64,000 nt of DNA from Flavobacteriales bacterium (GTDB lineage Bacteria > Bacteroidota > Bacteroidia > CAIKAF01). A program made the translations under genes and the position numbers. The stretch is taken from the NCBI GenBank assembly GCA_025451235.1, contig JANWKT010000008.1, positions 124,001 to 188,000 of the forward strand. The letters are read 5' to 3'. Within the stretch, counting starts at the first letter, position 1. Every line of letters begins with the position of its first letter. The notes beneath the pieces were generated by a model. That model searched no databases and was not told the origin of the DNA. It saw only the letters and a program-made list of their open reading frames with translations. This document shows, piece after piece, positions 1 through 64,000 of the stretch.

Positions 1-2
1 GG

Positions 3-1469
3 CTTGGATATAACACAAGTAACTATGCAGGTATCAATGCAGTGCAATACAATCCGGCTTTGATCACACAAACCAATTATGGAAAACTCGATATTTCTAT
101 CATTGCAGCCAATATGCATGTGGAGAACAACTATATTTTTGTGCATAGCAATACCATTACCGATCCCGTAACTGCCTTTAATGATCCGAATTTTGCGGAC
201 AGGTATATTCGGTTGAATGGAGGTATTGGCCATAAATCAGCCATTATTCATGCAAATGTTCAATCCCCCGCTTTCCTTTTACAAATCACTAAAAGAGATG
301 CTATTGGGTTTTGTGCAAGACCCAGGATATTTGTAAATGCTGATAACGTTGATCGACCTTTGGCCAGGCTCATTTACGAAGGATTGGATTATCCCCTGTA
401 TTGGGACCAATTTCATCAAAATGATTTTATGAGTGTAAGTGCCAATGCATGGATGGAATATGATTTTAGCTATGCAAGAACCATTTATATGAACGACCGG
501 TATAGGTTTAAGGGAGGGATCACCTTTAAATTATTGCAAGGTTTGAATGCATTTGGACTGGGTATCAGGGACTATAGATATAATTTTTACAATGACGATA
601 CCCTTGGGATATTTAATACCAATGTTCAATATGGAATGAACGACCATTTATACAACCAGGAATTTGCTTTCGATTTTAATGCACCTGGAGTAGCTTTCGA
701 TATTGGCTTTACGTTTGAATATATCCCCAATAAAAAAACAAAACGAGGTTTATACAGAAGAAGAAGCAATAAGGTAACCAAGTGGCCAGGAATTTTTGCT
801 CCTGATCAAACCAGGTATAAATATAAATTTGGATTGGCCTTTAATGACCTAGGTGCCATATTCTATGAAAGAGCACCACAAACAAGAGACTTTTTTGTAA
901 ATGTCGATTCCCTTCCTTTATCCGTTTTCGACGGAGTAAATAGCATTGCTGCAGCCAACGCCATTCTGCAAGCAAACTTTCAAATGAATGGAACAGATGG
1001 TGATATGACCATGGCCATGCCGGCCCATGTGAATATGTTTGGTGATGTTAGATTTAACTACAACCTGGGTTTGCATACAAGTTTAACGATGGGTTTTAAC
1101 CAAGGAAAAACTACGGCCTTTAAAAACCATTTCCTCTATCAATTAACCATTACTCCACGTTGGGAGATCAAGTGGTTCGGAGTTTATATGCCCATATGGG
1201 TCAGCCAGTATTTAAATGCACCCAATTTAGGAATATCTTTAAGGTTAGGTCCATTGGTGATTGGTACAGGTGATATCCTGGGTCACCTGATCAAAAGGGA
1301 ATATGCGGATATTGATGTGCATATGGCATTACGTTTGATCATTCCGCATAAGAAACAACGAGGTGGTAATAATGTGATGGGCGGTGGAAATAAAAGCGGT
1401 AAGAAAGGCAAGCATGGCAAAAGTGGAGGAGGTGCAGCTTGTGAAGATTTTAAACCACCCAAGAAATAG
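3..1469 (+). CDS. DUF5723 family outer-membrane-like protein, 5' end cut by window
   Basis: The reading frame is open from the window edge, so the start codon lies upstream; a GTG at 42 is only an internal codon. The visible first residues (LGYNTSNYAGINAVQYNPA) are the N-terminal signature I know from DUF5723 proteins, where a GNYAG-like block is followed by a YxNPA block. The rest is rich in aromatic residues and alternating polar/apolar stretches, which fits a beta-barrel or surface beta protein of the outer membrane. The last 35 or so residues are a Gly/Lys/Asn-rich, low-complexity tail with a single Cys, unlike the body. The family is Bacteroidota-specific and has no firm function. The gene converges on the leftward gene that ends at 1479. 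Confidence 0.8.
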   Translation, partial: LGYNTSNYAGINAVQYNPALITQTNYGKLDISIIAANMHVENNYIFVHSNTITDPVTAFNDPNFADRYIRLNGGIGHKSAIIHANVQSPAFLLQITKRDAIGFCARPRIFVNADNVDRPLARLIYEGLDYPLYWDQFHQNDFMSVSANAWMEYDFSYARTIYMNDRYRFKGGITFKLLQGLNAFGLGIRDYRYNFYNDDTLGIFNTNVQYGMNDHLYNQEFAFDFNAPGVAFDIGFTFEYIPNKKTKRGLYRRRSNKVTKWPGIFAPDQTRYKYKFGLAFNDLGAIFYERAPQTRDFFVNVDSLPLSVFDGVNSIAAANAILQANFQMNGTDGDMTMAMPAHVNMFGDVRFNYNLGLHTSLTMGFNQGKTTAFKNHFLYQLTITPRWEIKWFGVYMPIWVSQYLNAPNLGISLRLGPLVIGTGDILGHLIKREYADIDVHMALRLIIPHKKQRGGNNVMGGGNKSGKKGKHGKSGGGAACEDFKPPKK

Positions 1470-1478
1470 TTACATCCA

Positions 1479-2027
1479 TCATTTTTTTGAAGGTTGGATC
1501 TTTTTTACAACAAAGATCAGGAATGAACCGATAAAAATACCTCCCGATATAAGTCCCAGTATCCATTTTACCAGCGTATAAGTACCCAATGTTTTGGCGG
1601 TTGAAGTGAGTTGGTTTGGGTAATGGTTGATCAAACGAACAATCGTAAAGTTTTCAGCAAAATCAAAATATACCATGAGCAGAGGTATACATGAAAGGAG
1701 CAGGAGAAACCTTTTATCAGGAAAACTTTTTCGGAGCCAGTAGGCAATAGCGAAAAAGAAAAATGATCCGTAAGCTATGGGGAAAACAAAATCTTCGAAT
1801 TGATAAATGGATAGGAGTACCTGCCTTCCTTCTTCACCCACCCTTTCGAGATATTGGTAGGTTCCTGTTGGTTCTGAAGTTGGTTGGGTATCCAGCATGG
1901 TTGAACTACCAGTGGCATGGGCAACCTTCCTCAAAGCAAGCGGCATAATAAGAACAGACCAGATCAATGTAAAAATGAATAGGAGAAACAAAATATACCT
2001 AGAATATTTTGAGTCTAAAATTTTCAT
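1479..2027 (-). CDS. Small integral membrane protein, unknown function
   Basis: 182 residues with four hydrophobic stretches (about residues 10-32, 80-103, 108-123 and 150-175) and a loop of some 45 polar residues after the first, so a four-helix inner-membrane protein is likely. I do not recognise a family. The ATG overlaps the stop of the upstream DUF4292 gene by 4 nt (ATGA), so the two are probably translationally coupled and this is the last gene of the operon that begins at 5606. In other Bacteroidota the place after DUF4292 is, as I recall it, usually held by an EnvC/M23-type murein hydrolase activator; here it is not. A role linked to the envelope is inference only. Confidence 0.75.
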   Translation of the reverse strand: MKILDSKYSRYILFLLFIFTLIWSVLIMPLALRKVAHATGSSTMLDTQPTSEPTGTYQYLERVGEEGRQVLLSIYQFEDFVFPIAYGSFFFFAIAYWLRKSFPDKRFLLLLSCIPLLMVYFDFAENFTIVRLINHYPNQLTSTAKTLGTYTLVKWILGLISGGIFIGSFLIFVVKKIQPSKK

Positions 2028-2848
2028 TTTACCAAAAATATAGGCTCGTAATTCTCTGGGATCGAAAAAGGGAATTCAAGAATTGAATTCAATTCTGTTT
2101 TTGTATAAGTAAAATTGAACCGGGTATTGGCAGAGTCTCCAATAACGGTTAGCTGGGTGGTTTTAGGGAACATGATAGAATCAATGGATTCGAACTCTAG
2201 GTATTGAAGATCCATTTCCATTCTGTTGGCTGGATCATACATGAGGTTGCGTTTATGCAGGTTGTTGCTGAACCAAAGTGCCTGAAATAAATAGTTAGCC
2301 GGAGGTTTGTTATGTCTTGCATCCAGGTAAGTTTTAAAATCCGAGCTGGCAAGGATATCCTCACCTTCCCGGTTTTGGAAACATTTAAAGCTATTGATAT
2401 CAAAAATAAAGGTGGGATTTCCCATAAATATATTTTGTACCATCTGAAAGGAAACATCATAATTGATAAATTCTTCAATGGCTGAAAATTTATCCATGAA
2501 GTATTTTTTGTTGAGATAGTCGACAAACTGAACACTGTCGGGTGAAATTAATATCCGAAACGCTTCTATGATGGCTACTTCAGGTTTGATCTGGATCCAG
2601 ATCAAACTATCCTTTCTTATCCTTACCCTACCTTTTACACTGTTAGGTTTTCCATTGTTGTTAATATCTGCATTGAATTTTCCGTCGAACCATTCAAAGG
2701 CTCTATCATTACCAACAAACTGGCCGGGACTTTTTGTACTTGGTTTTACCTGGTCTCTTACTTCAATGGTTGGTTTTCTGGTTTTACAACTACTATCCAC
2801 TACCAGCAATAAAAAAACCGTTAGACAAAGGAGTAAGGATTTTTTCAT
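2024..2848 (-). CDS. DUF4292 domain lipoprotein (LolA/LolB-like fold)
   Basis: 274 residues. A TTG 15 nt upstream (2863) would extend the frame, but the ATG at 2848 begins a proper lipoprotein signal (MKKSLLLCL... with Cys21 after VVDSS), so that start is chosen. The mature part contains WFDGKFNADI near its start and IWIQIKPEVAIIEAFRILI, typical of DUF4292, a Bacteroidota family thought to resemble the lipoprotein carriers LolA/LolB. It is most likely anchored in a membrane facing the periplasm and may bind a lipid or acyl group. It starts 7 nt after the TPR gene stop and overlaps the next gene by 4 nt, within the nucleotidyltransferase-TPR-DUF4292 operon. Confidence 0.85.
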   Translation of the reverse strand: MKKSLLLCLTVFLLLVVDSSCKTRKPTIEVRDQVKPSTKSPGQFVGNDRAFEWFDGKFNADINNNGKPNSVKGRVRIRKDSLIWIQIKPEVAIIEAFRILISPDSVQFVDYLNKKYFMDKFSAIEEFINYDVSFQMVQNIFMGNPTFIFDINSFKCFQNREGEDILASSDFKTYLDARHNKPPANYLFQALWFSNNLHKRNLMYDPANRMEMDLQYLEFESIDSIMFPKTTQLTVIGDSANTRFNFTYTKTELNSILEFPFSIPENYEPIFLVK

Positions 2849-2855
2849 GCAGTTT

Positions 2856-4598
2856 TTATTCAACTAGTTTTTGCTGTTGGATCTTCTGATCAAGTAATGG
2901 AGAATGCTTCCCTAATGCAGTTTTTGCCTTTTCCCATTCTTCAACAGCTTTGGATACCTGGCCTGACTTGAATAGGATATCTCCGTAGTGCTCCAATACA
3001 ATTGCATAAGCATTCCCTCCATTTTGAATGCAGCTTTGAATCATGTTCAACGCCTCTGGAAGGTTGCCTGACTTGTACTCAATCCATGCGATCACATGTA
3101 ATACTTCGTAATTAGACGGCTCAATTTTTTTTGCCCGGTCTATCAACTCTCTTGCCTTTGTAAGATTGGGTGTTTTTGAAGTATTACACAAATAATAGGA
3201 ATAACTTTTTAATGCCAGCGTATTATTACCCTGGATGGCCAAGGCGGATTCATAATTTGCTTCTGCTTCACTCCATTTTTTTAATTCTCCATACACTTCA
3301 GCCATGCCTACCAGGAATTTAATCTTCATCATAGGATCATTTACGATGAGGTCTTTTCCTGATTGATAGGATTCAAGCGAGATCTCATAGTTACCTTTCA
3401 GATAATTTCCATAACCATGGTAATAATAGAACAAAGGCATACTTGGAAAAAGTTCAATGGCCTTGGCACTTTGGCTTTCCAGTTTATCATACATGCCCTT
3501 TTCGGCATATAATTGAAGCAATTGGTTCCATACCGGATATTTGTCAGCCTGATATTCAACCACCTTTTCAAATGCAAGAATGGCTTCATCTATTTTTTCA
3601 TCGCGAAGCAGAAAATCACCTTTCATCGACCAGGCCTTCGGTTCTTCAGGATGTACTTTTAAAAGAATATCCATCAACTCTTCCGCCTCCTTTTTTCGTT
3701 GAGCATTATTGGCAGATAATTCATAATAAGAAAGCATGATCTTTATTTTATTGTCGATCTCAACTTCTGGGTTATTGAATGCCAGCTTGAGATACTCATA
3801 CGCTTTTTCTGGCTGGTTATTATCCTGATAATAATTGGCCATGGCCAGATGGATGATGGGATTGGTAGGATCCAGTTCCAACACTTTCTGGAACATAACC
3901 ATTGCTTTTTCTTTTTTATTGATATTTAAGTAGAACTCCGCGAACATTCCATAATATTCCGGTTCATTTGGAAAAGCAGCAATCAACCTCTCCATTTCTT
4001 TTTCGGCCGCATCGTATTTTCCCTGTGCCAGGTATAGCTTTTGTTTCTGTAAAATGATCTCCGGGATGATTCCCAGCTTTTTTTCGAGCTTATCATAAAT
4101 AGCAATGGCGCCTTTATATTGTTTGAGGTAAATGAGGATATCGGCCTTTTGAAGTTGGTAATCCTGGTCATCAGGCGCAATTTTTAATAATTGATCATAT
4201 ACTTTGGATGCTTGCTTTATTTTACCTGTTTGTACCAATAGATCAGCATATAGAACGAGAAACCATTTGTTCTTAGGTTCCAGATCAGCGGCCTGCTTGG
4301 CATAGCTAACTCCTACGGTAGGTTGTTTCAGTTGGTTATAAAGAGAAGCTACTTCAAAATAAGCACCGGCGTTTTTTGGATCTTTAGCAATGCAGAGTAA
4401 GAAAAGGGAAAGTGCTTCCTTTTCATTTCCTAATATTTTTTGGGTGGTGGCATCATAATAATAAGAGATCACTTCAACCTCCTTGGCGGTAAGCACTCCA
4501 TCTTCGCCACTTTCGTTTTGAGCATGGATGGATGAACCTGCGGAGAGGATCAACCATCCGGTCATGATAAAATACGATATGAAAAATTTGAATTTCAT
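2856..4598 (-). CDS. Tetratricopeptide-repeat periplasmic protein
   Basis: 580 residues. Residues 1-26 form a signal peptide (hydrophobic core, SIHAQ cleavage region). The remainder is a nearly continuous array of TPR units with the usual W/L/G/Y/A/P spacing (for example GAYFEVASLYNQL, EPEYYGMFAEFYL, HLAMANYYQDN), about a dozen repeats, i.e. a superhelical protein-binding scaffold in the periplasm. The ATG directly abuts the stop codon of the upstream nucleotidyltransferase (0 nt between) and the DUF4292 gene follows after 7 nt. This order is conserved in many Bacteroidota and suggests a shared envelope-assembly role, but the partner is unknown. Confidence 0.88.
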   Translation of the reverse strand: MKFKFFISYFIMTGWLILSAGSSIHAQNESGEDGVLTAKEVEVISYYYDATTQKILGNEKEALSLFLLCIAKDPKNAGAYFEVASLYNQLKQPTVGVSYAKQAADLEPKNKWFLVLYADLLVQTGKIKQASKVYDQLLKIAPDDQDYQLQKADILIYLKQYKGAIAIYDKLEKKLGIIPEIILQKQKLYLAQGKYDAAEKEMERLIAAFPNEPEYYGMFAEFYLNINKKEKAMVMFQKVLELDPTNPIIHLAMANYYQDNNQPEKAYEYLKLAFNNPEVEIDNKIKIMLSYYELSANNAQRKKEAEELMDILLKVHPEEPKAWSMKGDFLLRDEKIDEAILAFEKVVEYQADKYPVWNQLLQLYAEKGMYDKLESQSAKAIELFPSMPLFYYYHGYGNYLKGNYEISLESYQSGKDLIVNDPMMKIKFLVGMAEVYGELKKWSEAEANYESALAIQGNNTLALKSYSYYLCNTSKTPNLTKARELIDRAKKIEPSNYEVLHVIAWIEYKSGNLPEALNMIQSCIQNGGNAYAIVLEHYGDILFKSGQVSKAVEEWEKAKTALGKHSPLLDQKIQQQKLVE

Positions 4599-5606
4599 TT
4601 ATTCGATGGTGGAGTAATCCCCTAAACTTAGTTCAGAACCTTTTTGCTTATAGATAGCATTGTTACCTATCATTGAATTGGATATAACTGAGTTGATAAT
4701 GGTTGTTTGGTTTTGGATGATAGAGTTCGTGATGATGGATTTTTCAATAATGCTTCCTGCTCCAATGGAAACATGTGGACCGATCACCGAATTGATCAGT
4801 TGTACATCAGCCCCAATGTAACATGGCTCTATAATAACGCTATTGCTGTTCAATATTTTCTGAGAGACCAGATTTTCGGTTACTTTAACAATTTCGAGCA
4901 CTCTTTGATTGGTAAAGATGGTGGCGTCTTTATTCCCGCAATCCAACCATTCGTTTACCTGCCCGGTAATAAACTTGACCCCTTTTAACTTCATATTTTC
5001 AAGGGCATTGGTGAGTTGAAATTCGCCCTTTTCCTTGATATTGTTATCAATGAGGTATTGTAGCTCCTTTTTAAGAGATTCACCGTCTTTAAAGTAATAG
5101 ATACCAATAATGGCCAGATCCGTAATAAATTCTCTGGGTTTCTCAATAAACTCAGTGATCTCTCCCTTATCATTGAGTTTTACCACCCCAAACTGGCTTG
5201 GATCTTCTACCCTGTGTACCCAAATAATGCCTTCATGACCGGTATCTAGCTTAAAGTCGGCAGAAAATAACGTGTCGGCAAAGGCAATCACTACTTTTCC
5301 TTCCAGGGCTTGTTCGGCGCAAAGTATAGCATGTGCCGTACCTAAAGCCTCCTCCTGATAATATATGGTGCCACGAGCTCCTACTTTTTCAGCAATGTAA
5401 AGGAGTTTGGCTTCCACTTCCACTCCAAAGTCACCTACGATAAAGGCCACTTCATCGATCTTTTCGTTACATACTTTGGCAATATCCTCCACCAAACGCT
5501 GTACGATCGGCTTTCCGGCGATGGGGATCAATGGTTTTGGAACTGTTAGGGTATGTGGCCTCATTCTTTTGCCCATACCCGCCATAGGGATAATAATGTT
5601 CATCAA
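4599..5606 (-). CDS. Sugar-phosphate nucleotidyltransferase with left-handed beta-helix tail
   Basis: 335 residues. Residues 3-240 are a nucleotidyltransferase domain: the NTP-binding loop PMAGMGKRMRPHT followed by PKPLIPIAGKP near residue 30, FADTL (metal-binding Asp) near residue 110, and FIEKP near residue 155. The C-terminal 80 residues are hexapeptide-type repeats rich in isoleucine and asparagine (IGADVQL, IGPHVSIGAG, IITNSIIQN), a left-handed beta-helix. This resembles glucose-1-phosphate thymidylyl- or uridylyltransferases, which activate sugar phosphates for glycan synthesis; the true substrate cannot be told. Two Met codons are adjacent at the start. It heads the leftward operon and is divergent from the flavoprotein gene, with 55 bp between the start codons. 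Confidence 0.88.
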   Translation of the reverse strand: MMNIIIPMAGMGKRMRPHTLTVPKPLIPIAGKPIVQRLVEDIAKVCNEKIDEVAFIVGDFGVEVEAKLLYIAEKVGARGTIYYQEEALGTAHAILCAEQALEGKVVIAFADTLFSADFKLDTGHEGIIWVHRVEDPSQFGVVKLNDKGEITEFIEKPREFITDLAIIGIYYFKDGESLKKELQYLIDNNIKEKGEFQLTNALENMKLKGVKFITGQVNEWLDCGNKDATIFTNQRVLEIVKVTENLVSQKILNSNSVIIEPCYIGADVQLINSVIGPHVSIGAGSIIEKSIITNSIIQNQTTIINSVISNSMIGNNAIYKQKGSELSLGDYSTIE

Positions 5607-5661
5607 ATAAATTTCTAACGACCTTGCAAAACTAATAAATACTTTGGGTTATTTTTGAGGG

Positions 5662-6729
5662 ATGGATCAAATGCTGATTGTAGGTGGAGGCTTGGCAGGG
5701 GCTATTTTAGCGGCAGAGTCCCACTCAAGAGGGGTCGATTTCAAATGGATCATTAGCCGTCATATCCCCTCTGCTTCATATGCAGCCTACGGAATGTGCA
5801 ATCCGGTGCATTTCAGGAATAAGGTTCCTGCCTGGAAATCAGATGAGTTTTTTGAATTGTCCAAATCCTTCTTTATGAATTGGCAGGAAAAGCTTGGACG
5901 TTCTTTTTATACTGAAATGCCCATTTATCATTTGGTGGTTGATCAGGAGGAGTTGATCCAGTGGAGACAAAATGTGGAAATAACTACCCTTTGGAAATAT
6001 ACCACCGGAGATCCTGACCCATCTATTCTTCCACAGGTAGGACCCGGTTACATCAATGGCATCAAGGTCCACCCTGCATTCTTTGTATCAATACCCGAAT
6101 TTGTGGACGGGGTCAGGGATTTTTTTAAAGAGAAAATTGAATGGACAGACTTGAATTCAAAGGATCTCATACAAACAGCCAAAAGTTGGGAGCATACAAC
6201 CCAGTCGTTTCATCCCATCATTTTTACGGATGGATTTCATGGTGCCCAAAACTTCTTTTTCCAAAAAGTTCCTTTCAATCCTTGTAAAGGCGAAATACTC
6301 ATCGTTAAAATCCCTGACCTTCATCTAAAGGTCGCCATACATAAAAAAGTAGTTTTGTTGCCACTTGGAAATGAAATTTTTATTTGTGGAGCTACCTACG
6401 AATGGGATGACCTGAGTTTCAATACGTCAGACAAAGGAAGAATGGAATTGGAAAAGGACCTTCGGGATATCATAGGGAATGGTCGTCCATATGAAATTCT
6501 TGACCAGAAAGCTGGGGTAAGACCCGCCATATCCGATAGGCGACCTGTGGTGGGCTGGCATCCAGGGTATAAGGGAATAGGTATCCTGAACGGATTCGGA
6601 AGCAGAGGTTTAATGGTTGGTCCTGCCGCTGCTGCCGACCTTCTGAATAATATACAGCTGGGAACAGCCATTATGCCTGATTGGGATGTTTCGAGGTTTA
6701 AAAAAAGACTACTCAAAACACATCCCTGA
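5662..6729 (+). CDS. FAD-dependent oxidoreductase, DAO family
   Basis: 355 residues. The dinucleotide-binding Rossmann loop VGGGLAGAILAAE lies at residues 7-19. An Ala-Ala-Tyr-Gly-Met-Cys-Asn-Pro segment near residue 45 sits where D-amino-acid-oxidase-like enzymes contact the flavin, and the C-terminal GIGILNGFGSRGLMVGP is the usual second FAD motif of the DAO family. It probably oxidises an amine or amino acid in the cytoplasm; the substrate is unknown. In family members such as MnmC and thiazole synthase partners the same fold is used, but no fused domain is present. It is divergent from the operon starting at 5606. Confidence 0.85.
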   Translation: MDQMLIVGGGLAGAILAAESHSRGVDFKWIISRHIPSASYAAYGMCNPVHFRNKVPAWKSDEFFELSKSFFMNWQEKLGRSFYTEMPIYHLVVDQEELIQWRQNVEITTLWKYTTGDPDPSILPQVGPGYINGIKVHPAFFVSIPEFVDGVRDFFKEKIEWTDLNSKDLIQTAKSWEHTTQSFHPIIFTDGFHGAQNFFFQKVPFNPCKGEILIVKIPDLHLKVAIHKKVVLLPLGNEIFICGATYEWDDLSFNTSDKGRMELEKDLRDIIGNGRPYEILDQKAGVRPAISDRRPVVGWHPGYKGIGILNGFGSRGLMVGPAAAADLLNNIQLGTAIMPDWDVSRFKKRLLKTHP

Positions 6730-6790
6730 AATGTTGATGATCGTTTTATTAAATTGGAACGATCCTTGAAATAGTTTGGATGTTTTATTC

Positions 6791-6798
6791 TAATTTTG
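6791..6798 (+). promoter_or_regulatory. Candidate -7 box (TAATTTTG)
   Basis: An exact match to the Bacteroidota -7 element TAnnTTTG, with a TTG at 6766-6768 that could act as the -33 element at a spacing of 22 nt. It lies 26 nt before the ATG at 6825. A longer reading from 6780 would place the box inside the coding region, so the box also argues for the shorter start. Confidence 0.5.
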
Positions 6799-6824
6799 CA
6801 GAACCAACTAACGTGCTTAAATGC

Positions 6825-7532
6825 ATGAAAATTAAAATCCTCATCTTTTTTTCCCTTTTTAGCGGGTTGTTTATACCCAGTTTTGCCATTAAAAATGTTT
6901 TGATTTTAGGCGATTCGCATTTTGTGGGACATTTTGGTGAGTATGTGCATACGAATTTGCATGAAACCAATAAATATGATGTTTTTTCTATTGCTATATC
7001 AGGTGCAGGAAGTAAGCACTTTACCATGACGTTAAAGAATTTTTGTTGCGGTTATAAAATACGGTTTAGTTGTGCAGGTGTTGAAAAAGAAGAGCAAGAA
7101 GACCATAAAAAAAAGTCAGACATCATTATCCTTGAAAAATCTTCTTCCGGCACCAACGGGATCATTGGAAAAACATGGATGGGGAAACTCCCCGAAATGA
7201 TGTCGTATTGGATGCCCGACCTGGTGGTTTTTTCATTGGGAAGTAATAATGTAAATGCCCACCAGGCATTGGTCGACATCATAAGATCCTACCATGCTAC
7301 TATACCTATTATTTGGATAGGCCCTTTTAAAAGGAAAGGGAATACAGAGAGATATAAAATGATTGAAAAGACAGTAAAAGAGAATTCAAATATACACTTG
7401 GTGAGGAGTGACGATATTTTGGGGCATGATACCATAACGATGGCCCATTATTACGGTAAAACAGCTCAAAAATGGGCCAATAAAGTTACCGACAGGATGA
7501 AGCCCCTTCTGACTGAAATTTTGGGTGAATAA
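6825..7532 (+). CDS. Secreted SGNH/GDSL-type hydrolase
   Basis: 235 residues from the ATG at 6825; the frame opens 45 nt earlier, but this start gives a clean signal peptide (MKIKILIFFSLFSGLFIPSFA) and fits the promoter. Block I is LILGDSHFVGHF with the nucleophile Ser31. Block III is FSLGSNNVN with the conserved Gly and Asn. A likely Block V is MAHYYGKTAQKWA, which supplies the His, although the Asp usually three residues before the His is Thr here. Members of the family hydrolyse esters, often acyl groups on glycans or lipids; with a signal peptide it would act outside the cytoplasm. A Cys-rich insert (NFCCGYKIRFSCAG) near residues 70-85 is unusual. Confidence 0.78.
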   Translation: MKIKILIFFSLFSGLFIPSFAIKNVLILGDSHFVGHFGEYVHTNLHETNKYDVFSIAISGAGSKHFTMTLKNFCCGYKIRFSCAGVEKEEQEDHKKKSDIIILEKSSSGTNGIIGKTWMGKLPEMMSYWMPDLVVFSLGSNNVNAHQALVDIIRSYHATIPIIWIGPFKRKGNTERYKMIEKTVKENSNIHLVRSDDILGHDTITMAHYYGKTAQKWANKVTDRMKPLLTEILGE

Positions 7533-7570
7533 TTTTTTTCGGGTCTCATGAAGGTATATAGCTAAAGATG

Positions 7571-7578
7571 TAACTTTG
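7571..7578 (+). promoter_or_regulatory. Candidate -7 box (TAACTTTG) right at the start codon
   Basis: An exact TAnnTTTG match that ends 3 nt before the ATG at 7582. If functional, transcription would begin at or next to the start codon and the mRNA of the DUF4271 gene would be leaderless. No confident -33 element was assigned. Confidence 0.4.
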
Positions 7579-7581
7579 TGC

Positions 7582-8529
7582 ATGCCTCAACAGGATCAAC
7601 CACAAGCTTTTGTATTTAGGGATTCACTGCATTTGGATACCATCTGGCTCGACATTGATGCGTTGCCTGCCAAGAGATTTAATCCAATTGATACGCCTGA
7701 GCTGGTGTTATTTAATATTGATTCCGCAATAGCACACCAGGTAGAATGGGGGCAGGTAGACACTTTTAAATTGCACCGGATGGAGAGGCCCGATACAGTT
7801 TTTAAGGAATCATTTTTAAATATTTACCATACTCCCGGAAAAACCGGAACTCCAGAAACAGCCCAGAAACCTACTACTCAGTTGATCATGTCGGCGCTGG
7901 TTTTGCTCATTTTATTTGGGAGCCTTGCCATTATTTTTACCTCCTCTAAAAACAGGCTTTTAAGGTATTTTCTTTCCCTTTTTGATAAAAGAAAATTTAA
8001 GGACTATTTCGCCGAGGAGAACCCGGGATTTATGCCAACGGTACCCGTTGTTTACTTGCTACAATCTATGGTAGTAGGTTGTGTGGCAGCTGTTTGGCTA
8101 ATGGCCAAGCTGGGGGTCGATTCGTCCATTCAGTTCATTGGTACCAGTATTTTGGTGATGGCTGGGTTTGCGGTTGTACCACTATTCAGGAATACCTTGA
8201 TCCTTGTATTGGGGAATATATTCATGATCCAGCAGGAAACCAGAAAGCATATTTTTATTTCCTATCTAACCCATTCGTTTTTGTTCCTTCTTTTATTGCC
8301 CCTGGCTCTCCAGCAGGCCATTCATATACCCCAGCTTGAGCCCTATTTTAATACAGCTTTCTTTACTTGTTTCGGTTTAGCTATGGGATATCAATTAGTA
8401 AAACTTATACAAAATACCCCCTTCAGGGATATGAGTGCTTTGCTTTACATTTTTTTATACTTTTGCACTTTGGAAATCCTGCCCTTATTTTTGATTTATA
8501 AAGTGGTGAGTATTTATGCTTATACATAA
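7582..8529 (+). CDS. DUF4271 domain integral membrane protein
   Basis: 315 residues from the ATG at 7582 (a TTG two codons upstream is less likely). The N-terminal 95 residues are soluble; the rest holds about six or seven hydrophobic helices, beginning with LIMSALVLLILFGSLAIIF near residue 100. The length, layout and position directly before hemD match DUF4271, a Bacteroidota inner-membrane family of unknown function. The next gene starts 18 nt downstream, so co-transcription with hemD and rnpA is likely. A possible link to haem synthesis rests only on this conserved neighbourhood. Confidence 0.85.
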   Translation: MPQQDQPQAFVFRDSLHLDTIWLDIDALPAKRFNPIDTPELVLFNIDSAIAHQVEWGQVDTFKLHRMERPDTVFKESFLNIYHTPGKTGTPETAQKPTTQLIMSALVLLILFGSLAIIFTSSKNRLLRYFLSLFDKRKFKDYFAEENPGFMPTVPVVYLLQSMVVGCVAAVWLMAKLGVDSSIQFIGTSILVMAGFAVVPLFRNTLILVLGNIFMIQQETRKHIFISYLTHSFLFLLLLPLALQQAIHIPQLEPYFNTAFFTCFGLAMGYQLVKLIQNTPFRDMSALLYIFLYFCTLEILPLFLIYKVVSIYAYT

Positions 8530-8547
8530 CTAAACGAACGAACCTAA

Positions 8548-9744
8548 ATGAAGTTGAAGCGAATCCTGATTAGCCAGCCAAGACCGGAATCTGATAAGTC
8601 ACCCTGGTTAGATATCCCCGTGAAACATAAAGTTGTTCTGGATTTTAAACCTTTTATCCATGTTGAAGGTATTCCTGCAGGCGAATTCAGAAAACAAAGA
8701 ATAGATATATCACACTATAACTGTATCATATTGAATAGCAGAAACGCGGTTGACCATTATTTTAGAATGGCCAATGAGTTGAGGTATTCTGTTCCCGAAA
8801 AAACCAAATACTTTTGCTTAACAGAAGCGATTGCGCTTTACCTGCAGAAATATATCCAGTACCGCAAAAGAAAAATTTTCTTTGCCCAACAAAATATAGA
8901 TGAGTTGGCGGAACCTATCAGAAAAAATAAGGACGAAAAATTTTTATTCGTATGTTCTGATAAAGCAACCGATAAGACCACTACTTACCTGGATGCCAAT
9001 AAAATAAATTTTACCCAGGCTATTTTATATAGAACAGTATGTAGCGATATGAGATCAGTGGATGTTCCTGCGGGCTATGAAATGATTGTTTTCTTCAGCC
9101 CTACCGGGATCCAATCTTTATTTGAAAACTACCCTGATTTCAAACAGGGAAATATTAGGATTGGGGTATTTGGAACCACCACTTATGCCGCAGCTACCTC
9201 AAGGGGTTTACGTGTTGACCTGGCTGCTCCATTGCCGAATGCTCCCTCTATGACCATGGCTTTGGATCTATATATCAAAGAATTCAATGCCAAAAACGGA
9301 GAAGTAAAACCTATGGTTAATTTTCCGGTCCAGACCGCCAATACAAATGGAACCGCTGTTAAACCTGCTGAGAAAACAGAAACCAAACCTGTGGTTGATA
9401 AGGAGCCGAAGCTTACTGTTAGCAAGTCGGCTAAAAAAGCAGAAGGAAAGAAACCTGCTCCTGTAAAGAAAGTGGTTGTAAAAAAAGTGGCCCCTAAAAA
9501 AGCAACAGCTAAAAAAACTGCTCCAAAGAAAAAGGCTCCAACTAAAAAAGCTTTGCCCAAGAAAAAAACGGTTGCGAAGAAACCTATTAAAAAAGCAACC
9601 CCTAAGTCTAAAACCAAGCCTGTAAAGAAGGCCGTTAAAAAGAAAAAACCTGCTGCTAAACCTGCTCGTAAAAAGGTGGTAAAGAATACTAGAAAGGCTA
9701 AACCGGTTGCAAAAAAGAAGCCGGCCACTAAAAAGAAAAGATAA
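8548..9744 (+). CDS. hemD: Uroporphyrinogen-III synthase with a long Lys/Pro/Ala-rich tail
   Basis: 398 residues. Residues 1-250 form the two-lobed HemD domain: KRILISQPRP at the start, NSRNAVDHYF near residue 70, and VFFSPTGIQSLFENYP near residue 190, the usual FTSPSG-like block. HemD closes and inverts ring D of hydroxymethylbilane to make uroporphyrinogen III in the cytoplasm. From about residue 270 to the end the protein is a histone-H1-like tail of KKA, KKP and AKK units, almost pure Lys, Ala, Pro, Thr and Val. That part is not needed for catalysis and should bind nucleic acid or another polyanion. Codons in the tail are ordinary and the frame is continuous, so it is real coding sequence. 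Genes downstream: rnpA and a CtpA protease. Confidence 0.88.
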   Translation: MKLKRILISQPRPESDKSPWLDIPVKHKVVLDFKPFIHVEGIPAGEFRKQRIDISHYNCIILNSRNAVDHYFRMANELRYSVPEKTKYFCLTEAIALYLQKYIQYRKRKIFFAQQNIDELAEPIRKNKDEKFLFVCSDKATDKTTTYLDANKINFTQAILYRTVCSDMRSVDVPAGYEMIVFFSPTGIQSLFENYPDFKQGNIRIGVFGTTTYAAATSRGLRVDLAAPLPNAPSMTMALDLYIKEFNAKNGEVKPMVNFPVQTANTNGTAVKPAEKTETKPVVDKEPKLTVSKSAKKAEGKKPAPVKKVVVKKVAPKKATAKKTAPKKKAPTKKALPKKKTVAKKPIKKATPKSKTKPVKKAVKKKKPAAKPARKKVVKNTRKAKPVAKKKPATKKKR

Positions 9745-9757
9745 CCCTTTATTTTAT

Positions 9758-10114
9758 TTGAACATTCTAAAAAATACTTTTGGCAAAGAAGAAAAACTTT
9801 GCTCCGAAAAAGATATTGAGAACTTATATAAAGTCGGTTCCTCTTTTTTGAACCATCCTATTGTATTTTACTACCTTCTTATGCCTGACCTGAAGGATAC
9901 ACAGGTATTGGTGTCTGTTTCCAAGAAAAAATTTAAAAATGCAGTTGACAGGAACCTGATCAAACGCAGGCTAAGGGAAGCCTATCGGCTCCATAAGTTT
10001 GCCCTTACCCATAAATACCATCTGGCCCTGGTTTATATAGGCAACGAAATGTTGCCTTATCAGCAAATTGAAAGATCAGTTACTCAGGGCTTGGAAAGAA
10101 TTGCCAAGGGCTAG
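9758..10114 (+). CDS. rnpA: Ribonuclease P protein component
   Basis: 118 residues from the TTG at 9758. The frame is open from 9707 (another TTG, inside hemD), but family members begin close to the KNTFGKEEKLCS block, so the later start is preferred; no ATG is available. The key RNA-binding block VDRNLIKRRLREAYR is complete (RNR motif), preceded by VLVSVSKKKFKNA. The protein binds the RNase P RNA and helps it cut 5' leaders from precursor tRNAs. It follows hemD by 13 nt and precedes the S41 peptidase, the standard Bacteroidota order. No rpmH is beside it, unlike in many other phyla. Confidence 0.9.
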   Translation: MNILKNTFGKEEKLCSEKDIENLYKVGSSFLNHPIVFYYLLMPDLKDTQVLVSVSKKKFKNAVDRNLIKRRLREAYRLHKFALTHKYHLALVYIGNEMLPYQQIERSVTQGLERIAKG

Positions 10115-10205
10115 GTCTAAAGCTGGACCCCATTTCATACCCGTAATATTAACAGAATTTCAAATAAATTAATAAGTGCCTGTCTTTCGAATCACACAAT
10201 TTAGC

Positions 10206-10229
10206 CGTAATATTACGTTCTTAAGAACG
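10206..10229. promoter_or_regulatory. Two overlapping perfect palindromes upstream of the S41 peptidase
   Basis: CGTAATATTACG (10206-10217) is a perfect 12-bp palindrome and CGTTCTTAAGAACG (10216-10229) a perfect 14-bp one; they share the CG at 10216-10217. They end 34 bp before the ATG at 10264. A related half site, CCGTAATATTAA, occurs at 10141. The layout is that of an operator for a dimeric regulator, but no regulator is identified. Confidence 0.4.
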
Positions 10230-10263
10230 ATGATCAAGAATTCCTTACTTAAACAATTGATAC

Positions 10264-11991
10264 ATGAGAAAACTAACTAAAAAGGCTCGTTGGTATTTGA
10301 TGGGTGCCTTTACCGGGGTTACCATGATGGCGCTGGTGAGTTTTGATAATTATTTCGAGATCTCCAAAAACCTCGAAATTTTTTCAGCCGTTATGAAAGA
10401 GCTCAATATTTACTATGTAGATGAAATTAAACCCGGTGAACTTACTAAAAAGGGGATGGACTCCATGTTAGAATCACTTGATCCCTACACCGTATACATT
10501 CCTGAGTCGATGGTGGAAGATCATCGGATGAATACAACCGGTCAATATGGTGGTATTGGTGCTGTGGTCCGCAAAAAAGGAGATTATGTGGTAATAACGG
10601 AGCCCTATGAAAACAGCCCGGCTCAAAAAGCAGGATTGATTGCCGGGGACCTGATCGTGGAAGTGGCCGGACAAAGTACCAAAGGAAAAAGCACCGATGA
10701 TGTGGTGAAATTTTTAAGGGGAGCTCCCAATACCTCGGTAAAAATGAAAGTTAAAAGAGAAGGGGAAGCCAATGAAATTGAAATTACACTTACCAGAGAA
10801 GAAATAAAAATACCCAACGTTCCCTTTTATGGAATGGTGGATAACGAGATTGGTTATATCAAGCTCCGTGGATTTACTACCAATGCCGGTGGTGATGTAC
10901 AAGCAGCTTTAACTGACCTGAAACAAAAAAATCCGGGAATGAAAGGATTGGTATTGGATCTAAGGGGAAATCCGGGAGGATTGTTACGCGAAGCGATCAA
11001 TGTAGTAAACGTTTTTGTGGATAAAAACCAAAATGTAGTAAGCACCAAAGGAAAAGTGAACGAATGGAATAAAACCTATAAAACCATTAATGCCGCTACA
11101 GATGCCAATGTTCCACTAGCGGTATTGGTAGATCGTGGTTCTGCTTCTGCCTCTGAAATTGTTGCGGGCACTATTCAGGATCTTGATCGTGGAGTAATTA
11201 TCGGCCAGCGTAGTTTTGGAAAGGGATTGGTACAAACTACCCGTCCGCTGATCTATAATTGCCAGCTTAAACTCACCACTTCCAAATATTATATTCCGAG
11301 TGGAAGATGTATCCAGGCCTTAGATTATTCACATAGAAATTCGGACGGAAGTGTAGGTTCGATTCCCGATTCATTGAGATCTAAGTTTAAAACCAAAACC
11401 GGACGTATCGTTTATGACGGTGGAGGAGTTTATCCGGATGTTTCGGTAAAGCCACGTAAATACAGCAATATTTTACGTAGTCTGGTGATCAACAATCATA
11501 TTTTTGATTATGCCACTATTTATAAAAGCAAGCATCCACAAATTACTTCGGCCAGGGATTTTGTTTTTACAGATGCAGACTACAATGACTTTATTACCTT
11601 CCTTCAAGGCAAGAGCTATGAGTACAAAACGGAAAGTGAAAAATTATTGGATCAGTTCAAGGAAATAGCTGAGAAGGAAAAATATTTTTCAGAACTATCA
11701 GGTGAGTTTGATGCGTTGTATTCCAAAAAGAAAGCAACCAAAAGCAATGACCTGCAGAAATTCAAGCCGGAAATCATGGAGTTTATTACTGAAGAAATAG
11801 TGAGCAGGTATTATTTCCAAAAGGGCAGGATCGAAGCTTCTTTTGTAACCGATGCAGAACTGAAGGAAGCGATTAGTATCCTGAAAGATGCCAATCGTTA
11901 CAAAACTATCCTGAGCGAAGGATACGAAATAAAATTGGTTGATTTTGAGGAAGAAGCATCAGAGGATGAAATGGTACCAGAGGATGAATAA
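10264..11991 (+). CDS. S41 family C-terminal processing peptidase with PDZ domain
   Basis: 575 residues. A single N-terminal hydrophobic segment (about residues 10-26) anchors or exports the protein to the periplasm. A PDZ domain spans about residues 90-175 (GGIGAVV, AGLIAGDLIVEV). The S41 catalytic domain follows, with LDLRGNPGGLL near 231-241, the catalytic Ser295 in GSASASEI and the general base Lys320 in SFGKGLVQ; the 25-residue spacing is that of CtpA/Prc. The last 180 residues are a charged helical extension ending in an acidic tail. Such proteases trim or degrade periplasmic proteins from their C termini. It ends the DUF4271-hemD-rnpA-S41 group and is followed by a strong terminator. 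Confidence 0.92.
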   Translation: MRKLTKKARWYLMGAFTGVTMMALVSFDNYFEISKNLEIFSAVMKELNIYYVDEIKPGELTKKGMDSMLESLDPYTVYIPESMVEDHRMNTTGQYGGIGAVVRKKGDYVVITEPYENSPAQKAGLIAGDLIVEVAGQSTKGKSTDDVVKFLRGAPNTSVKMKVKREGEANEIEITLTREEIKIPNVPFYGMVDNEIGYIKLRGFTTNAGGDVQAALTDLKQKNPGMKGLVLDLRGNPGGLLREAINVVNVFVDKNQNVVSTKGKVNEWNKTYKTINAATDANVPLAVLVDRGSASASEIVAGTIQDLDRGVIIGQRSFGKGLVQTTRPLIYNCQLKLTTSKYYIPSGRCIQALDYSHRNSDGSVGSIPDSLRSKFKTKTGRIVYDGGGVYPDVSVKPRKYSNILRSLVINNHIFDYATIYKSKHPQITSARDFVFTDADYNDFITFLQGKSYEYKTESEKLLDQFKEIAEKEKYFSELSGEFDALYSKKKATKSNDLQKFKPEIMEFITEEIVSRYYFQKGRIEASFVTDAELKEAISILKDANRYKTILSEGYEIKLVDFEEEASEDEMVPEDE

Positions 11992-12012
11992 ATAATAGAT
12001 ATGATTCAATAG

Positions 12013-12043
12013 AAAGGCTTTCAATGTTTGAAAGCCTTTTTTT
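12013..12043 (+). terminator. Intrinsic terminator after the S41 peptidase gene
   Basis: A 12-bp perfect stem (AAAGGCTTTCAA / TTGAAAGCCTTT) with a 3-nt loop is followed by a run of T, 21 nt past the stop codon. It separates this gene from the convergent YceI gene. Confidence 0.85.
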
Positions 12044-12064
12044 GTTCAAGCAAGGAGTGTTATA

Positions 12065-12610
12065 CTAAGCGGTTTGCTCCACTTGCGCCAATAATTGGAT
12101 CTCAGCAGAAACCTTCACATCAGTACCTACCAAAACACCTCCGGTTTCCAAAGCTGCATTCCAGGTCAATCCAAAGTCCTCCCGGTTGATCTTGGTCTCA
12201 ATACTGAAACCTGCCTTGGAATTTCCCCAAGGGTCTTTGGCTGAACCACCAAACTCAACCGGAATTTCCAATGGCTTGGTAACGTCTTTAATAGTAAGGT
12301 TACCTTTGATGGTATAATTTCCATCCGAATTTTTAGTAACCGCATTAGATTCGAATTTCATCTTTGGGAATTTTTCCACATCAAAGAAGTCAGGGGATTT
12401 TAAATGCGTATCCCTTTGTTCGTTATTTGTGCTCAGGCTTTTCATATCGGCCTCGAAAGATATTTTCGCATTGGTAAAATCATCACCTGATGCATCTACA
12501 TTCACGTTGAACTTTTCAATTTTACCGGTAACGGTAGAGATCATGAGGTGCTTTACTTTAAAATTCACTTCAGAATGTGCTGGGTCTAAAGACCATTTAG
12601 TTGTTGTCAT
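12065..12610 (-). CDS. YceI family protein, cytoplasmic form
   Basis: 181 residues without a signal peptide. The N-terminal WSLDPAHSEVNFKVKHL and the block NNEQRDTHLKSPDFFDVEKFP are diagnostic of the YceI family, an eight-stranded lipocalin-like barrel that binds isoprenoid or other amphipathic molecules. The C-terminal INREDFGLTWNAALE is also typical. In this family secreted and cytoplasmic forms occur; this one appears cytoplasmic. It converges on the S41 gene with a terminator between. Upstream, on the minus strand, CACCTTTG (12648-12655) is one base off the -7 consensus. Confidence 0.92.
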   Translation of the reverse strand: MTTTKWSLDPAHSEVNFKVKHLMISTVTGKIEKFNVNVDASGDDFTNAKISFEADMKSLSTNNEQRDTHLKSPDFFDVEKFPKMKFESNAVTKNSDGNYTIKGNLTIKDVTKPLEIPVEFGGSAKDPWGNSKAGFSIETKINREDFGLTWNAALETGGVLVGTDVKVSAEIQLLAQVEQTA

Positions 12611-12742
12611 TGTATTATTGATTTAACGGTTATTAAAATAATAGTACAAAGGTGAGGTTGTAAAAGAAGATAAAAATTGAACTAGGACAAGAAATGACTA
12701 TTTCTTGTCCAATGTAAAGCAATATACGATGTATCGTCTGGT

Positions 12743-14563
12743 CTACCTTTCTAGGGGAATAAATTCCCCATCATTCGTAACAGTATATTTCTTACTCTCT
12801 TTGGTAGTGATGACCAGTTCTCCGTTATAATTATATTCATAAGAAGTAAAAGCCGGCACTTTGGTTTTTTCTCCTTTGGAGGTGAAAAGATGATAATAAG
12901 ATCCAGTATAGAAAATGATGAAACCCTCGTAAGGCTCATAATAATCCTCATAAATGAAATTGGTTAATACGTGGCCTTGGCGATCAACCAATCCCCATTT
13001 ATCTGTTTTTTGTGCAAATATAAACTCATCATATACTGTAAAATTCGCATATGTTCCTGGGATGATCACCTTCAGACTAGTGTCAATCAACCCGAACTTA
13101 ATGATCCCTTTTTCATTTTTCTGTGTAATTTTTGCTAACCCATTCTGAAAGTCCTCTCCATATACTTTTTCTTCGTACGAGTAAGATCCTGCACCGCTAG
13201 GATTGGACCCTGTAATCAGATCCACAACCAATGGAATAACCGTGATGGCTTTAAAGAGTACGGTTAACCAGCTTCCTTTTCTATACCCGGTTCTTTGAAT
13301 ATAACCTACCGGAAATTCTTTAGATCGCTTTGTCATTTCCTTATTCATATAATAATAAGTGGTTGACTTATCGATTCGATAAAACCCTTCTTTCAATTTA
13401 GGTTTTACTTCAAGATCCATATCGGTAAAACCTTTGTTACATTGATATATGGTGAATTTGGGTTTTTTTATGACGGTTCTGTTGTAGCTTATTTCGTCTG
13501 ATTTCTGGCAAAGGTACCTTCCCGGAGCAATTTCTTCGATCAGGTCATAATCTTGTAGCAGGGGCTCTCCTTTTTCGTTAAACAGATAGAAATCGTCACC
13601 ATTATAATAATGTTGTTTCCCTAATATATATTTACCCTGAAATACAATCTTGTGAAAAATTGGTTGTATGATCGTATCTAATTCGGAAGTGAAGATTCCG
13701 AACCCGCCACCTGTCTTTCTTAAAAGATAGTTTCCGTTAGGGAGGACCTTGAAATCGCTGTACATAGTTGGTAAAACAGGATCCATGTCGGCATTCAGGA
13801 TTCCGTACTCTTTAGATGAAGTTTGAACAAGATAGTTGCCATTTGGCAAGGTTTCCAAACCTATATACCATATTTCTGAGAAGTATGCATTCTCATCAGC
13901 AATGGCGAAAGTTTTGCCTCTTTGAATCCATGTTTTCTTTTTTCCAAAATCTGGGTTATAATCAAGATTAGATATCACTTTTCCATTCTTGTAAACTACA
14001 GCCATCGAGTTATAACCGCCATCTTGTTGTCTACCAATGAAGGCAAGCGTACTGTTATCCAGCGGGAAAATGGAATCCGCTAGAAAATAAGAATAATAAA
14101 GACTGCCCGAGTACAAGGCCCATTGGTCCATCCTGTTTTTGCAGAAAGTATGGGTTGGATGGTGCTTAATTTCCTTAAATACAAAATCTGATGCCCTTTT
14201 TCCTTGAGCATCATACAATGCAAATAAGCCTGTTTCATCCGACATTGAAAATACTCCATTCACCGGCTTGTTAAGGCCGGTATATATTGGACGAATGAGT
14301 TTATACACATCATTCCCATAAAAATCATAGCGTTCAATTGGGTCATGGTAGTATAATCCATAATGGTCATCCTTTTGAAGGATATAGCATTCGACAGAGA
14401 CTTGAATAATCTGATCGTATTTAGGTCGTACTCTCCATTTTTTTCCATCGCGAATACCATAATGTTCTTTTTTCTTTTCAATTTGAAAGTTGTTCTGTGC
14501 GTAGGAAAAAAGTGGAAATAAAAAAAGGAATATAAAAACCTTAACGAGGTTACCTCTTTTCAT
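12743..14563 (-). CDS. Secreted WG-repeat protein
   Basis: 606 residues with a signal peptide (FIFLFLFPLFSYAQ). At least five WG/YG-type beta repeats are visible: YGIRDGKKWRVRPKYDQI near residue 35, YGILNADMDPVLPTMYSDF, FGIFTSELDTIIQPIFHKI, FGLIDTSLKVIIPGTYANF and WGLVDRQGHVLTNFIYEDY. Such repeats form beta-solenoid or propeller surfaces, usually exported, with unknown ligands. A hydrophobic stretch near residues 430-455 (LTVLFKAITVIPLVVDLITG) interrupts the repeats, which is odd for this family. No T9SS tail is seen. It is monocistronic, with a -7 box at 14596-14603. Confidence 0.8.
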   Translation of the reverse strand: MKRGNLVKVFIFLFLFPLFSYAQNNFQIEKKKEHYGIRDGKKWRVRPKYDQIIQVSVECYILQKDDHYGLYYHDPIERYDFYGNDVYKLIRPIYTGLNKPVNGVFSMSDETGLFALYDAQGKRASDFVFKEIKHHPTHTFCKNRMDQWALYSGSLYYSYFLADSIFPLDNSTLAFIGRQQDGGYNSMAVVYKNGKVISNLDYNPDFGKKKTWIQRGKTFAIADENAYFSEIWYIGLETLPNGNYLVQTSSKEYGILNADMDPVLPTMYSDFKVLPNGNYLLRKTGGGFGIFTSELDTIIQPIFHKIVFQGKYILGKQHYYNGDDFYLFNEKGEPLLQDYDLIEEIAPGRYLCQKSDEISYNRTVIKKPKFTIYQCNKGFTDMDLEVKPKLKEGFYRIDKSTTYYYMNKEMTKRSKEFPVGYIQRTGYRKGSWLTVLFKAITVIPLVVDLITGSNPSGAGSYSYEEKVYGEDFQNGLAKITQKNEKGIIKFGLIDTSLKVIIPGTYANFTVYDEFIFAQKTDKWGLVDRQGHVLTNFIYEDYYEPYEGFIIFYTGSYYHLFTSKGEKTKVPAFTSYEYNYNGELVITTKESKKYTVTNDGEFIPLER

Positions 14564-14595
14564 GGGATTAGGAATTATCGGTTATATAATTCTAG

Positions 14596-14603
14596 CAAAA
14601 ATA
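14596..14603 (-). promoter_or_regulatory. Candidate -7 box (TATTTTTG on the minus strand)
   Basis: An exact TAnnTTTG match on the minus strand, 32 nt upstream of the WG-repeat gene's ATG at 14563. Confidence 0.45.
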
Positions 14604-14905
14604 AAGCCAGCTTTTGTTAATTTGATGTCTGCCCTGTTTGTAGCTAAATCCATGACGTGGTGAAGACCAGTCATGCTCGGCTCTGCTGAGTGGACGGGCT
14701 TAGCAGAATGGCCTGGGCCGGGCCGGGATAATGGAGAAGACCCCAAAGGGACCTTTAAAAACTGTCAAAAAATCAGTTTCTAAGCTGATTTCGTGCTAAA
14801 TTGTCTTGCTTCAAAGCTGATAAAGGTCATTTTGTCCTTTAAATACCTCATTTACCTTTATGGTGCATTTATTGCTTAATAGCTAATCAAATTACGCATA
14901 GAACA
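14604..14905. other. 342-bp intergenic region upstream of clpB (14564-14905)
   Basis: The only gap above 300 bp. After the promoter of the leftward WG-repeat gene it holds a GC-rich island (about 14650-14750) with tandem GGGCC units, then a 7-bp hairpin AAATCAG/CTGATTT at 14770-14791, then an AT-rich stretch leading to clpB. No ORF of note, tRNA or exact TAnnTTTG box for clpB was found. No CIRCE-like inverted repeat was recognised. Confidence 0.5.
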
Positions 14906-17497
14906 ATGAACTTAAATAATTTCACCACCAAATCGCAGGAAGCTATTCAACAGGCTTCGCAAATAGCTTTTGAAAATGGCCAGCAAGCCATTGAGACCGG
15001 TCATATATTAAAAGCCATCTTCGAAGTAGATGAAAATGTACTTCCTTTTCTATTAAAAAAATTAAATATCCAACCCGAACTGATAGAAAAGGGATTGGAA
15101 ACTATTGTACAAGGTTATGCCAAGGTATCAGGCGGTCAACCTTATCTGAGCCAGGATGCCAACCAGGCCTTGCAAAGGGCAACTTCTTATTTAAAGGAAT
15201 TTAAGGATGAATATGTTTCCATTGAACACCTGGTGCTGGCCATTTTACATGGCAAAGACAGTGTAGCTCATTTATTGAAGGATAGAGGGGTAACGGAAAA
15301 GGCCATGAAGGCTGCCATCACCGAACTTCGAAAAGGAAACAAAGTAACCAGTCAAAGTGCGGAAGAAACCTATAATTCATTGGATAAATTTGCCAGGAAC
15401 TTAAATATGCTGGCGAGGGATGGTAAATTGGACCCGGTGATCGGAAGAGATGAAGAGATCCGCAGGGTTTTGCATATACTAAGCAGAAGGACCAAGAACA
15501 ATCCGATATTGATAGGTGAACCGGGTGTTGGTAAAACAGCCATCGCCGAAGGATTGGCACATCGGATCATCAATGGCGATGTCCCAGAGAACTTAAAAGA
15601 TAAAATATTATACAGTTTAGATATGGGTGCCTTGATCGCAGGTGCCAAATATAAAGGTGAGTTCGAAGAAAGATTAAAAGCGGTGGTGAAAGAAGTACAG
15701 GAATCCAGTGGAAATATTGTTTTGTTTATCGACGAGATCCATACATTGGTGGGGGCAGGTGGTGGCCAAGGTGCCATGGATGCGGCTAATATTATGAAGC
15801 CGGCACTTGCCCGGGGCGAATTAAGGGCCATTGGTGCAACCACCTTGAATGAATACCAGAAATTCTTCGAAAATGATAAAGCCCTGGAACGTCGTTTCCA
15901 AAAAGTATATGTAGACGAGCCTTCGCCCGAAGATAGTGTCTCTATTCTTCGAGGCATCAAAGAAAAATACGAAACACACCATAAGGTACGTATCAAGGAT
16001 GATGCGATCATCTCGGCGGTGGAATTATCTATCCGTTATATTACAGACCGATTTTTACCTGACAAAGCCATCGACCTGATCGATGAAGCAGCCGCAAAAC
16101 TGCGGATTGAGATCAATTCTAAACCCGAAGAGCTGGAAAAGATAGAGCGTAAGATCATGCAGTTGGAAATTGAAAGAGAAGCCATTAAGCGCGAAGGGAA
16201 CAATACCAAGTTGTCTAAATTAAGTGAAGAACTGGCAAACCTGAATGAGGAGAGAAATGGATTGCAGGCCAAATGGAAGCAAGAAAAAGATATTGTGGAA
16301 CAAATCCAAAAAATAAAATCCGATATTGAATCTCTGAAATTTGAAGCGGATACTGCCGAGAGGAACGGAGATTATGGTAAAGTAGCTGAGATTCGGTATG
16401 GTCGCATCAAAGAAAAGGAAACCGCCCTTGAATTTTCACAGAAGCAACTGGCAGAAATTCAATCCAATTCTGCTATGATCAAGGAGGAGGTGGATGCAGA
16501 GGATATAGCAGAGATCATTGCGAAATGGACCGGCATTCCGGTTTCTAAAATGTTGCAAAGCGAAAGAGAAAAATTATTGCAGTTGGAAGACGAACTTCAT
16601 AAGCGTGTAGTTGGCCAGGAAGAGGCCATTGAAGCAGTGGCAGATGCAGTGCGCCGAAACCGTGCAGGTTTGCAAGATCCGAAAAGACCCATTGGTTCTT
16701 TCATTTTCCTTGGAACTACCGGTGTAGGTAAAACAGAATTGGCCAAAGCATTGGCGGAAGTTTTGTTCGATAACGAAAATGCCATTACCCGTATTGACAT
16801 GAGTGAATACCAGGAGAAACATTCGGTAAGCCGTTTGGTAGGTGCCCCTCCGGGATATGTGGGTTATGATGAGGGTGGCCAGCTCACCGAAGCTGTGCGA
16901 CGTAAACCTTATAGTGTAATTCTCCTGGATGAGATCGAAAAAGCACATCCGGATGTATTCAACATTTTATTGCAAGTATTGGATGATGGAAGGTTAACAG
17001 ACAATAAAGGTCGTACAGCTAATTTTAAAAACACCATCATTATCCTTACCTCGAATTTGGGAAGTCATATCATCCAGGAAAATTTTGCAGATCTTGATAA
17101 GGACCGTGAGGCTATTATTGCCAGAACGAAGAATGAGGTGTTTGAATTGCTTCGCAAAACCATGCGTCCGGAATTCTTGAACAGGATAGACGAAACGGTG
17201 ATGTTCCTTCCATTGGATAGGGACAATATCCACCAAATCGTACAGATCCAGTTCAAACAAATTACCGATATGATGAAAAACAATAATGGTATCGATCTGG
17301 AAGCTACCCCACAAGCCATTGAATGGTTAAGTGAATTGGGATATGATCCCCAGTTTGGTGCTAGACCCCTCAAAAGAGTATTACAGCGAAAAGTGTTAAA
17401 CGAATTGAGCCGGATGATATTAGGTGGAACCGTTGACAAAGACAAGAAGATCATGGTGGATGCCATTGATGGGCAAATCATCTTCAGGAATGAATAA
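14906..17497 (+). CDS. clpB: ATP-dependent disaggregase ClpB
   Basis: 863 residues, full length for the family. The N domain (residues 1-145) is followed by NBD1 with Walker A GEPGVGKT at 204-211, the long coiled-coil middle domain (about 400-530) that marks ClpB rather than ClpA or ClpC, and NBD2 with Walker A GTTGVGKTE at 603-611. A YVGYD pore loop is present in NBD2. There is no ClpP-binding IGF/L loop in view. ClpB is a cytoplasmic hexamer that, with DnaK, extracts proteins from aggregates after stress. It converges on the VOC gene, sharing a palindromic terminator. Confidence 0.97.
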   Translation: MNLNNFTTKSQEAIQQASQIAFENGQQAIETGHILKAIFEVDENVLPFLLKKLNIQPELIEKGLETIVQGYAKVSGGQPYLSQDANQALQRATSYLKEFKDEYVSIEHLVLAILHGKDSVAHLLKDRGVTEKAMKAAITELRKGNKVTSQSAEETYNSLDKFARNLNMLARDGKLDPVIGRDEEIRRVLHILSRRTKNNPILIGEPGVGKTAIAEGLAHRIINGDVPENLKDKILYSLDMGALIAGAKYKGEFEERLKAVVKEVQESSGNIVLFIDEIHTLVGAGGGQGAMDAANIMKPALARGELRAIGATTLNEYQKFFENDKALERRFQKVYVDEPSPEDSVSILRGIKEKYETHHKVRIKDDAIISAVELSIRYITDRFLPDKAIDLIDEAAAKLRIEINSKPEELEKIERKIMQLEIEREAIKREGNNTKLSKLSEELANLNEERNGLQAKWKQEKDIVEQIQKIKSDIESLKFEADTAERNGDYGKVAEIRYGRIKEKETALEFSQKQLAEIQSNSAMIKEEVDAEDIAEIIAKWTGIPVSKMLQSEREKLLQLEDELHKRVVGQEEAIEAVADAVRRNRAGLQDPKRPIGSFIFLGTTGVGKTELAKALAEVLFDNENAITRIDMSEYQEKHSVSRLVGAPPGYVGYDEGGQLTEAVRRKPYSVILLDEIEKAHPDVFNILLQVLDDGRLTDNKGRTANFKNTIIILTSNLGSHIIQENFADLDKDREAIIARTKNEVFELLRKTMRPEFLNRIDETVMFLPLDRDNIHQIVQIQFKQITDMMKNNNGIDLEATPQAIEWLSELGYDPQFGARPLKRVLQRKVLNELSRMILGGTVDKDKKIMVDAIDGQIIFRNE

Positions 17498-17535
17498 TAC
17501 AATAGCCCATGATTTAAATCATGGGCTATTGTATT
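17496..17535. terminator. Bidirectional terminator shared by clpB and the VOC gene
   Basis: A perfect 40-bp palindrome: AATACAATAGCCCATGATTT followed directly by its reverse complement. It overlaps the last bases of both stop codons (17495-17497 and 17534-17536). The GC-rich core AGCCCATGA and AT-rich flanks would serve as a terminator in both directions. Confidence 0.8.
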
Positions 17536-17944
17536 ATTTCTTTTGTCCTAAACTGAACCAATTCCCTGAATCATCTTTGAACAAAGCTTCGATCCCATAA
17601 AATTCTTCTTTGGGCGGTTTGATAAATTCAACTCCCTTGGCCTTTAATTCTTCATAGGTGGCATAAATATCATTGCATTCAAAAACCCCGAAGCCAAAAG
17701 TTCCTTTTTTTACCAGGTCACGCATGACCTCTGCCGATTCTTTTTTAAACATCATCCCTTCGCTAATGGCCATGAGTGTAATTTCTAGATCGGGTTGCTC
17801 AGGTGGTGTAACGGTAAGCCAACGAGCCCCCGGACCCATGGCAGCATCTGTATGCACTTTGAACCCCAGGGTATTTACATAAAAATCATAAGCACTGTCC
17901 TGATCCAGCACAAATATGCTTACATGTGATAATTTTCCTATCAT
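17534..17944 (-). CDS. VOC family (glyoxalase/dioxygenase-like) protein
   Basis: 136 residues. One vicinal-oxygen-chelate module pair: SHVSIFVLDQDSAYDFYVNTLGFKV at the start and FKDDSGNWFSLGQ at the end. Possible metal ligands are His7 and Glu55 in the first half, with Glu121 in the second. Members range from glyoxalases to extradiol dioxygenases and resistance proteins, so the substrate is unknown. It follows the AraC regulator gene by 43 nt on the same strand, a common pairing that suggests joint expression. Confidence 0.88.
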   Translation of the reverse strand: MIGKLSHVSIFVLDQDSAYDFYVNTLGFKVHTDAAMGPGARWLTVTPPEQPDLEITLMAISEGMMFKKESAEVMRDLVKKGTFGFGVFECNDIYATYEELKAKGVEFIKPPKEEFYGIEALFKDDSGNWFSLGQKK

Positions 17945-17987
17945 ATCGTTTGTTATTAAGTTGAAGACAAAGGTGAGCAGGAAAAAT

Positions 17988-18464
17988 TTATTCCACTTCT
18001 TGAAAATTGCTTTTTTCTTCTGGCCCGGTTTTATTATAAAGTGGGGTCCATCCTTTCATTTCGGCAAAACAGCCTGGAATATAAGTAAGAGGCGCTTTTT
18101 TGATCTCCAAACGGATTTTTTCCTGTTGGATCATATAAGCGGATGGAGTAATGCCGGTTACTTTTTTAAACAAACCAGTAAATGAGCTAATGCTACTAAA
18201 ACCTACAGCGAAGCAAACTTCTGAAACCTGTATGGGGCGCTTCAACAAAATTTTGGCTTGTTCAATGCGTACATAGGTTAAATATTGATGTGGAGTTTTA
18301 CCATACGCCTTTTTAAACAACCGGATAAAATGAAACTTTGAGAAATACGCTTCATCGGCAATATTATCCAGGTCTATATTTTTAGCATAGTGTTGGTCAA
18401 TAAATAACTTGGCCTGCACAATGCGGCGATATAAATAGACTTTAGGATATGGCTCTTGCTCCAT
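17988..18464 (-). CDS. AraC family transcriptional regulator, DNA-binding domain only
   Basis: 158 residues. It consists of a double helix-turn-helix AraC domain (residues 8-110: LDNIADEAYFSKFHFIRLFKKAYG, then VCFAVGFSSISSFTGLFKKVTG followed by TPSAY) with no N-terminal effector domain and a C-terminal 40-residue extension that ends in an acidic segment. Such short forms resemble the MarA/SoxS type and are regulated by their amount or by the extension. It lies between secreted-protein genes and the VOC gene and probably controls the latter. Confidence 0.9.
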   Translation of the reverse strand: MEQEPYPKVYLYRRIVQAKLFIDQHYAKNIDLDNIADEAYFSKFHFIRLFKKAYGKTPHQYLTYVRIEQAKILLKRPIQVSEVCFAVGFSSISSFTGLFKKVTGITPSAYMIQQEKIRLEIKKAPLTYIPGCFAEMKGWTPLYNKTGPEEKSNFQEVE

Positions 18465-18488
18465 TGATACCTGTAAATATAGTTTTTT

Positions 18489-19448
18489 TCAATAGTAAGT
18501 ATAGTAGTACCTGTTTTTTTTATATGAATAATAACCGGTTGAGTTTCTTTGAGTAACTATAGTAGCGGATAAGGTCCCATCATCGTTAAATTCATACTGA
18601 AACTCAGTGAAGTTTTTTCTATCCTCCCTTATTTCATGATCGCTATAGAGATTAATATATTCAGTTCGTCCCTGTTTATCATATTTTTCTTCCTGATAGA
18701 AAGCATACTTTCTCCCTGCCTCCACTGGAAACACTGTTAGCTTGATATAAGAAGAATCGGGGAAATAGGTAAACAATATCATTTCTTTAATCGTAAACGA
18801 CTTAGTGGTAAGATCTTCTTCGTATTTCATCTGCTTCATTAATCTGCTATCTACCCAGTAAAAGGCCTCCATACGATCCCGGTAGGAATGGGTTATATGC
18901 TGATGAATAATGGTGTCATTACTTGTATAAATCCTTTTGAAGGTTGTATCATAACCAGAAGTCTGCCAATCCCTTCCCCAGATGCTGATAGAATCGTTGG
19001 GATGAAAATAGTATTCTTCGGATACGGTAGTTCTATTCATGGCCGGTCGAATGGAATGTGTCACGATCTTTGATAGAACATGTTTCTTATCGTATACATA
19101 TAGGCTACTGTCTTTTTCCGTTACGATCATTGAATACATAATGGGTCGGTTATAATCTACCACACACCGCAGGCTATCAAACTTGTTATAATAATATTTT
19201 ACCCATCCGGTGGTACTTTTGATCCAGGTGCCATAGTTATTCAGACCTACGAGATAATATTCCGTATATGATTTTTGTCCCTTTTCATTAAAATGGATCG
19301 TTGATTCTTGGTATAAACTATCATTATAGTAATAAGTGTTTTTAAGGGTCTTAATATTCAATGGATAAGATTCTTCTTTTAAAGTATATTGAGCATGCAG
19401 CAGCAGAGTGGAAGTGAGGCATAGAATGATGGGGGTTTTGCAGATCAT
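18489..19448 (-). CDS. Secreted hypothetical protein with YD-like beta repeats
   Basis: 319 residues with a signal peptide (LCLTSTLLLHAQ). The mature part is rich in Tyr, Asp, Lys and Thr with repeating units of the form Y-Y-D-x-x-x-x-x-x-x-x-F-x-x-x-G (YNDSLYQESTIHFNEKGQKS, YDKQGRTEYINLYSDH, YEFNDDGTLSATI), as in RHS/YD-like or MORN-like beta sheets. I do not recognise a named family. It is weakly similar in build to the proteins at 19483 and 22058 and is probably part of the same tandem family. Its gene is 34 nt downstream of the next one on the strand. Confidence 0.7.
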   Translation of the reverse strand: MICKTPIILCLTSTLLLHAQYTLKEESYPLNIKTLKNTYYYNDSLYQESTIHFNEKGQKSYTEYYLVGLNNYGTWIKSTTGWVKYYYNKFDSLRCVVDYNRPIMYSMIVTEKDSSLYVYDKKHVLSKIVTHSIRPAMNRTTVSEEYYFHPNDSISIWGRDWQTSGYDTTFKRIYTSNDTIIHQHITHSYRDRMEAFYWVDSRLMKQMKYEEDLTTKSFTIKEMILFTYFPDSSYIKLTVFPVEAGRKYAFYQEEKYDKQGRTEYINLYSDHEIREDRKNFTEFQYEFNDDGTLSATIVTQRNSTGYYSYKKNRYYYTYY

Positions 19449-19482
19449 ATTTTACGAAACGAAAACAGAGGTTGTTTATTTT

Positions 19483-20229
19483 TCAATCGCGATAATACTG
19501 ATATTTTCTTATGTTAATGGCTTTTGGTTCTGTGCTATTCCCTTCATATAAATAAATTACCGTTGGGTTCCCCTCGTGATCATACGATTTAATTTTATAA
19601 TAGGTAGTATCTGTTATGCCAGTTACTAGGTCTTTTCCGATGTTTCGAATAAGTTCTCCTTTCTCATTAAAATCACTCATAAATGTAGTGTTTGATATAA
19701 GTTCCCCTTGACTATAAAATAAGGATGTTCCAGCCGAATCCCTGAAATTCCTATTGAGCCAAACCGTGTTTTCGGTTTTTAATTCCAGGTTTGGAGTATA
19801 GGTTCTTTCTATATATTGATGTTCATTGGGCCATTCTACCACGATTGGATTTTTTTTATCGCTGCCAACATCCCCTATGTCCAATCCTGTTTGTTTTTTA
19901 CCTATCATATTATAATAATACAGTGTCTTATAACAATTGGTATTATTATCATCCGACGGTACATAATTGGCATAATTCACACAGCCAGTGATGGAATCTA
20001 CATTCCCGCTGGTATTGAAGAACAATCTACTCTTCCAATTCCACATGGATGTATCTATTGGTGTATAATCATCTTTCTTGTAGGTGATCAATTGATACTG
20101 GGTTGTTACCATCGACTTTACCCTCCCTTTAAATCCATATTCCCTTAATTCCGAATATTGGGAAAAGGATACTGAAATACTTGAGATGCTCAACAGAAAA
20201 TAAAAAAATAAAGTGAACGGCCAGTTCAT
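19483..20229 (-). CDS. Secreted hypothetical protein, paralogue of the 22058 gene
   Basis: 248 residues; signal peptide 1-23. The mature N terminus ELREYGFKGRVKSMVTTQY closely parallels HLKELGLKGKIKKLTCIYY of the gene at 22058-22765, so the two are paralogues, although they flank a T9SS protein. Both then show Y-N-x-x-G/S type beta units and a C-terminal IRKYQYY/IKYFIIEY end. Members of this kind are common in Bacteroidota genomes without assigned function. It begins 9 nt after the stop of the T9SS gene, so it is probably co-transcribed with it. Confidence 0.72.
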   Translation of the reverse strand: MNWPFTLFFYFLLSISSISVSFSQYSELREYGFKGRVKSMVTTQYQLITYKKDDYTPIDTSMWNWKSRLFFNTSGNVDSITGCVNYANYVPSDDNNTNCYKTLYYYNMIGKKQTGLDIGDVGSDKKNPIVVEWPNEHQYIERTYTPNLELKTENTVWLNRNFRDSAGTSLFYSQGELISNTTFMSDFNEKGELIRNIGKDLVTGITDTTYYKIKSYDHEGNPTVIYLYEGNSTEPKAINIRKYQYYRD

Positions 20230-20238
20230 TTTATCGTC

Positions 20239-22032
20239 CTAGTTTTTAACCAGTTTAATAACTGCCCTTTTTTCTTCTTGAACAATCGTTAGGAAATAAA
20301 TCCCATCGGATAAACTTTCATCTACCTGGATCTGTATATTAGTTTCTAAAGGAGAAATGATATCATTGGCGATGATCTTTCCATTTATATCGGAAACAAT
20401 CCATGCGGAAGAAGAAACAGAAGTAGAGGTAAGTTGAATATTGATCACATCATGAAACGGGCTTGGCCATACTTTGGCATATAGTTCCGAATTTTCTACA
20501 TTTCCAGCGGTCGAATATACCACCAAAGTATCAAAGCCCTGGCATCCATTGTTATCAGTGATGGTAACGATATAATTGCCTGCAGCCAGACCAGACAGAT
20601 CTTCCGTGGTGGAAGAATTGCTCCAAAGATAGGTGTACCCCGGAGTTCCACCAGAAGCTGTAAGGTCAATGGCTCCGTTGCTGGTACCATTGTCATTGGT
20701 AACTATTGCGCTGGAAGATACAGGAGCGGGTTCGGATACAAATAAAGTGTCGGAATGGGTACAGCCGTTTGTATCTGCAATGGCTACTATATAATTTCCT
20801 GAAGCTAAACCTGAAATGTCTTCAGTGGTGGCCGTGTTGTTCCAGTTATAAGTATATCCTGGATTTCCACCCGATGTAGTTAGATCAATGGCACCTGAAG
20901 AATCCCCATTGCAATTCAAATCAGTAATGAAAGCGCCAATATTGATGGCGGTGGGCTCATTCACCGCAAAAGTATCGGCTAAAGTACATCCGGCACTGTC
21001 GGTAATAGTTACTGTATAACTTCCTGCTGTTATATTGGTGATATCTTCTGTTGTAAATCCATTGCTCCATGAATAGGTATAGCCAGACCCCAATGAACCA
21101 CCCGTTGCAGTTAGATCAACCGTACCATTTGCATCTCCATTGCACAAAGCATCGGTAGTGATGCCGGATGAATTGAGCGGAGCAGGTTCATATACCATAA
21201 AAGAATCTACGGTAACACAACCCACGCTATCGGTAATAGTAACAATATAGTTGCCTGCATTCAAACCTGAAATATCCTGGGTAGTGGCGCTGTTACTCCA
21301 GGAATATTGTAAATACCCGTTGATGGGACCAGCAGTTGCTGTAATATCTACCACCCCGTTATTATTCCCAAAGCAATCAATATTGGTTACACTGAATGAA
21401 TTGATCACGGGTGCCTGGTAACCAAATACAAATTCATCATAATTAACGGTTGCTGCACTTAAGCTAAACAAATGTATCCGGTCGAAAGTAGTGGCTGATG
21501 GAGAACGAAATCCCCAATCCGTAAGAATAAGAACCCCGTCAACATATATATCCATATGCCGGGCTACATAATTGATATCTCTGGCTTCAATATGGTACCA
21601 GGTATTGGCGGAGATGGGATGGTTATAACCTGTGGTATTAAAAAACCGTAAGCCACTGGTTGCATTAAAGTAACAAAATATGATCCCGTTGTCCGCGGCT
21701 ATGTTTCCATCACCCGCCACCATATATCCATTGGCGGCACTGGTAGTATTCGTTTTTGCATACCAGCTGATATAATTGGGTTGAAAAGGAGCGAAAAGAG
21801 TATAGGTGCCCTGGTAAAAACTATTCGCTCCTACCGAGGCTTGTTCGAAACTATAATTACCCACGCCAGGGCTAACGGTGGTAACCGTTCTTGTATAGGT
21901 CCCGGTACCCACCTGCCAGGTAGGCATATAAGTTCCAGATTCAAAACCGTCATAAAAGCCTGCACATGCCTGAGCATCCAGGTGTAAATGGGCCAGGATC
22001 ACAACAATAAAAGATAGTAAGATTTTTTTCAT
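20239..22032 (-). CDS. T9SS type A secreted surface protein with four SprB repeats
   Basis: 597 residues. Signal peptide 1-20. Residues 25-205 resemble a LamG/jelly-roll carbohydrate-binding fold (GFYDGFESGTYMPTW at the start, WYHIEARD, DIYVDGVL). Residues about 210-500 hold four SprB-type repeats of some 65-80 residues, each with a C-N-G-D-x-x-G core (missing the Cys in the fourth), a SWSN/LWSN T-T-x-D block and GNYIVTITD-x-x-GC. The last 80 residues are a type A sorting domain (VWPSPFHDVINIQL ... GIYFLTIVQ ... IKLVKN), so the protein is exported by T9SS and fixed to the cell surface. SprB of Flavobacterium is a gliding adhesin; this is a shorter relative. Confidence 0.92.
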   Translation of the reverse strand: MKKILLSFIVVILAHLHLDAQACAGFYDGFESGTYMPTWQVGTGTYTRTVTTVSPGVGNYSFEQASVGANSFYQGTYTLFAPFQPNYISWYAKTNTTSAANGYMVAGDGNIAADNGIIFCYFNATSGLRFFNTTGYNHPISANTWYHIEARDINYVARHMDIYVDGVLILTDWGFRSPSATTFDRIHLFSLSAATVNYDEFVFGYQAPVINSFSVTNIDCFGNNNGVVDITATAGPINGYLQYSWSNSATTQDISGLNAGNYIVTITDSVGCVTVDSFMVYEPAPLNSSGITTDALCNGDANGTVDLTATGGSLGSGYTYSWSNGFTTEDITNITAGSYTVTITDSAGCTLADTFAVNEPTAINIGAFITDLNCNGDSSGAIDLTTSGGNPGYTYNWNNTATTEDISGLASGNYIVAIADTNGCTHSDTLFVSEPAPVSSSAIVTNDNGTSNGAIDLTASGGTPGYTYLWSNSSTTEDLSGLAAGNYIVTITDNNGCQGFDTLVVYSTAGNVENSELYAKVWPSPFHDVINIQLTSTSVSSSAWIVSDINGKIIANDIISPLETNIQIQVDESLSDGIYFLTIVQEEKRAVIKLVKN

Positions 22033-22057
22033 GGTTCAGTTATTTAGTTGTACTAAG

Positions 22058-22765
22058 TTACTCAGAATATTCAATAATAAAATACTTAATGGATCGATAA
22101 CTATTGATCCCATCTTTGTATGATTTTTTAATGGGGTTCCCATTGCTATCACGCTGGTCCACATACTCATCCATCGAAAACTCCATATTATTTATTTTAT
22201 TTTCTGTAATAGAAAGTGCATGCTCGGTATTATCGGGATTGAATTTTGTTTCGGTAATAGAATGATCAAACAATTCACCATCTCTATACAACTGATCTTC
22301 TCTTTTGATAATATGGAACTGATTGTCTAAATATATTTTGGAATTCATGCTGTTTTTGCCGGATGCATCCTTTGCCTGCTCTATATAAGTATTTTTATCA
22401 AGCCACTGAATGGTTAATGAATAATTGAGATCATCCAGGTAGTTATATTCTGTTCCCGTGGCCATATTGTTTTTATCATACGTATATCTTTTTACACTTA
22501 ACAACTTTTCTTTGCTGCTATGACTTACATAGGTTTGCACAGAGTCGATAAATTGGGAGCGGTTATAGTAAGTAATGGTTTTATAGGCAAACTTTGCGCT
22601 GTCTTTTGCAACCCAGGTATTATTTTTGATGACCCCTTCGGCATAATAAATACAAGTAAGTTTTTTGATCTTCCCTTTTAGCCCAAGTTCTTTCAGGTGA
22701 TTATGCTGAGCATTGATTCCTGTAAGGAATAGGAGCACAATAATACCTGTAAATGTAATTCTCAT
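22058..22765 (-). CDS. Secreted hypothetical protein, paralogue of the 19483 gene
   Basis: 235 residues with a signal peptide ending at INAQ. The first mature block (HLKELGLKGKIKKL) is shared with the 19483 gene. Beta units with Tyr-Asn/Tyr-Asp turns follow (ITYYNRSQFIDSVQ, YTYDKNNMATGTEY). It overlaps the upstream monooxygenase-like gene by 4 nt (ATGA) and is followed after 25 nt by the SprB-repeat protein gene. Its role is unknown; the position suggests it acts with the surface protein. Confidence 0.72.
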   Translation of the reverse strand: MRITFTGIIVLLFLTGINAQHNHLKELGLKGKIKKLTCIYYAEGVIKNNTWVAKDSAKFAYKTITYYNRSQFIDSVQTYVSHSSKEKLLSVKRYTYDKNNMATGTEYNYLDDLNYSLTIQWLDKNTYIEQAKDASGKNSMNSKIYLDNQFHIIKREDQLYRDGELFDHSITETKFNPDNTEHALSITENKINNMEFSMDEYVDQRDSNGNPIKKSYKDGINSYRSIKYFIIEYSE

Positions 22766-23088
22766 GAGTTATTTTTTTCAAAAATATAATCTTTTTGCAC
22801 TAAACTAATGCGTGTTTTATAATTTGTGTAAAAATAGGTTCGCCCCATTTCTTGAGCTACCATATGCTCTGCCTGTTCTTTCCACTTTTTAATGCTCTCC
22901 AGGTCTTTCCAGTAAGAAACGGTAATTCCCACTTCACTTCTTGCGGATTCTACTCCCAAAAATCCCTCCTGTTTTTTGGCGAGTTCTTGCATTCTTTCGG
23001 CAATCTTTTCATAATTTCTATCTTCTTCGGTTCTAATGGAAGTGAAGATAACTGCATAATAGGGTGGAGAGGGGGTATTGGCGATCAT
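22762..23088 (-). CDS. Antibiotic biosynthesis monooxygenase (ABM) family protein
   Basis: 108 residues, the usual length of a single ABM ferredoxin-like domain. Diagnostic parts are YYAVIFTSIRTEED near the start, MQELAKKQEGFLGVESARS and ITVSYWKDLESIKKWKEQAEH. Family members are small dimeric cytoplasmic oxygenases or haem-degrading proteins (IsdG, HmoB) or proteins of unknown function; no Asn/Trp/His triad can be assigned with confidence. It heads a leftward run of closely spaced genes reaching 17534. Confidence 0.85.
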   Translation of the reverse strand: MIANTPSPPYYAVIFTSIRTEEDRNYEKIAERMQELAKKQEGFLGVESARSEVGITVSYWKDLESIKKWKEQAEHMVAQEMGRTYFYTNYKTRISLVQKDYIFEKNNS

Positions 23089-23157
23089 GTACGAAGGTTA
23101 AAAGTTGTAGGATTCAAAGGTCTGGGTTAGGGATGTTAAAAGCAAATTTTAGTTTGG

Positions 23158-23288
23158 TACGGGCAGAGCGACGGCAGGCCCGATAGTTATCGGGAGGGAA
23201 GCCTAGTGACCGACGTGGGTAGTGGATTGAGAATGGTGGAGGCGGGCAAGGCCCCCATCCGAAAGGAGTTCATCCGGGCGGGCTAAAA
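23158..23288. repeat. GC-rich intergenic island with CCCGATAGTTATCGGG hairpin
   Basis: About 130 bp of GC-rich DNA in an AT-rich setting between divergent genes. It contains a perfect 7-bp stem with 2-nt spacer at 23179-23194 (CCCGATA/TATCGGG) and several GGGCGG and GGCAGG units. No ORF or tRNA is apparent. Similar GC-rich islands occur at 36976-37078, 39725-39790 and 59834-59950. Confidence 0.5.
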
Positions 23289-23319
23289 ACAAAAAAAATC
23301 ACTTACTTTGTAGTATATA

Positions 23320-24291
23320 ATGCAGGATCTGAAAGACATATCTATTGTTATTCCACTTTATAATGAAGAAGAATCGTTGCCAGAATTAGTCACCTGGATC
23401 GAAAAAGTAATGTTGGAAAATAAATACTCCTACGAGATTGTGATGGTGGATGATGGAAGTAATGACCGGAGTTGGGAGGTGATCCAGTCTCTTCACTTAA
23501 AAAATCCGAATATTAAAGCCATTAGCTTCCGCAGGAATTATGGAAAATCTGCCGGCTTAAATGTTGGGTTTGAACATGCCGAAGGCAAAGTGGTGATTAC
23601 TTTGGACGCTGACCTGCAGGACAGTCCTGACGAAATCCCCGGGTTGTATAAGATGATCACAGAGGAGGGATATGACATTGTAAGCGGATGGAAAAAGAAA
23701 AGACATGATCCTATCACCAAGACCATTCCTACAAAAATTTATAACGGTGTTACACGAAGAATGTCGGGCATTAAGTTGCATGATATGAATTGCGGACTGA
23801 AAGCATATAGGTATGAGGTAATAAAAAATATAGAGGTATATGGTGAAATGCATCGCTATATACCGGTGATCGCCAAATGGGCCGGGTTTAAAAAAATAGG
23901 TGAAAAGGTAGTTCAGCATCAGGCACGTAAATTTGGTAAGACCAAGTTTGGAGGACTGGAAAGGTTTATACGTGGCCCCCTGGATCTTTTATCTATCATG
24001 TTTGTTTCGAAGTTTGGGAAAAGACCCATGCATTTTTTTGGCAGTTGGGGTACCGTTATGTTTTTATTGGGATTTATCATCGTGCTGATCATGGCGGGCC
24101 AAAAATTGTTGGCAGAGTATAACGGTCATCGAATGCCTAAGATTGCTGAAAATCCTTTGTTCTATGTAGCCCTTGTGCTGGCTATTATTGGTGTTCAATT
24201 ATTTCTTACGGGTTTTATAGCAGAGTTGGTTTCCAGGAACGCCCCTGACAAAAACTTATATAGGATAAAACAGAAGCTAGGGTCTGAATAG
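23320..24291 (+). CDS. Family 2 glycosyltransferase with C-terminal membrane helices (GtrB/DPM type)
   Basis: 323 residues. The GT-A domain covers residues 1-230: ISIVIPLYNEEESLPEL at 8-24, VMVDDGSNDRSWE with the first Asp pair near 43, LDADLQDSPDEIP near 96 (DxD-like metal site) and a QHQARKFGKTKF block near 200. Two transmembrane helices follow (about 243-263 and 280-302). This layout is that of enzymes that move glucose or another sugar from a nucleotide sugar to a polyprenyl phosphate on the inner membrane. Another glycosyltransferase follows beyond the inserted GxxExxY element. Confidence 0.92.
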   Translation: MQDLKDISIVIPLYNEEESLPELVTWIEKVMLENKYSYEIVMVDDGSNDRSWEVIQSLHLKNPNIKAISFRRNYGKSAGLNVGFEHAEGKVVITLDADLQDSPDEIPGLYKMITEEGYDIVSGWKKKRHDPITKTIPTKIYNGVTRRMSGIKLHDMNCGLKAYRYEVIKNIEVYGEMHRYIPVIAKWAGFKKIGEKVVQHQARKFGKTKFGGLERFIRGPLDLLSIMFVSKFGKRPMHFFGSWGTVMFLLGFIIVLIMAGQKLLAEYNGHRMPKIAENPLFYVALVLAIIGVQLFLTGFIAELVSRNAPDKNLYRIKQKLGSE

Positions 24292-24297
24292 TTACAA

Positions 24298-24333
24298 CGA
24301 AGTACGAACTTATACGAACCTACGAAGTACGAA
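24298..24333 (+). repeat. Left terminal inverted repeat of the GxxExxY element
   Basis: Built from short units: CGAAGTACGAAC, TATACGAACC, TACGAAGTACGAA. It pairs with 24784-24819 with two mismatches (positions 13 and 30 of the repeat). It begins 6 nt after the stop codon of the upstream glycosyltransferase. Confidence 0.85.
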
Positions 24334-24385
24334 AAAACTAACGAACAATTTGAATTGACACGAATCTACGAAGAGGTACTAGAAA

Positions 24386-24790
24386 ATGAAACCACCTTTA
24401 AAACGAAATGATTTAGTTTATCCAGAATTAAGTTATGAGATTATTGGTTGTGCCTATGAGGTTTGGGATGAGTTGGGACCGGGGCATTTGGAAAAAGTTT
24501 ATCAAAAATCACTTGGTATAGCTTTTGGGATTAGAAAAATAGCTTTTGAGGAACAAATACCATACCAGTTAAAGTTTAAAAATGAAATTGTTGGAAAAGG
24601 AATTTTAGATTTTCTGGTTGATAAAAAAGTAATAGTAGAATTAAAGAAGGATAACCTTTTTTCAAAATCACATATAGAACAGGTTTTGAATTATCTCAAA
24701 TTATCAAAATGTAAGTTGGCCATTCTTATTAATTTTACAAAGGAAGGCATTAAATTTAAAAGAATTGTAAATATCAACACCGATTCGTAG
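24386..24790 (+). CDS. GxxExxY protein, PD-(D/E)XK nuclease-like
   Basis: 134 residues. The name-giving motif is G33-HLE36-KVY39 in the first half. A PD-(D/E)XK-like core follows: LDFLVDKKVIVELK, with Asp75, Glu85 and Lys87 in the D...ExK arrangement, then a helix SHIEQVLNYLKLS with the common Q. The family (PDDEXK_3) is widespread, about 125 residues long, with no proven activity. Here the gene stands alone inside 36-bp inverted repeats; its TAG stop lies within the right repeat. This supports a role in the upkeep or movement of the element, which is inference. Confidence 0.9.
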   Translation: MKPPLKRNDLVYPELSYEIIGCAYEVWDELGPGHLEKVYQKSLGIAFGIRKIAFEEQIPYQLKFKNEIVGKGILDFLVDKKVIVELKKDNLFSKSHIEQVLNYLKLSKCKLAILINFTKEGIKFKRIVNINTDS

Positions 24791-24819
24791 TTCGTAGGTT
24801 CGTATATGTTCGTACTTCG
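24784..24819 (-). repeat. Right terminal inverted repeat of the GxxExxY element
   Basis: Inverted copy of 24298-24333 (34 of 36). It contains the stop codon of the GxxExxY gene and the ATG at 24806 that gives the longest reading of the following glycosyltransferase. Confidence 0.85.
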
Positions 24820-25846
24820 AAGAAGAGTTGCTAACCCAAAAAATAGTTTGTCTAACACACCCAAATATTCCCTCATCATTCCAACCTTCGGTCGCCCTGA
24901 TGAAGTGGATGAATTTATGGACAGTCTTACCCGACAGGAATATAAAGAGTTTGAAGTGATCATTGCCGACGGAACCCCCAAAAAAAGCCTGGAAGAGGTT
25001 GCCAATAAATATAAGGAAAGGATCCATTTTACCTTTTTATACGAAGAGTTTTTACCCGTAAGTGATGCCCGAAACCTAGGTGCAAAATCAGCTAAAGGCG
25101 AATACCTGATCTTTTTAGACTCTGATTGTATCATTCCCCCTCAATATTTGAAGGAGGTAGACAAAGTGTTGAAGGAAAAAGACTATGATCTTTTTGGTGG
25201 GCCAGATGCTGCGGATAAAAACTTTACCCCCGTTCAAAAAGCCATTAGCTATAGTATGACCTCTTTGTTTACCACAGGTGGGATAAGGGGAAAAAAAACG
25301 CATGTAGGTGTTTTTCATCCCAGGGGATTTAATATGGGAATGAAAAGATCGGTGTTTGAAAAAGTAAAGGGATATGATATTCATTTTAGATGCGCCGAAG
25401 ATATTGATCTAAGCATTAGAATTCTGAAGGAAGGTTATAAAAGCGGATTGATCCCTGCAGCTTATGTATTTCATAAAAGAAGGACCAATTTTAAAAAATT
25501 CTATCAACAGGTTTTTCGCTTTGGGGCTGCCCGTATCAATTTATTTCAACGACATAGAAGTGAGTTAAAAGTGACCCACTTATTCCCATTTGCCTTTTTA
25601 TGCTATTTCTATTTGGGATGGATACTTTATTTTGTACATTTTTATGCAGGGCTTGCCTGGAGTAGCAGCCTTCTTTTTTATTTCTTCCTGATATGGATAG
25701 ACTCGACTATCAAAAATAAAAGTGTATACATCGGACTGCTCAGCATACGCGCCGCTTTTGTCCAACTCACAGGATATGGATGGGGATTTGTTAGAAATGC
25801 GATCGAAGTATTTTTGAAAGGAAATAAATCAGGTTTAAAATTATAA
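24806..25846 (+). CDS. Family 2 glycosyltransferase with C-terminal membrane segments
   Basis: 346 residues from the ATG at 24806, 332 from the TTG at 24848. The first start lies inside the right inverted repeat of the GxxExxY element, so the first 14 residues may be an addition caused by the insertion; the family domain begins at YSLIIPTFGRPDEV. Other marks: IIADGTP, LIFLDSDCIIP (DxD-like), and a CAEDIDLSIRILKEGY block with the catalytic ED. Hydrophobic helices near residues 255-300 suggest membrane attachment. Together with the gene at 23320 it probably builds a surface glycan. Confidence 0.88.
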   Translation: MFVLRRRVANPKNSLSNTPKYSLIIPTFGRPDEVDEFMDSLTRQEYKEFEVIIADGTPKKSLEEVANKYKERIHFTFLYEEFLPVSDARNLGAKSAKGEYLIFLDSDCIIPPQYLKEVDKVLKEKDYDLFGGPDAADKNFTPVQKAISYSMTSLFTTGGIRGKKTHVGVFHPRGFNMGMKRSVFEKVKGYDIHFRCAEDIDLSIRILKEGYKSGLIPAAYVFHKRRTNFKKFYQQVFRFGAARINLFQRHRSELKVTHLFPFAFLCYFYLGWILYFVHFYAGLAWSSSLLFYFFLIWIDSTIKNKSVYIGLLSIRAAFVQLTGYGWGFVRNAIEVFLKGNKSGLKL

Positions 25847-26038
25847 AAATGCATTTTTAGCCTATACGCTAATTCGTTTTAGAGAATTGATTATTTGACA
25901 TTTTTATCATTTATGTAAAAAATAAATGACTGTATATCAGATGGTTGCATACTACCGCAAGGGTTTAAATGGAATTCCGAAGCCCTCCCTTTTTTTATTC
26001 TTACCTTTAAAATACCAAACACCCAATATACTTCATTT

Positions 26039-26428
26039 ATGAAAAGAATTCTTGTCGTTGCTTTTCTTTTTGCATCCTCTGTTATTTTATCCAATGCACA
26101 ATCAGTTTGTCATTGCTATTCAAAAAACGTATACGTTTACAATGTTCAGAGCCAGAAATTCAATATTGTAAATGAAATAGAGGAAGAATCTATTTTAACG
26201 ATTGATGCTTTGCAGTCAACGGTGATTCAACAAGTGGGAAGCATGGAGTCTATTTATCATGTTGTTAAAAAGGAATTGAATCCTTCAACCAATGGATGGA
26301 AATATGAAATGGCTAGTACCGATGGAACGATCATGGTACTGGAAATTAGTTTTGATGCGAAGAAATTTTCTATTTCACCAACTTATCAGTACGAAGGTGC
26401 GCAAAGACTGGAATATAAATTCAATTAA
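26039..26428 (+). CDS. Small secreted hypothetical protein
   Basis: 129 residues with a clear signal peptide (MKRILVVAFLFASSVILSNA). The mature protein begins QSVCHCYSKN with a Cys pair and is otherwise beta-rich with no recognised domain. It lies 8 nt before the T9SS gene at 26437, so the two are probably one transcript. The 190 bp upstream contain no exact TAnnTTTG box. Function unknown. Confidence 0.65.
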   Translation: MKRILVVAFLFASSVILSNAQSVCHCYSKNVYVYNVQSQKFNIVNEIEEESILTIDALQSTVIQQVGSMESIYHVVKKELNPSTNGWKYEMASTDGTIMVLEISFDAKKFSISPTYQYEGAQRLEYKFN

Positions 26429-26436
26429 CAGAGCTC

Positions 26437-27723
26437 ATGATGAAAACAAATACGATCCGATTTTTTGTTTTTTCTACCACCGTTATGCTCTTGTTCGCAT
26501 TTAAGTTAAATGCTCAATTACCAAGTACGGGATATTTTTATTACCATACAACCGGAGGAACTCAGATCTATAATTATAATTGTACATCGAATACAAGTAC
26601 ATTGAATACAATTTCATTACCTGCTGGAAATATAGGTCTGGCAGTGAACAATAATTTTTTTGCGGGTCCGGCTATGACCTTTTATACCATCGTAGGAGGG
26701 AACTTCCATTATTATAATGGCTCTACATGGGTGAATACAGGCCATGCTGCAAACGCCGTCAATTTCGGCGGTGCAGGACCCTATATATATACTTTTAATG
26801 GAGGCTCTGGTCAGATCTACCGGTATAACGGAACTGGTCCGGCAGTATTGATTGTTACGCTACCTGCAACAAGTATTGGTGGACCCTATGATGTTACCGG
26901 TGATGCAAGTGGAAACTTTTTCGTATTGAAAACCGATGCGCCACCTTATACTTTGAAACAATATAATCCTTCGGGTGCTTTACTTGCTACTTATAATTTG
27001 ATTGGTTTTCCGGTTGGCTACGCAGGTGGAGGTTTTGCTTTCATCAATGGTAAACTATATGCGGATATCGGAGGTGTTCCTGCATGGGGAACCATTACCG
27101 GAACCAATATTACCTATGGAGGTCCTTTGACTTTATCCTTAAGCCCTGGAGATTTTGCCAACTGGCCATTACCGATTGTTCCTTTACCGGTGGAACTTTT
27201 AAGCTTTACAGGATCGTATAATTCCAACACACGACTGAACGATTTGGAATGGACCACCTCAACAGAGATCAACAATGAATATTTTACCATTGAATACAGC
27301 TCCGATGCAATTAATTGGGAATTTCTTGCCAATATAGATGGGGCGGGTAGTTCAAATCTGGTGAATCATTATGAATTCAATCATGACTCACCTTACCCCG
27401 TTACTTATTATCAATTAACCCAAACAGATTACGATGGTCAGCATCAGGTTTTTGATCCAATTCAAATTTCCCGTCCTGCAAGTATCAACGAAAATGAACT
27501 GTTGGTATATCCAAATCCGGCCAGCCATTTAATTACGGTGGAAACCGAATTCGATCAACCTTATGACCTGGTTATTACAGATGAAACAGGCAGGGTAGTA
27601 TTCACCTCCATGATCCTTGAGAAAAAACATGGAATAGATATCAGCGAATTAGAGCCCGGACTCTATTTTATCACGACGGAAATGAATGGAGTTAGAAAAA
27701 CATCCAAACTGATAAAAAATTAA
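26437..27723 (+). CDS. T9SS type A sorting-domain protein with propeller-like N-terminal region
   Basis: 428 residues; two Met codons are adjacent at the start. A signal peptide ends at LNAQ. Residues 30-240 are Gly/Asn/Tyr-rich with units such as FHYYNGSTWVNTG and IYRYNGTGPAVLI, suggesting a beta-propeller. After the linker PLPVELLSFTGSYN comes a 90-residue region (LEWTTSTEINNEYFTIEYSS) typical before T9SS tails. The last 75 residues are a type A sorting domain (VYPNPASHLITVE ... GLYFITTEMN ... KLIKN). The protein is thus exported across the outer membrane by T9SS; its target is unknown. Confidence 0.88.
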   Translation: MMKTNTIRFFVFSTTVMLLFAFKLNAQLPSTGYFYYHTTGGTQIYNYNCTSNTSTLNTISLPAGNIGLAVNNNFFAGPAMTFYTIVGGNFHYYNGSTWVNTGHAANAVNFGGAGPYIYTFNGGSGQIYRYNGTGPAVLIVTLPATSIGGPYDVTGDASGNFFVLKTDAPPYTLKQYNPSGALLATYNLIGFPVGYAGGGFAFINGKLYADIGGVPAWGTITGTNITYGGPLTLSLSPGDFANWPLPIVPLPVELLSFTGSYNSNTRLNDLEWTTSTEINNEYFTIEYSSDAINWEFLANIDGAGSSNLVNHYEFNHDSPYPVTYYQLTQTDYDGQHQVFDPIQISRPASINENELLVYPNPASHLITVETEFDQPYDLVITDETGRVVFTSMILEKKHGIDISELEPGLYFITTEMNGVRKTSKLIKN

Positions 27724-27739
27724 CGAGTGATAGTTTTTA

Positions 27740-27800
27740 GTTATTGGTTTTGTAGATATCCTTGCTAATAACCAATAACGAGCAACCAACAACCAATAAC
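27740..27800. repeat. Empty inverted repeat of GTTATTGGTT units
   Basis: GTTATTGGTT at 27740-27749 is answered by its reverse complement AACCAATAAC twice, at 27770-27779 and 27791-27800, with further CAACAAC units after. It lies between convergent genes and resembles in build the repeats at 33892 and 48353, although the sequence differs. It could also act as a weak terminator. Confidence 0.6.
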
Positions 27801-27818
27801 CAACAACAAAAAAGCGGT

Positions 27819-28793
27819 CTAATCAATAATGGCTATTCCAGCATCTTTGGTGCCTATCCATTTTTTTCCTGAGGCATCAATAGCAATGGTATTGATATAA
27901 TCATCCGGAAGGTTTGAATTGGATCCATCGAAAATGATCCAATTGGTCAGATCAAAATTAACTACTCCTTTTCCTTCTGTTCCGATCCACATATGATTAT
28001 TTTGAATAACAACCACCGGTCTTACCAAATTAATAGGTAAACCCGAATTGGAAGAATTATAGGTAACCCAATTCACATCATCGAAACTGGATAGTCCACC
28101 ATTGGTGCCGATCCATTTAGTTCCATTGTTATCAATAGCTATAGAATAAATATTATTGTTAGGCAAACCGGAGTTACTTACGTTATATTCGGTCCAGTTG
28201 GTACCTCCATCAAATTTTGCTACGCCTGCTCCGGTTCCAATCCAAATATTATTTTGAAGATCCACCGCCAATGTACCTACAGAATTATTGGGCAGAGGGG
28301 AATTGGAGGGGGTATAGGTAGTCCAACTGTTTCCGTCAAATTTGGCCAGGCCACCTCCACTATAGGTACCTACCCATAGATCATTATTTTGGTCAACAAC
28401 GAGTGACCTGATCTTATTCGCGGGTAAACCTGAATTCGAAGTATTGTAGGTAGTCCATATAGTTCCGTCGTATTTCACCAAACCATTCTTGGTCCCAATC
28501 CAAAGAATTCCCGACTGATCAGTTGCGATCGTGTACATAACATTGCTCGGAAATGAATATAAGGAGGAATCGAAATGGGCCCAGTTGGCTCCATCATATT
28601 TATCAAATCCATTTTCCGTTGCAACCCAAACATTATTGTTGTCCACGAATATTTTATTAATCGTTTCAGATTGAAGGGTACTGTTTTGGGAATTGATCAA
28701 TTGGAAATTTGTTCCAGGGCCAGTAGGATCTGAACAAGAAAAGGCAGCTAAGCCTATTAAAAGAATAAATATACTGGTCGTTACCTTTTTCAT
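27819..28793 (-). CDS. Lipoprotein with a seven-bladed two-component-regulator-type propeller
   Basis: 324 residues. The signal ends in a lipobox (GLAAFSC, Cys20). The mature part is a chain of about seven Reg_prop repeats of some 41 residues, each with IAID-x-x-x-x-WIGT-x-x-G, then a KFDG-x-x-WT-x-Y block, and SNSGLP-x-N at the join. These repeats form the sensor part of hybrid kinases in Bacteroidetes, but here they stand alone with no kinase or membrane helix. It is probably a surface or periplasmic binding lipoprotein. The upstream gene ends 115 bp away. Confidence 0.88.
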   Translation of the reverse strand: MKKVTTSIFILLIGLAAFSCSDPTGPGTNFQLINSQNSTLQSETINKIFVDNNNVWVATENGFDKYDGANWAHFDSSLYSFPSNVMYTIATDQSGILWIGTKNGLVKYDGTIWTTYNTSNSGLPANKIRSLVVDQNNDLWVGTYSGGGLAKFDGNSWTTYTPSNSPLPNNSVGTLAVDLQNNIWIGTGAGVAKFDGGTNWTEYNVSNSGLPNNNIYSIAIDNNGTKWIGTNGGLSSFDDVNWVTYNSSNSGLPINLVRPVVVIQNNHMWIGTEGKGVVNFDLTNWIIFDGSNSNLPDDYINTIAIDASGKKWIGTKDAGIAIID

Positions 28794-28908
28794 TAGAATG
28801 GATTACTAATATAGATGAAATAATTCTTAAACAATAAGGGGAGGACCTATTAGAATCACTTGGTTTAATAAGAATCTAATATTCAATACTTTAATAATAA
28901 CGCTGCCA

Positions 28909-31014
28909 TTATTGCTTCCTGAATTTGATCTTTAATAAGGTGCTTTTTTTAATCAGTGCAAAAGCTTCCTGAAGAACAGTTAAATTTTTTACAACTGTTT
29001 TTTCCTCCCTGATATCCCATACTACTTTAAGTCCGTATTGATTATCGGCCAACTTTACCAAACTGCTCGAAAATAAAAGACCATCTGTTTTTACTTCTTT
29101 GGTATAAGATTCAAGGTTCTCGATTTCTACCAGTTGGTCAAAATTCAGCTCAATGATATATTCTTCCTTACCCATGAAGTCGTGCCTGAAATCCGATTTA
29201 AAATAAGCCGGATGGAGGTCTTCATAATGAATATTGATCAAATGAGATAGATCTATTATAAAAGCCCCGTCGATGGTGGTGAAAATATTCTGGCAAGCAA
29301 GCGTTGTAACCGTAAAGCTATGGGGAAATGGGAAATTTTTATCGGCTGTGATGAGTTTGGTAATAGAGCCAGGGACCTTTTTATGAATATTGGCATAATA
29401 AGTGGGTGATATGGTTGAATCCATCCATCCATATTGATAATAGCCTCGTGTAAGGGTAGAGAATTGTCCGCTTAGAAAGATTTCCGATTCTATACTACTG
29501 GTTTTGTTACCAAGGGAAATCTCCACCACTGATTTATTTACCTTTTTATTGGAGTTGTAAGGTGTAGGTTCCAGGTATATTAAAGGATAGCCGATGAGGT
29601 AATCTTCCCTTTCGTACATTTTTCTGGGAATGGTTTGAGGTACCATGAAAGCTTTTTCACCCCTAAAATAGAAAGGCAATTCATTCGTGTACCAACCAAA
29701 TCTATGTCCCTTAGGATAGAATATATAAATAGCCGAATCGTTGTTATACATTCCATAAGCAGTATAATCTACACTGAATGGCGTAAAGATGGAGGTATCC
29801 AAACAAAACACACGCCGATCCTGGAGAAAGACCCAATAATAAGGATCATCGATCCGGTCCAGCATATGATAGTAGTAGGTGTATCGAGCCGACTCTCGTA
29901 GAATACCTTTTTGTAAATAGGTGCCCATATCCACAAATCCAGGTTCCTCGTGAATAAAAAAATTGAAATCGTTTTTGAAATCCAGATGGTCAGCAGTATA
30001 GTTATGAATAAAGCTCATCAGGTTTGCGCCATCTGTTGTATCTGGTGCCAGGGCTTTCAGTTTCTTATAAAATAAGGTAGTTCTGTAAGATTGGTCATCG
30101 TATACTTCCCAGGTACGTGGTTCGAGGGGATCGATCCTTCTTACCCACCAGTATAAATATTTTCTCCATGTGGTCGTATCAATCACATCAGCACCAAAAA
30201 ATTTGTTGGACCGTTCTGCTGTTTTATCATAATAAAACTCTATTCTCGGCAAGGTATTCACAAATGGACTCAGCTGAGGATTTATCGGAAGAAGGTCTTC
30301 GTAAACAACTTTGTAGGCAGTCCCATCTTCCGATTTTTCTGAACTAATTAATTTACACAACGAATCATTTGTATATATATTGATTTTATCCAGGTAAGCT
30401 TGCTTGATCGTTATATAGGATTCCTGTTTTGGGATGATCTCATTGATATAATACCGAATGGTGTTTAAAGGCCAATGATGACTGATGATCACTTCCAGTT
30501 GATCACCGGGTTCCAGGTTTCTCACATAGAAATAATGCACATAATAGGGGAGCAGGTATTCCCCGGTCCGTTCTTCCCTTCTGAATGCTACTTCATCAAG
30601 AATGGCTTTCACAAACTCTCCCTTTCGAATAATTCTTGCATCAAAAAAATTTATTTTTTCATATAGAAGTTTAGGGAAGCTGGCGGAATCATGACGGTGA
30701 ATATTTTGAATGGCCGCTTCATGCGGATCCATCACGATGGGTATCCTGAATAAATTATGTGACTCTATTGCCCTTTCATTGTTGAATTGTATGACCTGGT
30801 ACCTCTTAATATGCTGAAGGCCAATATCTAAAGTAGTCTCCTCGTGTAATATAACCGCATCGTATCCATTGTACCTCTCAGATTGGGCCAGGCTTATTTT
30901 TATTTCATCATCCCAGTCATATTTGAATTTTCTATGCTCGAAGGATTGGGAATAAGAATAGGTAAATAAAAGAGTGGAAAGACAAAAAGCTAATATTTTA
31001 CAAGATGGGATCAA
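28909..31014 (-). CDS. Large secreted hypothetical protein (DUF3857-like layout)
   Basis: 701 residues; signal peptide ends near SYSQ. The N-terminal 250 residues contain VILHEETTLDIG and YVRNLEPGDQLEVIISHHWP, which recall DUF3857-type proteins that precede transglutaminase-like domains. The central region (AYTYYYHMLDRIDDPYYWVFL, FSVDYTAYGMYNNDSAIYI) matches in position the transglutaminase-like part, but I see no clear Cys-His-Asp triad. Overlap with the PhoD-like gene upstream is 4 nt (ATGA), so the two should be expressed together. Function unknown. Confidence 0.65.
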   Translation of the reverse strand: MIPSCKILAFCLSTLLFTYSYSQSFEHRKFKYDWDDEIKISLAQSERYNGYDAVILHEETTLDIGLQHIKRYQVIQFNNERAIESHNLFRIPIVMDPHEAAIQNIHRHDSASFPKLLYEKINFFDARIIRKGEFVKAILDEVAFRREERTGEYLLPYYVHYFYVRNLEPGDQLEVIISHHWPLNTIRYYINEIIPKQESYITIKQAYLDKINIYTNDSLCKLISSEKSEDGTAYKVVYEDLLPINPQLSPFVNTLPRIEFYYDKTAERSNKFFGADVIDTTTWRKYLYWWVRRIDPLEPRTWEVYDDQSYRTTLFYKKLKALAPDTTDGANLMSFIHNYTADHLDFKNDFNFFIHEEPGFVDMGTYLQKGILRESARYTYYYHMLDRIDDPYYWVFLQDRRVFCLDTSIFTPFSVDYTAYGMYNNDSAIYIFYPKGHRFGWYTNELPFYFRGEKAFMVPQTIPRKMYEREDYLIGYPLIYLEPTPYNSNKKVNKSVVEISLGNKTSSIESEIFLSGQFSTLTRGYYQYGWMDSTISPTYYANIHKKVPGSITKLITADKNFPFPHSFTVTTLACQNIFTTIDGAFIIDLSHLINIHYEDLHPAYFKSDFRHDFMGKEEYIIELNFDQLVEIENLESYTKEVKTDGLLFSSSLVKLADNQYGLKVVWDIREEKTVVKNLTVLQEAFALIKKSTLLKIKFRKQ

Positions 31015-32594
31015 TAGGTAAAATCTAAGGTTGAAATAAAACTCTGCTTTTCTGTATCAATAATGAGGTAGTACATTATACCCCCTGAAATAATATTTGT
31101 TGCATCTAATCGATAGGAATTATTAATGACAGCATCTTTCTGGTTGAACAATATTTTGCCTTTATCGTCAATAATCCGGATATTTCCCTTTCCCACATAG
31201 TTAAGCTTCAGGTTCAATACAAAACTTTCTCCTTCGGGCAATACATCCAGGGGTTGAGTGGTATTCAAAATAATGGGAGAATAGTCCGTCAATAAGTTCC
31301 TGCAAAATTCGTATGATATGAGCACTTTCTGTTTTTTGGTGACTAAGTCCATCCGGTAGCAGGTAAAACGAACACAAATAAAATGAGTCCCATTATCTCT
31401 TACTTCCACGGTCGACCATTGAGAACTAAAAGGAGGATTTGGAAATGTTCCCCCTTCGCTATACTCTCCTCCTTTATCAGAACCTACATTATTCAAAGCG
31501 GCTGTTTGTAAAATAGGGTAGTAGTTGGGATTATTTTTCCCATCCGAAAAATCCGCATGAGTTCCGTTATCAACCGCCAGCATATGGGCATCTCCGGATA
31601 TAATGAACATGTTTACAATATTGCTATCTCGGAAAAAATTGGCCAACTCGGTTCGCGTGGCAGGATATGAACCCCAATTATCACTTCCATTGCCCGAAAA
31701 AGATACAGAACTTACCCAGCAGATTAGTTGATTATTCATTTTGGCTAACATCACTTCCTTTTTGAACCAGTTCTTTTGGTCCAGGCTCATGATATCTCCC
31801 GACTTTCTTTCTGAACGAAGATCGGTCATGATAAAGTGTACCCGCCCAACTGTAAATGCCTGATAGATCGCATGGCTTTCTTCGGGTGCTCCTAAGGGAT
31901 AGAAGGGGACATATTCTTTATAGGCTTTATAAGCTGCGACACCACATCCGGCGCTGCCATCATTGTTATCTCCACAAAAATCGTGGTCGTCCCATATATA
32001 TGCAATCGGAATATTTTGTAAAAATTTAGCTTCACGGGGCTGCTGTAACACTTTTTCTTCATAAGCTGTTCTATGGGGTTCTATTTGTGATGAAGATGGA
32101 TTGGCATAATGAAGATCACCCGGCATTAATAAAAAAAGAGGTTTTTGTGCCCTCATTTTATCATATACACGGTTGTTCGGAAAAAAATTACAAGAACCTG
32201 CTACAAATTTGAAGGAAAAGGCACCGGCAGCAAATGTCGTAAAACTTCCTTTATGCTCTTGGTTCTCATCTTTTTTACCATCTATCTCAAAAGCATAGTA
32301 ATAGAGTGTGTTTGGTTTCAGGTTGGTAAGTTCCAGGGAAACCGCATTCCCATTTGCTTCATTGGCGGTCGCATAGCCTGAATAAATAGGTGTGTCATCG
32401 AAACCATCAGGAGCATATCCTACTTCCACCACCAACCTAACTTTTTCGGCAGGGGATTTAAGAACGGCATTTACTTTGCCTGAATTGGAAGTAATTCCAC
32501 CACTCCAAAAATATAATACCTCGTTGGCATATATATTTGAAATAAAAAAAAGACAAATGATCCAGCAAATTCCTAAGTACTTCATCCAGGCCAA
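31011..32594 (-). CDS. PhoD-like alkaline phosphatase/phosphodiesterase, secreted
   Basis: 527 residues. Signal peptide 1-23; residues 25-110 are an Ig/fibronectin-like domain (LTNLKPNTLYYYAFEI) typical before PhoD domains. The metallophosphatase core has GSCNFFP, LLMPGDLHYAN, IWDDHDFCGDN and IISGDAHMLAVDNG, which supply the Asp, Asn and His metal ligands. The last 85 residues (LNLKLNYVGKGNIRII ... GGIMYYLIID) look like a degenerate T9SS-type beta tail. It probably hydrolyses phosphoesters outside the cytoplasm. The downstream gene overlaps by 4 nt. Confidence 0.87.
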   Translation of the reverse strand: MAWMKYLGICWIICLFFISNIYANEVLYFWSGGITSNSGKVNAVLKSPAEKVRLVVEVGYAPDGFDDTPIYSGYATANEANGNAVSLELTNLKPNTLYYYAFEIDGKKDENQEHKGSFTTFAAGAFSFKFVAGSCNFFPNNRVYDKMRAQKPLFLLMPGDLHYANPSSSQIEPHRTAYEEKVLQQPREAKFLQNIPIAYIWDDHDFCGDNNDGSAGCGVAAYKAYKEYVPFYPLGAPEESHAIYQAFTVGRVHFIMTDLRSERKSGDIMSLDQKNWFKKEVMLAKMNNQLICWVSSVSFSGNGSDNWGSYPATRTELANFFRDSNIVNMFIISGDAHMLAVDNGTHADFSDGKNNPNYYPILQTAALNNVGSDKGGEYSEGGTFPNPPFSSQWSTVEVRDNGTHFICVRFTCYRMDLVTKKQKVLISYEFCRNLLTDYSPIILNTTQPLDVLPEGESFVLNLKLNYVGKGNIRIIDDKGKILFNQKDAVINNSYRLDATNIISGGIMYYLIIDTEKQSFISTLDFTY

Positions 32595-32698
32595 ATTATT
32601 AAGTAAAATTAAGATTAAAACTGATTCATATCATGAGAACCCAATCTTTTTTATGGTCAACTATATCGTTTTTAATCGATGAAAATAGGGAACCTTTC

Positions 32699-33826
32699 TC
32701 AGGTTTTCTCCATTATGGAGATCAATACTTTTTTTTCCATTTCCCAATTAAGTTCATATGCGGCAAGAGGTATGTTCGATTTCATGGCATGGTATTTTTC
32801 CTGATCAGCAAACATCTCTTCAATAGTTGTGGCAATCGACTCAGGGGTTACTTCCGGCACAATGGCTCCTACCTGGTAGGTATCCACTATTTTTCTTAGT
32901 TCCACAAGGTTCGAAGAGATAACAGGTATGCCGCATTGGATATAATCGAAAATTTTATTGGGTAGGCTAAAGCGATAATTGATATTGGTGTCTTTGTCCA
33001 ATGTTACACCGGCATCGGCATTCATGGTATATTGGACCAACACTGAATAAGGTTGTTTGCCGATAAAAGTCACTTTGTCTTCCATCGAAGCATCTTTTAC
33101 CATTCTTTTTAAGGTGTTCAGCACATCCCCGCTTCCTACGATCAACAAATGAAAATGGGCAGGTAACAGCTTAAATGCTTCAACTAATTCCTCCGATCCT
33201 CTATCCACATTAATCCCACTACCTTGTAAAATAATGATGTGTTTATCATCGGGCAGATTCAAATCTCTTCGTGTAACGGATCTTTCCAATGTATTTTTAC
33301 GGGGTACATTCCGGATCACTTCAAATTTTTTGTTATATTTTTCTTGAAATAGCTGTGCAATGCTTTCGTTCACCGTAATACAATAGTGTAGTTTGGGAAC
33401 GATCCATCCCTCTATTTTCTTCCATACGCTTTTGGCAAATGCATTATGTTCAAGTTCTGGTACCTCAGTAAAATATTCATGGCTGTCAAATATCAGCTTT
33501 ACCCTTTTTAAACGACTTGCACAATAATTGGCCAATAGGGTATCCAGGTCATTGCTCCAAAGGATGTCTGCTTTTTTAAAAACAAGCAGCCAAAACAATC
33601 TCCAGTTAAAAAAAGCATAGAACAAAGCGCCTTTTTTAAAGATAAGATTCATTCTGATGAATTGATAGGGCACCTCGGGCATGGGAAGAGAAGCAGGGAG
33701 TTTTCGTCCCACCAATAAAACCTCGTAACCCAGTTGGTGTAGTTCGTTACATGTACGACTTACTCTTTGATCGGTTACCAGATCGTTGATTACGCTAACA
33801 ATGATCCTTTTCTTTTTTTCTAGCAT
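32699..33826 (-). CDS. Family 4-type glycosyltransferase
   Basis: 375 residues with a GT-B layout. The N-terminal lobe starts IIVSVINDLVTDQRVSRTCNELHQLG, and the C-terminal nucleotide-sugar lobe shows IILQGSGINVDRGSEELVEAF, FIGKQPYSVLVQY and the donor-binding block SLPNKIFDYIQCGIPVISSN near residue 290. No transmembrane helix. Such enzymes add sugars to surface polysaccharide or lipid intermediates in the cytoplasm. Gene is isolated, with the empty inverted repeat at 33892 upstream of its start. Confidence 0.9.
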   Translation of the reverse strand: MLEKKKRIIVSVINDLVTDQRVSRTCNELHQLGYEVLLVGRKLPASLPMPEVPYQFIRMNLIFKKGALFYAFFNWRLFWLLVFKKADILWSNDLDTLLANYCASRLKRVKLIFDSHEYFTEVPELEHNAFAKSVWKKIEGWIVPKLHYCITVNESIAQLFQEKYNKKFEVIRNVPRKNTLERSVTRRDLNLPDDKHIIILQGSGINVDRGSEELVEAFKLLPAHFHLLIVGSGDVLNTLKRMVKDASMEDKVTFIGKQPYSVLVQYTMNADAGVTLDKDTNINYRFSLPNKIFDYIQCGIPVISSNLVELRKIVDTYQVGAIVPEVTPESIATTIEEMFADQEKYHAMKSNIPLAAYELNWEMEKKVLISIMEKT

Positions 33827-33891
33827 TAATGGAATAAAGATAATATTTTTTGGGGCACCTTTCCTGCTATCCGCTATATCTTTTTACCCAC

Positions 33892-33976
33892 CGAAGTACG
33901 AAGAAAACCATACGAACCTACGAAATAAGAACCTCTCTAGCGGTGGTTCGTAGGTTCGTAAAAAGTTCGTACCTCG
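33892..33976. repeat. Empty (solo) copy of the GxxExxY-element inverted repeats
   Basis: 85 bp. Left arm 33892-33924 starts CGAAGTACGAA and ends TACGAACCTACGAA; right arm 33947-33976 is its inverse (10 of 11 and 14 of 14 positions in the two blocks). Both blocks match the 36-bp ends of the element at 24298-24819, but only 22 bp lie between the arms and there is no gene. It may be a deletion derivative or a MITE-like copy moved in trans. It sits between two leftward genes. Confidence 0.8.
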
Positions 33977-33993
33977 ATGAGATAAAAGGATGC

Positions 33994-34023
33994 CCGTCCG
34001 TATCGAACGAAACGTTCGGACGG
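33994..34023. terminator. GC-rich hairpin after the 34031 gene, possible terminator
   Basis: CCGTCCG (33994-34000) pairs with CGGACGG (34017-34023), and inside it CGAACG (34004-34009) pairs with CGTTCG (34013-34018), so two alternative stems are possible. On the minus strand a short T-rich tract (CCTTTTATC) follows. It could end the leftward gene at 34031. Confidence 0.4.
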
Positions 34024-34030
34024 ACCGCTT

Positions 34031-34522
34031 CTATCCGGGGTGCTTAAACGAACTTAATTCTTCTAATTTATCCTGATAGTCATATTGGAGATCTTCGTGT
34101 AAAGTAGCTAACGATTTTTTAATCTTTTCTATTTGACGTTGATAGAGGTTTGTAAGTGCATTGCTGGTATGAATGGAAACTTTGGCATTCTTTAAATGCA
34201 AACAATAAAATATGAGTAGTTCAACCTCCGTTTGTTTTAAGCCTGAATATCTAATATACTTATTAATGATCCTCAAGATCTTTCGCATACTTTTTTTTGC
34301 AAAATAAATATTGGTATAGTTGATCTCTTTGAAATGTTGATCCACTTCCTTTTTAATATTTTCAATATAGGTTTCTTCATGCTCCGCCTCATATAGTAAG
34401 TAGGTCAGCAGTTCTTTGTTTTCCTTTTTGTATTTGGCCAGCCGGATACAAAGCTCTGCTACTTCAACTGACGACATGTTCATCAGGTCTTTTTTTAGGT
34501 CACTTATGCTTGCCGGTTTCAT
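34031..34522 (-). CDS. Conserved hypothetical, all-helical cytoplasmic protein
   Basis: 163 residues, no signal peptide, almost entirely charged amphipathic helix (AELCIRLAKYKKENKELLTYLLYEAEHEE). This opening is one I know from a widely conserved but unnamed Bacteroidota protein. No catalytic residues stand out. It is a single gene with 79 bp to the next upstream gene. Function unknown. Confidence 0.72.
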   Translation of the reverse strand: MKPASISDLKKDLMNMSSVEVAELCIRLAKYKKENKELLTYLLYEAEHEETYIENIKKEVDQHFKEINYTNIYFAKKSMRKILRIINKYIRYSGLKQTEVELLIFYCLHLKNAKVSIHTSNALTNLYQRQIEKIKKSLATLHEDLQYDYQDKLEELSSFKHPG

Positions 34523-34601
34523 TTCACTACTTTTTTAACAATTGAATATGTACATGGCCCAGTCTGGTCGCGGGGCATTTTCTTGCTTTATTGAATCCAA
34601 T

Positions 34602-35303
34602 CTAATCCAGTATTTCCAGATTATAGATGGGATGTATTTCCCATGCTGTTCCCGAAGCAGCGCAACAACCACATTTGGCAGGCTTGGATTTATGCTGATA
34701 ATCATAAAAAATCGATCCGCTTACTTTAATGGGAATATATAAAGGTTCGTCGGTGGTACTGTTACATTTGGCATATCCCTCCAATAGTCTGATGGCTTTT
34801 TGCCGGATCTTCTTGATTTGCTTTTCATGTTTTTTGAATAGTACCGGAAGCCCTGATATTTCACCGTTCATGGTGGTAGCAGAACTTATATTGGTTTTGC
34901 TGTCACCAAATATCATATGGATATCGTTGTCTTCTTCTATAGAAAAAGTATATAGATATGCTCTGCGGATGGTGATAAAATATTTTTCCTGCGTAACTCT
35001 CGGATTTTTTTTAATGAAGGTTATTTCCCTCATTTCTGTATCTGATGCTTCAATTGATTGAAGAAATAGTAAAAAATCCTTTACTGTACTGAATGTTTTC
35101 TTCGGAGACAAAACATAAGTGGTTTTGGCTTCTTCCCTTACACTGTTCTCGGTATCCCCATCATTGAATTTACGGTCGGCAAAACCCTCTGGGAAAGTCG
35201 TTAACAGAACCTCAAAAGCGCTGATTGGGGAGGTAACCGCAAAGCCTTTCAGCACCAGAAATAAAAAGAAAACTACCAGGAATACACGTTTGCTTCTATC
35301 CAT
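34602..35303 (-). CDS. Secreted hypothetical protein with C-terminal EIHP motif
   Basis: 233 residues; signal peptide about 1-22. The middle (TFSTVKDFLLFLQS, YLYTFSIEEDNDIHMIFGD) and the C-terminal IPIKVSGSIFYDYQHK ... GTAWEIHPIYNLEI recall a family of small secreted or extracellular proteins that end in GFFDxxHGQ...xxELHPV. The Cys cluster KCGCCAASG lies between these blocks, where relatives have few Cys. Function is unknown; nuclease or binding roles have no direct support. A promoter box lies at 35324-35331. Confidence 0.65.
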   Translation of the reverse strand: MDRSKRVFLVVFFLFLVLKGFAVTSPISAFEVLLTTFPEGFADRKFNDGDTENSVREEAKTTYVLSPKKTFSTVKDFLLFLQSIEASDTEMREITFIKKNPRVTQEKYFITIRRAYLYTFSIEEDNDIHMIFGDSKTNISSATTMNGEISGLPVLFKKHEKQIKKIRQKAIRLLEGYAKCNSTTDEPLYIPIKVSGSIFYDYQHKSKPAKCGCCAASGTAWEIHPIYNLEILD

Positions 35304-35323
35304 TGGACATACTTTTGTATGGT

Positions 35324-35331
35324 CAAACTTA
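35324..35331 (-). promoter_or_regulatory. Candidate -7 box (TAAGTTTG on the minus strand)
   Basis: An exact TAnnTTTG match on the minus strand, 20 nt upstream of the ATG at 35303. Confidence 0.5.
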
Positions 35332-35425
35332 AAGGAAGATTAGATCAAAAACAAGGGCCGAGGTGGAGATAGGCTTTGGATATATGGGGATGTTCACTAA
35401 ATTTATACATATCAACTGAAAAACG

Positions 35426-36121
35426 ATGAGATCAAAAATATATATGCCGTCTATGTTCCTCATCCTGCTCGCGGGGCTAATGGTCATGCGCTATGGAAAA
35501 TGCTCCTGTGGGGGTGGCAAGCATAGATATAAACCGGTGATCTATTTATATCCTGAGGCGAAAAGTTTAATAAAATTAAAGCTGAACTATGCGGGGGAAC
35601 TTACCGTTACCTATCCTGCATATAAGAATGGATGGGAAGTAATTGCTCATCCCGATGGGAAGCTCGTTGACCCTGTTGATAACAAGGAATATTCTTATTT
35701 GTTTTGGGAGGGTAAGGATGATGGTCCTGCCCCAAAAAAACTCATTTACACCGAAGGTTTTGTGGTTAAAGGCGACAGCGCCCATCTTTTCTTACAGGAT
35801 AAACTAAGTGAAATGGGAATGGTTCCCAAGGAATATAACGAATTCATTGTTTATTGGTATCCTATATTGAAAGAGAATAAATACAACTTCATTCATTTTA
35901 AGGTGGGGGATGCTTATGATGAGATTTCCACCATGGAGATCGATCCTAAACCAGATGCCATGCTTCGGGTGTTTATGTATTATAAATCTATGGATAAGCC
36001 CGGAAGTGTTTCTCCCCAGGTTTTTGTTCCATTTACCCGGACTGGTTTTACTTTGGTTGAATGGGGTGGAGGACCTATCAACTCTGAAATTATTCTAAAA
36101 GAAAAGGGGTTGGAGAACTAG
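35426..36121 (+). CDS. Conserved secreted hypothetical protein (KPVIYLYPE family)
   Basis: 231 residues. An N-terminal hydrophobic segment is followed by KCSCGGGKHRYKPVIYLYPEA. The blocks GELTVTYPAYKNGWEV, EYSYLFWEGK and PFTRTGFTLVEWGG identify a widespread family of secreted proteins of unknown function, known to me only by these motifs. The Cys residues near position 27-29 could be a lipidation site, but no proper lipobox precedes them. The gene is divergent from the 34602 gene and has TAAATTTA, one base off the -7 consensus, about 28 nt before the start. Confidence 0.72.
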   Translation: MRSKIYMPSMFLILLAGLMVMRYGKCSCGGGKHRYKPVIYLYPEAKSLIKLKLNYAGELTVTYPAYKNGWEVIAHPDGKLVDPVDNKEYSYLFWEGKDDGPAPKKLIYTEGFVVKGDSAHLFLQDKLSEMGMVPKEYNEFIVYWYPILKENKYNFIHFKVGDAYDEISTMEIDPKPDAMLRVFMYYKSMDKPGSVSPQVFVPFTRTGFTLVEWGGGPINSEIILKEKGLEN

Positions 36122-36186
36122 AGAATAGAACTTCTACTTCATATATTTCAACACCCCAGTTACTTTTTTTTGCTTTTTTTTATCAT

Positions 36187-36921
36187 CTAATCCCACCACA
36201 TCCAAAATGCATTGGTATTCTCAAGGTCCTTTTGAAACTCTTCCATGGAACCATAGCCTTGATCAATTACATCCGGACAAAAAGCATAGATCTCTTTTGC
36301 CATTTCTTTAACCGGAATCTTTTGTCTGAATTTTCCATGGATCCTATCCATATCTATGGTATTAATTTCTATACCATATTTTTCGTCCCATTCTTTGATC
36401 TTTTTGATCACATCTTCATTTTCTATATCATAGTTGATGCCGTTTACATCCCATAACTGGATGATGGTGTACACATCATCATCAGGATAAGCTGCCAGAT
36501 CGTAATAGGTTTCATAAGTTCCGTTACTTAATTCATCAAAACTCACATCATCAAACCCAATATTTTTTTTAAAAAGATAAATATTAGCTCCTATCAATTT
36601 TTTCTGGAAACGGTCGATCATCTTATCGGCATCTTTTTCGGATAGTTTAAACCATTCAATTCCGTTGATCAGGGAATCATTCGGTATTTCTTTACCATTC
36701 TCATAGCTTGACCCATAATTGATCCTGAGTTGTTGAGGAGATTTACCGGCAACCGAATTGAGTTCATCCAGGTAGTCTTTCGGAATGGTAAGACCAAATA
36801 AGGAAGTGTCTTTTGATATTGGGCCAACCGGATCATTGCTGTTGTTTTGAGACCTGGTTGTTTTTCCACAGGAAATCCAGCAAAAAGAAATCATCAGGAT
36901 GAATAGGGGTAGCTTTTTCAT
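36187..36921 (-). CDS. DUF4253 domain lipoprotein
   Basis: 244 residues from the ATG at 36921. The frame is open to 37122, but that stretch runs through a GC-rich repeat and the rplS terminator, while 36921 starts a lipoprotein signal (MKKLPLFILMISFCWISC). The C-terminal half is DUF4253: EWDEKYGIEINTIDMDRIHG, then AKEIYAFCPDVIDQGYGS and TNAFWMWWD at the very end, the standard FCPDxxxQG...WWD ending. DUF4253 proteins are immunity-like or unknown; here the protein is attached to a membrane. Single gene downstream of rplS, separate from it by the terminator. Confidence 0.85.
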   Translation of the reverse strand: MKKLPLFILMISFCWISCGKTTRSQNNSNDPVGPISKDTSLFGLTIPKDYLDELNSVAGKSPQQLRINYGSSYENGKEIPNDSLINGIEWFKLSEKDADKMIDRFQKKLIGANIYLFKKNIGFDDVSFDELSNGTYETYYDLAAYPDDDVYTIIQLWDVNGINYDIENEDVIKKIKEWDEKYGIEINTIDMDRIHGKFRQKIPVKEMAKEIYAFCPDVIDQGYGSMEEFQKDLENTNAFWMWWD

Positions 36922-36975
36922 AGGATCCTTTTGAGTAATGTTTAAATAAATATAGGAAGAATTCAATGGTTTGTA

Positions 36976-37078
36976 GCAAGCTCCGGCGATGTCCGCCTGG
37001 CCTACCATTCGGACGGGTAAGGTTGACGGACGATGGAAAGTGTTATTGAACCCCGGAGCGTGCTGGGGAGAAGCTTGC
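36976..37078. repeat. GC-rich island with inverted ends GCAAGCT/AGCTTGC
   Basis: About 100 bp of GC-rich, non-coding DNA with inverted ends (GCAAGCT at 36976-36982 and AGCTTGC at 37072-37078) and inner CTCCGG/CCGGAG pairs. It lies between the DUF4253 gene start and the rplS terminator. No ORF is supported. Confidence 0.45.
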
Positions 37079-37085
37079 CCCAAAT

Positions 37086-37119
37086 AAAAAAGCCCTCCCG
37101 GTTTAACCGGGAAGGCTTT
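37086..37119 (-). terminator. Intrinsic terminator of rplS
   Basis: On the minus strand AAAGCCTTCCCGGTT pairs with AACCGGGAGGGCTTT (one G-T pair) and is followed by a run of T. It lies 24 nt past the rplS stop. Confidence 0.88.
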
Positions 37120-37142
37120 CAATATATTTAAGTAAGACCGAG

Positions 37143-37502
37143 TTACTCGGTAGTAACCATCATTTTTTCTTTGATACGAGCTGCTTTACCACTTACATTG
37201 CGTAGGTAAAATAACCTGGCTCTGCGAACTTTTCCTGTTTTTAATACTTCAACCGAAACTACAAAGGGAGAAGAGATAGGGAAAATCCTTTCTACACCAA
37301 CACCATTTGAAATCTTCCGTACGGTAAATGTGGCCGTAGATCCACTTCCTTTTCTTTGCAATACTACCCCCTGAAAAGTTTGGATACGCTCTTTATTTCC
37401 TTCAACAATCTTATAGTCAACACTTACTGTGTCACCTGCTTTGAACTGAGGAAGCTCTGTTCCTTTTACAAAAGTATCCTGTACATATTTTACTGCGTCC
37501 AT
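37143..37502 (-). CDS. rplS: 50S ribosomal protein L19
   Basis: 119 residues, normal length. Diagnostic blocks are [27 protein letters not shown], then [32 protein letters not shown] and [20 protein letters not shown], covering the whole L19 fold. L19 lies at the interface of the 30S and 50S subunits. The gene stands alone here, away from the rimM-trmD group known in other phyla. A hairpin just before the start and a terminator after it frame the gene. Confidence 0.97.
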
Positions 37503-37509
37503 ATCAATA

Positions 37510-37524
37510 CCCCGTTAATTGGGG
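37510..37524 (-). promoter_or_regulatory. Stem-loop in the rplS leader
   Basis: CCCC-AATTAAC-GGGG on the minus strand, ending 7 nt before the rplS ATG at 37502. A TAACATTG box (one base off TAnnTTTG) lies just upstream at 37530-37537, so the hairpin would form the very 5' end of the transcript and cover the ribosome entry site. L19 autoregulation by such leaders is known in other bacteria; here it is only inferred. Confidence 0.4.
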
Positions 37525-37614
37525 CTGCAATGTTACAACTTTTTTTAATTCTTATCAAATGAAACCCGCCCAAATTTCATATTTTCATGCTGTTTTTTAT
37601 AATGTAAATTCACC

Positions 37615-39072
37615 ATGATCAAGCCCAATGGCCCTTTTGCCGACATCCACCAACACTCCAACCTCAAATCTTTTTATAGCGGCTATCCCCGTCCTACCAG
37701 GAACATTTGGGATTATATGGTGCATAAAACCGATCATAAAGGTACTACAGCCAAGTTTTCACTCAAGAATTCTGATGAGGTGGCCAAGTTTTCCCAAGCC
37801 AATTTTTATGACCTCATAGAGGGAAATGTAAGAATACCCACTGTTTCGCTCTATCCTATGGAAACAGGCTTCCTTGATTTCAGGAACCTGGCCGAATTTG
37901 TTACCAACCAGAAAGGCCGGGACAATATGGCGGAGATCATAACGGGCTACGGATTGGATGCCATTAAATACCTCAGAAATAACGATGATTATTATAGCCT
38001 GCTACAGCAAGAATATAGATATATGCTTGATAATCAGGGAAAAAGTCCTTGCGGCAAGTATGAATATGAACTGGCTACCGACTATAAACACCTAAGAGGG
38101 ATCTTAAATAAAGGACCCCATACCCTGGCGGTAGTTCTTTCGGTGGAAGGGGCCCATGTATTTTTTGACAAGGCCATGCTAAGCGGAAAACTAACTAAAA
38201 GCGAAATGAGGGCTAAACTCATTCAGCATATCGGTGAGGTAAAGGAATGGGAAGTCCCCCCCTTTACCATGAACCTTTGTCATCATTTTTATAATGGACT
38301 CTGTGGACATAGCCGAAGTTTTTCTGGCCTATTGAGTCTGGGATTGGTGAATCAGAACAAGGGTATGGATCTTGGGTTTACGGGCTTAGGGATCATTGCT
38401 TCACGCGAATTGGTGAGCAGGCAGAATGGGAAACGGATCATTATAGATACCAAACATATGAGCTTGAAGGGGCGGGTACACTATTACAATTGGATCCGAT
38501 CTTATAACCGGATTTCAAATTCAGATAAGATACCTATTATTTGTAGTCATACAGGGGTGAATGGTTATAAAACCATGAGCTCTTCGGTGCTAAAGAAAGA
38601 CAATCACAAAAAAATGACCCAACATCATTTTAATCGCTGGAGCATAAATATTTCGGATGAAGAAACCCGGATCATTTACGAAAGTGGAGGATTGGTGGGT
38701 ATTATGATGGATAAGTATAAAATGGCGGGTCGTAAGTTTTTCGACAAGCTTGTTAAAATAACTGACCGGCAGGAAATAAAAGATGCCTATGCAGAAGCAT
38801 TTATGGATAATGTGATCCAGATGATCCAGGCGGTGGGTGAACCATCGGCTTGGGATATGATCACTTTAGGAACAGATTATGATGGAGCTATTCCCCACGT
38901 TGATTGTTATGAAAAAAGTAGCAGGCTGCCTGAATTCTACGATCAGTTGATCACTTATTTGGATAAAACAAAACATGGGAAAGAATATTGGTATGGATTA
39001 AAGCCTCAGGAAATTGCAGATAAGATCTTCAGTGAGAATGCACTGGCCTTTTACCAGAAACATTTCATATGA
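37615..39072 (+). CDS. M19 (membrane dipeptidase)-like amidohydrolase
   Basis: 485 residues, no signal peptide. Metal-binding motifs of the M19/renal dipeptidase type can be placed in order: ADIHQHSN near residue 9, VVLSVEGAHVFF near 177, NLCHHFYNGLCGH near 222, IDTKHMS near 280, CSHTGVNG near 307 and LGTDYDGAIPH near 420. Typical bacterial M19 enzymes have about 350-400 residues, so this one has inserts, mainly in residues 60-170. It probably cleaves dipeptides or related amides in the cytoplasm. Single gene, divergent from rplS. Confidence 0.8.
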   Translation: MIKPNGPFADIHQHSNLKSFYSGYPRPTRNIWDYMVHKTDHKGTTAKFSLKNSDEVAKFSQANFYDLIEGNVRIPTVSLYPMETGFLDFRNLAEFVTNQKGRDNMAEIITGYGLDAIKYLRNNDDYYSLLQQEYRYMLDNQGKSPCGKYEYELATDYKHLRGILNKGPHTLAVVLSVEGAHVFFDKAMLSGKLTKSEMRAKLIQHIGEVKEWEVPPFTMNLCHHFYNGLCGHSRSFSGLLSLGLVNQNKGMDLGFTGLGIIASRELVSRQNGKRIIIDTKHMSLKGRVHYYNWIRSYNRISNSDKIPIICSHTGVNGYKTMSSSVLKKDNHKKMTQHHFNRWSINISDEETRIIYESGGLVGIMMDKYKMAGRKFFDKLVKITDRQEIKDAYAEAFMDNVIQMIQAVGEPSAWDMITLGTDYDGAIPHVDCYEKSSRLPEFYDQLITYLDKTKHGKEYWYGLKPQEIADKIFSENALAFYQKHFI

Positions 39073-39093
39073 TGTATTCCGCAGTAATTTTTG

Positions 39094-39101
39094 TATATTT
39101 G
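39094..39101 (+). promoter_or_regulatory. Candidate -7 box (TATATTTG)
   Basis: An exact TAnnTTTG match 24 nt before the ATG at 39126 and after the stop of the M19-like gene, supporting a separate promoter for the DUF6580 gene. Confidence 0.45.
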
Positions 39102-39125
39102 CTGTAGAAATAATTGATCATTTAT

Positions 39126-39716
39126 ATGAAGAAGAACATTATTTTATTTGTCATCTCCAGTGTAGTAATCGCTACTTTATCAAGGTTATTACCTCATCCA
39201 TTAAATTTTGCTCCCATGATTGGGATTACACTTTTTAGTGTGGCTTATCTGCCAAAGAGATGGATGGGATTTGTTCTTCCCATGGCATGTTGGTTCATCA
39301 GCGATCTGTTTGTGAACGCTTTTAAAGAAAATGCAGCCACCAATGGAATGAGTTATTTTATAACCCCGACCGCCTTGGGAGTATATGTAAGTTTGATCAT
39401 TGTTTTCTTATTGGGAAATTTGTTGAGGGGAAAAGTCAGGCTACCTAAATTAATTGGGGTTACTTTATCATCTTCCATATTGTTTTATATCATCACCAAT
39501 TCTTTCTGTTATACAGAGGGAGATCTATATGGAACCGGCATAACGGGGTATTTTAATTGTTTAATGGCAGGCATTCCATTTATTAGAACTTCTGAAGGAG
39601 TATTTATTGGAAGTTTCTTTTTCAACCAGATATTGGGTGATCTGTTGTATGTTGGTGTTTTGTTCGGCAGTTATTATTTGGTGAACAGAAAATCACTGAA
39701 ACCGGCATACGCATAA
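39126..39716 (+). CDS. DUF6580 family membrane protein (putative transporter)
   Basis: 196 residues from the ATG at 39126; the TTG at 39114 is a less likely start. Five or six hydrophobic helices. The start SRLLPHPLNFAPMIGITLFSVAYLP is the DUF6580 signature (RLLPHPPNFTP-like block followed by ALFxGAYF). A second mark is GDLYGTGITGYFNCLMAGIPFIRT. The family resembles the substrate-binding membrane subunits of ECF transporters, and a vitamin or metal uptake role has been supposed; the ligand is unknown. Confidence 0.87.
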   Translation: MKKNIILFVISSVVIATLSRLLPHPLNFAPMIGITLFSVAYLPKRWMGFVLPMACWFISDLFVNAFKENAATNGMSYFITPTALGVYVSLIIVFLLGNLLRGKVRLPKLIGVTLSSSILFYIITNSFCYTEGDLYGTGITGYFNCLMAGIPFIRTSEGVFIGSFFFNQILGDLLYVGVLFGSYYLVNRKSLKPAYA

Positions 39717-39724
39717 ATAATTTG

Positions 39725-39790
39725 CAGGATGCCTTTCCCGGCTACCCTTCCAACTTGCCGTAGCGCCTTCCTGACGGCAGGCAGGTAAAG
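39725..39790. repeat. Short GC-rich island (GGCAGGCAGG type)
   Basis: Non-coding GC-rich stretch between two rightward genes, ending CTGACGGCAGGCAGGTA. The GGCAGGCAGG core reappears in the island at 59834-59950, so the two may belong to one repeat family. Confidence 0.4.
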
Positions 39791-39827
39791 AATCAACGAA
39801 CTTATTTATCTTTACAATCATATATTT

Positions 39828-40970
39828 ATGCCGCATTCGTATATCAGTTATTGGGAACATGATGTCTGGTTAAAAGATATCGATATCACCATTATTGGAA
39901 GTGGGATTGTCGGATTATCGTCGGCATATTTTATCAAAAAAAAATATCCTCAAAAAAAAGTGGTGGTACTCGAAAGAGGATTTTTACCACATGGAGCCAC
40001 TACCCGTAATGCCGGATTCTCCTGTTTCGGAAGTCCTTCTGAGATATTAAGTGATATAAAAAAAACAGGAAAAGATAAGGCCTACGCCCTGGTGAAAGAA
40101 AGATTTGATGGATTGAATGCCCTTATTCAACTGCATGGACCGGATGCGATCCAATATGAGAATTTTGGCGGGTATGAAATATTTAAAGAGTCGGAAAAAA
40201 GCACCTACGAAGAATATCTTTCAAAATTGAATGAATTGAATACTGAATTGCAGGATGTATTGAATATAAGATCACATGTTTATCAGGTAGCGGAGAAAAA
40301 CAAATCTGCAGAATTGGGATTGAAGGGAATTGTGGGAATGTTCTTTAACCCGTGGGAAGGCCAGTTACATAGTGGCTTATTGATCAGGAACCTGGTGAAA
40401 TTATGCAGGGAAGTAGGGGTGGAGATCATCACCGGGATCAACATTCATCGCTTCGAAAATTCCAACCACCAGGTTATATTGCATGCTGAGAATCACGTGG
40501 AGATCAAAACAAAAAAACTAATTATTACGGTCAACGGATTTGCCAAAGCGTTGGTGCCGGAGCTGGAAGTATTCCCTGCACGTGGTCAGGTATTGGTTAC
40601 TTCACCTATTCATGGTTTACAGATCCGGGGGACTTTTCACCACAACGAAGGATTTGATTATTTCAGAAATGTTGGGAACAGGGTATTGTTGGGAGGAGGT
40701 CGCAACCTGGATGCGGATAATGAGCAAACCACCAGCATGGAAAGGAATGAAAAGATCTTTGGTTATTTGTTTGAATTATTAAAAGAAACCGTTTTACCAG
40801 GAAAAGAATTTTCCATTGATTACGAATGGAGCGGCACCATGGGAGTAGGAGAGGAGAAGAGCCCGATCGTAAAATATATAAAGGACAATGTAATGGTTGC
40901 AGTAAGAATGGGTGGAATGGGGGTGGCCATCGGAACCAATGTGGGAAAGAAAGTGGCTGAGACGGTATAA
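39828..40970 (+). CDS. FAD-dependent amine/amino-acid oxidoreductase (DAO family)
   Basis: 380 residues. The FAD loop ITIIGSGIVGLSSAYFI lies at residues 19-35 after a short lead with a Tyr-Trp pair (SYWEHDVW), and VVVLERGFLPHGATTRNAGF holds the conserved Glu that binds the ribose and the TTRNAGF segment typical of gamma-glutamylputrescine-oxidase-like enzymes. LVTSPIHGL and the C-terminal GMGVAIGTNVGKKVAE complete the DAO pattern. It should oxidise an amine or amino acid in the cytoplasm. It ends directly against the convergent gene at 40971, with no spacer. Confidence 0.88.
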   Translation: MPHSYISYWEHDVWLKDIDITIIGSGIVGLSSAYFIKKKYPQKKVVVLERGFLPHGATTRNAGFSCFGSPSEILSDIKKTGKDKAYALVKERFDGLNALIQLHGPDAIQYENFGGYEIFKESEKSTYEEYLSKLNELNTELQDVLNIRSHVYQVAEKNKSAELGLKGIVGMFFNPWEGQLHSGLLIRNLVKLCREVGVEIITGINIHRFENSNHQVILHAENHVEIKTKKLIITVNGFAKALVPELEVFPARGQVLVTSPIHGLQIRGTFHHNEGFDYFRNVGNRVLLGGGRNLDADNEQTTSMERNEKIFGYLFELLKETVLPGKEFSIDYEWSGTMGVGEEKSPIVKYIKDNVMVAVRMGGMGVAIGTNVGKKVAETV

Positions 40971-41531
40971 CTACTTTTGATTCAAGTAATCTTCCAGGGT
41001 TTGTATAATGGCACTGGTTTCGCTTTTTATTTCTCCTGTTTCAATTGAACTTGCTCCTTCCCAGGTATAATTCCATCGGAAACTATAACGGCGGGTATGG
41101 ATGTAGCGATGGAATATTCTTATGAAGAATCTTTCACTAGCGATCTTTCCATGGTATTTTGTATAATCTTCTTTGGTGCCCTTGCTATTTCGTTTTTCGT
41201 CGGCTATAATGGAATCTATCATTCTTTCCGACCGCTTGATCATGCGTTCGGTTTTTTCTCTTTTTTTTCCTCCATGAACAGGTTCCAATGTAATATATAA
41301 AGTGATGGTATCATATCTCTCTTCGTAATTGTAGTCGGCACTTAAGCCCGGATCAACTCTCATATATTTTTTGAATATCATGTCACAGTTCCACTTTTTG
41401 TTTTGTGGTTGTAATATCCAGTCAACGGGTACATGATCTTTCATATATAACCTCACTGCCTTCTTTGAATATTGGGCGTACAGACCTGAACTGAAGAGAA
41501 TAAATAGGAGGGTGGTTAGTATGAATTTCAT
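40971..41531 (-). CDS. Small secreted hypothetical protein, third of a tandem paralogue set
   Basis: 186 residues; signal peptide ends at YAQ. The mature start YMKDHVPVDWILQPQNKKW then FKKYMRVDPG is shared in pattern with the two proteins encoded upstream (Y-M-x4-P-x2-W-x14-18-F/Y-x-K). The rest holds TLYITLEPVHGG and charged helices. The family is unknown to me. It overlaps the upstream gene by ATGA and is last in the four-gene operon. Confidence 0.68.
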   Translation of the reverse strand: MKFILTTLLFILFSSGLYAQYSKKAVRLYMKDHVPVDWILQPQNKKWNCDMIFKKYMRVDPGLSADYNYEERYDTITLYITLEPVHGGKKREKTERMIKRSERMIDSIIADEKRNSKGTKEDYTKYHGKIASERFFIRIFHRYIHTRRYSFRWNYTWEGASSIETGEIKSETSAIIQTLEDYLNQK

Positions 41532-42103
41532 TCTTCTTTTAAATAAGCTATGATTTTTGCTCTGATCATTTTTTCTTCGTCATAGATAGTTTCATCCAAA
41601 AAGCGGGTCAGGGGAAAATACCCTTCTGAATTGGATAACGTTATTTCATAGCCTGGTATTGTTATATAATCCTGGACCCTATATTTTATATGCAGGTTCC
41701 TGTAATCGTATACCCATCTATAAAACCCTCGTTTACCCCGATAAATGGAATCTCTCCGGACTTTGTTGAGGTTTTCTATTTCATTTTTCAGCAGAACGGC
41801 GATGGAATCATCCCTTCGTACCTGCCATTTCTCTCTGGGTTTAAAAAACTGAAGGAAAACAGTCAACGAATCTTTAAATCCATAAACGGCAGGGGTATCT
41901 TGAGGAGGATCCAGGTCATATTGCGCCATACCCTTTTTTATATAGAGGAACGAACTATCACTGGTTTTTACCTGTTTCCAATCTTTGGGTAATTGACCAT
42001 GCATATATTTTTCAAAATCGATTAACGATCGTTGAGACATCATTCTCTGTATAGAAAATAAAAAAACGATCAAAAAAATGATGCAAGTTGCTTTTGATCT
42101 CAT
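41528..42103 (-). CDS. Small secreted hypothetical protein, second of a tandem paralogue set
   Basis: 191 residues; hydrophobic signal ending near QRMMSQ. The mature part starts FEKYMHGQLPKDWKQVKTS and SFLYIKKGMAQYDLDPP, the same pattern as its two neighbours. TVFLQFFKPREKW aligns with TLYITLEPVHGG and TFYIFIDHMKQEQ of the others. It overlaps both neighbours by 4 nt (ATGA). Divergence between the copies is large, so the duplication is old. Confidence 0.68.
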   Translation of the reverse strand: MRSKATCIIFLIVFLFSIQRMMSQRSLIDFEKYMHGQLPKDWKQVKTSDSSFLYIKKGMAQYDLDPPQDTPAVYGFKDSLTVFLQFFKPREKWQVRRDDSIAVLLKNEIENLNKVRRDSIYRGKRGFYRWVYDYRNLHIKYRVQDYITIPGYEITLSNSEGYFPLTRFLDETIYDEEKMIRAKIIAYLKEE

Positions 42104-42639
42104 TGGCTTTCTACATGGAAAAACAAAGTAGTTCTTATACTATCCATTTGTGCATATTCTCTTTTAGAAACATCAATGAGAGAAAATTCTTCGCTATGAT
42201 ACCATGCAACAAATAAAGGGTCATAATTGGTATAGTTATGTCTTTTGATCTCTTTTTGTAACGGCCATATCTTGGCATTGTATTCATCAAAAGCGTTTTT
42301 TGTATTGATGGAAATATATACTTTCTGGAGAGAGTCTATTTTTTGCTGAAGCACCAGGTTCTTATGGTAAAAACTATCTCTTTGTTCCTGCTTCATATGA
42401 TCAATGAAAATATAGAATGTTAGAGTATCATTAAAGCAACAATTGTCTCTTGTAACACCTACTGTTCCATACATGGAGGTATATTTCTTGAATTCAAGAG
42501 AACTGTCTTTATCATGTTGGATGATCCAGCCTTGTGGCAAGTGATGGCTCATATAACTTCTGATCCCGCCCATTGTTTTTTGTGCATGGACATAAGATGC
42601 CATAAAAGAAAGACTTATAATAAGAATGAAATTTTTCAA
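42100..42639 (-). CDS. Small secreted hypothetical protein, first of a tandem paralogue set
   Basis: 179 residues; signal peptide ends at VHAQ. The mature start IRSYMSHHLPQGWIIQHDK then LEFKKYTSMYG carries the family pattern. A pair of Cys (RDNCCFND) follows, absent from the other two copies. The next gene overlaps by 4 nt at each side. Function unknown; export and tight coupling suggest the three products act together, perhaps as a complex. Confidence 0.68.
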   Translation of the reverse strand: MKNFILIISLSFMASYVHAQKTMGGIRSYMSHHLPQGWIIQHDKDSSLEFKKYTSMYGTVGVTRDNCCFNDTLTFYIFIDHMKQEQRDSFYHKNLVLQQKIDSLQKVYISINTKNAFDEYNAKIWPLQKEIKRHNYTNYDPLFVAWYHSEEFSLIDVSKREYAQMDSIRTTLFFHVESQ

Positions 42640-43088
42640 CCCTGGCTTTTGAGATTGGAAAGGTATTCCCTCAATTTATAGGTATCAATCAATTCTTTGG
42701 GAAAAAATGCATCACAGTTATTGGTGATCAGCATACGGCCCATGGTATTATAGGTAGATGTGATAAATAGCTTATTACCGGCTTTGATCTCGCTGGTCTC
42801 AATAATAGCACAAGCAGTCCTTAGGTCAAAATAAACGGTAATAGGTTTGGATACGTCTTTGATGTATTTTGATCCATAAAATATTTCATCTATCTGTATC
42901 ACTACTTCCAGGTGGAAAGCGGAAGTGGTGGAAAGAATTTCACCGGTAAAGAAAACATAATTGGCACCGCTATATAGCTTGTCATCTAAACTTTCTTCGG
43001 TGATGATAGGACTACAATCACAGGAAAAAACTTTTACCATGGATACCATGCCAAGGCAGAATGTAAGTGGGAGGATTAATTTTTTCAT
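42636..43088 (-). CDS. Secreted Cys-containing protein, possible NTR/TIMP-like fold
   Basis: 150 residues. A signal peptide is followed by FSCDCSPIITEESLDDKLYSGANYVFFTGEI..., in which the CxC start of the mature chain and the later Cys in LRTACAIIET and TNNCDAFFP are placed as in netrin/TIMP-like (NTR) domains. This likeness is only by pattern. It heads the four-gene operon, overlapping the first of the paralogues by ATGA, and has a -7 box 12 nt before its start. Confidence 0.65.
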   Translation of the reverse strand: MKKLILPLTFCLGMVSMVKVFSCDCSPIITEESLDDKLYSGANYVFFTGEILSTTSAFHLEVVIQIDEIFYGSKYIKDVSKPITVYFDLRTACAIIETSEIKAGNKLFITSTYNTMGRMLITNNCDAFFPKELIDTYKLREYLSNLKSQG

Positions 43089-43099
43089 AGCCTGATAAA

Positions 43100-43107
43100 C
43101 AAATTTA
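43100..43107 (-). promoter_or_regulatory. Candidate -7 box (TAAATTTG) of the four-gene operon
   Basis: Exact TAnnTTTG match on the minus strand 11 nt before the ATG at 43088. The palindrome at 43137-43163 lies 29 nt further upstream, where an activator or repressor could bind. Confidence 0.55.
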
Positions 43108-43136
43108 AAAAATTGATCCTATCGGCTCATTAAGAT

Positions 43137-43163
43137 TTAATTAATTTCCAGGAAATTAATTAA
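43137..43163. promoter_or_regulatory. 27-bp AT-rich perfect inverted repeat
   Basis: TTAATTAATTTCC, a central A, and the exact reverse complement GGAAATTAATTAA. It lies between the stop of the TsaC-like gene and the promoter of the four-gene operon. With only two GC pairs at its centre it is a poor terminator; an operator is as likely. Confidence 0.5.
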
Positions 43164-43174
43164 CAAGTTCTCAA

Positions 43175-43795
43175 CTAAGCCAGCACTTCATCTATTTCCC
43201 CAATTCCCTGCCTGATCATTGTAATTCCCTCACCTGTACAGTCTAACACGGTGGAAGCTTCATTGTTCCCATAACCGCCGTCAACGATCATATCCACCTT
43301 TCCTTCCCAGTTCCTGATGATGATCTTGGGATCGGTGGTATACTCCAGAATTTGGTCATTGTCATGCACCGACGTGGTAATTAAAGGAATACCCATTTCC
43401 CTGATCAGGAATAATGGGATATTATTTTCAGGGATCCTTATTCCGATCGTCTTTCTTTGAGGGAAGATTTTATTGGTCAACCCATTGGATGGAAGGATAA
43501 AAGTAAATGGGCCCGGTAGTAGCCGGTTCATTAGTTTATAATGGTCCTTTTGAATGGGCTTGGTATATCCTGCGATCATACTCAGATCGGAAAACAGAAA
43601 CGACAAGTTGGATTTATCAGAATCGCCCCCCTTGAGTTGAGCCAGTTTTTTAATGGCCTTGGGCTGATCAGCCGAACACGCAACGGCATAAACGCTATCA
43701 GTAGGAATAATGACCAACCCTCCTTTTAGTAAAACATCTTTTATTTGTAAGATATGTCGTTGAGCGGGATTTTTGGGATAGATTTTGAGTTTCAT
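43175..43795 (-). CDS. L-threonylcarbamoyladenylate synthase family protein (YrdC/YciO type)
   Basis: 206 residues, one YrdC domain. GGLVIIPTDSVYAVACSADQPKAIKKLAQLKG is the nucleotide-binding part, SNLSFLFSDLSMIAGYTKPI and LLPGPFTFILPSN follow, and IGIRIPENNIPLFLI closes the core. YrdC/TsaC makes threonylcarbamoyl-AMP for the t6A base of tRNA; the related YciO subgroup, which this resembles by its GDSDKSNLSF segment, has an unclear role. The C terminus ends with the usual STVLDCT...IRQGIGEID. Monocistronic. Confidence 0.88.
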   Translation of the reverse strand: MKLKIYPKNPAQRHILQIKDVLLKGGLVIIPTDSVYAVACSADQPKAIKKLAQLKGGDSDKSNLSFLFSDLSMIAGYTKPIQKDHYKLMNRLLPGPFTFILPSNGLTNKIFPQRKTIGIRIPENNIPLFLIREMGIPLITTSVHDNDQILEYTTDPKIIIRNWEGKVDMIVDGGYGNNEASTVLDCTGEGITMIRQGIGEIDEVLA

Positions 43796-43883
43796 AATCT
43801 TGCAGTTTTATATTAGTTAGTTTAACTTCTTCGTTTTTAATTAAACTACCGCAAGAGCATGAATAGTATTTGTTTTTTAAAAA

Positions 43884-44543
43884 TTAACTATTCCCCTTGT
43901 GGTAATCCTGTAAAAATTTTTCCAAACCTAGATCCGTTAACGGGTGGTTTAACAATGCTGTTATAGCACTTAATGGGCATGTAACCACATCGGCACCTGC
44001 CAAGGCACAATCCACAATATGCATGGGGTGTCTGATGGAGGCTGCCAGGATTTCAGTTTCAAATCCATAATTGTCATAAATAGTAACGATTTCCTCAATT
44101 AATTTTAACCCGCTGGTCGACACATCGTCTAACCTGCCTATAAAAGGTGAAACATAGGTTGCCCCAGCTTTGGCCGCTAACAGTGCCTGGCCCGATGAAA
44201 ATACAAGTGTACAATTGGTTTTGATTCCTTTATCGGAAAAATACTTCAGGGCTTTTACACCATCTTTTATCATAGGAACCTTTACCACGATTTGTGGATG
44301 CAGGGCCGCCAGTTTTTCCCCTTCTTCAATGATCCCTTTAAAGTCTGTGGCGATTACCTCAGCACTTATATCACCACCCGTTACAATTTGGCAGATCTTT
44401 ACATAATGATCCAATATTTTCTGGGCCCCGGTGATCCCCTCTTTTGCCATCAAAGATGGATTCGTTGTAACTCCGTCCAGTACACCTAACTCTTGTGCTT
44501 CTTTGATCTGATCCAGGTTTGCAGTGTCAATAAAAAATTTCAT
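43884..44543 (-). CDS. fsa: Fructose-6-phosphate aldolase / small transaldolase
   Basis: 219 residues, the compact single-barrel size of the Fsa/MipB/TalC group. [16 protein letters not shown] and [13 protein letters not shown] open the barrel; the Schiff-base lysine is Lys88 in [24 protein letters not shown] and [24 protein letters not shown] complete the pattern. Either transaldolase in the pentose phosphate pathway or fructose-6-phosphate aldolase activity is possible; family members in Bacteroidota are mostly annotated as transaldolase. Own promoter at 44609. Confidence 0.93.
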
Positions 44544-44608
44544 ACAATCACGGTCTTTTATCCGTCAGGTGCTTCGTTACTAAGTTAAGCGATAACAGGC
44601 TTAAAAAA

Positions 44609-44616
44609 CAAATTTA
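44609..44616 (-). promoter_or_regulatory. Candidate -7 box (TAAATTTG) of the transaldolase gene
   Basis: Exact TAnnTTTG match on the minus strand, 65 nt before the ATG at 44543. The 286-bp gap up to 44829 otherwise holds the terminator at 44764 and no ORF. Confidence 0.5.
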
Positions 44617-44763
44617 CCAACGGGTTTTGTTAATAATTAATGTTACGAAAATACTATGTGCCTGATTATTTGCAACATTATTATTTTCAAAAATGCCCCA
44701 TGTGTCCGGTTTCCCTTGGTTGAAGCGGAATTAAAGTTATTGTGAAGATTTAAACAAAAACAC

Positions 44764-44791
44764 AGACATCCCGATTGCTTCCGGGATGTCT
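44764..44791 (-). terminator. Intrinsic terminator after the YHYH gene
   Basis: AGACATCCCG/CGGGATGTCT 10-bp stem with an 8-nt loop, 38 nt past the stop of the leftward gene at 44830, followed on the minus strand by a T-rich tract (GTGTTTTTGTTT). Confidence 0.8.
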
Positions 44792-44829
44792 ATTCCTGCT
44801 TCATATGTGGAATGATGAAACCTAGTTCT

Positions 44830-46044
44830 TTAATTCTTTACCAGCTTTTCGGTATGCATTCCTCCATTTATGGTCCATTGCAGGATATAAACCCCATCCG
44901 GTAATTCGGAGACGTTGATCTGTACCCCGCTGGAATAATTGGTCAACATTTTTACCAATCTGCCAGTAACGGTATAAATATTTACAAGATCAATGGTTTC
45001 GGTGGTATTGATCTGTACCCATTCTGTGGTAGGATTGGGGTAAACCAGGCCCCCCTGGTAATTATCTTCCTCTTCCATTCCGGTGGTGGGTGTATAGGTG
45101 GTTACCGTTTCAGAAGGAGTATTGTGACCTGAACCCGGGCCTGTATTACCAGCTGTTACAATTCCGTAGTAGGTGGGCCCTATCGTGTAGGGGAACACCG
45201 CTGTTCCAATAGAATCCAACGTAACGAAGTAAGCGTAGATCCCTCCAGGGTAGTCGGGTGTAATGCAGAACCTTCCATTGTGTTCATCCAGATCGCCCAA
45301 TCCAGCCACGTATTCATAGTCCTCAATATATGTACCAAGGGGATACGTAGCGGAAACATTTGGCCCGGCGGTCACCGAGGAGCCATCATAATAAGTGTTT
45401 CTTACGGTTATATTTCTGAGGCGGTAACTGCTTTTCATATTTCTAATCACACCGGTACCATTGGGATTATCATAACCAAAGGTTCCATAAATCGGAAAAC
45501 CATCGAAAGCATAACCAATAATGGGTGAATGGGCCGAGTTGTCTACATCATTGTATAAACAGGTAGGATTTAAATGGTGATGGTATTCCCCGTTAGGAGC
45601 AGGATGGCCCAAACATGCATCAAAGCTGGCACCTTCATTAGGAATGGCATCCTGGTTCCAAACGCCCTGATTGTTATAACTGAATGCATCCTGTGCATTG
45701 AACATACTAACACCATTGCTCCAAACTCCAATATGTCCAAGTGGTGTTTCGGTTAATGTACCGGTATTTTCCTGAGGAGTACGGGTGATCTTAAAAATAA
45801 AATTTTGATTCGCCGGAATGTTGGGATTACCTGCCCAGGGGCCAATGTCATATCCAGGTATACAGGTGGCCGACACGTATACATAGGCTGAAGAATATTG
45901 CACTTGCTGTACATTGGTTTCGATACCAGCGTAGCCGGTAGTATCATTGGTGTTAATGATCCATGAAGTTACTTCTGGACCTAATTGGGCAAACGTGGTC
46001 TGCATGCATAAAATGGTGGTCAATAAAATGGATGTTCTTCTCAT
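44830..46044 (-). CDS. YHYH-domain protein with T9SS type A sorting tail
   Basis: 404 residues; signal peptide ends at TTFA. Residues 25-310 are a YHYH domain, with the naming segment as GEYHHHLNPTCLY, preceded by HPAPN and followed by IIGYAFDGFPIYG; the clustered His suggest metal binding. A 75-residue type A sorting domain ends the protein (VYPNPTTEWVQINT ... GVYILQW ... EKLVKN), so it is exported by T9SS. It follows the CpxP-like gene by 25 nt, as the last gene of the sigma factor operon; a metal or oxidant link is therefore attractive but unproven. Confidence 0.9.
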   Translation of the reverse strand: MRRTSILLTTILCMQTTFAQLGPEVTSWIINTNDTTGYAGIETNVQQVQYSSAYVYVSATCIPGYDIGPWAGNPNIPANQNFIFKITRTPQENTGTLTETPLGHIGVWSNGVSMFNAQDAFSYNNQGVWNQDAIPNEGASFDACLGHPAPNGEYHHHLNPTCLYNDVDNSAHSPIIGYAFDGFPIYGTFGYDNPNGTGVIRNMKSSYRLRNITVRNTYYDGSSVTAGPNVSATYPLGTYIEDYEYVAGLGDLDEHNGRFCITPDYPGGIYAYFVTLDSIGTAVFPYTIGPTYYGIVTAGNTGPGSGHNTPSETVTTYTPTTGMEEEDNYQGGLVYPNPTTEWVQINTTETIDLVNIYTVTGRLVKMLTNYSSGVQINVSELPDGVYILQWTINGGMHTEKLVKN

Positions 46045-46069
46045 AAATTGTTTTTTAATGATTGTTCAA

Positions 46070-46540
46070 CTATCGAGGTGGTGGTCCTCCCTTTGGTGGT
46101 GCCATCATATGTAAAATATCTCCGATAATATTTTTAAATTTCTCCTTTTGATCACCGTTACACAATGCGTAGACTTTTACAAAATGCTCATAGGTGTAAA
46201 CTTCAATTTGTTTTTGGTGCTTTCCTATAGCGGTTGACACCGAATCAGCTTTTGAACGATTGCCATTTACAATTAGGTCAGGTAATAACTCTCTTTGTAG
46301 ATTCATGCTATCCATCATTGTCTTCATTTGAGATTGGTGCTCCTTTTTCAGATCGTTAAAAGCTGCTTGCTGTTTTTCATCAAACCCCAATTCTTGTATA
46401 ATAAAACTGGCAGGTCCCCCTTTTCCGCGATGATGACCTGATGGTCTACCACCTGGATTGAAAAAAAAGAAAACAAGGGTTCCTATATTCAGTATTAGCA
46501 GGAAGATGATCACGATCATTAAGAATTTTGACTTTTCCAT
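46070..46540 (-). CDS. Periplasmic heavy-metal sensor-like protein (CpxP/Spy/CnrX type)
   Basis: 156 residues from the ATG at 46540 (MEKSKFLMIVIIFLLILNIGTLVFFFF); the frame opens at 46681 but that part overlaps the next gene. One N-terminal membrane helix, then a periplasmic part rich in Gly, His and Lys (GGRPSGHHRGKGGP) and a helical domain (LGFDEKQQAAFNDLKKEHQSQMKTMMDSM) with LTxxQ-like spacing. The C terminus HMMAPPKGGPPPR is Met/Pro-rich. Such proteins bind metals or misfolded proteins and hold back a sigma-factor pathway. It sits just behind the anti-sigma-like gene. Confidence 0.82.
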   Translation of the reverse strand: MEKSKFLMIVIIFLLILNIGTLVFFFFNPGGRPSGHHRGKGGPASFIIQELGFDEKQQAAFNDLKKEHQSQMKTMMDSMNLQRELLPDLIVNGNRSKADSVSTAIGKHQKQIEVYTYEHFVKVYALCNGDQKEKFKNIIGDILHMMAPPKGGPPPR

Positions 46541-46545
46541 ACCCC

Positions 46546-46830
46546 TTAGTAATAATAAAGATGATTGTTGAAATATGCATTCTCGGTGGGCTGTTGAGGA
46601 GAAGAGTTTTTTTGGAACGAATAAAATCCTAGACCCAGATTTAACCCTACAACTAAAATGATCGAAGCGGCCAACTGCCATACCACCATGGGTTTTAATA
46701 TTCCAGGGGCTGGTGATGTCATTTTTTCCATTACCTGGGTAAATAGAAATGGATTTGCCTCGGCTCGTTGGATATGATCCAAACTAGCGAGGGCTGTTTC
46801 TATTTTTCTCTCAAGGTCTTTATTTTCCAT
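46546..46830 (-). CDS. Short single-helix membrane protein, likely anti-sigma factor
   Basis: 94 residues. A cytoplasmic start of about 45 residues (MENKDLERKIETALASLDH, then ANPFLFTQVMEKM) precedes one transmembrane helix (VVWQLAASIILVVGLNLGLGF) and a short outer tail. Its place between an ECF sigma gene (58 nt upstream) and a CpxP/CnrX-like sensor gene (5 nt downstream), and its layout, match CnrY-type and other short anti-sigma factors. No ZAS zinc motif is present. Identification rests mainly on context. Confidence 0.68.
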   Translation of the reverse strand: MENKDLERKIETALASLDHIQRAEANPFLFTQVMEKMTSPAPGILKPMVVWQLAASIILVVGLNLGLGFYSFQKNSSPQQPTENAYFNNHLYYY

Positions 46831-46888
46831 ATTTAATATTGATTTGACGAATCCGGCTTTAAAAACTTGCGGTCGGACTCCATTTATT

Positions 46889-47464
46889 TTATGTATGATG
46901 TTTATAATAAGTTTTAAGGGATTGCTGTAAATTTTGTTTTGCCCTGAAAATCAACGACTCAACAGATGCAAGACTCATCTTCAGAATGTCGGCTATTTCC
47001 TTATAACTCAACTGTTCCACCTTATGAAGGGTAAATGCGACCCGTTGTTTATCGGGCAACTTTTCGATGGCCAGGAATAAAATGGAGGCTGCCTCCTTTT
47101 GCTCCAGTTCGATACCGGGGTGGTGGAAGTGAGGGACATCGGGCATAGATCTTTCTTCTTTGTTTTTAAAAACCCGGGTAAACATAAAGCCTCTCTTCTT
47201 GCTTTTGAGTTTTTTTACTTCATCCAGGGTCTTGGTTACTGTAATTCTATAGATCCAAGTTTTTAAGGAGCTTTTTTGTTCGAATTTTTTTATAGACTGA
47301 AATACCTCTACAAAAACTTCCTGGGTTATATCCTGGGCGTCAGCTGTATTTTGAATAATGGAGAGAGAAGTATTGAATACCATATTGGCATATTGATCCA
47401 TAATAGATCGATATGCATTCTCATCGCCATTTTGAAGCGACTGAATGAGGTCTTCTTCTCTCAA
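46889..47464 (-). CDS. ECF RNA polymerase sigma factor
   Basis: 191 residues with region 2 (MVFNTSLSIIQNTADAQDITQEVFVEVFQSIKKF and SLKTWIYRITVTKTLDEVKK) and region 4 (LPDKQRVAFTLHKVEQLSYKEIADIL, then SLASVESLIFRAKQNLQ). An insert between the regions (KKRGFMFTRVFKNKEE) is basic. It begins the operon sigma - short membrane protein - CpxP/CnrX-like sensor - YHYH T9SS protein and probably controls it. Another ECF sigma gene ends 158 bp upstream. Confidence 0.93.
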   Translation of the reverse strand: MREEDLIQSLQNGDENAYRSIMDQYANMVFNTSLSIIQNTADAQDITQEVFVEVFQSIKKFEQKSSLKTWIYRITVTKTLDEVKKLKSKKRGFMFTRVFKNKEERSMPDVPHFHHPGIELEQKEAASILFLAIEKLPDKQRVAFTLHKVEQLSYKEIADILKMSLASVESLIFRAKQNLQQSLKTYYKHHT

Positions 47465-47622
47465 TAAAGCGGTTTTAAGCTTAGACGAAAATAGGAATTA
47501 AAACTTGCGCTTTTTAGGGTTTCTTTCCTTCCATGCAGATCTTGCCCTGCTGAAGGGTGAGCCTGTACCTGGATAGGTAGGCTTCGGCCTGTTGGGATCA
47601 GGAATGATAAAAAATGGTATGA

Positions 47623-48300
47623 TCAGGCCAATTGAGCAATTCTGCTCATTGTTTTTTCGACGATCCGATCGCAATAAATAAGATTGAATTCGAAGATATC
47701 TTGAGGAGAGTACAAGGTCTCCAATTCTTTCTTCAACATGGTTTTTGCCCTATTTAGTCTCACCTTCACATTCACTTCACTAATGCTCATGGCTTCTGCA
47801 GTCTCTTTTACACTCAGGCCGTTTAATTCTCTTAAAGAAAATACTATCCTATAATCATGTGGAATCTTTAGAAGGGCCCTTTCGATTATTTGACCCAGCT
47901 CTTTGTTGATCATCATTTTTTCTGAATCTTGAATATGATTTTTCATGAGGGTAGGTAATTTTTCTTGGATGGTTGTTTCGGTACTGATCTCGTTTTTATA
48001 GCTTGATTTTTGTGTTTTTTGATAACATTGGTTCAACATGATCCTCACCATCCATGTTTTAAATTCCGCCAGGTTTTTAAAATCACCCAGGTGCAAATAG
48101 GCATTGATATAGGCTTCCTGCATCAGGTCTTCAGTATCTTCATGGTTAAAACCATAGCTCCGCCCCACTTTATATAAATAAGGGTTATTTCTCCTGATAA
48201 TGATCTCGAACAACTCCTTTTCACCGCTTAAAATTTTGCCTATGATCTGGAGGTCGGTATAGGTTTTGAATTGTTCTACGAGGTTGACAGCTGTACCCAT
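47623..48300 (-). CDS. ECF RNA polymerase sigma factor, second copy
   Basis: 225 residues. Region 2 shows NPYLYKVGRSYGFNHEDTEDLMQEAYINAYLHL and FKTWMVRIMLNQCYQK; region 4 shows IPHDYRIVFSLRELNGLSVKETAEAM and INVKVRLNRAKTMLKKEL. The C-terminal extension of about 30 residues with a Cys (LIYCDRIVEKTMSRIAQL) is unusual for ECF factors. It has no anti-sigma gene next to it, so it may be controlled by expression or by the extension. An inverted repeat of AAAGTTCAA units lies upstream of its start. Confidence 0.92.
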   Translation of the reverse strand: MGTAVNLVEQFKTYTDLQIIGKILSGEKELFEIIIRRNNPYLYKVGRSYGFNHEDTEDLMQEAYINAYLHLGDFKNLAEFKTWMVRIMLNQCYQKTQKSSYKNEISTETTIQEKLPTLMKNHIQDSEKMMINKELGQIIERALLKIPHDYRIVFSLRELNGLSVKETAEAMSISEVNVKVRLNRAKTMLKKELETLYSPQDIFEFNLIYCDRIVEKTMSRIAQLA

Positions 48301-48352
48301 ATGATAAAGTTACTGAATATTTAGAGAAGGGTCGGCCCGGAAAGGTTACAAT

Positions 48353-48426
48353 AAAGTTCAAAAAGGTTCAAAGTTCCACGTTCAAAGTTATTGGCCTTGA
48401 ACCTCGAACTTTGAGCCTTGAACTTT
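48353..48426. repeat. Empty long inverted repeat of TTCAAAGTTC units
   Basis: Left arm 48353-48385 and right arm 48397-48426 match at 27 of 30 positions when a 3-nt insertion is allowed; both are built of AAAGTTCAA and GTTCAAAGTTC units. Only about 11 bp separate the arms. It lies between the divergent genes at 48300 and 48563. The build parallels the element ends at 24298 but the sequence is different. Confidence 0.75.
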
Positions 48427-48535
48427 AAACAGCAGGTAGCGTCCTTCGGGTTAGATATCTGGAAGCCAGCCCCCTTATAGAGGTGGCTAAAAGCGAAGGC
48501 CCCCAATAAAACCTTCCAAATCCCGTTAAAATAAC

Positions 48536-48543
48536 TAATTTTG
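48536..48543 (+). promoter_or_regulatory. Candidate -7 box (TAATTTTG)
   Basis: Exact TAnnTTTG match 19 nt before the GTG start of the DUF4831 gene at 48563. Confidence 0.5.
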
Positions 48544-48562
48544 TAGCCTTAAGACCAATAAA

Positions 48563-49762
48563 GTGAAATTGAAAAACTACTTGTATTGCGCAGTTTTGAT
48601 CCTATGTATCGGGGCTTGTAAGCCTACCTATAATGTACTACATATTACCGGTGAATCCAGTTCGAAGGAGCAAGGGGTTTTTTACTATTTGCCAAGAACT
48701 ACGTTGGTAATTGATGTGGAAATCACCAAAACAAATTATATCCCTGGCCCGTATGCTTCTTTTGCCGAGCAGTATTTAGGTTATACTGGAGTTCAACAGA
48801 AATATTCACTTTACGAGATCCGTAACATTGTTCTTACAGATGTTGCGGAGCCCGACCCCGAGCAACTATACTATATTGAAACGGAAAAAAGGTTCTCCTC
48901 CTTAGTAGAAATGGAGGAAAATGGCTTATTAAGAAATATAAATGTGCCCACTTCCAAGGAAGAAAAGCTGGAATTGAAACAGGAAAAAGATTCACAAAAA
49001 TCAGAGGGGGTAGAAAAGCAAAAACTGCTCAACCTGATCAATATTCGTGAAAAATTGGATACCGTTTATCAACGACAGATATTGGACGACAGTGTGGTAG
49101 TGGAGAAAAGAAGCATTAACCGGATCTTGGTAAAAAACTCCCTGGAACAAAGTGCCCGTGAAGCCGCAGCAAAAATATCGGAGATCCGGGCAAGTAAGTA
49201 TGCTTTGATCTCTTTTAACGAAGATATCGCTTTTGAAAGTGGTACGCTGAATACCATGCTGAGAGAACTAAACGAATTGGAAAACGAATATTTTAAACTC
49301 TTCCTGGGTTATTCAGAAACCGAAAAGATCACCTACCGTTTCTATTATAAGCCCGATATTAACAATGTTGGTTTTCAACCGTTATTCAGGTTCAATTCGA
49401 ATGTGGGTGTAAATGATTCTTTGAAATTAATGATGGAAACGGTCTATATTGTTCAAACGGTAGATAAAACCACTCAGGGGATCAATTATTTTAATATTAA
49501 CAACCAGAAACTTTATAAGAAAAAGGGTAAAAGTGATCAAGCTGATGAAGGAGGATTATCGTACCGTATTCCTGAAACAGCCACTTTTAAGATCATCTGG
49601 AATAATAAAACCCTTGCATCTGCCAATATACAAGTGGCGCAGTTTGGAACAGTGCTGCGGTTGCCTAAGTATAATTTAAAATTCCTAAAGCTGAGCTATG
49701 ATGTGCCCAGCGGTTATATTAAATCTCTCGAAATCCTTCCAAAGAATGACGGAAGAAAATAA
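48563..49762 (+). CDS. DUF4831 family lipoprotein
   Basis: 399 residues, GTG start (no ATG near; the signal begins immediately). Lipoprotein signal with the sequence LILCIGAC, Cys19. Residues 35-75 carry the DUF4831 pattern: GVFYYLPRTTLVIDVEITKT and GPYASFAEQYLGY. A long, charged middle region contains SAREAAAKISEIRASKYALIS, and the end is beta-rich. The family is Bacteroidota-specific with no known function; the protein is presumably fixed in a membrane. The next gene overlaps its end by 17 nt. Confidence 0.87.
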   Translation: MKLKNYLYCAVLILCIGACKPTYNVLHITGESSSKEQGVFYYLPRTTLVIDVEITKTNYIPGPYASFAEQYLGYTGVQQKYSLYEIRNIVLTDVAEPDPEQLYYIETEKRFSSLVEMEENGLLRNINVPTSKEEKLELKQEKDSQKSEGVEKQKLLNLINIREKLDTVYQRQILDDSVVVEKRSINRILVKNSLEQSAREAAAKISEIRASKYALISFNEDIAFESGTLNTMLRELNELENEYFKLFLGYSETEKITYRFYYKPDINNVGFQPLFRFNSNVGVNDSLKLMMETVYIVQTVDKTTQGINYFNINNQKLYKKKGKSDQADEGGLSYRIPETATFKIIWNNKTLASANIQVAQFGTVLRLPKYNLKFLKLSYDVPSGYIKSLEILPKNDGRK

Positions 49763-49922
49763 GAACAAGCTCCCGGCTGATGATGAAAGGCAGTCGGCCA
49801 TTTTAGGTTCTATGGGCTGTGTATTAGTGCTGGTAATATTTGTATTCGGAATTGGCATTTCCCTTGTTATCATGTACCTGAGGTCCATTTTAAACGGAAG
49901 TAAGGAGTTTTTTCTCAATTAA
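49746..49922 (+). CDS. Small single-helix membrane protein
   Basis: 58 residues from the ATG at 49746 (MTEENKNKLPADDERQSA), with one transmembrane helix (GCVLVLVIFVFGIGISLVIMYL). Translation could also start at 49698, which is less likely because of the deeper overlap with DUF4831. It overlaps the last 17 nt of the DUF4831 gene in another frame, suggesting coupled translation. Too short for a family call. Confidence 0.6.
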   Translation: MTEENKNKLPADDERQSAILGSMGCVLVLVIFVFGIGISLVIMYLRSILNGSKEFFLN

Positions 49923-50198
49923 CTCATTCATTCTATCATCGGATCAAACCCCTACTTGATCAAACCAGAAGGCTATTTCATCGAATGGCATCTCTGCTTG
50001 CCTCAAGCTTTACATATATTTGGAATACCTAAATAAACTTTGTTCGAAAGACACATGATAGACTAAACCAATATAATAGATTTGATCCAATTCAGGGCGG
50101 GGATATACATCCCTGCCTCCTTGGATTCTTGACACTATTGACCATCTCACCAAAAACTCATATTTTGTCAGTCTAACACATTAGTTCGTATAATTGAG

Positions 50199-53105
50199 AT
50201 GATATTTTCAACCATCACCAAACTCCTTCGCCTGCATATATGTCTGTTTCTATGCATAGCTGGTGTTTGTATGTCAAATGCGGGTTTTTCTCAGGAGTTT
50301 ATTCATTATACCCAAGACAATGGACTACCATCGAACAAGGTATATATGGTGACGTTGGATAAGGACGGATTTATCTGGTGCGCAACGGACCGAGGCATTG
50401 CTATGTATAACGGTGAAAATTTCACCACCTATACTACAAAAAATGGCCTGCCACTGAACGATATTTGGAAATTATATTATACGGATGATGGGAAAATGTG
50501 GTATTTCGGAAGAAGCAGAGAGCTGGGTTATATACAAAACGGCAAAGTATATAGATTCCCAAGTGAGGATGGGAATGTAATGAATCCTACACGGTATTTT
50601 TTTTATGGAAAAAGTGTTGGCTTTTTTGACACGTTCTGCAGCTTTTATTTGTTAAATGGCACATGGAGAAAATTGTGTCTGGACCCGCAAAAGGAAAACA
50701 TTGCTAGGGAAAGATACGATAATAGAGGATGGATAAGCTTTTTTGGCAATCCGATCATTGATCGTATCATTCTTGGTTTAAAAAATAGAATGATAGTGTT
50801 GAATAATAATTTGGACATTATTTCATCCTTTAGTATTCCAGAGATAAACGTAGCGGGACAAGGAATTTTTATTGAAAGAGAATATTTCTACTTATTGGCT
50901 GATCATATTTTTTATCAATACAATATCAATGCACACACTTTAAGAATTATAGACCTGGAGAAAGACCTACAACAGGGCAAGCTACAGGATGTATACTTTT
51001 TTTTCGAAAATGGATCGATCATACTCAATGGTGCGAATGGTAAGTATAAACTGCAAGAAGGGCATTTCATCCAACTCATCAAACCTTTTGCCTCTATGGA
51101 GAGCATAGCGAAAGGATATTTTGAGGATAACGGTGGAAATGTTTGGATAAACACCTTTAATGACGGTATTTACAAATACGCTACTTATAATAATTCGACC
51201 ACCTTGTTTATGGGACAAGATGTACAAAAGTTAAGACATTGGAACGGTGAATTACATGCCGCAATAGAAAACAGCGGGCTGTATACAATAAATACAGATC
51301 TAACGTCTAAATTTATAGGGCTTGATAGTTTATATTTTTACCAATTAGATTCTTTAGGCAGTGATAGCTTAAAAATTCTAACCGATAGGGATTTTTGCTT
51401 TTATGACGGGACTGTTTTTAGAAGACAGAGCCATCGAGGTCTGGCATATATGGTGGGCTTAAAAATAAACGCTTTTCACAATTTGACTTCGTGTAAATAC
51501 CTATTTAATGATGGAGAAGATTTTTATGCAGCAGCATCGAATTTTTTTGTGGCATACGTAAAAGGTAAAACCATCATTCATCAAAGAAGGCCGGGGATTT
51601 ATTCAATTGAGAAGTACAAAGACCACATTATTCTGGGCACTACTTCCGGCCCTAAACTTTTTTGGCATAATAATTTTATTGATATCAATTATTTAAACAA
51701 TATTTCTATAACTACCTTGGTTCGTTATAAGGATTATTTATTGGTTGGCACAGACGGTTATGGGGCTTATTTCTATAAAGAGGGATTGCATAAAATATCC
51801 AGCACTGACGGTTTAATTATTTACCATTTTAGTTTGTGTGACAATAATTCGGTTTGGCTATCTTCAAATTTTGGGGCTCATGAGTTGTTGGATGCAGGAG
51901 ATAGACTCGTTCCAGGTAGATCTATTTTAAGATCGAATGGACTGATAAGCAATATTGTGAATGATATTGTTGTTTTGAATGATTCTATTTATTGTGCCAC
52001 TGATAAGGGCTTGTGCATATTAAATTTGAATGCTCTTAGATTAAAGGATAATCCCAATATTATATTCACCTCCATTTCGGTGAACGATTCTATTTATCAG
52101 AGACATTCTAAAATTGTGGTAACGAACAAAGGCAATAATGTGATTAATCTCAATTTCGATATTACCTATTTAAATGAACATAAGCAGTTAAAGAATTATT
52201 ATAAAATAGAGCCCATAAGCAGCAACTGGGAGCACCTTAACTCTAAAAACTTGTCGTTAGGAGGATTAAAACCAGGGGAATACACTATCCGGATAAGAAC
52301 ATTGGGATATAACGGCAATTTTGATGAAGAAAGCATCAGCATTGTTATTAAACCCAGATGGTTTGAAAGAACAGAATTTATTGTTGTTATGAGTTTATTG
52401 GGTTTTGGGGTTGTAATACTGGTCGTTTTTTTAGTGGCATCTTCTATTATTAAAAAAAGAAATTCAAGGTACAAGGCAGAGAATAAACTGATCAATATGG
52501 AGTTATATGCCCTTAGAAGTAAGTTAAACCCTCATTTTATATTTAATACATTTAATTCTATTCAACTTTTTATCAATAACAATGAAAAAGAGCTTTCTGA
52601 AAAATACCTAGTTCTTTTATCAAAACATATTCGGAATGTTTTTGACTATAGCCATTTGCAAAGTATTACTTTGGAGAAAGAAATAGGTCTTTTAAAGGAT
52701 TACCTGGATATTGAAAAGATACGTTTTGGAGAAAAGATATTTATTGAGATCATTGTCGATCCTAGGATCAACATTAAAAACACCTATATACCTTCCATGA
52801 TCCTTCAGCCTCATGCAGAAAACTCGTTGGCTCATGGGTTGTTTCATAAAGAGGGAAGGGGGCATTTAATCATAGAATTCAATTATGTTGACAATAAAAC
52901 TTATCAGGTAAAAATTGTGGACGATGGTACCGGGTTTGTAGATAAGGAGTCGGATAAGATCTCCTCGACTCAGGTGATAAAAGAAAGGATCAATTTGATC
53001 AATCAAACGGGTGAGTTTTTTATTAAAAAAGAAAAAACATACCTCGACGAGAATAAGAAGGATAAGGGAACAATTATAATACTAACCATACGACATGAGC
53101 AATAA
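50199..53105 (+). CDS. Propeller sensor histidine kinase, LytS type
   Basis: 968 residues. Signal peptide, then about 600 residues of two-component-regulator propeller repeats beginning FIHYTQDNGLPSNKVYMVTLDKDGFIWCAT. A Y_Y_Y-type beta domain (about 645-715, LKNYYKIEPISSNWEHL, LKPGEYTIRIRTLGYNG) precedes one transmembrane helix (727-752). The cytoplasmic part is a short His_kinase (PF06580) domain with LNPHFIFNTFNSIQ, His779 being the likely phosphorylated residue, and an ATPase domain with an N box ILQPHAENSLAHGL and DDGTGF. It resembles hybrid HTCS sensors outside but passes the signal to a separate LytTR regulator, whose gene overlaps by 11 nt. Confidence 0.93.
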   Translation: MIFSTITKLLRLHICLFLCIAGVCMSNAGFSQEFIHYTQDNGLPSNKVYMVTLDKDGFIWCATDRGIAMYNGENFTTYTTKNGLPLNDIWKLYYTDDGKMWYFGRSRELGYIQNGKVYRFPSEDGNVMNPTRYFFYGKSVGFFDTFCSFYLLNGTWRKLCLDPQKENIARERYDNRGWISFFGNPIIDRIILGLKNRMIVLNNNLDIISSFSIPEINVAGQGIFIEREYFYLLADHIFYQYNINAHTLRIIDLEKDLQQGKLQDVYFFFENGSIILNGANGKYKLQEGHFIQLIKPFASMESIAKGYFEDNGGNVWINTFNDGIYKYATYNNSTTLFMGQDVQKLRHWNGELHAAIENSGLYTINTDLTSKFIGLDSLYFYQLDSLGSDSLKILTDRDFCFYDGTVFRRQSHRGLAYMVGLKINAFHNLTSCKYLFNDGEDFYAAASNFFVAYVKGKTIIHQRRPGIYSIEKYKDHIILGTTSGPKLFWHNNFIDINYLNNISITTLVRYKDYLLVGTDGYGAYFYKEGLHKISSTDGLIIYHFSLCDNNSVWLSSNFGAHELLDAGDRLVPGRSILRSNGLISNIVNDIVVLNDSIYCATDKGLCILNLNALRLKDNPNIIFTSISVNDSIYQRHSKIVVTNKGNNVINLNFDITYLNEHKQLKNYYKIEPISSNWEHLNSKNLSLGGLKPGEYTIRIRTLGYNGNFDEESISIVIKPRWFERTEFIVVMSLLGFGVVILVVFLVASSIIKKRNSRYKAENKLINMELYALRSKLNPHFIFNTFNSIQLFINNNEKELSEKYLVLLSKHIRNVFDYSHLQSITLEKEIGLLKDYLDIEKIRFGEKIFIEIIVDPRINIKNTYIPSMILQPHAENSLAHGLFHKEGRGHLIIEFNYVDNKTYQVKIVDDGTGFVDKESDKISSTQVIKERINLINQTGEFFIKKEKTYLDENKKDKGTIIILTIRHEQ

Positions 53106-53817
53106 CATCAGAGCCATTCTGGTGGATGATGAGGAAAATGCATTATCCATTCTGGAAATAAAGATCAAAAAATATTTTCCTCAGATTGAGGTAATAGCGA
53201 AGTATAATAATCCCGCCACAGCCATTGAGCAAATTAACCAACAAAGCCCCGACCTTCTTTTTCTTGACGTAAAAATGCCGGGTTATAGTGGGTTTGAATT
53301 GCTTGACCATATTTTATCCCCAAGTTTTGAACTCGTTTTTGTAACAGCTTATGGCGAGCATGCACTGGAGGCAATTAAACAATGTGCGATAGGCTATGTT
53401 TTAAAGCCAATTGATGACAATGAGTTTAAACTTACCGTATTAAATGCGATCAATAACTTACAGGCGAAAAGAAAGTCTGCATCACCGACATCTTCCAGTA
53501 AAATTACCATTCCCTTTGCCAACGGATATCTTGTTAGGGAGATCCAGGCAATTGTAAGATGTGAGGGGTTTAGTGGATATACAAAAATCTATTTTTTAAA
53601 TGAGGACCCAGTTACCAGCTCATACAGCATTGGCTTATTCAGTAGTTTATTGAACAATCATGGATTTGTAATGGTCCATAAATCTCATTTGATCAATACA
53701 AACTGCATTAACGCATATTATAATGAAGGAATAGTAGAGTTAGCCAATAAGGACAAGATTCCTGTTTCTAAAATCAACCGGACATTACTGCTAAAGATGT
53801 TAAAAAATGAAGGTTAA
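53095..53817 (+). CDS. LytTR family response regulator
   Basis: 240 residues. The receiver domain (6-120) has the acidic pair Asp11-Asp12, the phospho-acceptor Asp58 in LLFLDVKMPG, Thr84 and Lys104. A linker leads to a LytTR DNA-binding domain (about 140-238; IQAIVRCEGFSGYTKIYFLNE, FVMVHKSHLINTNCI). It is the partner of the kinase gene, which it overlaps by 11 nt. Such regulators bind direct repeats upstream of surface or adhesion genes; the targets here are unknown. Confidence 0.95.
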   Translation: MSNNIRAILVDDEENALSILEIKIKKYFPQIEVIAKYNNPATAIEQINQQSPDLLFLDVKMPGYSGFELLDHILSPSFELVFVTAYGEHALEAIKQCAIGYVLKPIDDNEFKLTVLNAINNLQAKRKSASPTSSSKITIPFANGYLVREIQAIVRCEGFSGYTKIYFLNEDPVTSSYSIGLFSSLLNNHGFVMVHKSHLINTNCINAYYNEGIVELANKDKIPVSKINRTLLLKMLKNEG

Positions 53818-53897
53818 ATTCACCATTATTATGAGTTAGGTACTGGTTCTTAGTTTTTTTATACTTTAATTTGTGGCATACATTCAATTAAAAGTTG

Positions 53898-54608
53898 ATG
53901 CAACCTGTTATACGAACCGTGAATATTACCCGCCAGTTCATCATGGGTAAAGAAGTGATCAAAGTACTCCATGGGATCAATATTGAAGTGAACAAGAATG
54001 AATATGTTGCCTTCATGGGTCCATCCGGAAGTGGTAAATCCACCTTTATGAATATCGTTGGATGTTTAGATACCCCTTCAGGAGGTCAGTATTTTTTGAA
54101 CGGAAAGGATGTGAGTAAGATGTCGGATAATCAACTGGCTGAAGTTCGGAACAAAGAGATCGGATTTATTTTCCAAACCTTTAATTTATTGCCAAGATAT
54201 ACTGCTTTGGAGAATGTAGCTTTGCCATTGGTGTATGCCGGCCTTTCGAAATCCGACCGAATAGCAAAAGCGAAGCATGCATTGGACCAGGTGGGACTTG
54301 CAGATAGAATGAAACATAAACCCAATGAACTTTCAGGAGGACAAAGACAACGGGTGGCAATTGCCCGGGCTTTGGTGAACACCCCCTCTCTTTTATTGGC
54401 AGATGAGCCCACAGGAAACCTTGACTCGAAAACCTCCTACGAGATCATGGGCTTGTTTCACGAATTGCACAGCAAAGGAAACACGATCATTATTGTAACA
54501 CATGAAGAGGACATTGCCAAACATACCAGTAGGATCATCAGATTGAGAGATGGGATGATTGAAAGCGATGTGATCAATGAACCGGTAAAATCATTTCAAT
54601 TAAAATAA
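53898..54608 (+). CDS. ABC transporter ATP-binding protein (MacB/LolD family)
   Basis: 236 residues from the ATG at 53898. Walker [10 protein letters not shown] at 41-49, Q-loop [12 protein letters not shown], signature [15 protein letters not shown] and Walker [13 protein letters not shown] are intact, with the GNLD end typical of the MacB/LolD/FtsE class of lipoprotein- and peptide-type exporters. The membrane partner is not beside it. It starts 80 bp past the response regulator and ends 3 nt before the cobalamin adenosyltransferase gene. Confidence 0.93.
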
Positions 54609-54611
54609 GGC

Positions 54612-55166
54612 ATGGCATTTAAGATCTATACCAAAACCGGGGATGATGGTACTACAGGTTTATATGGAGGTGCCAGGGTGGCTAAATATGATCTAAGGAT
54701 CGAAGCGTATGGCACCGTGGATGAGTTGAACAGTTATATCGGTTTGATACGGGACCAGCCGCTTGATCATGATTCAATAAAAGTTTTATTGGAGATTCAG
54801 GACAGGCTTTTTACCATAGGTTCAATATTAGCAGTGCAACCAGGCAAGAAGAACCTTTCAGTACCATCATTGCTGGCTGAGGACCTCGAATTATTGGAGA
54901 AAGAAATTGATAGGATGGATAAGGAATTACCACCCATGAAAAATTTCATTTTGCCGGGTGGACATACTACGGTTTCTTTTATTCATATTGCCAGATGTGT
55001 TTGCAGAAGGGCAGAAAGGTTGACGGTGCACCTTTCCTCCCAAAATGAGGTTGATTCTCTGATAATCAAGTATTTAAATCGTCTCAGCGATTATTTGTTC
55101 ACTTTGGCCAGATTGACGGCTAAAAATATGGGTGCCTCTGAACAGCCCTGGCTGCCCAGGAAATAA
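54612..55166 (+). CDS. Cob(I)yrinic acid a,c-diamide adenosyltransferase, PduO type
   Basis: 184 residues. KIYTKTGDDGTTGLYGGARVAKYDLRIEAYGTVDELNSYIG is the ATP-binding start of PduO-type enzymes; RCVCRRAERLTVHLS and YLNRLSDYLFTLAR are the other conserved blocks, with the catalytic Arg and Asn of the active site. The enzyme transfers the adenosyl group from ATP to cob(I)alamin, giving coenzyme B12. It follows the ABC ATPase gene by 3 nt. A DUF2795 gene follows, a common order in this phylum. Confidence 0.95.
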   Translation: MAFKIYTKTGDDGTTGLYGGARVAKYDLRIEAYGTVDELNSYIGLIRDQPLDHDSIKVLLEIQDRLFTIGSILAVQPGKKNLSVPSLLAEDLELLEKEIDRMDKELPPMKNFILPGGHTTVSFIHIARCVCRRAERLTVHLSSQNEVDSLIIKYLNRLSDYLFTLARLTAKNMGASEQPWLPRK

Positions 55167-55294
55167 TATTTTTAACAAATAGTTGAAAAAAGCATTTCTT
55201 AAATTCAATGTACTTTTTAATTTTTGCACCCCATAACAGGTAACAATTTGCTTGTTTTGGCGTTTTTTCAAGTAATTTTTTAAACCCGACAGCT

Positions 55295-55516
55295 ATGTAT
55301 TGGACATTAGAATTAGCCTCATATCTGGAAGATGCGCCCTGGCCAGCTTCTAAGGATGAATTGATAGATTTTGCGATGCGAAGTGGAGCCCCTCTTGAGG
55401 TAATTGAAAACCTGCAGGAACTGGAGGATGATGGCGACCCTTTCGAAAGTATTGAAGATATCTGGCCTGACTATCCTACAAAAGATGATTTCTTTTTCAA
55501 CGAAGATGAATATTGA
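55295..55516 (+). CDS. DUF2795 domain protein
   Basis: 73 residues, start MYWTLELASYLEDAPWPASKDELIDFAMRSG, an acidic protein with the DUF2795 pattern (LxxxLxxAPWPASKDELIDYA). Family members are short, probably DNA- or protein-binding, and of unknown function. It lies 128 bp after the cobalamin adenosyltransferase gene and is followed by a strong terminator. Confidence 0.9.
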   Translation: MYWTLELASYLEDAPWPASKDELIDFAMRSGAPLEVIENLQELEDDGDPFESIEDIWPDYPTKDDFFFNEDEY

Positions 55517-55539
55517 AAAAGCTTTGTATGAATAATATC

Positions 55540-55570
55540 AAACCCCTTACGGTGATGTGAGGGGTTTTTT
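55540..55570 (+). terminator. Intrinsic terminator after the DUF2795 gene
   Basis: AAACCCCT/AGGGGTTT 8-bp stem with a 12-nt loop followed by T residues, 23 nt past the stop. It sits at the end of the convergent tlyA gene too and may work for both. Confidence 0.8.
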
Positions 55571-56325
55571 TATGCCGTTTTTTGGGGTATTAGCAGAAGC
55601 AAGTATTCTATATTTTTTTCTTTTCCATCAGCATCCGTAGGGACCATCTGTTGAATACTAAATCCATGGTTGAGGATATGCTCCTGCACTCTTTCGATTG
55701 CCTCTAATCTTACTTTTTCATGTTTGATGATCCCCCCTTTATGTTTTCTTCTTTCCTTTTGTTCAAATTGAGGCTTGAGTAAAGCAATCACCATTCCTTT
55801 TTTAGCTAAAAGGTCGGCCAGATGAGAAAAAATAAATTCCAGGCTAATGAATGAAACATCCACAAGGATGAGATCGAACTTTTTTACGGGAAGCAGATCT
55901 TGATCCAATGTTCTTATATCGGTTTTTTCCAACGATATCACTTTTGGATTCTTTTGTAAAGTTGGGTGTAACTGGCCTTCGCCAATATCAACAGCCACTA
56001 CCATCTGCGCTCCGTGCTGCAAGGCACAATCTGTAAATCCACCTGTGCTTGCTCCTATATCTAAAACTGTTTTATCGTTCAAGTCAATGTTGAATGATAC
56101 AAGGGCTTTTTCCAACTTATACCCTCCCTGACTAACATAAATACGCCTATTAGGAACAATTACCACCATGTCATTTTCAGATACCCGAAACGATTTTTGG
56201 GCCTGTGCTTTTCCGTTGATGCTTACCCAGCCTTGCTCAATCATCCACACGGCCTTGTTCCGGGTTTCAGCCAATCCACGGTCAACCAAGTATTGATCCA
56301 GGCGTATAGGGGTATTGCTATCCAT
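55570..56325 (-). CDS. tlyA: TlyA family rRNA 2'-O-methyltransferase
   Basis: 251 residues. Residues 6-65 are an S4 RNA-binding domain (RLDQYLVDRGLAETRNKAVWMI). YVSQGGYKLEKAL and VLDIGASTGGFTDCALQHGA (SAM-binding) lead into the FtsJ-like methyltransferase domain, with VVAVDIGEGQLHP and LLKPQFE. TlyA methylates 16S and/or 23S rRNA. It is convergent with the DUF2795 gene; the upstream 200 bp hold the divergent start of the 56523 gene. Confidence 0.95.
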   Translation of the reverse strand: MDSNTPIRLDQYLVDRGLAETRNKAVWMIEQGWVSINGKAQAQKSFRVSENDMVVIVPNRRIYVSQGGYKLEKALVSFNIDLNDKTVLDIGASTGGFTDCALQHGAQMVVAVDIGEGQLHPTLQKNPKVISLEKTDIRTLDQDLLPVKKFDLILVDVSFISLEFIFSHLADLLAKKGMVIALLKPQFEQKERRKHKGGIIKHEKVRLEAIERVQEHILNHGFSIQQMVPTDADGKEKNIEYLLLLIPQKTA

Positions 56326-56492
56326 AGCTCAAAGATACGGTTTGAAGCTAACCGGGATGCAGGACCTTAAAAACTTTGTTATCTATATGTTAAGATATAA
56401 ACGAAAACCTTCATCCGTTCAGATATATCGTGATATGGTACAATTTCTGATATTGAAAGGGCAATAATATTTTTATCATACCTCAAAAAAAT

Positions 56493-56500
56493 TAAATTTG
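56493..56500 (+). promoter_or_regulatory. Candidate -7 box (TAAATTTG)
   Basis: Exact TAnnTTTG match 22 nt before the ATG at 56523. Confidence 0.5.
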
Positions 56501-56522
56501 TAGTATCTAATTACATCGCATT

Positions 56523-57134
56523 ATGAAAAAAACGATTTTTACTTTAATGATCTTGCTAGGCTTTGTTGCATTTACCCACTCCCAAACTGTTCGTGAGGTT
56601 CGGATGAGTGTATTGGAGTCCGACCGGATGGGATTCAATATTGAATTCAATTTCGACCAGAAAATATTACAGGATGCCTGGAACAAAAAATGTGATGAAT
56701 TGGCAATAAAGGCTAAACCCGCCAAAGGCTACGATGTATATACCGCAGTATTGGTGCCTGATATTCACTTTGAAAGTATTGATATTTATGTGAAAATTGA
56801 GAAACTCGATAAGACCCGGTCAGCTATATCTATGACGGTTTCCAAAGGAAATACCAACTTCCTTTCGAAAGAGGAGAATAAATTGGTGGATAATGTCCAT
56901 GCATTTTTGGAGAAATTCATTACATATGCCGAACAATATAAGCTAAACCTCGATATCAAAGCACAGGAAGAAACCATCAAGGATACCCAAAAAACCTATG
57001 ATAAACTGGTAGAAGACGGTAAAAAGCTGCAGGAACAGATCGATAAGAACAAGATTGACCAGGAAAACAAGGTAAAAGAAATTGAAGCCTTGAACAAAAG
57101 CCTCGAAGAGCTTAAATTGAAGATAAAAAAGTAA
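56523..57134 (+). CDS. Secreted hypothetical protein with C-terminal coiled coil
   Basis: 203 residues; signal peptide ends near THSQ. Residues 25-135 are a mixed alpha/beta domain (VLESDRMGFNIEFNFDQKILQDAWNKK); residues 140-203 are a long charged helix with heptad spacing (DTQKTYDKLVEDGKKLQEQ), likely a coiled coil. I do not recognise the family. A single gene with a -7 box before it; the downstream region holds a terminator. Confidence 0.7.
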   Translation: MKKTIFTLMILLGFVAFTHSQTVREVRMSVLESDRMGFNIEFNFDQKILQDAWNKKCDELAIKAKPAKGYDVYTAVLVPDIHFESIDIYVKIEKLDKTRSAISMTVSKGNTNFLSKEENKLVDNVHAFLEKFITYAEQYKLNLDIKAQEETIKDTQKTYDKLVEDGKKLQEQIDKNKIDQENKVKEIEALNKSLEELKLKIKK

Positions 57135-57160
57135 GGAGTCATCAGAACAACGTTTCTGAT

Positions 57161-57212
57161 CTATTGCCGTTGACTTCAGTCTCTATTGCCGTTGACTTCA
57201 GTCAACGGTTTT
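57161..57212 (+). terminator. Terminator preceded by a duplicated half
   Basis: The 20-mer CTATTGCCGTTGACTTCAGT occurs twice in direct repeat (57161-57180 and 57183-57202). The second copy continues into a hairpin, CCGTTGAC-TTCA-GTCAACGG (57189-57208), followed by TTTT. The first copy lacks the second half of the stem, so a local duplication of the terminator seems to have occurred. Confidence 0.75.
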
Positions 57213-57264
57213 AATTTTAAACCCTGGACCATTTTTTAAGTCATACTATTAAATCCTCCCGATT

Positions 57265-58644
57265 ATGGATATTAAGCATTTGCATCATTTAATGTGGAGA
57301 GCAGGTTTCGGTACCGATCTTAGCCAGGTTGACAAATATCTCAAGCAATCCAGAGAGGATCTGGTAAAGGACCTGTTCAATCCGAAAATCACCTTTACCC
57401 CGGTAGATATTGCCACCAAACCGGATGCGAACTTCATGGACAAATTCAAAAACCTGAATAAAGAGGAAAAGGAGAACCTTAAAAAGATCAACCTGGAAGA
57501 ATTAAAGGATATGAATCTTCAGTGGCAGAGGCTGCTCGTTTATTCCGAGGACCAATTCAGAGAGAAGATGGCCCTTTTCTGGCATGATCATTTTGCCTGT
57601 TTTGTTCCCTTTGCGTATATGATGCAATTGCATGTGAATAAACTCAGGCAATATGCCTTAGGAAGTTTTCGGGATATGTTACATATTATTTCTAAAGATG
57701 CGGCTATGTTGGTTTTTTTGAATAATACACAGAACCGGAAAAAACATCCCAACGAGAACTTTGCCAGGGAAGTGATGGAGTTGTATACCATTGGCATCGG
57801 AAATTATTCGGAAGATGATATTAAGGAAGCTGCCAGGGCATTTACCGGTTGGAACTACGACGAAGAAGGGAATTTCGAACTCAGGGACCCACAACATGAT
57901 AATGGCGTCAAAACTTTTATGGGGGTTACCAAAAACTTCGAGGGAGAAGATATCATCAATGCCTTATTGGATAATCCTAAAACTGCTTACAGGATCGTTT
58001 CGAAGATATATGCCTGGTTTGTGAATGAAAATATAGATGAGACCAGGGTGAAAGAATTGGCGGATTTCTATTTTAACAATAACTACGATACCACAGCCCT
58101 GATGAAAAAAATATTTCTGTCAGATTGGTTTTACGAAAAACAGAACATAGGTACGCATATCAAATCACCCATTGAGTTGCTTTCGGGTATTCGAAGATCT
58201 TTTGCTTTGGATTTTAAGGATGAAGAGGTATTGTTTTTTATTCAAAAGATCCTGGGCCAGATCCTGGGCCATCCACCTAACGTAGCTGGATGGAAGGATG
58301 GAAAACCCTGGATAGACAGTTCAACATTATTGTTTCGACTGAAGTTGTCAGATCATATTTTTAACAATTCCGAGTTTGATATCATGGACAAAGACCAGGC
58401 TGAAACCACTTCTTACAAAGGAAAGTTTAAAAAAATGGGTGCTACCATTACCATGTCGCATTTGTATAAGCTTACTGAGAGCAAACCTAAAAAAGAAGCA
58501 AAAAAAATATTGACTGACCTTTTTATTATTTGCGAAAATGGGTTAGCGAATCAATTGAATACTCCCGAAACAGAAGATACCCAACTCTTCACCATTCAAT
58601 ATGTGCAGGAGTTGTTAAGGCAACCTGAATATCAACTTTGTTAA
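57265..58644 (+). CDS. DUF1800 family protein
   Basis: 459 residues, no signal peptide. HLMWRAGFGTDLSQVDKYL opens the domain (RxGFG block), FREKMALFWHDHFAC and NENFAREVMELYTIGIGNYSEDDIKEAARAFTGW are the diagnostic blocks, and GHPPNVAGWKDGKPWI lies near the end. DUF1800 proteins are almost always paired with DUF1501 proteins, as here with 10 nt between the genes. Role unknown; the His-rich segment (FWHDHFAC) suggests metal binding. Confidence 0.93.
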   Translation: MDIKHLHHLMWRAGFGTDLSQVDKYLKQSREDLVKDLFNPKITFTPVDIATKPDANFMDKFKNLNKEEKENLKKINLEELKDMNLQWQRLLVYSEDQFREKMALFWHDHFACFVPFAYMMQLHVNKLRQYALGSFRDMLHIISKDAAMLVFLNNTQNRKKHPNENFAREVMELYTIGIGNYSEDDIKEAARAFTGWNYDEEGNFELRDPQHDNGVKTFMGVTKNFEGEDIINALLDNPKTAYRIVSKIYAWFVNENIDETRVKELADFYFNNNYDTTALMKKIFLSDWFYEKQNIGTHIKSPIELLSGIRRSFALDFKDEEVLFFIQKILGQILGHPPNVAGWKDGKPWIDSSTLLFRLKLSDHIFNNSEFDIMDKDQAETTSYKGKFKKMGATITMSHLYKLTESKPKKEAKKILTDLFIICENGLANQLNTPETEDTQLFTIQYVQELLRQPEYQLC

Positions 58645-58654
58645 ATCGGACGAT

Positions 58655-59830
58655 ATGAACAGAAGAAACTTTATAAAAATGTCTTCTTTGGCCAGTACAT
58701 CTGTGATGATGCCTAATTTTCTCAGGGCTTTTTCTATGAAAGCGCTGCCTTATGATGGAAAGATCTTAGTCGTGATCCAACTATCAGGCGGTAACGACGG
58801 ATTGAATACCGTAGTCCCTTTTAGAAACGATGATTATTATTCATTGCGACCTACCATTGGGATTGCAGAAGCTGACGTGCTGAAGCTAACCGACAGTCTT
58901 GGTTTTCATCCGGCCTTATCCGGATTAAAGGATATCTATGACCAGGGATTTCTAACCATTATCAATAATGTGGGCTATCCAAACCCCGACAGGTCACATT
59001 TCCGGAGCATGGATATCTGGCATTCGGGTTCATCGAGTTCTGAGTTTTGGTATTCTGGCTGGCTGGGGCGTTACCTGGATGCCCAATGTAACAATGGGAA
59101 ACCGGTTCATGCCGTGTTAGAAATTGATGATACCCTGAGCCTGGCGGTGAAAGGCGAAAATAAGAATGCGCTGGGTGTTACGAGTCCCAAAATGTTATAT
59201 GATTCGGTGAAAAACCTGGATGTGGTTACCAACACCAACACAGGCAATGCGAATCTCGATTTTTTATATAAAACTTTAGCCGATACCAAGTCTTCTGCTC
59301 AGTACTTGTATGATCAGTCAACTATTTACAATTCCAAACAATCCTATCCGAATTCGGAATTAGGGAAACATTTAAAAACCATCGCTGAATTGGTGGTAAG
59401 TGGATGCGAAACTTCGGTGTATTATTGTGAGCATACGGGTTTCGATACACATTTTAGTCAATTGGGTAAGCAAAATAATTTATTGGGACAATATTCCGAA
59501 GCAGTTACTGCATTTGTTCAAGACCTAAAAGACAATGGAAAGATGAATGATGTGGTGATCATGACATTTTCGGAATTTGGCAGGAGGGTAGAACAAAATG
59601 CCAGTGGAGGAACAGACCATGGTACAGCTAACAACGTTTTTATTATCAATGGGGCGTTAACAAAACCAGGAGTATATAATGAAACACCTGATCTCAAAAA
59701 CCTGGATCAAGGGGACCTGATCTACAAGATCGATTTTAGGAATATCTATTCAACTATTTTGAGGAAGGTGTTAAAGGTGGACGATGCCTCTATTTTGAGG
59801 AGGTCGTTCGACCCTTTAGATTTTATTTAG
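58655..59830 (+). CDS. DUF1501 family protein
   Basis: 391 residues. It starts RRNFIKMSSLAST, a Tat-like signal (RRxFxK), so export in folded form is likely. The core has VVIQLSGGNDGLNTVVPF, DRSHFRSMDIWHSG, CEHTGFDTHFSQLG and FSEFGRRVEQNASGGTDHGTAN, which place it in the alkaline-phosphatase-like DUF1501 superfamily with Asp, Ser/Thr and His ligands. It follows the DUF1800 gene by 10 nt; the two products probably work together. Confidence 0.94.
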   Translation: MNRRNFIKMSSLASTSVMMPNFLRAFSMKALPYDGKILVVIQLSGGNDGLNTVVPFRNDDYYSLRPTIGIAEADVLKLTDSLGFHPALSGLKDIYDQGFLTIINNVGYPNPDRSHFRSMDIWHSGSSSSEFWYSGWLGRYLDAQCNNGKPVHAVLEIDDTLSLAVKGENKNALGVTSPKMLYDSVKNLDVVTNTNTGNANLDFLYKTLADTKSSAQYLYDQSTIYNSKQSYPNSELGKHLKTIAELVVSGCETSVYYCEHTGFDTHFSQLGKQNNLLGQYSEAVTAFVQDLKDNGKMNDVVIMTFSEFGRRVEQNASGGTDHGTANNVFIINGALTKPGVYNETPDLKNLDQGDLIYKIDFRNIYSTILRKVLKVDDASILRRSFDPLDFI

Positions 59831-59833
59831 ATT

Positions 59834-59950
59834 CCTGCCTGCCAAGCCGCAGGCCAAGCCTACCTGCCGACGGATCGGCCTTGCGCCTTAGCAGGCAGGC
59901 CCTTCACCGATCCGAATGGCCAGCCAGGCAGACAGCGGTTGCGTAGGTAG
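59834..59950. repeat. GC-rich inverted-repeat island (CCTGCCTGCC type)
   Basis: About 115 bp of GC-rich non-coding DNA following the DUF1501 stop. CCTGCCTGC at 59834-59842 is matched by its inverse at 59891-59899, with more CCTGCC and GGCAGG units inside (CTACCTGCCGACGGATCGGCC). After it (59980-60022) a run of TTCAAC/GTTCAA units resembles a weak inverted repeat. Confidence 0.55.
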
Positions 59951-60027
59951 ATAAGGCATGAGAGGGACATGGCACCCCAATATTCAACCATTCATTTTTC
60001 AACTATTGAACCATTGAACTTCTTTAT

Positions 60028-60035
60028 TATCTTTG
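60028..60035 (+). promoter_or_regulatory. Candidate -7 box (TATCTTTG)
   Basis: Exact TAnnTTTG match with a TTG at 60006-60008 as possible -33 element (19-nt spacing), 27 nt before the ATG at 60063. Confidence 0.55.
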
Positions 60036-60062
60036 GCCATTCAATTTAAATTATACTAGGAT

Positions 60063-60584
60063 ATGAAAAAACAGTCTTTATTTGCTGCTATCATATTTGC
60101 AGCTATGTTAACCGCTTGCGGAAGTGGTAAAGTAAACGAGTTTACACATGATATTAAAGACGTTAAAATCAAAGTAGAGGCTCCCATTACTCCTGGTCCT
60201 AATACCATCCAGGCAGAATTAAAGCTCGACCTGGATTCAGTTTTTAAAGCCAACAAGGCTGATAGAAGCAAGATCAAGCATATTACCATCGAAGAATTTA
60301 AGTTCAACATGGAGGGAGGTCGTAACTTCGATAATTTCGAAAGTTTTACAGTTAACTTCTTTTCTGATGTAAATGATATGACCAAACTGGGAATTATTAA
60401 TCCGGTTCCAAAAGGTCAGGCAAGTATTTCAGCGTCGGTTACAGAAAAAGCAAACTTGTCTAAATATTTTTCTGAACCTAGCATCTTTTTAATTATTGAT
60501 GCAAATATTACGAATGCAGATAGCTTATCCTATCTAATGAATGCTGAGTTAAAAGTAAAATTTTCGGCTAAAGAATCTAAATAA
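60063..60584 (+). CDS. Lipoprotein, unknown family
   Basis: 173 residues with a lipoprotein signal (AAIIFAAMLTAC, Cys19). The mature chain is a single beta-rich domain (IKVEAPITPGPNTIQAELKL) with no recognised family. It precedes the DUF2147 gene by 20 nt and is likely in the same transcript. Role unknown. Confidence 0.72.
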   Translation: MKKQSLFAAIIFAAMLTACGSGKVNEFTHDIKDVKIKVEAPITPGPNTIQAELKLDLDSVFKANKADRSKIKHITIEEFKFNMEGGRNFDNFESFTVNFFSDVNDMTKLGIINPVPKGQASISASVTEKANLSKYFSEPSIFLIIDANITNADSLSYLMNAELKVKFSAKESK

Positions 60585-60604
60585 CCCCCCAAAACATAAG
60601 TAAT

Positions 60605-61051
60605 ATGAAAAAAATAATGATCATATCGTTCCTGCTCATGGCTTCGCATGCTATGATGGCTCAAACCGCCGAAGCAGATAAACTATTAGGTGTATGGACG
60701 GTAGAAGATGGGTCGGCCCGCGTAAAAATTGAAAAAATAGGAAGTAAATATTTTGGAAAGACCATTTGGATGAAAGAGCCCAACGATGAAAATGGAAAGC
60801 CTAAAGTGGACGTAAACAATCCTGATCCTAACCTGAGGAACCAGCCCCGGATCGGATTAAGGATCATGAAGGATTTTGAGTATGAAGGTAAAGGCATTTT
60901 TAAAGGAGGAAATATCTACGATCCTAAAAAAGGTAAAACCTATTGTGGCAAAATTACGATGAAAGATGATGATCATCTCGATCTCAGGGGTAGTATCTGT
61001 AACTTCGGAATGTTGGGCCGTACTTCCTCCTGGACCCGATACAAAGAATAA
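60605..61051 (+). CDS. DUF2147 domain secreted protein
   Basis: 148 residues; signal peptide ends at MMAQ. The mature protein starts LLGVWTVEDGSARVKI and contains FGKTIWMKEPND, GGNIYDPKKGKTYCGKI and LRGSICNFGMLGRTSSWTR, which together define DUF2147, a small periplasmic or outer beta domain. Two Cys of the family are present. Terminator follows at 61069. Confidence 0.92.
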   Translation: MKKIMIISFLLMASHAMMAQTAEADKLLGVWTVEDGSARVKIEKIGSKYFGKTIWMKEPNDENGKPKVDVNNPDPNLRNQPRIGLRIMKDFEYEGKGIFKGGNIYDPKKGKTYCGKITMKDDDHLDLRGSICNFGMLGRTSSWTRYKE

Positions 61052-61068
61052 TATTGTTAACTAAAGAG

Positions 61069-61102
61069 AAGGGGATAACTTAAAAAAGGTTATCCCCTTT
61101 TT
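61069..61102 (+). terminator. Intrinsic terminator after the DUF2147 gene
   Basis: AAGGGGATAAC/GTTATCCCCTT 11-bp stem with a 9-nt loop followed by T residues, 17 nt past the stop. Confidence 0.88.
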
Positions 61103-61180
61103 ATTTAAGCTATTTTCAGAGTTAATAACAAAACATCTGCGTAACTTTCATGTTTAAATAAGGAGTGTAGGTATAACCAC

Positions 61181-61636
61181 ATGAGCAGGAATCTTCAAAT
61201 AGGTGATTTTGCCCCTGATTTCGTTTTAAGGGATCAGCATGGGGAAGTTGTGAGGCTATCCGATTTCAAGAATAAGAGCAATGTAGTTTTGTACTTTTAT
61301 CCTAAAGATGATACTGCAGGTTGCACAGCTGAAGCTTGTGGCTTCAGGGATAAGTACGATGAGTTCAGGGAAGCCGGGGCTGAAGTAATAGGCGTTAGCT
61401 CTGATAATAGTTCCAGCCACTTCAGGTTTGCTTCTAAATTCCAGTTGCCTTTTACTTTGTTAAGTGACTCGGGAGCAAAAGTGAGAAAACTATACAATGT
61501 CCCTAATTCATTTTTATTTGTTCCCGGTAGGGTAACTTTTGTAATCGATAAAAAAGGGGTGATCCGTTATATATTTAACTCACGGGAGGCAACAAAACAT
61601 ATAGAAGAAGCCATTAAAGTCCTCCATTTGTTTTAA
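61181..61636 (+). CDS. bcp: Thiol peroxidase of the BCP/PrxQ group
   Basis: 151 residues, one AhpC/TSA domain. DFAPDFVLRDQHGE, then FYPKDDTAGCTAEACGFRD with the peroxidatic Cys48 and the resolving Cys53 five residues later, as in the atypical two-Cys BCP group. LLSDSGAKVRKLYNV and RVTFVIDKKGVI follow. It reduces peroxides in the cytoplasm with thioredoxin. A TAACTTTC sequence, one base off the -7 box, lies about 40 nt upstream. Confidence 0.94.
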   Translation: MSRNLQIGDFAPDFVLRDQHGEVVRLSDFKNKSNVVLYFYPKDDTAGCTAEACGFRDKYDEFREAGAEVIGVSSDNSSSHFRFASKFQLPFTLLSDSGAKVRKLYNVPNSFLFVPGRVTFVIDKKGVIRYIFNSREATKHIEEAIKVLHLF

Positions 61637-61644
61637 TATTTTTT

Positions 61645-61652
61645 TACATTTG
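61645..61652 (+). promoter_or_regulatory. Candidate -7 box (TACATTTG) touching the start codon
   Basis: Exact TAnnTTTG match ending 4 nt before the ATG at 61657; a transcript from it would be leaderless. It lies right after the peroxiredoxin stop. Confidence 0.4.
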
Positions 61653-61656
61653 TTCC

Positions 61657-62544
61657 ATGAAAAAGTGGACCCTCATTATCATTTGTTGGTGTGCTATAGG
61701 TTATAGCCAAAAAACCAATTATCCTCTCAACTCCGGAGGAGATTTTAGTTCTGAAGCTTATTCAAAAGTAAAATTGTATCCCCAATCAAGCGGATTTTCC
61801 AAATCTTTTCCTGCTAGCTATTCCCTTAAAAAATATTGTCCTTCGCCACCTGACCAGGGCTATACAGCTACGTGTACAGGTTGGTCGGTAGCTTATGCAA
61901 GTCATACCATACTCTATGCAATTAAAAATAAATTAACTGATACTGAAAAGATCAACAAAGCCGCTTTTGATCCTTATTTTTTATATAATACGTTGAAAGA
62001 AAAGAGTGACAATGGTTGTATGCTTGGAGTGGTTCTAGATGATGCCATCGAGTTTTTACAAACGACTGGTTCTATCAAGAGGAGTGAATTTATGCTTGAC
62101 TGCACTACACAACCTACCGAGGATATGACCCTTAAAGCCAAGGAAGTAAGGATTAAAAATTTTTACCGGCTTTTTGAATATGGGGACACCACGTTTAGCA
62201 AAGTAATCGGCTCCATCAAATCAGCATTGACCAATAATCATCCGGTTGTTTGTAATATTTTGGTGGGGTTTATTCCTAAAGATGCAGGCGAGCAAAATAC
62301 CTATCGACCCTCTTTTTTTGATGTAAAAGATCTTTGGGAGCCTACCGAAAAGGAGCTGGATCAAAAACTAAGTACTTATTCATATCCACATAATGTTACC
62401 ATTATTGGTTATGATGATGAAAAGTTCGGGGGCTGCTTGGAATTAATGAACAGCTATGGCACAAGCTGGGGGAATGCCGGTTTTTTCTATATTAGTTATC
62501 GGGACTTTATAACCATTGCCAATGGAGCTTTTTCTGTAGAGTAA
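61657..62544 (+). CDS. C1 family (papain-like) cysteine peptidase, secreted
   Basis: 295 residues; N-terminal signal with a Cys-Trp-Cys pair (IIICWCAIGYSQ). The oxyanion Gln67 and nucleophile Cys73 lie in PPDQGYTATCTGWSVAYAS, His245 in YSYPHNVTIIGYDD and Asn265 in LMNSYGTSWGNAGFFYIS, so the papain catalytic residues are all present and in order. It probably cleaves proteins outside the cytoplasm. The region between is free of a separate propeptide; self-control may differ. It converges on the PrsW gene with only 2 bp between the stops. Confidence 0.9.
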   Translation: MKKWTLIIICWCAIGYSQKTNYPLNSGGDFSSEAYSKVKLYPQSSGFSKSFPASYSLKKYCPSPPDQGYTATCTGWSVAYASHTILYAIKNKLTDTEKINKAAFDPYFLYNTLKEKSDNGCMLGVVLDDAIEFLQTTGSIKRSEFMLDCTTQPTEDMTLKAKEVRIKNFYRLFEYGDTTFSKVIGSIKSALTNNHPVVCNILVGFIPKDAGEQNTYRPSFFDVKDLWEPTEKELDQKLSTYSYPHNVTIIGYDDEKFGGCLELMNSYGTSWGNAGFFYISYRDFITIANGAFSVE

Positions 62545-62546
62545 AT

Positions 62547-63977
62547 TTATTTCAACATCTCCATCATTCTTTGAGAGGGTTTTTTCTTACCTTCTTTCTT
62601 CATTCCCATCCAGTTGATGAACTTACAGTCTTTTGGGCCAATATTGTCCAGGTCAACAAAACCTTTTAAAGCAATCAACCCAACTATCGGAACACCACTG
62701 GTAAATTTCTTCCCGTAGTTTTTAGGTCTGATAAGCACATACCTGGAGTTGTATTGTGGATGAATGGTATGAAAATCGAGGATTTCGCAGAGATAGTACA
62801 ATTCTTTTTTTGGCCCAATGAATTTTTTTGTGATCATTTTAACATTCACATCCATATCAAAATCAATTCCTTTTTGAGGAAGGGAGGTTAACTTGACTAC
62901 CTCATCAATCAAGGATGTAAATGGATATTCGTTAAACTCATCTCCCCTTATTTTCAGAAAAAACCTGGGTGAAGTAGGAATAATGGACCGCTGGAACTTT
63001 CCCCTGCGAATGGTAACCGGTAATACTGGATAGATGGTTGTCCAATGTTGAGGGATAATGGTAAAACGGGTGATCCGAACGATTAAAATAAGTGTGATGA
63101 TGAATTCAAGCGAAAGCAAATACAAATTGTTTTTGATACCCTCCTCCCATCCTTTTTCATACAAAAGGCCCGCAACGTGAATAACCCCAGCCGAGAAAAA
63201 GGAGAGCAAGAGAAATCTTTGCAATGTATTCCGGTCGATGGATTTTTTTAAATTCACTCTTCTTGAAAAGTTCAGGAAATTATTCATCACCCTCGACCAG
63301 ATCTCAATTTCCACTGCGTAAATCAATATGGTGATGGCAAAAAACACCACCGGCAAAATTTTAATCTCTATATTGAAAATACTAAAGCTGATCGCATCCA
63401 GGGATATGAAAAAATTATAAAGCCCATGGATCACTGTAGCCACGATAGCACCAAAGAAGGAATACAAGGCGGCTGTGGCTATATTTTTTCTTAACCCAAC
63501 AACCATAAAGCCGGCAATGATGCTGGTACCAATAATATGTGCAACGGTTCCCATCATCCCCCGCATATAAATGATGGAGACTCCATGTTTATAGAAATAG
63601 ATGAAATTTTCGACGGTGGCGAAACCCAATGCCACCAAAGAGGCATAAATAATATAATTAGGTTCTTCCCGAAACCAGCGTTGAAAAATGATGATGACCA
63701 GTAAAAGGCCGGCGAACTTACAGACCTCTTCCATTAAAGCTACGTTGTACAGATAGTAGATCAGTTTCTGGGTGAGTATATGTTGTTGATCGACCCCTTT
63801 GAACTCAGGAAGATCAAATAGGATGACTACCACTGTAGTAATGCCACCCACAAAAATGGTGATGAGGACCTGTGTCCATTTTACTTTGCTGAAAATGTTG
63901 ATCTTTCGGAGATATGCTCCCCAGATAAAGGCCAGCATAAGAGCAGCCAACACTTTGAATATAATACCCATATCCAT
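62547..63977 (-). CDS. PrsW family intramembrane metalloprotease
   Basis: 476 residues. The N-terminal 230 residues carry about seven transmembrane helices with the PrsW motifs: Glu83-Glu84 and Lys87 in LMEEVCKFAGLL, Glu123-Asn124 in FATVENFIYFY, His147 in TVAHIIGTS and His184 in VIHGLYNFF. The C-terminal half is a large soluble domain with unknown fold (about residues 310-476), which most PrsW proteins lack. PrsW cleaves anti-sigma factors or other membrane proteins; here its target is unknown, though an anti-sigma-like protein is encoded at 46546. The start is the ATG at 63977. Confidence 0.88.
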   Translation of the reverse strand: MDMGIIFKVLAALMLAFIWGAYLRKINIFSKVKWTQVLITIFVGGITTVVVILFDLPEFKGVDQQHILTQKLIYYLYNVALMEEVCKFAGLLLVIIIFQRWFREEPNYIIYASLVALGFATVENFIYFYKHGVSIIYMRGMMGTVAHIIGTSIIAGFMVVGLRKNIATAALYSFFGAIVATVIHGLYNFFISLDAISFSIFNIEIKILPVVFFAITILIYAVEIEIWSRVMNNFLNFSRRVNLKKSIDRNTLQRFLLLSFFSAGVIHVAGLLYEKGWEEGIKNNLYLLSLEFIITLILIVRITRFTIIPQHWTTIYPVLPVTIRRGKFQRSIIPTSPRFFLKIRGDEFNEYPFTSLIDEVVKLTSLPQKGIDFDMDVNVKMITKKFIGPKKELYYLCEILDFHTIHPQYNSRYVLIRPKNYGKKFTSGVPIVGLIALKGFVDLDNIGPKDCKFINWMGMKKEGKKKPSQRMMEMLK

Positions 63978-64000
63978 TTCTTCTCAATGATTATTTCCGC

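Follow-up and report, generated by a model that had tools for sequence, protein, structure and literature searches.

A GxxExxY nuclease gene between word-built inverted repeats in a Flavobacteriales genome: a probable single-gene mobile element

Described systems and the GxxExxY locus

Several described systems resemble, each in part, the locus reported here. Among RAYTs, the transposases of REP sequences, the type of repeat follows the phylogeny of the protein (PMC2817692). In Coxiella, the intervening sequence (IVS) of the 23S rRNA is an S23 ORF between complementary ends with repeats of the heptamer GACAGAT, and is cut by RNase III (PMC4990558). The Rpn (YhgA-like) recombination-promoting nucleases are a nuclease family tied to DNA mobility (PMC5350276). 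The GxxExxY genes, in turn, form a very common family without a function and appear as anonymous members of operons. Among the papers mentioning GxxExxY, our literature search returned none on its function; it also found none tying S23 or GxxExxY to flanking repeats, or printing the commonest repeat words.

We analyzed a 64,000-nucleotide stretch of contig JANWKT010000008.1 from a Flavobacteriales bacterium (the window), in which a segment of 522 bp has a single gene inside, a GxxExxY gene, and an inverted repeat (an arm) at either end (Table 1). As in the RAYT/REP systems, the gene lies between two inverted palindromic repeats, there are many scattered intergenic copies without a gene, and the type of repeat tracks protein phylogeny. 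Unlike those systems, the enzyme is a Cas4/RecB-like PD-(D/E)XK protein, the repeats are word-built, and the Y1 transposases found in the same genomes own other palindromes. The element works like RAYT/REP but is not a member, as the Y1 (HUH) domain is absent. With the 23S rRNA IVS it shares a single short ORF enclosed by a stem of complementary ends, arms made of units of about 7 nt, and an ORF in sense to the surrounding transcript. It differs from the IVS in the family and fold of its protein, in lying between glycosyltransferase genes rather than in an rRNA gene, and in the co-occurrence of gene-less palindromes with the gene.

The arms lie 450 nt apart; they are 36 nt each and complementary at 34 of 36 positions (94%), as the initial annotation had reported. 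Its description of the repeat as short TACGAA/TTCGTA units also holds on recomputation: the arms consist of reiterated TACGAA words, and within the left-arm region positions 24297-24308 recur exactly at 24322-24333. The left arm starts 6 bp past the stop codon of the upstream glycosyltransferase, and the right arm takes in both the GxxExxY stop codon (TAG, 24788-24790) and, at 24806, the ATG with which the downstream glycosyltransferase ORF begins, so that the element fills the entire spacer. Homologs of the downstream glycosyltransferase in relatives mostly align only from residue ~16-20 onward. Local alignment of one arm with the other gives a score of 31. In control flanks shifted outward, none of 108 loci from the class scores above 14.5 and none of 72 loci from the window's subfamily reaches 14; with control scores so far below 31, and given the complementarity of the arms, a chance repeat can be excluded.

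Table 1. Features of the GxxExxY element and its surroundings, in window coordinates
Feature	Position	Strand	Remarks
Upstream flanking gene, glycosyltransferase family 2 (host operon)	23320..24291	+	Pfam scan; adjoins the downstream glycosyltransferase in 13 relatives
Left arm of inverted repeat, CGAAGTACGAACTTATACGAACCTACGAAGTACGAA	24298..24333	+	34/36 complementary to right arm
GxxExxY gene, 134 aa, PD-(D/E)XK nuclease (activity inferred)	24386..24790	+	Only gene inside the arms; stop codon in right arm
Right arm of inverted repeat	24784..24819	-	Holds GxxExxY stop codon and ATG of downstream glycosyltransferase ORF
Downstream flanking gene, glycosyltransferase family 2	24806..25846	+	Predicted N-terminus supplied by right arm
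Gene-less compact palindrome, same word family	33889..33979	.	CACCGAAGTACGAAG..TACGAACCTACGAA - loop - TTCGTAGGTTCGTA..AGTTCGTACCTCGATG; C8:157911 = window 33911

The single gene had been called PD-(D/E)XK-like on first reading, and profile searches agree: the matches are well over the curated cut-offs (TIGR04256, 119.1 bits with a cut-off of 35; PF13366 PDDEXK_3, 112.3 bits with a cut-off of 22). Among 42 homologs, residues G31, G33, E36, Y39, D75, E85, K87 and F117 are invariant, while Q99 and Y103 are conserved in at least 90%. D75, E85 and K87 satisfy the D...ExK criterion for a PD-(D/E)XK active site, and a QxxxY motif is a mark of RecB/Cas4-type nucleases. The criterion of a restriction-endonuclease-like core fold is met as well: the AlphaFold model has a pLDDT of 92, and the nearest solved fold is 4ic1 (SSO0001; Foldseek 5e-4; VIA Z 10.8, next best 7.7), which we take to be a Cas4 protein. 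Cas4 proteins typically bind an Fe-S cluster. The GxxExxY protein is like the Cas4/RecB-like nucleases in its fold and in its D-ExK active site with QxxxY; unlike them, it has no cysteines among its invariant residues, is a single small domain and lacks a CRISPR context. Between GxxExxY copies, dN/dS is 0.03-0.11 (gene pairs), indicating that the protein is under purifying selection. The comparison shows that the gene encodes an intact, selected PD-(D/E)XK nuclease of the Cas4/RecB-like, QxxxY type, its nuclease activity being inferred.

Other affiliations were sought. A Pfam scan of the protein gives only PDDEXK_3, with no Y1 (HUH) domain (PF01797), no DDE transposase domain and no S23 domain (PF05635). 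For all the likeness to Rpn as nucleases linked to DNA mobility, there is no match to PF04754 at E 0.001. A defense system was considered and rejected, since PADLOC gives only a weak Cas4b match (E 0.0015) and PHROGs nothing below E 0.005. A sequence search of the PDB yields only a weak match to Csn2 (E 0.03), and phage records contain no GxxExxY match.

Empty sites and the generality of flanking repeats

Is the segment an insertion? Thirteen relatives from the same family have their homologs of the two glycosyltransferase genes (44-72% identical) side by side, either overlapping or at most 55 bp apart; in the window, 517 bp lie between the aligned parts of the two genes. The view that the element parts genes that would otherwise be neighbors is thereby confirmed. 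The same can be seen at the nucleotide level elsewhere: genome G149 carries two GxxExxY elements that are absent from its sister species G172 (~95% identical), where a few to ~15 bp separate the matching flanks. The first element is 464 bp long, and between the same pair of genes G172 has TCAAGTTT instead. The second, a block of 612 bp, consists of a GxxExxY gene and two compact palindromes of the word CACCAAAACAC; in its place G172 has a stretch of ~15 bp. At this site the stop codon of the upstream gene and the start codon of the downstream one overlap (TAATG), a compact layout such as would precede an insertion. No target-site duplication is visible at these two sites, where the flanks have diverged. 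The lack of a DDE transposase parent, and perhaps also of a duplication, sets the element apart from MITEs and other non-autonomous elements, which it resembles in that compact palindromes without a gene share arms with the gene-bearing element.

Paralogous copies in unrelated surroundings tell us where the element ends, as their similarity stops at the ends of the repeats (L109/L124, 89.6% over 483 bp; L219/L220, 81% over 491 bp; and L223/L225). The comparison shows that the window element is an insertion between two operon genes, and we are highly confident that it is a mobile element. The lowest dS between GxxExxY copies is 0.24 and no nearly identical pair was found, so that movement is either rare or past. 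An apparent indel in L244-L247 proved to be an ordinary gene difference with no element. G149 and G172 also differ by ~855 bp at another locus (L312; G172:C57:5300-6500), where G172 has a secreted-protein-like ORF; no word-built repeats were noticed there.

The arrangement is general. Of the 197 genomes sampled from the class, 129 have GxxExxY. At 85 of the 108 class loci whose flanks are long enough, the gene is flanked by an inverted repeat with a score of at least 12, compared with 5 when the flanks are shifted 500 bp outward; at a score of at least 18 the counts are 45 and 0. About one fifth of the GxxExxY loci have no clear repeat. For the window's subfamily we sampled 80 named loci from Bacteroidota and several lineages of Patescibacteria, and a flanking repeat is found in 75 of 78 loci versus 1 of 72 controls. 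Across this subfamily, Patescibacteria included, the density of ACGAA is 16.9/kb beside the gene versus 1.2/kb farther out. Clear repeats also accompany GxxExxY loci on plasmids of Sphingomonas parapaucimobilis, Bacteroides finegoldii and Bernardetia, and a short one (11 bp) a plasmid locus of Treponema; they were not found at plasmid loci of Fusobacteria ZRK30, Persicobacter and Gemmatirosa. Both the plasmid examples and the class loci were picked by protein score, not by repeats. On the S. parapaucimobilis plasmid (L368, 1483-1911), the GxxExxY gene with arms TTCACGCGAAGGCGCGAGGACGCGA splits fabD from fabG within their operon.

The initial annotation had proposed a minimal element and had named two outcomes that would refute it, namely relatives without any empty site and GxxExxY genes elsewhere without flanking inverted repeats. 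Neither came about, and its proposal is supported by the existence of empty sites and the generality of flanking repeats.

Arm words and gene-less palindromes

We are interested in whether the words of the arms are related to the protein that they enclose. Over 77 loci, arms are more alike the closer their proteins are: 5-mer similarity is 0.048 at 25-30% protein identity and reaches 0.63 above 80% (Spearman 0.35; Mantel test, 0 of 999 permutations as high). Common descent of linked arms and gene accounts for part of this correlation, but in neutral DNA the similarity should have faded long before. The left arm in the window is identical at 34 of 36 positions to an arm of a paralogous element elsewhere in the genome (L002). 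In the two subfamily paralogs of this genome (L002/L003), the protein identity is 69% and the arms are 34/36 identical even though synonymous sites are saturated (dS 4.6), which indicates that the arms are constrained. The comparison shows that the words reiterated in the arms are specific to the subfamily to which the protein belongs. In genome G022, two loci (L105 and L112) have genes 85% identical, but most units of both arms differ in their word (CACAAAG vs CGCAAAG), a concerted change for which we have no explanation.

The same words occur without a gene. In the source genome, a half-palindrome pattern derived from the arms has 41 matches, versus 2 for the control pattern, mostly in gene-less palindromes of ~90 bp. 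There are about 20 such compact ACGAA palindromes in this genome; one of them is in the window, ~9 kb downstream of the GxxExxY element (Table 1). Across 197 genomes, 13 have matches to the palindrome pattern and none to the control pattern. A subfamily gene (at least 42% identity) is present in 10 of these 13 genomes versus 10 of the 184 others (Fisher test, p-value 2.4e-9). The genomes are not independent; counted by genus, the figures are 6 of 7 and about 5 of 112. Of the palindrome-bearing genomes without an intact gene, two (G038 and G098) have genus-mates with a subfamily gene, and a third (G020) has only a broken copy of it. In three genomes the compact arms match the variant found around the gene in the same genome: ATCAACGAATAACGAAT..ACGAATATACGAATG in G064 and CGAAGTACGAA..TACGAAC in G105/G072. 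Comparison shows, then, that genomes with the cognate subfamily also have palindromes of these words dispersed in them without a gene. With a single compensated pair, the compact palindromes covary too little for any conclusion.

Proposed mechanism and its alternatives

We favor the reading that a minimal mobile element makes up the 522 bp: it would carry one gene and no promoter, and the encoded nuclease would act on the element's own repeats. Its organization is like that of RAYT/REP, but the enzyme is unrelated, and the chemistry is inferred. On first reading it had been suggested that the protein might help to move or maintain the repeats. What speaks for it is correlation: the words follow the protein, and the palindromes go with the cognate gene. 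On this support we think that the GxxExxY protein probably acts on its repeats, although no cleavage or transposition has been observed and the role has not been shown biochemically. It is tempting to hypothesize that the nuclease would recognize the ACGAA words of its own arms, probably when these are folded into a hairpin or cruciform, and would cut at the arms so recognized. The element, and with it compact palindromes in trans, might then be copied or moved to intergenic sites with the help of host repair, leaving no target-site duplication of the kind that DDE transposases typically produce. This particular chemistry, in which the words are recognized in hairpin or cruciform DNA, cut there, and host repair completes the movement, remains doubtful.

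More broadly, and more tentatively, GxxExxY proteins could be the enzymes that mobilize a large and so far undescribed class of minimal elements, present in Bacteroidota, in Patescibacteria and beyond. In each of them a stand-alone Cas4-like PD-(D/E)XK nuclease would specifically recognize the word-built palindromes that belong to it and would move them, both in cis and in trans. Such a class would be a non-HUH, non-DDE counterpart of RAYT/REP, with the S23 elements as a parallel lineage of the same architecture. We regard this as a serious possibility that falls somewhat short of a belief. If minimal mobile elements with cognate repeats are what these loci are, the GxxExxY family gains a role, one class of palindromes dispersed in the genomes of Bacteroidota and Patescibacteria is accounted for, GxxExxY elements are tied to the long-unexplained S23 intervening sequences, and a new type of nuclease is added as the sole mobility gene of an element. 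We know of no previous case of a PD-(D/E)XK nuclease of the GxxExxY type in that capacity.

The orientation of the genes bears on how they are expressed and also on a different explanation. With ORFs called mechanically, and at loci where the flanking genes could be called, the GxxExxY gene is co-directional with both neighbors at 69 of 74 subfamily loci (reversed to both at 1) and at 80 of 102 loci class-wide (reversed to both at 3); for S23 genes the counts are 30 of 34 and 0. The bias suggests that the GxxExxY gene depends on read-through. From orientation we infer that it has no evident promoter of its own and would be kept only where the host operon reads through in the right direction. 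The same strong bias (69:1, 80:3 and 30:0) also speaks for an element at the RNA level like the 23S rRNA IVS, whose arms would pair in the transcript into a stem that RNase III or the encoded protein cuts, and which survives where it is transcribed in sense with the operon and spreads by an unknown RNA or repair route. The transcript of the element does fold with its arms paired as the closing stem (z -6.1), and the Coxiella IVS, with its S23 ORF between complementary GACAGAT-bearing ends and its excision by RNase III, is a precedent (PMC4990558). Yet the orientation bias may merely reflect a need for expression, the nearest fold of the protein is that of a Cas4-type DNA nuclease, and the gene-less palindromes occupy spacers of every kind: of 20 compact palindromes, 7 lie between convergent, 9 between tandem and 4 between divergent genes, and none inside an ORF. 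We consider an RNA-level element unlikely.

The main caveat to movement driven by the nuclease comes from the S23 genes. Six of them in the source genome (PF05635; L004-L008 and L010, on other contigs) lie between inverted repeats in which a word of 6-10 nt is reiterated, the word differing from locus to locus. Among S23 loci sampled in the class, 25 of 32 have word-built repeats versus 0 of 32 controls, and their words show a trend with the protein (Spearman 0.33; 1 of 999 permutations). The Coxiella IVS, as described, fits this architecture of dispersed S23 genes. S23 is a four-helix bundle and, as far as we know, not a nuclease; that it shares the architecture is the strongest argument that the GxxExxY protein may do something other than cut, and the nuclease may not be the mover. 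One S23 locus (L009), at a contig end downstream of 1166, has tandem GC-rich units of ~100 bp (GGACGGGAGTTACTCGGCTCGGCTGCGCC) instead of word-built arms.

The occupation of similar repeats by two unrelated genes could also mean that GxxExxY and S23 are passengers, as cargo or stabilizers, and that the repeats owe their movement to some other enzyme, for instance a Y1 transposase of RAYT type. Y1 transposases are indeed present in 12 of the 13 palindrome-bearing genomes. However, the Y1 genes of those genomes are flanked by different palindromes of their own (e.g., GTCCCGTTAGGGAC) rather than by ACGAA arms, and in the source genome a distance of 7.6-110 kb separates each Y1 gene from the closest ACGAA palindrome. 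We therefore reject the idea that the ACGAA palindromes belong to a RAYT/Y1 transposase. Moreover, the words follow the GxxExxY subfamily across phyla and the palindromes follow the presence of the gene, and the passenger explanation as a whole seems to us quite improbable. That the gene is instead a host resident and the repeats its terminators or regulatory hairpins, as the long intergenic stems and the compact palindromes between convergent genes might suggest, is scarcely tenable, being largely refuted by the empty sites in relatives and opposed by the same subfamily having the same words in both Bacteroidota and Patescibacteria, by palindromes in divergent spacers, and by the A-rich sequence, rather than a T-run, that follows the compact stems on the + strand.

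The Y1 (RAYT-like) transposases of these Bacteroidota genomes (L333-L362) have a repertoire of their own, with flanking palindromes that include GTCCCGTTAGGGAC, GGGCTTTAGCCC and CCGAAGGGATT.

Follow-up and report, generated by a model that had tools for sequence, protein, structure and literature searches.

Gene-less TACGAA hairpins that share their arms with a GxxExxY nuclease-family element: a candidate family of mobile hairpins without a transposase

We found that the hairpin at 33892–33976 of the window (the whole stretch of 64,000 nucleotides analyzed) has arms in common with an element 9 kb away whose loop holds a GxxExxY gene, and that it makes up the apical stem of a Flavo-1-like RNA, in which a short loop ordinarily occupies that place. 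Our preferred reading, to which we give a probability of roughly 55%, assigns the hairpin, as a gene-less form, to a single mobile, dispersed family lacking a transposase; the protein encoded in the loop would act on the arrays of gene-less and gene-bearing copies alike, and hairpin tips would be tolerated or favored as insertion sites. The first-pass annotation of this DNA had recognized the relationship between the two sites; it missed the Flavo-1-type RNA hairpin of the window copy and the use of the same architecture by S23 genes.

Arms, insertion and copy number of the TACGAA family

On re-inspection, the 85 bases at 33892–33976 are a real, imperfect inverted repeat of TACGAA units, and the distance of 22 bp given earlier for the space between the arms is exact (Table 1). 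The inner block TACGAACCTACGAA is identical in both arms (33911–33924 on the plus strand, 33947–33960 on the minus strand), and the outer block CGAAGTACGAA at 33892–33902 (+) returns with one mismatch, as CGAGGTACGAA, at 33966–33976 (−). The blocks recur in the GxxExxY element at 24298, 24313 and 24323 (+) and at 24791 and 24809 (−), with three to four copies of the TACGAA unit per arm. The 5–6 block matches observed in the window, against 0.23–0.41 expected by chance, were reached by no shuffle. Hairpin and element do share the blocks, as had been claimed, except for the mismatch in the right outer block and for the spacers, which measure 8 and 5 nt in the gene-less copy versus 4 and 4 nt in the gene-bearing one. 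The DNA fold of the hairpin beats 200 of 200 shuffles (z −5.0), and its RNA fold likewise gives z −5.0. The hairpin lies between a glycosyltransferase gene and an ORF at 34031–34522; this ORF (minus strand, 163 aa) has no Pfam or NCBIfam match and was not found beside the orthologous glycosyltransferase gene in relatives.

Table 1. Positions of the hairpin, the gene-bearing element, the RNA frame and the S23 elements
Feature	Position	Strand	Evidence
Gene-less TACGAA-unit hairpin	33892..33976	none	Block matches; DNA fold z −5.0
Left arm: CGAAGTACGAA + 8-nt spacer GAAAACCA + TACGAACCTACGAA	33892..33924	+	
Center, 22 bp, between exact arm blocks	33925..33946	none	
Right arm: CGAGGTACGAA + 5-nt spacer + TACGAACCTACGAA, read on −	33947..33976	−	
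GxxExxY element, TACGAA-unit arms 24298–24333 and 24784–24819	24298..24819	+	Shared blocks; empty site in 10 relatives
GxxExxY gene, 134 aa, PD-(D/E)XK nuclease family (TIGR04256, PF13366)	24386..24790	+	
3' half of Flavo-1-like frame, ...GATATAGCGGATAGCAGG on − strand	33863..33886	−	
5' half of Flavo-1-like frame, CCCCGGATAGAAGCGG ... GCATCCTTTT on − strand	33984..34040	−	
Second small hairpin inside 5' frame half, CCGTCCGTATCGAACG...CGGACGGA	33994..34024	none	
Six S23 elements (L379–L381, L383–L385)	G000 C13:208770, C37:47174, C16:19663, C14:262371, C25:55880, C19:35925		

The gene for the 134-aa GxxExxY protein is the only one between the arms of the element, and no transposase is present. 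The catalytic residues (the E of GxxExxY, D75 and E85-x-K87) are invariant in all eight sequences compared; a search of solved structures with the protein sequence returned marginal Csn2 matches only (E 0.03). To our knowledge, GxxExxY is a commonly annotated protein without a known function, and the literature on it is almost nil.

Comparison with relatives, in which the genes on either side are contiguous, shows the gene-bearing element to be an insertion. The element is flanked by two family-2 glycosyltransferase genes, one at 23320–24291 and one with a probable true start at TTG 24848, and in all 10 relatives having both together, which are diverged from the window in sequence, the two are adjacent. 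The gap from the stop codon to the first aligned residue is −22 to +43 nt in these relatives versus 538 nt in the window, and by eye no target-site duplication was obvious against such diverged sites. A second case comes from another phylum: the GxxExxY gene of Sphingomonas parapaucimobilis, with arms TTCACGCGAAGGCGCGAGGACGCGAAG and CGTCTTCGCGGCTTCGCGTGAA, separates fabD from fabG, two genes that are about 30 nt apart in S. paeninsulae. A search for near-identical empty sites in viral contigs and plasmids found none, and the one useful relative was in Sphingomonas. In the window, the mechanically called ORF of the downstream glycosyltransferase begins at ATG 24806, inside the element's right arm. 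Relatives indicate that the TTG is probably the older start, and the insertion may therefore have provided a new start codon.

The blocks are not unique to the window. In the 4.28-Mb genome (G000 below), the 14-mer TACGAACCTACGAA has 34 exact occurrences and its reversed control 0; TACGAAMYTACGAA occurs 51 times. Reading the pattern-match sites, we counted about 28 gene-less hairpins of roughly 65–110 bp, an approximate number since the census consisted of pattern searches and the stretches around matches and misses decayed copies, versus 2 copies whose loop holds a GxxExxY gene (the window element and one on contig C20 near 38.25–38.79 kb). Most copies of the blocks are short gene-less hairpins, then, and 22 of the 28 overlap no open frame of at least 100 codons. 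Across 17 aligned gene-less copies, the TACGAA units hardly vary. In the majority of these copies, one arm has a spacer of 8 nt (TAAAAYCA or a sequence like it) and the other a shorter one. No compensatory change was seen at any pair of the family's consensus stem, so the fold is without independent support there.

Because their spacers are asymmetric and their orientation within Flavo-1 is fixed, the gene-less copies look like a subtype or lineage of their own and not like recent deletions of the present gene-bearing copies. This limits the description of the hairpin as a MITE-like derivative. The likeness to MITEs consists in the many short gene-less copies whose terminal inverted repeats are common to a rarer gene-bearing copy in the same genome; the differences are the missing transposase and the build of the arms as unit arrays. 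The related proposal of an autonomous element paired with a nonautonomous one is partly supported by the shared arms, the copy numbers, the insertion and the recurrence of the pairing in other genomes, but the gene-bearing partner encodes a predicted nuclease and is only putatively autonomous.

The Flavo-1 frame around the hairpins

Flavo-1 is a catalogued RNA that is still unexplained. The sequences just outside the window hairpin and several of its sister hairpins form a conserved frame, which Rfam identifies as Flavo-1 (RF01705) at four loci (L041, L058, L061 and L064), and one of these, L041, is a sister copy with a TACGAA hairpin that scores 52.9 bits in the model. The same model gave no match up to E 1 over 33700–34150 of the window, probably because a second small hairpin at 33994–34024 interrupts the 5' half, but both frame halves are present. 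This second hairpin, different from the TACGAA one, breaks the 5' half at the same point in several copies, L074 and L075 among them.

Both frame halves accompany 10 of the 28 TACGAA hairpins, the window copy included, and at least one half accompanies 14 of the 28, with about 8% expected per site. Within Flavo-1, the TACGAA hairpin extends the tip as an added part; it is found without this RNA too, at least half of the copies having no frame. Wherever the arms of framed copies could be classified (9/9), the arm with the 8-nt spacer is beside the GATATAGCG half; the insertion was therefore oriented, or hairpin and frame were copied jointly. In the sister genome G001, many Flavo-1 copies have a short tip loop, and the tips in G000 often carry a long palindrome from one of several unrelated families. 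In G001, a Flavo-1-like half with another hairpin precedes the orthologous glycosyltransferase gene. The tip palindromes of G000 at L053, L054, L056, L058, L061, L064, L069 and L081 include GTTGTTGG arrays, AGATGTCAG arrays, AACAAGA arrays, GACGGGCAATTGCCCGTC and CATTTCGACTGGAGCG.

Unit-array arms around GxxExxY and S23 genes

With 150-bp flanks, we identified an inverted repeat (score ≥28) around 38 of 51 GxxExxY genes, nearly all of them from Bacteroidota genomes, in comparison with none of 30 glycosyltransferase genes used as controls and 0.4% of flanks after shuffling; about a quarter of the GxxExxY loci had none by this test. The arms are arrays of a 6–7-nt unit, mostly at 7–13-nt spacing, and the unit varies by locus (TACGAA, ACGGAT, CACAGAG, CGCAAAG, CACAGAT, ACAGGAT and others). 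Similarity of the proteins is correlated with similarity of the arms over the 38 loci (Mantel rho 0.41, 0 of 2000 permutations), and the correlation persists when only pairs below 0.5 similarity are considered (rho 0.27, 0 of 1000 permutations). Two proteins of the MAG nzgw117 that are 76–77% identical to the window protein come with the TACGAA unit too. This covariation would fit the arms being recognized, as the first-pass annotation had suggested of the ends, and it is from such comparisons that we infer recognition by the nuclease; linked inheritance can be another source of the pattern. Gene-less and gene-bearing hairpins of one unit coexist in G000, G020, G022 and G024.

The GxxExxY copies at G020:C23:37682–38009 and G022:C71:20263–20614 are broken by stops or by splits of the frame, which is what decaying element copies would be expected to show. 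A contig catalogued as viral (L330, IMGVR_UViG_3300005058_000014) also carries a GxxExxY gene enclosed by unit-array arms; it seems to lie between an hsdM-like and an hsdS-like gene, both identified by eye only. Our search of the literature on GxxExxY, PF13366 and such repeats found nothing on the unit-array architecture.

The same architecture surrounds a second kind of cargo. Unit-array inverted repeats enclose 21 of 31 S23/four-helix-bundle genes (PF05635), and six of the seven S23 genes in G000 lie inside them (Table 1). The element at C13:208770 shares its unit with four gene-less hairpins at Flavo-1 tips (L053, L054, L065 and L079), which it matches with scores of 30–35 versus ≤21 for every other element. 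The hairpin in L069 in turn matches the element at C37:47174 (score 39 versus ≤18). S23 is already known as the protein of rRNA intervening sequences (IVSs) and as a relative of Avd, and its gene is occasionally found in cas loci; the IVSs of 23S rRNA took the place of small tetraloops (PMC4990558). The TACGAA hairpins resemble IVSs with an S23 ORF in the long stem made by inverted ends, in the loop with or without a gene and in occupying the place of a small hairpin loop in a structured RNA, here the Flavo-1 tip. They differ in that the host RNA is Flavo-1-like or lacking and not 23S rRNA, that the cargo is a PD-(D/E)XK nuclease gene and not S23, and that the arms, which are dispersed in about 30 copies, consist of short-unit arrays.

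A proposed mechanism and its alternatives

Under the preferred reading, the GxxExxY protein would bind the iterated units, perhaps on the palindrome extruded as a hairpin, and would cut either at these units or in a target loop. New sites could then receive copies of the hairpin, gene included or not, through repair or joining, and the gene-less copies would be mobilized in trans. By entering the tip of a hairpin already present, a copy would only extend the stem and spare the host RNA, which would be the reason for the build-up of hairpins in Flavo-1. We infer these steps, and the direction of evolution that they imply, from the comparisons above.

The regular position of GxxExxY and S23 genes within unit-array inverted repeats that have gene-less relatives in the same genome suggests a role for both proteins as enzymes of a selfish hairpin element. 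This could account for the origin of many dispersed palindromes in Bacteroidota and for the inserts at the tips of rRNA and Flavo-1 hairpins, and it points to a widespread, barely described kind of mobile hairpin. More tentatively, and with odds of about one in three, there may be a general class of transposase-less mobile hairpins in which arrays of a 6–7-nt unit are read by the element's own small protein, either a GxxExxY PD-(D/E)XK nuclease or an S23/Avd-like four-helix bundle, gene-less copies are moved in trans and hairpin tips are favored. If true, such a class would connect the dispersed palindromes of bacteria with rRNA intervening sequences and with Flavo-1 RNA in its extended forms.

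The main rival, which we regard as unlikely yet worth weighing, puts the hairpins first: the dispersed palindromes were amplified in some other way, and the GxxExxY gene is a passenger resembling a homing endonuclease gene, which entered hairpins carrying its unit through the shared arms by break repair. The large excess of gene-less over gene-bearing copies and the distinct spacer layout of the former would agree with this, as would the occurrence of two unrelated cargo genes in one architecture. Group I insertions in rRNA, with ORF-less and ORF-bearing forms at one site, offer a precedent (PMC11270868). A small nuclease gene in a selfish insert that exists with and without the ORF is indeed what homing elements and the TACGAA family have in common, but the TACGAA elements are at many unrelated sites and not at one allelic site, and we found no allelic pair of sites with and without the gene. 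Furthermore, the gene-bearing element went between abutting genes as a whole, arms included, which simple homing into a hairpin already present does not require. We know of no homing activity shown for nucleases of the GxxExxY type.

It is improbable, at perhaps half the weight of that rival, that the hairpin is merely a variable apical stem of the Flavo-1 RNA, be it a host sRNA or a cis element, and has no mobile history. Frame halves on both sides of the window copy and nine others, their fixed orientation and the strong RNA fold all agree with a stem of this RNA; frameless copies make up half or more of the TACGAA hairpins, however, two copies carry a gene, and the tips hold several unrelated palindromes in G000 and a short loop in many G001 copies.

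An origin as a REP/REPIN-like palindrome moved by a Y1 (RAYT, TnpA-REP) transposase is very unlikely. The TACGAA palindromes are dispersed and intergenic as REPs are, and the genome has five Y1_Tnp genes (L368–L372), but none of the five is flanked by TACGAA hairpins. The repeats found at these genes are short GC-rich palindromes, two with a GTAG end, and a strong inverted repeat of any sort is present at 4 of 20 Y1_Tnp genes and is then of another kind. We rejected this origin since the Y1_Tnp genes of the genome itself go with other repeats and unit-array inverted repeats are rare at such genes. At least two of the five are flanked by GC-rich palindromes such as GACTCCAGAGGGGTCGTAG.

Least probable of all is an ordinary intrinsic terminator, to which a strong intergenic hairpin and a predicted terminator-like site at 34011–33993 (−) with the tail CATCCTTTTA might point, for that site, the only one found by the scan, is the small frame hairpin next to the TACGAA hairpin, which itself has T-rich sequence before and A-rich sequence after it in both directions, and two loci have identical arms around a protein gene.
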